The notes under the pieces were generated by a model. That model did not search any database, was not told the DNA's origin, and was given only the letters and a program-made list of their open reading frames with translations. From NCBI GenBank assembly GCA_030753015.1, contig JASMDC010000055.1:1-16847 (forward strand): a stretch of 16,847 nucleotides of DNA, given 5' to 3'. The position numbers and the translations under genes were made by a program. Every line of letters begins with the position of its first letter. The first letter of the stretch is position 1. This document shows, piece by piece, positions 1-16,847 of this stretch. The DNA comes from Candidatus Undinarchaeales archaeon (GTDB lineage Archaea > SpSt-1190 > JASMDC01).

Positions 1-32
1 TGCGCCGGACGATATTTAACTGATTCCATACA

Positions 33-45
33 GTTCTTCAAGAAC
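33..45. repeat. Small inverted repeat beyond the phosphatase-like gene
   Basis: GTTCTT and AAGAAC face each other around a single C. The site lies about 35 bases past the stop codon of the minus-strand phosphatase-like gene. It could form a short hairpin in that transcript or be a protein site. No T-run follows it on the minus strand, so I do not call it a terminator. Positions 1-79 show no gene I can support. Confidence 0.3.
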
Positions 46-79
46 ATGACACGGGCGTTCGTATTCAAGGGGACGTTGG

Positions 80-409
80 TCACACCGAGGGCTCTACCTT
101 GGGCACGGACACGCCGCACGCCTTCATCTTCTCCTTGATGTCCCTTCGAAGGATCGGTACGTCGTAGTCATAGATGTCAGGAAGCTCCAGGTTCACGACC
201 TTGGAATAGAAGGCCGGGAATCTTTCGCGTATCCAGCTAGCTTGTTCTTTCTCGAACACGCAGATACGGTCCGCCCACCGCAACAATTCCTTGGTGACAG
301 GACGCTCGTCAGAACGGATACCGGCATACATCCCACCGTACATCTCCGCTGCCGTTCTGCTCCGGTTCTCGGCGGCGTTGCAGACGAACAGGAGGTTTGA
401 ACCAGACAT
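80..409 (-). CDS. Low-molecular-weight phosphatase-like protein (COG4551-like)
   Basis: This 109-residue protein opens with LLFVC-NAAEN-RSRTAAEM, which fits the CX5R phosphate-binding loop of low-molecular-weight protein tyrosine phosphatases, with Cys10 as nucleophile and Arg16. A later LPDIYDYD stretch resembles the IPDxYxYxD segment of the short predicted phosphatases grouped as COG4551. Substrate is unknown; the protein is probably cytoplasmic. The open frame runs 33 codons further upstream, but that part overlaps the CARF gene, and the ATG at 409 puts the catalytic loop at the very N-terminus as the family expects, so I chose 409. It follows the CARF-winged-helix gene after only five bases, so the two are probably co-transcribed and may act in one signalling step. 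The pairing of a nucleotide sensor with a phosphatase is suggestive but its meaning is inference. Confidence 0.8.
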   Translation of the reverse strand: MSGSNLLFVCNAAENRSRTAAEMYGGMYAGIRSDERPVTKELLRWADRICVFEKEQASWIRERFPAFYSKVVNLELPDIYDYDVPILRRDIKEKMKACGVSVPKVEPSV

Positions 410-414
410 GGCCC

Positions 415-1152
415 CTATCCTGTGTACACCCTCGCCACACCTCTTCCTGCAGGCGTCAAGGAGACGCTGGCCTCTTTTCCCTTCTTCTCCTTCGTGATCG
501 CGCCCCACTCGCCCAGCCCTTCGAGGGTCCGCTGCATCTCCGTACGGGCGGCCTTGTACTTGTTGTCGTTGGGCGGGAAGTGCTTGTTCTCGACGATCTC
601 AACGAGTTCCCTGATGGAGGGGACTGTGCCGCCGCTCTTGTAGACGGCGTTGACGACCTCGAGCTCGCGCTTCACCAGTCGACGCAGGGGCATGACAGGG
701 ACCGAGCCGAAATCGTCGCCACCGATCTTCTTGAAGAAACCGTCGGGCGTCTTCATGGTCTTGTCCTTTGCTGTGTGGATGACCCGTGTCCGCTCGTTAC
801 CCACCATGCTGGCGGCGAACACGGCGGGGATGATGGCCTCCCGCGGCCCGTTGGAGATGTTCACGAACACGTCGCAGTCCTCATCCTTCTTCTCGCGCAC
901 GATTCGCCCTACCGCGCCGAACACGTGCTCGAACGACCACTTGTCGATGGTGACCTCGTGGTATGTGTGGGTTCCGCCGATGAACTCCTTGACGTGGGCG
1001 GCGCAGGCCTGCTCCTTCTCGTCGTGCTCGTGCGAGACGAGCATGTGAATCTCGTTGGGTAAAAGCGACTTAATCTGACGTTCGATGTACTCGGTGTAGT
1101 AGCCGCAGATGACGATGAGACATCGCTTTGTCGGGACGATAGCGGTAGGCAT
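415..1152 (-). CDS. CARF-domain protein with C-terminal winged helix (DUF6293/Csa3-like)
   Basis: The 245-residue protein has a Rossmann-like N-terminal half starting with a hydrophobic strand (CLIVICGYYTEY, about residues 11-22) and a VNISNGPREA segment at about 97-106. This matches the layout of CARF sensors, which bind cyclic oligoadenylates or related nucleotides. After about residue 155 the sequence becomes helical and charged and ends in a winged-helix region with a typical wing (KEASVSLTPAGR). The likely role is a ligand-controlled transcription regulator, as in Csa3 and DUF6293 proteins. An ATG 24 bases upstream (1176) is possible, but it would lie only about eight bases from the TATA box at 1185-1194; the ATG at 1152 is about 37 bases from it, so I prefer 1152. 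It is transcribed away from the ubiquitin-like cluster and shares a promoter region with the 1283 gene. No cas gene is visible here. Confidence 0.8.
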   Translation of the reverse strand: MPTAIVPTKRCLIVICGYYTEYIERQIKSLLPNEIHMLVSHEHDEKEQACAAHVKEFIGGTHTYHEVTIDKWSFEHVFGAVGRIVREKKDEDCDVFVNISNGPREAIIPAVFAASMVGNERTRVIHTAKDKTMKTPDGFFKKIGGDDFGSVPVMPLRRLVKRELEVVNAVYKSGGTVPSIRELVEIVENKHFPPNDNKYKAARTEMQRTLEGLGEWGAITKEKKGKEASVSLTPAGRGVARVYTG

Positions 1153-1184
1153 TGGTACTTCCCCGATGCGATGCATGCAGTCCG

Positions 1185-1194
1185 ATAATAAAAA
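1185..1194 (-). promoter_or_regulatory. TATA box for the CARF and phosphatase genes
   Basis: Read on the minus strand this is TTTTTATTAT, an archaeal TATA-like box. A start of transcription about 27 bases downstream would fall near 1162, giving a leader of about ten bases before the ATG at 1152. Confidence 0.55.
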
Positions 1195-1198
1195 CCTG

Positions 1199-1222
1199 AC
1201 GTGAACAACGTGCTAGAACGTG
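1199..1222. promoter_or_regulatory. Three ACGTG direct repeats in a divergent promoter region
   Basis: ACGTG occurs at 1199, 1208 and 1218, so the copies are spaced 9 and 10 bases, close to one helical turn. They sit between the two divergent TATA boxes. The first copy is part of ACGTGAAC, which recurs exactly at 14847 and nearly at 2432. This looks like an operator for a regulator; the CARF-winged-helix protein encoded next to it is an obvious but untested candidate. Confidence 0.5.
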
Positions 1223-1250
1223 TAACTATTTTTCGTACGCGTTCGAAAAA

Positions 1251-1261
1251 AGGCTTTATAG
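1251..1261 (+). promoter_or_regulatory. TATA box with purine-rich BRE, probably leaderless
   Basis: AGGCTTTATAG is preceded by a run of A (GAAAAAAGG), a good BRE plus TATA box. Its centre is about 26-29 bases ahead of the GTG codons at 1283 and 1286, which suggests a leaderless transcript for the first small gene. Confidence 0.6.
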
Positions 1262-1282
1262 CGCCGCGAGAAGATAGGCCCC

Positions 1283-1585
1283 GTGGTGAACGAACTGCAC
1301 TGGACCGATCCCCGGAGGGCCTTCGCGCGCTACAATGCGTACTTGCATGAGCTCGGGTTCCCCTTCAGAGGGCGGGACCTGTACATCTTCTACGGGCTCT
1401 CGGCTTGGGCTGGGATCAACATCGCCCTCCTCTTCGACGTTGTCGTGGGCCGCTCGCCCAGCGGCAGCGAGATGGCGGTGACGTCCCTGGCTGCGTACTC
1501 CCTCATCATGATGGTGACCCTTCCGTTCCTGAAGGCGGAGGGCTTCATCGGCGTGGGATCACAGGGCGAGAGCGTGGACGTGTAG
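1283..1585 (+). CDS. Small membrane protein with two predicted membrane segments
   Basis: I do not recognise a family. The 100-residue protein has a charged, aromatic N-terminus and two hydrophobic stretches, roughly residues 33-55 (LYIFYGLSAWAGINIALLF core) and 63-82 (AYSLIMMVTLPF core), and a short polar tail. It is probably a two-pass membrane protein. The start is GTG at 1283 or GTG at 1286; both lie where a leaderless start would be expected from the TATA box at 1251-1261. It ends in TAG, and the same frame stays open for 47 more codons after that TAG, covering the 44-codon ORF described next. It heads a run of four small genes leading to the ubiquitin-like cluster. Confidence 0.7.
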   Translation: MVNELHWTDPRRAFARYNAYLHELGFPFRGRDLYIFYGLSAWAGINIALLFDVVVGRSPSGSEMAVTSLAAYSLIMMVTLPFLKAEGFIGVGSQGESVDV

Positions 1586-1594
1586 GTGATCGAC

Positions 1595-1729
1595 ATGTTA
1601 GTAGTAACATCTACGAAGGCGGCGTGGTGGCCTCGGTCCGTCCCACCGCCACCGGTACCGAGTGGACCCCGTGAGCCGGACGAGCTGCCCGAGCGCTGGG
1701 AGGAAGAGGACGACGACGGAACGGAGTGA
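1595..1729 (+). CDS. Very small proline-rich, acidic-tailed ORF
   Basis: This 44-codon ORF encodes a protein with a short hydrophobic start (MLVVTSTKAAWW), a proline cluster (SVPPPPVPSG) and a strongly acidic end (ERWEEEDDDGTE). No family is recognised. AGGTGATC at 1584-1591 just ahead of the ATG is a near-perfect match to the archaeal ribosome site, which supports separate initiation. It lies in the same reading frame as the membrane protein before it, separated only by that gene's TAG, so it could also be the cytoplasmic tail of a longer protein if the TAG is read through. Codon third positions are GC-rich in this frame. Confidence 0.5.
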   Translation: MLVVTSTKAAWWPRSVPPPPVPSGPREPDELPERWEEEDDDGTE

Positions 1730-1736
1730 TGTGACC

Positions 1737-1928
1737 ATGACGAGCATGAACGATATCAAGGGAGCGATCAAGGAGGCGGCCCGCAAGGTCGCAAAGGAGA
1801 ACGGCTGGACGTACCGCGAGTCGGCGGAGATGGTCAAGGACCTGACCCTCGGGATGATCGAGGGCACCGTAGAGATCCTCACCCAACCTGAAGTGCGGGA
1901 CGGTTGCTGCGGCCCCGACTGCGACTAG
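1737..1928 (+). CDS. Small helical protein with Cys-rich C-terminus
   Basis: The 63-residue protein is mostly helical and charged (IKGAIKEAARKVAKENGW at about 7-24), followed by a second helix and a C-terminal tail DGCCGPDCD with three cysteines. No family is recognised. The tail could bind a metal or form a thiol site, but this is a guess. GGAG at 1723-1726 is placed well for the ATG at 1737. The frame is open back to 1662, but that part overlaps the previous small ORF and has no ribosome site, so I use 1737. It ends in TAG, 22 bases before the next gene. Confidence 0.65.
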   Translation: MTSMNDIKGAIKEAARKVAKENGWTYRESAEMVKDLTLGMIEGTVEILTQPEVRDGCCGPDCD

Positions 1929-1950
1929 CGACGAAGGGGGACGATCCGTA

Positions 1951-2337
1951 ATGAGCAAAGATGTTGACGAGAAGGGGATGCTAGAGTTGCTCGGTGACCT
2001 GGTCGATGCCTCCTTAGGGATAGTCTGGGCGTCCCTCGAGCTGGCTTACGCGTTCGTCGTGGTCTTTGCGAACGTGACCGGCCTCCTCCCCGGGACCGCG
2101 GATACGACCGAGACATTCTCCCTCGGAAAGAAGGCCACTGTCCACGTCAACGACTTCAGCCCGGACAGGGTCGCGGACATGGCCCCCGTGCTCTGCGAGG
2201 TCGAGGACCAGCTCAAACGCCTCTGCAGCAGCGGCCCTGTCGACGTCACGGTCAGCATAGAGGTCGACGGCGGAGACGTCCCCGTCTGCATCGAGGACTC
2301 TGTCCCAAGCGATTCTTGGTCCCTGTCGCACACGTGA
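1951..2337 (+). CDS. Protein of unknown function with N-terminal hydrophobic segment
   Basis: The 128-residue protein has a hydrophobic N-terminal region (about residues 12-47, including GIVWASLELAYAFVVVFANV), probably one membrane segment or hairpin, then a soluble part rich in strands (KATVHVNDFS and VDVTVSIEVDGGDV). I recognise no family. A ribosome site-like AGGGGGACGATC precedes the ATG. It is the last of the four small genes ahead of the ubiquitin-like cluster and ends about 210 bases before it. Its neighbours suggest a membrane-linked accessory role, but nothing in the sequence proves a link to the modification system. Confidence 0.65.
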   Translation: MSKDVDEKGMLELLGDLVDASLGIVWASLELAYAFVVVFANVTGLLPGTADTTETFSLGKKATVHVNDFSPDRVADMAPVLCEVEDQLKRLCSSGPVDVTVSIEVDGGDVPVCIEDSVPSDSWSLSHT

Positions 2338-2429
2338 TGCTCCCCTGGGGGGAAGGAAACCCGGGGGCCGATGACGGCCGTGGGGACGCCACCGCCCCCC
2401 GGCCCGAGGCCCCCGATGTTCACGTCCCG

Positions 2430-2458
2430 GCACGTGAAACGAACCGTGTTTCACGTGC
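2430..2458. promoter_or_regulatory. Perfect 11-base inverted repeat, likely operator
   Basis: GCACGTGAAAC at 2430-2440 and GTTTCACGTGC at 2448-2458 are exact reverse complements with a seven-base spacer. A third half-site, TTCACGT, lies at 2419-2425. The right arm ends eight bases before the TATA box, where a bound dimer would touch the BRE and TFB site. It may control the whole modification cluster. The core matches the ACGTGAAC elements at 1199 and 14847. Confidence 0.65.
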
Positions 2459-2465
2459 TGATAAT

Positions 2466-2475
2466 GCTTTTATTG
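2466..2475 (+). promoter_or_regulatory. TATA box of the ubiquitin-like operon
   Basis: GCTTTTATTG is the only AT-rich box in this GC-rich region. A transcript start near 2497 would leave a leader of about 50 bases with a GGTGA ribosome site close to the ATG at 2550. Confidence 0.55.
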
Positions 2476-2549
2476 CGGCCGAGGCCAACTCCTCATTGAG
2501 CGACGAGGGAGACCCCGTCGCCCCAGATAAAGTGACTCTGGTGAACACT

Positions 2550-2873
2550 ATGGTACAGAACGACGAAAAGACCGTGAAGAAACCGGTCACCGAGCAGAAG
2601 ATGGAAGACGCGCCCACCGCTCCCACGCCGACGGCGACGGATGGCGGCGTCACCCTGCGCGTTGGCGTAGGGCTCTTCCACAAGCCCCGTAACGTGAGCC
2701 TCTCCGGCTCCGAGACCGTGAACGACGTGCGCCATCTCTTAGGTGTGCCCGTCGAGTACGTGGCCGTGGTCCCCGGCAGGGGAGTCGCCGAGGGCGGCTG
2801 CGCTGTGTGCGAGGCAGTCGACGAGGGCGAGGAACTCCTCTTCGTGCCCCTGACCGCCGGCGGATCCCGGTAG
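2550..2873 (+). CDS. Ubiquitin-like modifier (beta-grasp, ThiS/MoaD/Ub type)
   Basis: The 107-residue protein has a flexible, charged and Pro/Thr-rich N-terminus (1-32), then a beta-grasp pattern: first strands VTLRVGVGLF and RNVSLSGSETV, a helix VNDVRHLLG, a strand YVAVVPGRG, and a final EGEELLFVPLTAGG segment typical of ThiS, MoaD and archaeal ubiquitin-like proteins. The diglycine at 104-105 is followed by Ser-Arg, so the protein looks like a precursor that must lose two residues before activation. The JAMM protease two genes on is the likely processing enzyme, and the E1 fusion and E2 in the same operon the likely activation chain. A GCAVC pair at about 83-87 is unusual. GGTGA precedes the ATG at 2550. 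It ends in TAG, in the same frame as the E2 start nine bases later. Confidence 0.85.
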   Translation: MVQNDEKTVKKPVTEQKMEDAPTAPTPTATDGGVTLRVGVGLFHKPRNVSLSGSETVNDVRHLLGVPVEYVAVVPGRGVAEGGCAVCEAVDEGEELLFVPLTAGGSR

Positions 2874-2882
2874 GCGGTTGCC

Positions 2883-3803
2883 GTGTCGTCCGTCGCCGAG
2901 GTGAACCTGCGCGAGCGCGTAGCGTCCGCGGTGGAGGCTGCGCTCTCGGCGTTCGCACGGTTGCACGACCGGCCGCTCACCCTGCTCCCCCTCTCGAACG
3001 GGGAGCTGGCGGCACTTGACGCGGAGATCGACGGCGACGCGCAGGTCGGTCCACGTCAGCAGGTGCGGACGCTGGTGCGCAAGGCGGCCGGGAGACCGAT
3101 CATGCTGGTGGCTGGCGCAGGTCCGGTCAAGACCTATACAATGGCCAGGATGGCCCGCGATGCCTACGACCTCTCGCTGTGCATGGCGACGTTCATCGTG
3201 CGCGAGCTCGAGCACCTTCCAGAGGTGCTGGAGGCCGCCCGTCTTGAGAAGCGGTTGGTCGCAGCCAACAACCTGGGCAGGCTGGGATTCCGTGTACAGG
3301 ACGAGCGCGGGTCTCGATTCTCGGGAAAGGTGGAGGTGCGCAAGGGGCCGATCAAGGGGAGCTATAGGATGGATGTGCTCCTCCCGCCCCGGTTCCCCGA
3401 CACCCAGCCGTTCTTCCGGCTGGTCGACGTGCCGCGCCACCCCAACGTCTACGACAGCGGCGACGTGTGCCTGGGCCACTTCGTGTGGAACCCGGCGCTG
3501 GACATCACCGTCCTGGTGGAGCAGGTGCGTCACGTGCTGGAGAACCCGAATTACGAGGACGGATTGCACCGGGAGGGCGACGAAGAACAGGAGGAGCTCT
3601 CGGAGAACAGCGTACGTCTGCTGTCCCTGGTCGCTGAGCTTGTCAGTGAGCGGAAGCCCAGTGTGACCTACGCCGAGATACGGCAGGTGGCCTCGGAGCG
3701 CGGAGGGATGAGCCACGACGAGATCGATGGCGCGATACAAGAGCTCATCACCAGGGGCGAGATCTTCGAGCCCCAAGCTGGAAGGTACCAGCCGCTCATC
3801 TGA
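2883..3803 (+). CDS. E2-like ubiquitin-conjugating enzyme with C-terminal winged helix
   Basis: The 306-residue protein contains a clear UBC fold at about residues 115-223. It has HPNVYDSGDVCLGHFVW, that is the HPN motif at 186-188, the catalytic Cys196 and Trp202, followed by the NPN segment typical of classical E2 enzymes. It would carry the modifier as a thioester. Residues 1-110 form an extension I do not recognise. The C-terminus (about 240-306) resembles a winged helix of the MCM C-terminal type, ending GEIFEPQAGRYQPLI, and is separated from the E2 core by an acidic linker. The start is GTG at 2883, with only a weak ribosome site; it lies nine bases after the TAG of the modifier gene and in the same frame. 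A GTG at 2901 is a weaker option. The JAMM gene follows after 16 bases. Confidence 0.88.
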   Translation: MSSVAEVNLRERVASAVEAALSAFARLHDRPLTLLPLSNGELAALDAEIDGDAQVGPRQQVRTLVRKAAGRPIMLVAGAGPVKTYTMARMARDAYDLSLCMATFIVRELEHLPEVLEAARLEKRLVAANNLGRLGFRVQDERGSRFSGKVEVRKGPIKGSYRMDVLLPPRFPDTQPFFRLVDVPRHPNVYDSGDVCLGHFVWNPALDITVLVEQVRHVLENPNYEDGLHREGDEEQEELSENSVRLLSLVAELVSERKPSVTYAEIRQVASERGGMSHDEIDGAIQELITRGEIFEPQAGRYQPLI

Positions 3804-3819
3804 ACAGGTAGTGATCCAT

Positions 3820-4290
3820 ATGGGAGAGCTGAAAGAGGGAATTGGCGAGGATAAGGGAGTGGGGATCCCCCACGTCCTCATAGATAGGGACATCGAGCGC
3901 GATATGTATGCCGCTGCCATGGCGCAGTACATCATCAACGGCGGGGAGGCGTCGGGACTCTTGGTAGGCAGGGTTGAGGCGGACGTCGTTACCGTCACGT
4001 CAGCACCCCATATGCCCGGCGAGAGCGAGCACTCCTTCTGTCGCATCCCCCCCCTCACGGCCGCCGAGCTGGCGGCCTCGCTGCCCGACGACGTCGCCGT
4101 GGTCGGCTGGTGGCACTCCCACCCCAGGTTCGCGCGAACGCCGAGCGCCACGGACCTCGCCACCATCGACTCCATGGTGCGGTCGTCACCTCTCGTGGTG
4201 TCGGTAATCGTCGACCCACTGGTCTGCGCAATGGACGTCTACATCACCGACGACAGCGGGACATGGCACGTGGATGGAGGGTACGGGTGA
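3820..4290 (+). CDS. JAB/JAMM metalloprotease (Rpn11-like deubiquitinase)
   Basis: The 156-residue protein carries the full zinc-protease motif: Glu43 in GGEASGLLVG, then WWHSHPRF with His99 and His101, and Asp112 in SATD, giving an exact HxHx10D spacing. Such enzymes cleave after the C-terminal glycine of ubiquitin-like proteins. Here it would remove the Ser-Arg tail of the modifier, release it from targets, or both. Length matches a lone JAB domain. I start it at the ATG at 3820, preceded by AGGTAGTGATCC; the frame is open to 3727, but that would overlap the end of the E2. It overlaps the next gene by one base (TGATG), which suggests coupled translation. Confidence 0.9.
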   Translation: MGELKEGIGEDKGVGIPHVLIDRDIERDMYAAAMAQYIINGGEASGLLVGRVEADVVTVTSAPHMPGESEHSFCRIPPLTAAELAASLPDDVAVVGWWHSHPRFARTPSATDLATIDSMVRSSPLVVSVIVDPLVCAMDVYITDDSGTWHVDGGYG

Positions 4291-6953
4291 TGCCGAGTCT
4301 CGCTAGGCTGGCGCTTGACCGGGAACGTTCGCGGGCGCGGTCCAATAACAGGGGCGGGACGGAGCCATCTCTTGGTAGTCTGCTCGCGTTAGTTAGCAAT
4401 GAAATGGAACAAATCCCGGAGATCGAGCTCGGGGGGGAGGAGGTTGCGGACACGTCGCGCGAGCTCGCAGAGGCGCTCGGCCGCAACGATTATCGAGAAG
4501 CTATCATATTCCTAGTGATCCTGGTAAGGATGACCCGATCGATCATCGAGAGAAGTGGAGCGCATGAGATGCAACCGATAAACGGCTCGGTGGTCCGCTC
4601 GCTCCTCCGGTCCACTGAAGAGCTCGAGTGGATCCACGGCGATGGTGACGATCTCCCAGGAAAGCTCGTGTTCCGCCTGGACGAGGGTCTAGTAACGGGA
4701 ACCGAGCGTGCATTGGAGAACGAGGACCCCCGCGTGGTGGAGTACTGGAGGGCCTCCGGCCGCTGGCTCGAAGAGAGCGCTAATCCCGACCACGGGGAGA
4801 GGCCGAGGTGGCCGGAGGGATCCGACCCGACCGTGCCGCGACCTGGGCTCCCGCTCTCCTTCCTGTGCACGGCCCACGCGTGGGCCTTGGCGGCCATCCT
4901 GCGCTCCTGCTCTACACTCCGACGGGGGCGGTACCTCGTCTACCTGCAACTGCTCCACCCTCTCGCTGTGTCGCTCGACCTGCTGCGCCAGCTCGATGAC
5001 GAGCACGACAGGTACCTGACAGTGAGGGATGGCGAGGATGAGGATGGCATCTTCTTCCACGAGGCGCTCGACGTGCTCGCCCGTGAACGGGCCTCTTTGG
5101 AGAGAGTTGTGGCAGACCACCTCTCCTCGCTCTACGGCCTCGAGAGGCTAGAGTTCATCCCGCCCCTCTGGCTTGAGGGGCAAGTGAACATCGAGAGGCC
5201 GCGCCCCGCTGGCAGGGAACGTAATGTCGGGCATCCGGTGACCGAATCGGCCAGCCGCATTACGGTCTTTCTGGCGAGCCGGGACCTTGCAGGCTCGGTG
5301 GAATCGCTTGCCCGGGCCTGCGCTGCTACGACGGACGCGCTCGACCCGGTCCACGGCGTCCCGTGGCACAGGAGGACCCACTTGGCGGACAGGTTGAGGT
5401 CGACCGCGTGCGACATCGCCTGGGGGATGAACCGCATCCAGAACAGCGGGGGAGTGGTCGCTGACATGGCGACGATAACCCGCTTCCTCAGGCACGTGGA
5501 GGGAAGGACGGACAACAGCTATGGATCGCCCATCGCGTGGACCCTCGACGCCTTCAGGATGCTGGCCGAAGAACACTTGCTGGCGATGGCCGACGCTCTC
5601 GATCCGCCTTCGGCCGGCGAGGTGGGAGTCCGACCCGACCATACCCAGTTCGGCGGCATCCCCTACCAGTTCTCGTCGGGTGTAGCACTCTCAAGAGCGC
5701 GCGAGCACCTCCGCCGGTATGACGGTCCACTTTCGTCGGAAGGTCTCGGCGGGGACTGGGGCGAGGAAGAGGGTGCTCGGCTTCTAGCCGCTCTCCGGGA
5801 GCTGGTCCGGTCGCGTGATGGGCTGGCCGCCGCCATCGACATGATGATCGCGCGGGAGAACGAGGACATGACACATCTCACCGACGGCCACGTGCTCTGG
5901 GGGGACGGGCTGGCGGCCGTGCCGCGCCTGGAGCCGGTGTCCGAGGAAACACACCGTGATGAGGGGGGGACGCTCGAACGGACCGTCCGGAACGCCGTCG
6001 CGCTCGAAGACGGCACGGGCATGCTCCACTATGTGTACCCACGCTTCATCGACCGGGCGCTGGACATCATCGAGGAGCGCGGGAACGATATCCGCCCCCT
6101 CGGGACGAGCGGCTCTGGTGAGCTGGTGATCGAGATCAACGGCCGGGTGGTGACCGCTCACCGCAACCTCGACTACTACACATGCTCGTGCGAGGACTCG
6201 CACTACCGTTCAGCAGAGGACCGACACTTGTGCAAGCACGTGGCGGTCGCGGCCATCCTGTTCGGTGACTTCGAGCTGCGAGAGGATCTGCACCTGCAGC
6301 GGGCAGAGGCCCTCTCCACACAGTTCTCTGACATCAGGGAGCGGGTGCTCGCCGAGCGCGGTGGCCGTGCCGATCATCTCAGGCAGACCGTACTGCGACA
6401 GCTGGTGGGGACGACGGACAGGAACGGAATTGAACTCCGTCAACGTCGGGCTGAGCTGCATGATCGCATCCGGAACCTTGAGGTACAGCGTATGGAGACG
6501 CCCCTCCACAACCAAGAACTACGCCGGGAGCTCCGGCAGGAGCTGGAGCGATACAACCTCGAGCTCGAGTCCATCAACAGACCGCTGGAAGGGGCGGGGC
6601 CGGCCAGGCGCAGGCCCGGCGAGGTGCCAAGGAGGGGGGGACCGGACGTTCTGGAGGGGCAGAGGGAGATTCTCAGGACCAGGATCATGGACATCCAAGC
6701 GAATATCGAAGAGATCAACGCGCGGATAAGGGGAGAGGAACCCGAGGTTCTCGAAGGTAACGAGCGCCGGGAACTCATTCGCCAGCAGGCGTCCCTTGAG
6801 CAAGAGCTAGCACGGTCAAGGCACCGGTTGGAAGACGTCCAGCACCAGCTCCAGCGGTCCGAGGCCCACGGTCGCTCCGGACCGGTCACGCGAGCAGTAG
6901 TGCGGGCGCCACCAGGGATGTGGGAGTGCGCGCCACCGGGGGAGGGGAGCTGA
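4290..6953 (+). CDS. Large SWIM zinc-finger protein with coiled-coil C-terminus
   Basis: The 887-residue protein has three parts. Residues about 1-560 are a helical region of no known family that is shared with the E1 fusion and the second large SWIM protein; a clear signature is RLRSTACDIAWGM at 368-380 and HLLAMADALDPP at 429-440. A SWIM zinc finger follows at about 605-655, with Cys632, Cys634, Cys648 and His650 (CSC then CKH). Residues about 670-865 are rich in Glu, Arg, Gln and Leu and should form coiled coils. The tail ends GMWECAPPGEGS. SWIM domains bind proteins or nucleic acid; some eukaryotic ZSWIM proteins are substrate receptors of cullin ligases. Here an E3-like or adaptor role is inferred from the operon. 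The start overlaps the JAMM stop, with GGAGGG at 4275-4280. Confidence 0.85.
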   Translation: MPSLARLALDRERSRARSNNRGGTEPSLGSLLALVSNEMEQIPEIELGGEEVADTSRELAEALGRNDYREAIIFLVILVRMTRSIIERSGAHEMQPINGSVVRSLLRSTEELEWIHGDGDDLPGKLVFRLDEGLVTGTERALENEDPRVVEYWRASGRWLEESANPDHGERPRWPEGSDPTVPRPGLPLSFLCTAHAWALAAILRSCSTLRRGRYLVYLQLLHPLAVSLDLLRQLDDEHDRYLTVRDGEDEDGIFFHEALDVLARERASLERVVADHLSSLYGLERLEFIPPLWLEGQVNIERPRPAGRERNVGHPVTESASRITVFLASRDLAGSVESLARACAATTDALDPVHGVPWHRRTHLADRLRSTACDIAWGMNRIQNSGGVVADMATITRFLRHVEGRTDNSYGSPIAWTLDAFRMLAEEHLLAMADALDPPSAGEVGVRPDHTQFGGIPYQFSSGVALSRAREHLRRYDGPLSSEGLGGDWGEEEGARLLAALRELVRSRDGLAAAIDMMIARENEDMTHLTDGHVLWGDGLAAVPRLEPVSEETHRDEGGTLERTVRNAVALEDGTGMLHYVYPRFIDRALDIIEERGNDIRPLGTSGSGELVIEINGRVVTAHRNLDYYTCSCEDSHYRSAEDRHLCKHVAVAAILFGDFELREDLHLQRAEALSTQFSDIRERVLAERGGRADHLRQTVLRQLVGTTDRNGIELRQRRAELHDRIRNLEVQRMETPLHNQELRRELRQELERYNLELESINRPLEGAGPARRRPGEVPRRGGPDVLEGQREILRTRIMDIQANIEEINARIRGEEPEVLEGNERRELIRQQASLEQELARSRHRLEDVQHQLQRSEAHGRSGPVTRAVVRAPPGMWECAPPGEGS

Positions 6954-9613
6954 TGCCCGATATATTCGACCGAGCAGTCCAGGAGCTCGAGAGCACCAGG
7001 AATGATGGACATGACTCCAACGAGCGCGCGCTGCAGCTCGCCAACATCGTGCACCGGCACGCCGAGGCGGAGTTCGGTGTCGACGGGCTCGAGCGCTCTC
7101 TTGACCCGCTGGCGACGTGCCTGCACGGCCGCGCGCACGCGGGAGAAACGTACGCCTGTCTCGTGCTACTCGCCGCCGCGTGCGACATCGCTGCGGACGT
7201 TGTGAACAGTACACGAGATGGTGGAGGGAACGTCCGTCAGCAACACACCCGGCCTCTACTCCAGATCGCGGGCGATCTCCTCTTCAATGATGATAGCACC
7301 CTCATCAACCAGCGGGAGGTCGTGCCCGGCTCCTTGGGCGAGGTCGTCATGGTGCCTGCCCGTGCAGGGACGCTGACACGTCCGCACGATGAAGACCGAG
7401 AGGGCCGATCTCATGACGACCTGCTCGCCTGGTGCGCGGTCCACCTCTGGGCCATCGGGCGAATCCTCGACGAGTGCTCGGGCGACGGCTTGAGCGCTGC
7501 CGGTATCGCGCGATTTGCCACGGTCGTACGGGCGCTGCGCACATTGGACCACGCGCAGTTCATGCACGCCGAGATCGAGGAGTACCCATGGGAAAGGGAT
7601 GCCTATGTGGAAGCTGCGCTCGCAGCTCTATTCAACAAGCGCAGCCGCCTGACGGGTCGGCTCGCCCAGTCCCTGCGCGACCGGCTCGGGCTCGAGCCGC
7701 CGCTGTTCATACGGCCGGGCGCACAGTTCATTCCAGGGAGGTTGTCGGTGGAGGACTGGGACCGGACCACCGTTAGGGAGGCTCTGGAGGTGGCCCGCCA
7801 CCTGGATGCTGGTGAGCTCAACGACGCACTCCGGTCCCTGGCACGGGCCATCCACGCCGGACTTAACGCGGACGACATCGGTCAGGATGAGCGGAGCACG
7901 ACCGCCCGTCGACTGCGGGCGATCTCCTGCGGCATCGCTTGGGGGATGGCGGCCCCGGTGGCGTACGACGACATGAACCGCGCCATGGGTGAGCTGGTCA
8001 GCTTCACGCGGGAGTGCTTCCAGATCAACCTTCCTGAAACGCGCGAACCGGGCCTCCCGCGGGCCGTCCGGGCGCACGTCGAGGCGCATCTGGAGGCGCT
8101 GGCGGTCGCGATCGATCCACCTCACGCCATTACATCCCGGGACGCGCCGCGGGCGTCCATCTGGCGCGGGCAGTCCGATCTGTTCCGTGTACCGCGGGAC
8201 CTGAGCGCCGACCACATCATCTCAAGTGTCCACGACCGGCTCCGTGTGCACAATCCGAGTTCCGACAACGTCGACCGGGTGAGCGACGAGCGTCGGGACG
8301 CCGAGGAGGAGCTCGCGAGGGCCCGGGGTCAGCTGCTCTCCTTGCTGGAGGAGATGGAGGACCAGGCAGACATCATGCTCGAGGACGACGATGCCATCTG
8401 GCCATTGCGCGGGATCGTCATCCCCTTAATCCCGGGCGCCACCGGTGAACTGCAAGGGGAAGGGGTGCCGTTCTTCGAGATGGAGTACCGGCGAGACGGC
8501 ACTCCCCTGAACATAGACATAGATTCCGAAACCGGCCAGCTGATCCGCACCACGGGGACCGCTTCACGCGGGAACATAATCCCGGACATCGCCACCCGCT
8601 ACCTGGAGGCCGCCGAGGAGCACGGGAGGGCCAGGGACGAGGCCGCGCGGCATGGCCTGCGGCGGTCGCGGGAGGAGCGGTTCTCCCGACAGGAGGCGGT
8701 CCCCGGATGGGACCAGGGCAGGTTACGGCGGGCCGTGGTCGTGGTCGCCGGAGTGGGCGGCCTGGGCGCGGCGGTGGTGGACCAGCTGGCACGGATGGGC
8801 GTCGGGACGGTCCGCGTCGTCGACCACGACCGGGTGGAGGACTCCAACATCTCGCGCCAGTGCCTCTACATCGCCGACGACGTCGGGAGCCTCAAGGTGG
8901 ACGCTGCCGCGCGACGGGTGTCGGACCTCGACGGGCCCACCCGCGTGGTCCCGCGACCCGCGTACTTATGCGAACGCAACGCTCTCATGCTGGTGGCCGG
9001 CGCCGACGTGGTGTTCGACTGCCTGGACAGCGAGAAGAGCAAGCACCTGCTCAACCACGCGTGCGCGCGGGCGGGGGTACCGCTGGTCCACGGGGGATGC
9101 ACGGGATTCATCGGGCAGGCGATGGCCGTGGTGCCGGGACGGACGGCGTGCCTGGCGTGCCGGGAGCTTACCTTCTCGGTGGCGGACACGGCCAGCTGCA
9201 CCCGCGACGAGACCCTGCCCATCGTGGCCCCCACGGCCCAGCTGGTGGCGTCCCTGCAGGTGGATCTGGCCCTGCACGTGCTCATGGGGACGGGCGACGT
9301 GCCGTCGGGGCTGCTCCTGTACGATGGCCGCGGGCCGGGCGTGCGGTCCGTGCCGGTGGAGCGCAGGGACGACTGCCCTGTGTGCGGAGGTAACGGGACG
9401 ACGGACGACGATGTGCGGACGGCGCTCTCACTCCAGTCTCAAGATTCCCTGCTCCAGATCGCCGGGGCCGTGGGGATGGAGCACGCCGACGGGATGGACA
9501 CCAGCAACCTCGTCGAAGCGCTCGTCGACGTGTTCTCGGCCCTCCCTGACGGCAGGCACCGTGCGCTACGACTGGCGTCGGGCGTGCAGTTCATCGAGGA
9601 GGCGATGTCGTGA
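6953..9613 (+). CDS. E1-like activating enzyme (ThiF domain fused to long N-terminal region)
   Basis: The 886-residue protein has a ThiF/E1 adenylation domain at about 588-815. It shows GVGGLG at 600-605, VVDHDRVEDSNISRQ, two CxxC zinc pairs (Cys733/736 and Cys808/811) and TASCTRDE with Cys749 at the place of the catalytic cysteine of E1, MoeB and UBA enzymes. It should adenylate the C-terminal glycine of the modifier and hold it as a thioester for the E2. The first 480 or so residues match the N-terminal region of the large SWIM proteins, for example RLRAISCGIAWGM at 320-332 and HLEALAVAIDPP at 379-390. Such a fusion is much longer than the roughly 250-residue MoeB/ThiF type. ATG overlaps the preceding stop (TGATG) behind a GGGGGAGGGGAG ribosome site. 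Confidence 0.9.
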   Translation: MPDIFDRAVQELESTRNDGHDSNERALQLANIVHRHAEAEFGVDGLERSLDPLATCLHGRAHAGETYACLVLLAAACDIAADVVNSTRDGGGNVRQQHTRPLLQIAGDLLFNDDSTLINQREVVPGSLGEVVMVPARAGTLTRPHDEDREGRSHDDLLAWCAVHLWAIGRILDECSGDGLSAAGIARFATVVRALRTLDHAQFMHAEIEEYPWERDAYVEAALAALFNKRSRLTGRLAQSLRDRLGLEPPLFIRPGAQFIPGRLSVEDWDRTTVREALEVARHLDAGELNDALRSLARAIHAGLNADDIGQDERSTTARRLRAISCGIAWGMAAPVAYDDMNRAMGELVSFTRECFQINLPETREPGLPRAVRAHVEAHLEALAVAIDPPHAITSRDAPRASIWRGQSDLFRVPRDLSADHIISSVHDRLRVHNPSSDNVDRVSDERRDAEEELARARGQLLSLLEEMEDQADIMLEDDDAIWPLRGIVIPLIPGATGELQGEGVPFFEMEYRRDGTPLNIDIDSETGQLIRTTGTASRGNIIPDIATRYLEAAEEHGRARDEAARHGLRRSREERFSRQEAVPGWDQGRLRRAVVVVAGVGGLGAAVVDQLARMGVGTVRVVDHDRVEDSNISRQCLYIADDVGSLKVDAAARRVSDLDGPTRVVPRPAYLCERNALMLVAGADVVFDCLDSEKSKHLLNHACARAGVPLVHGGCTGFIGQAMAVVPGRTACLACRELTFSVADTASCTRDETLPIVAPTAQLVASLQVDLALHVLMGTGDVPSGLLLYDGRGPGVRSVPVERRDDCPVCGGNGTTDDDVRTALSLQSQDSLLQIAGAVGMEHADGMDTSNLVEALVDVFSALPDGRHRALRLASGVQFIEEAMS

Positions 9614-10479
9614 GCACCGGATTCCCTGGAGCAGCGCCCCGTGTGTACGGGCGACGAATGGGTCGGGGGCCGACGGTCGAGGTCTACGAGGAGGGATTCG
9701 TCGTCGAGCGCTGCCCGACTTGTGGCAGGCACCTCAAGGATATGACCGACTGGCCGAATGTAAGGGTTACCGGGATCGAGGACGCGGTGGACGACGTGCG
9801 CCGCGAGTCCCTTTCGCGGCTGGTGCGGCGCGGGCCCTTCCTGCTCCAGTGGGGGACCGTGCCGGGATGCGCGAGCGGAGCGATGCAGCGGTGCCTGGTC
9901 GACGAGCTGGGCCTGAACTGGGCGGCCGGGGCCGAGGTGCACCCGGTCGGCGACAGGTCGGTCCTCGTCATTAGAGGTCGGCGGTGGTGCATGGTCACCC
10001 TCGATCAGGACGAGCTCGTCGCGCACCTCGAGGTGGATGATGGGAGGAGGCTCGAGCTGGGCGTCGCTCGACTCGGCGACCGTGTCGACCTCCATATCCC
10101 TCTCGACGACGACGATGTCGATGATAGGACCGCTCCTTACCTCTGGGCCCGGAACCCCGCTGCGGTGCACTCCGCGAGGGCTGCTGTAGCCCATCTCAAG
10201 GGATTCGTCGGCACGGACGCGGATCCGGACCGGATAGCTGAGCTGTGGCGCGCCGAGGGATTCAGCGGACCATGGGCCCGTTACCACGAGTTCAGGGGTG
10301 TCCGGATCGTGCAGGTCGGCGGTTACGCGCTCTACCTCGACGACAACGTCCTTACGCTTGTCGACGCGGACAGGATCGGCGGTGGGCTCGACGGTCCTCC
10401 GCCGGTGACGTTCCGTCTGGCGCGGGTGCTGTACGAGGGGATGCTGCACGAAGAGCGGAGCGGTGGCGGCAGTGGCTGA
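9610..10479 (+). CDS. Protein of unknown function with one CxxC motif and Gly-rich end
   Basis: I recognise no family. The 289-residue protein has CPTCGRH at about residues 35-41, one half of a possible zinc site, then a mixed region with several predicted strands (SVLVIRGRRWCMVTL, VRIVQVGGYALYLDDNVLTLV) and acidic runs (DDDDVDD). It ends in SGGGSG. The GTG start overlaps the E1 stop by four bases (GTGA) and has a strong GAGGAGG ribosome site eight bases ahead; ATG at 9658 is a weaker alternative. Its position directly after the E1 gene and ahead of the second SWIM gene makes it a likely part of the same complex or pathway. The single CxxC pair would need a partner cysteine pair, or a dimer, to form a full zinc finger. 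Confidence 0.75.
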   Translation: MSTGFPGAAPRVYGRRMGRGPTVEVYEEGFVVERCPTCGRHLKDMTDWPNVRVTGIEDAVDDVRRESLSRLVRRGPFLLQWGTVPGCASGAMQRCLVDELGLNWAAGAEVHPVGDRSVLVIRGRRWCMVTLDQDELVAHLEVDDGRRLELGVARLGDRVDLHIPLDDDDVDDRTAPYLWARNPAAVHSARAAVAHLKGFVGTDADPDRIAELWRAEGFSGPWARYHEFRGVRIVQVGGYALYLDDNVLTLVDADRIGGGLDGPPPVTFRLARVLYEGMLHEERSGGGSG

Positions 10480-12286
10480 GGACGGAACGATCCTTCTCGC
10501 GTGCGAACGCGCGCACCACCAGGCCGTCGCCGGGAAGAGGGATGACATGATGGAGTGCCTCCGGTTCGCCGGTGATAGTATCTCTAACATCATGCGCACC
10601 CGGTCTTTCTCGCGACGACCGCGTGCCCGTTCCATGGATTCATTGCAGTTGGACGAGCGAATTGCGTCCTTGTCAGCCCACCTCATCACTGGTGGCACAG
10701 GTCCCGCCCCGGGCCCACGAGTGATCGCAGTACCCCTTGACACGGGGCGGACGTGCCCTGACCTCAGGGACGGACCATTAGACACACAACTACATCTGTG
10801 CTGCCCCCCGCGCACGTTGTGCGCGGCGGAATTATGGACGCTCTCCCGCGTCTTTCACTTGGCCATCTGCGGCGCAGGTGACGTGCATGAGCGCATAGTC
10901 ATGTCCGACCTCGTACGCATAGGGAGAGCGCTCACAAGCCTGACCGATCCCCTGTTCCCTTTTGGGGGGGTCGCCTCCGGGTTGGGAGACGACCTCTTTA
11001 TGTACCCTCTTGATATGCTCTCCTTTAACCGGACTTCATCGGATGACGGTGCGGATGCAAGGCACGCAGTCGTTCGGGAAAGGCTCGACGATGTCGCGCA
11101 GGTCGAGCGCCACCATATCGTCGACGTTGCCCTGGACGCGGCCCTCGGCCTCCAGTGCGGCAGGACCGAGGACATGGCGCGCGGCCTCACCTCCCTAGAG
11201 GAAATGTGCCGGATAACCGCGTCGGTCCTGGAGGGCGGGACGGAAGAACCCGGTGAGAGGGACGTCACGCTCCTCCGGTTCATATCAGCCACCCTTGCAC
11301 TGGAGGACGTCATCGCGGCGACTGAGACGGATATCTTCTTCGATACCATGGAGCTCGGAAGGTCCGTGCTCACGTCAAGTTATATCGGGGCGTACTACGG
11401 CGGGATGCCGGACCCCGTACAGTTCAGGCTGGCGTGCGAGCACCATATCGAGGCATGCGCGAGCGCGCTCGACACCAGAGCGGACCTATCGGGGGCAGTC
11501 TGGCAGGGCGTGGGTCAGTGGTATCAGCTCGGTCCCGACGAGGGGGTGGTCCTTCCGCTCCTGAACGCCCGGGAGCGACTCATGCGGTACAGGTCAGACT
11601 TCAGACCCCCGGAGGACGCTGTGGATCACGAGGTCACGTCAGCGTCCAGAGCCCTGTCGCGGCAGCGCGACCAGCTCCTTGACGTGCTGGACGCACGGAT
11701 CGCTGCTCTGACGGAGGGCGCTATGAGAACTGCAGGGCGTCGGTACGTATCGCTCTCGTATCCCGAAGGAATAGTCGCCGCCGCAGAGGGCGCAACGGTC
11801 GGGCCCGACGTACCGGGCGACCAGGTCTGCGCGACCGTTCGGAGCGGGGAACACCCTGAATGGGATGTGACCCGGTGGACGCTGGTACAGGCCCAGCACT
11901 TCATCAAGAAGCACGGGTATCTCATCGATCGCCTGGGTACCAGCCAAACGGGCGAGCCGGTGCTTGTCGTGGACTCGCACGTAGTGGCGCTGGGTCAGGA
12001 CAACCTGGATCGAGACCGCTACCGCCCCCTCTACGAGTGCTACTCATGCCGGGAGTTTCGTGAGCAGAACGGGACCCGACCCCGGCTCTGCAAGCACCTA
12101 ACGGCGGCGCTCATCATCATGGGCCGACTGGGTGAGCGCGAGGGTGTCGACCTCAGCCTGCTCGACCGGGCCCTCGCATTGATAAGGGAGGAGGTCGGGA
12201 TGACGGGCATCCGCGGGCGGTACCGCAGCAGCGCGTGCGCGGGCGACGGGGTATGGGAGTGTCGGGCGCCAAGGGAGGGGGTATGA
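10463..12286 (+). CDS. Second large SWIM zinc-finger protein
   Basis: The 607-residue protein repeats the plan of the SWIM protein at 4290: a helical region (about 1-450) that resembles the E1 fusion and the first SWIM protein, then a SWIM-like finger, then a short tail. Shared marks include AVWQG at about 345-349, matching SIWRG in the E1 fusion, and GTSQTGE just ahead of the finger. The finger reads ECYSC then LCKH (Cys526, Cys529, Cys543, His545), so the first pair is CxxC where SWIM normally has CxC. The end is GVWECRAPREGV. I start it at GTG 10463, overlapping the previous gene by 17 bases; GTG 10472 is about as likely. ATG at 10547 has a better codon, but residues before it still align with the E1 fusion (AVAGKRDD with AHAGETYA), which favours an earlier start. 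Confidence 0.8.
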   Translation: MAAVAEDGTILLACERAHHQAVAGKRDDMMECLRFAGDSISNIMRTRSFSRRPRARSMDSLQLDERIASLSAHLITGGTGPAPGPRVIAVPLDTGRTCPDLRDGPLDTQLHLCCPPRTLCAAELWTLSRVFHLAICGAGDVHERIVMSDLVRIGRALTSLTDPLFPFGGVASGLGDDLFMYPLDMLSFNRTSSDDGADARHAVVRERLDDVAQVERHHIVDVALDAALGLQCGRTEDMARGLTSLEEMCRITASVLEGGTEEPGERDVTLLRFISATLALEDVIAATETDIFFDTMELGRSVLTSSYIGAYYGGMPDPVQFRLACEHHIEACASALDTRADLSGAVWQGVGQWYQLGPDEGVVLPLLNARERLMRYRSDFRPPEDAVDHEVTSASRALSRQRDQLLDVLDARIAALTEGAMRTAGRRYVSLSYPEGIVAAAEGATVGPDVPGDQVCATVRSGEHPEWDVTRWTLVQAQHFIKKHGYLIDRLGTSQTGEPVLVVDSHVVALGQDNLDRDRYRPLYECYSCREFREQNGTRPRLCKHLTAALIIMGRLGEREGVDLSLLDRALALIREEVGMTGIRGRYRSSACAGDGVWECRAPREGV

Positions 12287-13032
12287 TGCCTGGCGGGAGC
12301 GGGGAGGGCGCCAGCTCCTGGAGCGACCGGCAGAGGGAGCTCGCCGAGTACGCCGGTATAATCCTGATGGAGGAGGGTGAGACCTTCGAGCAGGCGGAGA
12401 GGCGCCAGGAGAGGGAGATGCGTGAGCGCGGGGCCAGGCGCACAGGAGTTACCGGCGAGCAGACCGGCCAGGCTCCTGGGCAGCGACCGCGCGAGGTGTC
12501 CGGGGCGTCTTCGGACAGCGCGTCCCGGGGCGGGGCGCCGGCGGCGGACCTCGAGGGCGCGAGGACCGGCGGGCGGGACCGACCGGCGTGGACCACGTGG
12601 CGGGATCCGGGAGGCGTCGAGTGGCGGATCACGCTGGACAAGCTCAACAGGGCCGCCAACATCCTCCTGACCGAGTTCGACCTCAGGCGCATGGGCACCA
12701 GCGCGGTCGGAGAGATCGTGCTCGAGATCGCGTCCCGCGTCGTCACGGTGAACCTGGAGCGCCGCTACTGCGTGTGCTCATGCGAGGACTACCGCTCAAG
12801 CAGCGAGGGGGACCACCACCTGTGCGAGCACGTAGTGGCCGCGCTCTTCATCATGGGGGAGCTGGGGGAGCGCGAGGGCATCGATCTCGGCCTCTTCTCC
12901 CCGCTCGTCCCCGCGATCAGGAACTGGCTCCTTTTCGATGGGAACCCTGATACCCTTGCGGAGGACGGGAAAGGGCGGAGCGAGGGTTGGGAATGTCGGC
13001 CACCGGGGGATGGGAGGGAGTGCGACGGGTGA
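12283..13032 (+). CDS. Small SWIM zinc-finger protein
   Basis: The 249-residue protein lacks the shared N-terminal region. It begins with a Gly/Ser-rich and charged helical stretch (about 1-55), a low-complexity linker (55-100), then GTSAVGEIVLEI and a SWIM finger with Cys165, Cys167, Cys181 and His183 (CSCEDY then LCEH). After that comes MGELGEREGIDLGLF, nearly the same as in the second large SWIM protein (MGRLGEREGVDLSLL). The tail contains GWECRPPGDGRECDG. It looks like the finger part of the large SWIM proteins cut loose, perhaps a competitor, adaptor or substrate. Start is the ATGATG at 12283, overlapping the previous stop by four bases behind a GGGAGGGGG ribosome site. Confidence 0.82.
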   Translation: MMPGGSGEGASSWSDRQRELAEYAGIILMEEGETFEQAERRQEREMRERGARRTGVTGEQTGQAPGQRPREVSGASSDSASRGGAPAADLEGARTGGRDRPAWTTWRDPGGVEWRITLDKLNRAANILLTEFDLRRMGTSAVGEIVLEIASRVVTVNLERRYCVCSCEDYRSSSEGDHHLCEHVVAALFIMGELGEREGIDLGLFSPLVPAIRNWLLFDGNPDTLAEDGKGRSEGWECRPPGDGRECDG

Positions 13033-13126
13033 GGGTGACAGCGGGGCCGACAAGCTGGTGGACCCATGGCGGTCGCTGGCATGCTCGTGCTGCGGCACGG
13101 GTGATGATGAAGGAGGTGTTCCGATC

Positions 13127-13351
13127 ATGACGATGTACACGGTGAAACGGATGAAGGGAGGATGGTCTGTCCACGACCACGTCGAGGACGAGGACTTCGA
13201 GATACCGGACGGCGCGGTCATCACCTACGAGGTGCGGACGCGGCTCACCGGTCCGGAAGAGATGATGGAGGTCGTCGGATCCAAGACTGGCAAGCTGGCA
13301 CTGGTGGCGGCGGTGTGCATGATGCCGTGCCCGGAGGAGGTGGCGGGATGA
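13127..13351 (+). CDS. Small protein of unknown function (74 residues or longer)
   Basis: From the ATG at 13127 the protein has 74 residues with alternating strand-like stretches (YTVKRMKGGWSVHDHV, AVITYEVRTRL, LALVAAVCMM) and ends PEEVAG. A small beta-rich fold is likely; a beta-grasp is conceivable but I see no GG end and do not claim it. AAGGAGGTG eight bases ahead of the ATG is a very strong ribosome site. The frame stays open upstream with coding-like GC-rich third positions and a CSCCGTG cysteine cluster, so starts at GTG 13058 or ATG 13010 (inside the SWIM gene) remain possible. It overlaps the next small gene by four bases. Confidence 0.65.
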   Translation: MTMYTVKRMKGGWSVHDHVEDEDFEIPDGAVITYEVRTRLTGPEEMMEVVGSKTGKLALVAAVCMMPCPEEVAG

Positions 13352-13476
13352 CGCTGTGCAGGATGCGCCAGGCCGGGATCGAGCCCGTCTCGTATCATGT
13401 CGGCCCGGTCCTGCTCGTCTACCATTTCATGCTGAAGCGAGCGCTGAGGGAGATGAGACGTGTGAAGGGGAGGTGA
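13348..13476 (+). CDS. Very small basic protein with hydrophobic centre
   Basis: The 42-residue protein runs from a short N-terminus through a hydrophobic middle (HVGPVLLVYHFML) to a very basic end (KRALREMRRVKGR). No family is recognised. It could be a short membrane-anchored or nucleic-acid-touching peptide. Its ATG overlaps the previous stop (ATGA), GGAGGTGG precedes it, and nearly all codons end in G or C, so it is likely to be real in spite of its size. Confidence 0.6.
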   Translation: MTLCRMRQAGIEPVSYHVGPVLLVYHFMLKRALREMRRVKGR

Positions 13477-13491
13477 TGGAGGAGAGATCGT

Positions 13492-13689
13492 GTGCTGAAC
13501 GCCTTCGTCAGGCTGGTGGTGGATATACTCCCGCTACCGCTCGGCCTGACGGCGGGGGTGCCGGGCATCTCGTCCGGCACGAGCCTCGAGGGTAAAGCGC
13601 ACCCGGCGGGCGGAGGGCTCGCGCGGGGCGGGGAGAGAGGCGGTGAGCCGTCCATGGCGGAAAGACGGAAAAAGGTGACACCCATATGA
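13492..13689 (+). CDS. Small protein with hydrophobic N-terminus and Gly/Arg-rich tail
   Basis: The 65-residue protein starts with a hydrophobic stretch (about residues 3-26, AFVRLVVDILPLPLGLTAGV), which may be a membrane anchor, and ends in a low-complexity Gly, Arg and Lys-rich tail. No family is recognised. GTG at 13492 lies about eight bases after GGAGGAG. Third positions are strongly GC-rich in this frame and not in the competing frame from ATG 13476. It overlaps the nuclease gene by four bases (ATGA), so translation is probably coupled. Confidence 0.55.
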   Translation: MLNAFVRLVVDILPLPLGLTAGVPGISSGTSLEGKAHPAGGGLARGGERGGEPSMAERRKKVTPI

Positions 13690-14597
13690 CACCGACAGAA
13701 CAAGGGGAAAGATCCATGCCCGAACTCGAGGACTGGTTCCATAGGTACAACAAGTGGTCGTTCAGCAAGCACAGGCTCTGGAACGAGTGCAGGCGACAGT
13801 ACTGGTACCGGTACATCGGCACGGCACTGCGGACCTCTGATGAGGTGGACGTTGCGCGACTGAAGGCCTTGCGCGGGCTGACACCCCGCGCCGCCCTCGA
13901 GGGTATGCTGGTCCACGATGCGATCGAGAAGCAGATGGACCGCTTCGCCAGAGGGATGACCGTCAATGAGGAGCTGGCGGCCAAGCACCTCGTCAGCGAG
14001 ATGGCCAAGTTCACGGGAACACCCCGGGATAAGATCATCGAGTTCCACAACGGCGTCGAGCAGCCCGAGAACTACTTCGAGCGGGTGCAAGACGGGGGCA
14101 TCGGGAAGCTCGGGACGTTCTTCGCCAAGATATGGCCACGCATCGAGGGCTCGGAGCACCTGAGGCACGAGAAGTTCGACGAGGTCACGGTGGGCGACGT
14201 GGTCGCGACCGTGAAGGTCGATCTCGCATGCCGGATGGCCGACGACACGATCGTCGTCTACGACTGGAAGACAGGGCGCGAGGATCCCGCGTACGAGAGC
14301 GAACTCCAGCTCGGCGCCTACGTGCTGTGGGCGAGCCGGTATTACAGCGCAGCACCGGAGAAGGTGCGGAGCGAGCTTGTGTACCTGGCGACCGGGAACG
14401 TACGCAGGCACGAGTTCTCCGCCGAGCAGCTCGACAGGGTAGGGCTGCTGATCGTGTCGGACTTCAAGAGGAGGAACAGCTCGTACGAGATGGGCGCGTT
14501 CTCCCCCGACCCCGGTCCGTGGAAGTGCCAGGGGTGCCGGTTCGCGACTGTGTGCCCCCACTCGCTGCACGGGGAGGCGCCGGGAGGAGGTCCCTGA
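13686..14597 (+). CDS. RecB/Cas4-type PD-(D/E)XK nuclease with Fe-S cysteine set
   Basis: The 303-residue protein has the marks of PD-(D/E)XK nucleases of the AddB/Cas4/RecB group (PDDEXK_1). These are His77 in GMLVHDAIE, Asp179 in VKVDLACR, Asp193 and Lys195 in VYDWKTG, and the ELQLGAY motif with Gln208 and Tyr212. Four cysteines, Cys35 in WNECRRQYWYRY and Cys281, Cys284 and Cys290 near the C-terminus, match the split 4Fe-4S cluster of this group. It should cut or resect DNA, probably single-stranded ends. There is no helicase domain, as in Cas4-like stand-alone forms. The start at 13686 has GGTGAC ahead and overlaps the previous gene by four bases; ATG 13716 is a second option. It closes the ubiquitin-like cluster and is likely co-transcribed with it. 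Confidence 0.85.
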   Translation: MTPTEQGERSMPELEDWFHRYNKWSFSKHRLWNECRRQYWYRYIGTALRTSDEVDVARLKALRGLTPRAALEGMLVHDAIEKQMDRFARGMTVNEELAAKHLVSEMAKFTGTPRDKIIEFHNGVEQPENYFERVQDGGIGKLGTFFAKIWPRIEGSEHLRHEKFDEVTVGDVVATVKVDLACRMADDTIVVYDWKTGREDPAYESELQLGAYVLWASRYYSAAPEKVRSELVYLATGNVRRHEFSAEQLDRVGLLIVSDFKRRNSSYEMGAFSPDPGPWKCQGCRFATVCPHSLHGEAPGGGP

Positions 14598-14611
14598 TCC
14601 ACCTGCTGTCA

Positions 14612-14621
14612 CGAATTAAAA
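14612..14621 (+). promoter_or_regulatory. Possible TATA box after the nuclease gene
   Basis: CGAATTAAAA is an AT-rich patch right after the nuclease gene. A transcript start near 14643 would fit the ATG at 14655. The perfect ten-base palindrome GGATCGATCC (14634-14643) lies at that expected start. Confidence 0.35.
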
Positions 14622-14654
14622 GACTAGATGCATGGATCGATCCGAGGGAAGGAC

Positions 14655-14852
14655 ATGCGCACCAGGATCACCACCATAGGCCAGAGCGAGAACGCCATCA
14701 CCCGCCCCCCGTGGGCGACGTGCAAGCTCGACGGCTTCGTACCGGACCGAGCGGTGCTCATGGATCCTGGCAGCAGGGGCGTGGACCGGGATGCCCTTAA
14801 GGCCTCGGTAGCGCCCTCGTGCACGTGCGGAAGGATCCCAGCGCCAACGTGA
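14655..14852 (+). CDS. Small ORF, possibly a broken CARF-like N-terminus
   Basis: The 65-residue product starts with RTRITTIGQSENAITRP and continues to DGFVPDRAVLMDPGSRG. This recalls the first strand, helix and second strand of CARF-type proteins, which often begin with xxSTxGxSP and have a later strand of the form DRVVLL. The end (SCTCGRIPAPT) does not fit. Another frame that is open at 14801-14899 reads VHVRKDPSANVNVTLLHVRG, which does look like a continuation, so a frameshift may have split an older gene. GGGAAGGAC precedes the ATG. Third positions are GC-rich. It may be a small gene in its own right; the CARF reading is tentative. Confidence 0.4.
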   Translation: MRTRITTIGQSENAITRPPWATCKLDGFVPDRAVLMDPGSRGVDRDALKASVAPSCTCGRIPAPT

Positions 14853-14874
14853 ACGTCACCCTGTTACACGTACG
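14846..14874. promoter_or_regulatory. ACGTGAAC element ahead of a TATA box
   Basis: ACGTGAAC at 14847-14854 is identical to 1199-1206 and is followed after 12 bases by CACGT at 14867, giving an imperfect inverted arrangement. It ends about eight bases before the TATA box at 14882, the same placement as the 2430-2458 palindrome relative to its TATA box. Confidence 0.4.
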
Positions 14875-14881
14875 CGGAATT

Positions 14882-14891
14882 CTTTTATATC
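14882..14891 (+). promoter_or_regulatory. TATA box, leaderless promoter of the ABC region
   Basis: CTTTTATATC is a strong archaeal TATA box. The ATG at 14912 lies about 25 bases from its centre, so the transcript probably starts at or next to the ATG. Confidence 0.6.
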
Positions 14892-14911
14892 GCCCCTGAC
14901 TCCTCTTTTCC

Positions 14912-15067
14912 ATGGACGCAGACGACACGGTAGGCGGCCACATCGAGCAGGCGATCATCGGCGACGACGCCGTGGGGATGGTGATGCCGCTGGCCGTCGC
15001 GGGCGACGAGCTGGAGCGGCTCGCCGGGCCCACCCGGGAAAAAAACACTCTAGAGCTGATAGCGTGA
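14912..15067 (+). CDS. Very small ORF coupled to the ABC ATPase
   Basis: This ORF encodes 51 residues (start MDADDTVGGHIEQAI, acidic, with a short hydrophobic part DAVGMVMPLAVAG). No family is recognised. Support comes from the well-placed TATA box and from its end: the stop overlaps the GTG of the ABC ATPase in a GTGA. It could be a true small protein, the remnant of a larger gene, or a leader ORF that controls translation of the transporter. Confidence 0.4.
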   Translation: MDADDTVGGHIEQAIIGDDAVGMVMPLAVAGDELERLAGPTREKNTLELIA

Positions 15068-15942
15068 CATTGAGGATCGAGGGCCTGACGAAGAGCTTCG
15101 ACAGCAAGACAGTCCTCAACGACATCTCCTTCTCCGTGGACAGGGGGGAGGTGTTCGGCCTCCTCGGCCCCAATGGTGCGGGAAAGACCACCATGATCCT
15201 GATCATCCTTGACATCCTCGGACCCGACTCGGGTCGGATTTCCATCTTCGGAGACCGTCTCTCTGAAGCGATCAAGGACCGGATCGGATACCTGCCCGAG
15301 GAGAGCGACCTGTACCCGAACGTGACCGTCCGCGATTGCATCAGGTATTTCTCCCGGTTGAAAGGGTTCGATGCCACCGACGAACGGATCGATCACTGGC
15401 TTCAGAGGATGAAGCTCGGGGAGTACGGGGACAAGAGCGTGGAAGAACTGAGCAAGGGCATGCAGAGATTGCTGCACATCATCATCTCGTTCATACACGA
15501 GCCGGACTTCCTCGTCCTGGACGAACCGTTCTCCGGGCTGGATCCGGTGAACAAGGAGCTGGTCAAGGACATCGTACTCGATCTGAAATCCAGAGGCATG
15601 ACCATCATCATGAGCACCCATCAGATGGACGAGGTCGAGAAGATGTGTGACCGGATCCTCATGATCAACAAGGGCGACCAGGTACTCTACGGGAACCTGA
15701 ACGAGATCAAGGGCCGGCACGGATCATCCATCGTCGTTGCATACGAAGGGGAGCTCCCTCCCCTGGAAGACATCGAGCGGGTGAACGATTACGGTAACTT
15801 CGCGGAGTTGATCATCGGGAGGGGGGCGGACCCGCAGGCCATCCTGAGAGAACTGGTGGAGAGGGTGACTATACGCAAGTTCGAGGTCAAGACCCCTTCG
15901 CTGGACGAGATCTTTATCGAGGTGGTCGGGAATGAGGAATAA
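15064..15942 (+). CDS. ABC transporter ATP-binding protein (ABC-2/NatA type)
   Basis: The 292-residue protein has all ABC ATPase motifs: Walker A GPNGAGKTT at 35-43, a signature LSKGMQR at about 129-135 in place of LSGGQ, Walker B VLDEP at about 151-155, SGLD, and the H-loop in STHQMDE. The LPEESDLYPNVTV stretch and the C-terminal accessory part (after about residue 215) are typical of ATPases that serve ABC-2 exporters such as NatA. It would power the permease encoded next, exporting an unknown substrate. Its GTG start overlaps the small ORF before it. The end overlaps the permease start by 11 bases. Motif content is canonical and not obviously linked to the ubiquitin-like cluster. Confidence 0.93.
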   Translation: MTLRIEGLTKSFDSKTVLNDISFSVDRGEVFGLLGPNGAGKTTMILIILDILGPDSGRISIFGDRLSEAIKDRIGYLPEESDLYPNVTVRDCIRYFSRLKGFDATDERIDHWLQRMKLGEYGDKSVEELSKGMQRLLHIIISFIHEPDFLVLDEPFSGLDPVNKELVKDIVLDLKSRGMTIIMSTHQMDEVEKMCDRILMINKGDQVLYGNLNEIKGRHGSSIVVAYEGELPPLEDIERVNDYGNFAELIIGRGADPQAILRELVERVTIRKFEVKTPSLDEIFIEVVGNEE

Positions 15943-16847
15943 GACCCTGACCGTCGCGCTGTTCGAGTTCACGAGGACCGCCATGAGAAAGGGCTTCCTG
16001 GTATCCGCATTCGTGGTGCCCTTACTCATGATACTCCTGATGCTCGTCTCGATGTATCTCATACAGGACGAAACCCCGGGGCTCGGTCACAACGAGAACA
16101 TCGGGTTCGTGGACCGTTCGGACCTTTTCGGGCCACGCGATGGATTCGCCGAGTTCGCCGGCACGGGACCGGCCAGGGAGGCACTGATGCGTGATGAACT
16201 CTCCCTCTTATTCGTCATCCACGAGGATTACCTGGCAACCGGAAACATAACGATCTATTCGATGAACAGCTCTCTCCTCAACGGGCGTTCAAAAGGGGCT
16301 ATCCGATCGTTCATCATGAAGGGGCTGCTCAAGCAGGGGAACGTCGGCGAGGAGCTCTCGGAGAGGATAGAGGCCCCGATGTCGGCGGAAATGATCGAAC
16401 TGGACGAGTTGGGAGAGGTCAAGGAGGACGATGAGAACATGTTCGTTCTGGCCCTGCTCCTCTACTGGCTGATGATGATGGGCATCATCAACTCTTCCGG
16501 GGACCTGAGGCGGGGGATCCTGGAGGAGAAGGAGCGGCGTACGGGGGAGATCCTGCTCTCCTCCATTTCTGCCGAGCAATTGCTCTCGGGGAAGATACTA
16601 GGATACGGATGCACTGGCCTGCTCCATCTGCTCTTGCAGACTCTCGTCTGGACCCTTGTCGGGCTCGTGGCGATGTCGATGACCGACCTGGGGGGATTCC
16701 TTGCCGGGCTGGAGTACTCCTGGCTGATCGGTCTCGCCATCGTGTACTTCCTCCTGGGTTATTTCCTGTTCGCGACCTCCATCGCATGCGCTGCAGCCGT
16801 CTCCCCATCGGTGCAGGAAGCGGAACATACGTCGAGCATCTTCACCT
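15932..16847 (+). CDS. ABC-2 type permease (NatB-like), cut by the window end
   Basis: The frame stays open from the ATG at 15932 to the end of the window (305 residues seen). One membrane segment at about 22-44, a large external part (45-165), then membrane segments at about 170-187, 228-248 and 262-285 follow the ABC-2/NatB plan. The segment EEKERRTGEILLSS at about 198-211, followed by AEQLLSGKILG, is the coupling region that is characteristic of these permeases. It forms an exporter with the ATPase before it; substrate unknown. The ATG overlaps the ATPase gene by 11 bases. The C-terminal segments lie outside the window. Confidence 0.9.
   Translation, partial: MRNKTLTVALFEFTRTAMRKGFLVSAFVVPLLMILLMLVSMYLIQDETPGLGHNENIGFVDRSDLFGPRDGFAEFAGTGPAREALMRDELSLLFVIHEDYLATGNITIYSMNSSLLNGRSKGAIRSFIMKGLLKQGNVGEELSERIEAPMSAEMIELDELGEVKEDDENMFVLALLLYWLMMMGIINSSGDLRRGILEEKERRTGEILLSSISAEQLLSGKILGYGCTGLLHLLLQTLVWTLVGLVAMSMTDLGGFLAGLEYSWLIGLAIVYFLLGYFLFATSIACAAAVSPSVQEAEHTSSIFT

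What the first reader, a model, noticed from the sequence alone, without database searches (positions are those of the whole stretch)
2550..14597. A complete ubiquitin-like modification operon with SWIM proteins in place of a RING E3
Seen: a modifier ending GG-SR, an E2 with HPN and catalytic Cys, a JAMM protease with exact HxHx10D, an E1-like enzyme with catalytic Cys, and three SWIM-finger proteins, all on one strand with overlaps or gaps of under 20 bases through the core. Known: bacterial Bil and CBASS operons and the Caldiarchaeum system combine E1, E2 and JAB proteins, the latter with a RING E3. I know of no described system with this E1 fusion and three SWIM proteins. Inference: this is a distinct archaeal conjugation system, possibly for defence or stress.
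Basis: partly seen in the sequence, partly recalled or inferred. Interest (0 to 1): 0.95.

Follow-up and report, generated by a model that had tools for sequence, protein, structure and literature searches.

The report
Archaeal ubiquitin-like operon with SWIM proteins
One archaeal genome carries a tightly packed operon for a complete ubiquitin-like protein-tagging pathway (tag, E1, E2, tag-removing protease) in which the place often taken by a RING-type ligase is filled by three SWIM-finger proteins, two of them related to the front half of the E1 enzyme, a layout I found nowhere else.

Summary
Window 2550-13032 holds eight tightly packed genes on one strand: ubiquitin-like modifier, E2, JAMM protease, SWIM protein 1, E1, an unknown protein, SWIM 2, SWIM 3; small ORFs and a Cas4-like nuclease (to 14597) probably follow in the same unit. 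Pfam places the E2 (5.8e-12), E1 (1.2e-52) and JAMM (1.3e-10). The modifier is a ThiS/SAMP-type beta-grasp protein ending GG-SR. The SWIM fingers are weaker than claimed: two lie below Pfam's cut-off, one is a CxxC variant.

New here: E1 residues 162-554 are homologous to the bodies of SWIM 1 (1.6e-14) and SWIM 2, so this E1 is the SWIM-protein scaffold with ThiF in place of the finger. All three SWIM proteins end in a shared tail, WEC(R/A)xPx(E/D)G, whose DNA motif occurs only at these three places in the 3.85-Mb genome. No RING motif lies in the window.

The core resembles Caldiarchaeum-type E1/E2/Rpn11 systems and archaeal UBL-E2-JAMM triads. Scaffold and SWIM family have no convincing relative in 394 archaeal genomes, plasmids, viral contigs or a GTDB motif scan. 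It is a new variant, seen once; SWIM as E3 is inference, and defence is unsupported.

The parts
2468..2474 (+). TATA-like box, probable promoter of the operon
   Evidence: TTTTATT; outside predicted genes such boxes occur only at 1254, 2468 and 14883 in a simple scan
2550..2873 (+). Ubiquitin-like modifier, ThiS/MoaD/SAMP type, ends GG-SR
   Evidence: ThiS-like profile 19.0 bits against at most 9.5 in 1000 shuffles; hhalign probability 94.5%; no Pfam match
2883..3803 (+). E2 enzyme: N-terminal extension, UBC core (Cys196), C-terminal winged-helix-like region
   Evidence: UQ_con 5.8e-12; HPN-x7-C; best PDB matches Ubc13/UBE2N
3727..4290 (+). JAMM/JAB isopeptidase; true start may be ATG 3820
   Evidence: Prok-JAB 1.3e-10; PDB matches Rpn11 and Caldiarchaeum Rpn11
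4290..6953 (+). SWIM protein 1: helical scaffold, SWIM finger (about 6183-6239), long charged linker, WEC tail
   Evidence: scaffold shared with E1, blastp 1.6e-14; CxCx14CxH
6921..6950 (+). WECAPPGEGS tail of SWIM1
   Evidence: motif found only 3 times in the genome
6953..9613 (+). E1: scaffold domain (about 7433-8611) fused to ThiF (about 8708-9382) with catalytic Cys near 9197
   Evidence: ThiF 1.2e-52; alignment with Caldiarchaeum-type E1s
9610..10479 (+). Unknown 289-aa protein with one CPTC pair, ends SGGGSG
   Evidence: no family match and no PDB match; overlaps both neighbours
10463..12286 (+). SWIM protein 2: scaffold, variant finger CxxC...CxH (about 12038-12097), WEC tail
   Evidence: homology to SWIM1, E1 and SWIM3
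12254..12283 (+). WECRAPREGV tail of SWIM2
12286..13032 (+). SWIM protein 3: finger (about 12769-12831) without scaffold, WEC tail
   Evidence: 46% identity to SWIM1 over 70 aa, 36% to SWIM2 over 169 aa
12988..13029 (+). WECRPPGDGRECDG tail of SWIM3
13127..13689 (+). Three small ORFs (13127-13351, 13348-13476, 13492-13689), probably the same transcription unit
   Evidence: overlapping or close joints and SD-like sequences; no significant family match
13686..14597 (+). PD-(D/E)XK nuclease, Cas4-like, with four Cys as in Fe-S forms
   Evidence: PDDEXK_1 1.9e-19; cas4 1.5e-8, under its cut-off; Cys 35, 281, 284, 290

Best explanation
It is an archaeal ubiquitin-like protein conjugation operon. 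The JAMM enzyme trims SR off the modifier to expose Gly-Gly; the ThiF-type E1 adenylates it and takes it on its SCT cysteine; the E2 accepts it on Cys196; the SWIM proteins act as the ligase or substrate-receptor layer, holding E2~modifier next to its targets; JAMM removes the tag again. E1 and SWIM 1/2 carry the same helical scaffold, so they probably assemble through it into one complex, with the shared WEC tail as a docking or regulatory motif. Shown by sequence: families, catalytic residues, scaffold homology, tail, gene packing. Inferred from well-known families: maturation, E1-E2 relay, deconjugation (about 0.85). Inferred from position and analogy only: SWIM as E3/receptor layer (about 0.4), the joint complex, the role of the tail.
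For: E1, E2 and JAMM over their Pfam cut-offs with catalytic residues intact. Modifier is beta-grasp, ThiS/SAMP type, with GG aligned. Gene packing and TATA-like boxes only at the ends. Scaffold shared by E1, SWIM1 and SWIM2. Tail unique to the three SWIM genes. No RING motif in the window. The Caldiarchaeum set is a reconstituted precedent for E1/E2/E3/Rpn11 (PMC5654768; PMC6043591). SWIM is a central organiser of the ZSWIM8 ubiquitin ligase (PMC12803205). The genome encodes two proteasome-family genes.
Against: No relative of the scaffold or SWIM family elsewhere, so no comparative support for the operon as a unit. Other archaeal UBL-E2-JAMM triads have neither SWIM nor an obvious RING in their neighbourhood, so an E3 may not be needed. 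SWIM fingers below Pfam cut-off. No usable structure model.
Confidence: 0.5

Rival explanations
1. Conjugation works without an E3. The SWIM proteins are the dedicated targets or effectors: the scaffold docks them on the E1-containing complex, and tagging switches a nucleic-acid- or protein-binding activity on or off.
For: Archaeal UBL-E2-JAMM triads lack SWIM-like genes, and no RING motif was seen next to those read. SWIM fingers are known to bind nucleic acid or protein (own knowledge). A Cas4-like nuclease lies downstream.
Against: Three SWIM copies with a shared tail, and a scaffold shared with the E1, look like machine parts rather than targets; but this is not decisive.
Confidence: 0.28
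2. The operon is an antiviral defence module: the nuclease and SWIM proteins sense or cut foreign DNA and the tagging pathway primes or silences an effector, as in CBASS or Bil.
For: Nuclease in the probable transcription unit; CARF-type genes on the same contig; single genome of the phylum.
Against: PADLOC hits are at the level of JAB, ThiF or nuclease domains only. No copies of the SWIM or E2 proteins on plasmids or viral contigs. No integrase or mobility gene recognised among the window proteins scanned.
Confidence: 0.2
3. It is a sulphur-transfer pathway (thiocarboxylate carrier), not a protein-tagging one.
For: The modifier and the E1 are on the ThiS/ThiF side of their families.
Against: A catalytic E2 and an Rpn11-like JAMM sit in the operon, and no sulphurtransferase or cofactor gene does. 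The genome has other ThiS-like proteins and another ThiF.
Confidence: 0.05

Closest known systems
Caldiarchaeum subterraneum ubiquitin operon (CsUb, E1-like, E2-like, srfp RING E3, Rpn11; PMC5654768, PMC6043591)
   Same: Archaeal; catalytic E1 (same aligned Cys), E2, JAMM; modifier precursor with residues beyond GG. In the loci fetched, E1 and E2 of this type are the best matches (3.8e-39 and 1.3e-9)
   Different: Has a small RING E3 and an E1 without the scaffold; modifier is ubiquitin-like, not ThiS-like by profile; no SWIM proteins
Archaeal UBL-E2-JAMM triads beside a plain ThiF E1 (L055, L057, L062 and others)
   Same: Gene order UBL-E2-JAMM, UBL ending GGSR in L062, E1 adjacent
   Different: No scaffold on the E1, no SWIM proteins, E2 without the N-terminal extension; UBL of another profile family
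Bacterial E1/E2/JAB/UBL operons (PMC1779556), Bil and CBASS Cap2/Cap3
   Same: Operon logic E1 + E2 + JAB, with or without UBL
   Different: No SWIM proteins; E1 not fused to this scaffold; only domain-level hits. A Bacteroidota contig L020 of this general kind was the only GTDB motif hit
SAMP/UbaA/HvJAMM1 sampylation of haloarchaea
   Same: ThiS-like modifier, UbaA-like ThiF E1, JAMM
   Different: SAMP conjugation needs no E2 or E3; here a catalytic E2 is present
ZSWIM8-CUL3 ubiquitin ligase (PMC12803205)
   Same: SWIM domain in a ubiquitin-ligase receptor
   Different: Cullin-RING machinery absent here; resemblance of role only, not tested

Membership tests
Ubiquitin-conjugating enzyme (E2, PF00179) | Profile match and HPN-x7-Cys active site | tested here: met
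   UQ_con 45.8 bits, cut-off 27; HPNVYDSGDVC
ThiF/E1 family (PF00899) | Profile match, GxGGxG, zinc CxxC pairs, acceptor Cys | tested here: met
   178.9 bits, cut-off 28.1; residues aligned
JAMM/JAB isopeptidase | HxH-x7-S-x2-D motif and profile match | tested here: met
   41.6 bits, cut-off 25; motif
Beta-grasp UBL modifier | Homology to ThiS/MoaD/Ub with C-terminal GG | tested here: met
   19.0 bits against at most 9.5 in shuffles, hhalign 94.5%; below detection in Pfam; fold not modelled
SWIM zinc finger (PF04434) | Profile score over cut-off, CxCxnCxH | tested here: inconclusive
   14.4 and 17.1 bits against 19.6; SWIM2 no hit and CxxC
Caldiarchaeum-type ubiquitin operon | RING (srfp) E3 in the operon | tested here: not met
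   no RING pattern in six frames of the window
SAMP-type system | Conjugation by E1 alone, without E2 | tested here: not met
   catalytic E2 in the operon
E3 ligase (functional class) | Stimulates transfer from E2 to a substrate | not testable with these tools
   needs biochemistry
Bil antiphage system | UBL, E2, E1 with inactive plus active adenylation domains, JAB | tested here: not met
   one ThiF domain only, its N-terminal half being the SWIM scaffold; Bil E1 architecture from PMC11354881
Known defence systems (PADLOC) | Whole-protein match to system components | tested here: not met
   domain-level hits only

The most novel reading that the evidence does not exclude
A RING-independent class of ubiquitin-like ligase: SWIM proteins that share a helical scaffold with their own E1 and form one E1-E3 machine with it, held together or regulated by a common C-terminal WEC tail. 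I found no description of such an arrangement in any domain of life.
Probability: 0.3. Interest if true: 0.88.

Novelty: new variant of a known kind. Interest (0 to 1): 0.66.

Why it matters
Prokaryotic ubiquitin-like systems show how eukaryotic ubiquitylation may have arisen, and their E3 layer is the least understood part. An operon with a full E1-E2-JAMM core, no RING, and ligase candidates that are domain-swapped siblings of the E1 is a compact, testable case of a different E3 solution; the shared tail gives a specific handle on how the parts find each other.

Tried and rejected
Structure models of the unknown protein P0006 (pLDDT 37) and of SWIM1 aligned with its paralogues (pLDDT 40) were too poor for fold searches; only a mostly helical scaffold can be read from the second, with low confidence. 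A hand-made motif alignment (E2 rows partly invented to widen the search pattern, first row real) was used to scan viral and GTDB contigs: one E2 hit, in Bacteroidota. An E1 tree left the place of this E1 unresolved (long branches), so I make no claim about its origin. The WEC tail as merely the ribosome-binding site of the next gene: fits copies 1 and 2, but copy 3 ends about 95 nt before the next start (13127) and the copies differ at synonymous positions (GAG/GAA, TGC/TGT), so peptide-level conservation is more likely, though not proven. Weak hits in G249, G276 and G292 cover only short stretches (the first in the coiled linker) and were not accepted as relatives. The small ORF at 13349 was out of frame and corrected to 13348. 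A profile of UBLs from archaeal triads does not detect the modifier; the ThiS-like profile does.
Full report
CHECK OF THE OBSERVATION. The stretch 2550-13032 is a chain of eight genes on the + strand, joined by TGATG/GTGA overlaps or gaps of 9-16 nt: modifier, E2, JAMM, SWIM1, E1, an unknown 289-aa protein, SWIM2, SWIM3. Pfam confirms E2 (UQ_con 5.8e-12), JAMM (Prok-JAB 1.3e-10) and E1 (ThiF 1.2e-52) over their cut-offs, with intact motifs: HPN-x7-C, HSHx7SxxD, GVGGLG, two CxxC pairs and the SCT cysteine. This is far beyond chance. The SWIM claim is right in kind but weaker in degree: 14.4 and 17.1 bits against a cut-off of 19.6 for SWIM1 and SWIM3, no hit for SWIM2, whose first pair is CxxC.

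THE MODIFIER. No library recognises it, and a profile of the UBLs found beside archaeal E2s does not detect it. A profile of nine ThiS-like proteins of the same phylum does: 19.0 bits against a maximum of 9.5 in 1000 shuffles that keep the tail, and hhalign probability 94.5% with the GG motifs aligned. It is thus most likely a ThiS/MoaD/SAMP-type beta-grasp protein with two residues after GG. Caldiarchaeum Rpn11 cuts its own modifier precursor precisely after Gly-Gly (PMC6043591), so the JAMM gene next door is the natural maturing enzyme.

(1) The E1 fusion is not an unrelated domain: E1 residues 162-554 align with SWIM1 194-624 (blastp 1.6e-14) and, more weakly, with SWIM2. The alignment stops just before the finger of SWIM1. 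So E1, SWIM1 and SWIM2 are three versions of one scaffold carrying ThiF, SWIM and SWIM; SWIM3 is a finger without scaffold. (2) The three SWIM proteins end in WEC(R/A)xPx(E/D)G, after diverged linkers. The corresponding DNA motif occurs three times in the 3.85-Mb genome, exactly at these three ends (backward-read control 0 and 1), and none of 400 shuffles reproduces the triple identity. (3) Outside predicted genes, TATA-like boxes on this strand occur only at 1254, 2468 and 14883 in a simple scan, so the unit may run from the modifier through three small ORFs to a Cas4-like PD-(D/E)XK nuclease at 13686-14597.

RELATIVES. None of the other held genomes of the phylum has the operon. Among 394 archaeal genomes (252 genera), 22 have an E2 match. 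The scaffold profile has no convincing match in those genomes, and the SWIM profile matches others only over the bare finger. Plasmids, phages, viral contigs and a motif scan of GTDB contigs add only ordinary ThiF genes and one Bacteroidota E1-UBL-E2-JAB contig. Against that, three-fold internal paralogy at 25-46% identity with open frames argues for selected, functional genes. Base composition matches other contigs of the genome, so a binning error is unlikely but not excluded.

HOW IT MOST LIKELY WORKS. Maturation by JAMM, adenylation and thioester on the ThiF-type E1, transfer to E2 Cys196, delivery to lysines, removal by JAMM: these steps follow from well-characterised families, and the cascade was reconstituted for the Caldiarchaeum set (PMC5654768). 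With no RING pattern in any frame, the SWIM proteins are the candidates for the ligase or receptor layer. The shared scaffold suggests that they sit in one complex with the E1; the tail may dock on a common partner. A eukaryotic precedent for SWIM as organiser of a ligase is ZSWIM8 (PMC12803205). This last part is inference: SWIM-free triads show that an E3 may not be needed, and the SWIM proteins could be targets instead. The genome has two proteasome-family genes, so proteolytic use of the tag is possible but untested.

DEFENCE. A nuclease in the probable unit and CARF-type genes on the same contig (HFX_2341-like at 415-1155 on the - strand; a Card1/Csa3-like weak match at L023:2331-2813) make it thinkable, but no defence model matches beyond domain level and no mobile copy was found. 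I give it 0.2.

NOVELTY. Searches of the paper library found no described archaeal UBL operon with SWIM proteins; the library lacks most subscription journals, so this is not proof. The core is known; the accessory layer is new. I class it as a new variant of a known kind, seen once.

Noticed in passing
own genome contig C26, L024:10097-12208 (- strand): A protein of up to 703 aa with four tandem E2/UEV-like repeats (UQ_con 6.8e-23, four stretches; also RWD and UEV matches), without the HPN-Cys site by eye, in the same archaeal genome; a zinc-ribbon membrane protein gene lies next to it. Such a multi-UEV protein in an archaeon looks unusual.
   Followed up: partly
L055-L064, families f35 and f93: Archaea with 1.3-1.9 Mb genomes carry compact UBL-E2-JAMM triads beside a UbaA-like E1, with no RING or SWIM gene recognised nearby; an apparently E3-less tagging set.
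   Followed up: partly
L067:8229-10447 (genome G326): Another layout: an E1 (ThiF) whose N-terminus looks like a UBL domain, followed by an E2 with HPN-x7-C and a gene that may be a JAMM relative.
   Followed up: no
window 415-1155 (-), 14628-14852 (+), L023:2331-2813: CARF-type genes flank the operon: an HFX_2341/DUF6293 protein (1.4e-9), a weak Card1/Csa3-like protein downstream, and a short ORF at 14628 resembling the start of the latter, possibly a remnant.
   Followed up: partly
window 9610-10479 (+): The unknown protein between E1 and SWIM2 also ends in a glycine-rich GG sequence (ERSGGGSG); whether it is a second JAMM or E1 substrate is open.
   Followed up: partly
window 1283-2337 (+): Two or three small ORFs with their own TATA-like box (1254) just upstream of the operon; the two that were scanned have no family match.
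   Followed up: no
L020 (Bacteroidota contig JAHDCM010000352.1): E1, UBL, E2 and a long JAB protein on one 4.3-kb contig; its E2 motif HPNVYESGDVC is very close to that of the window E2.
   Followed up: partly
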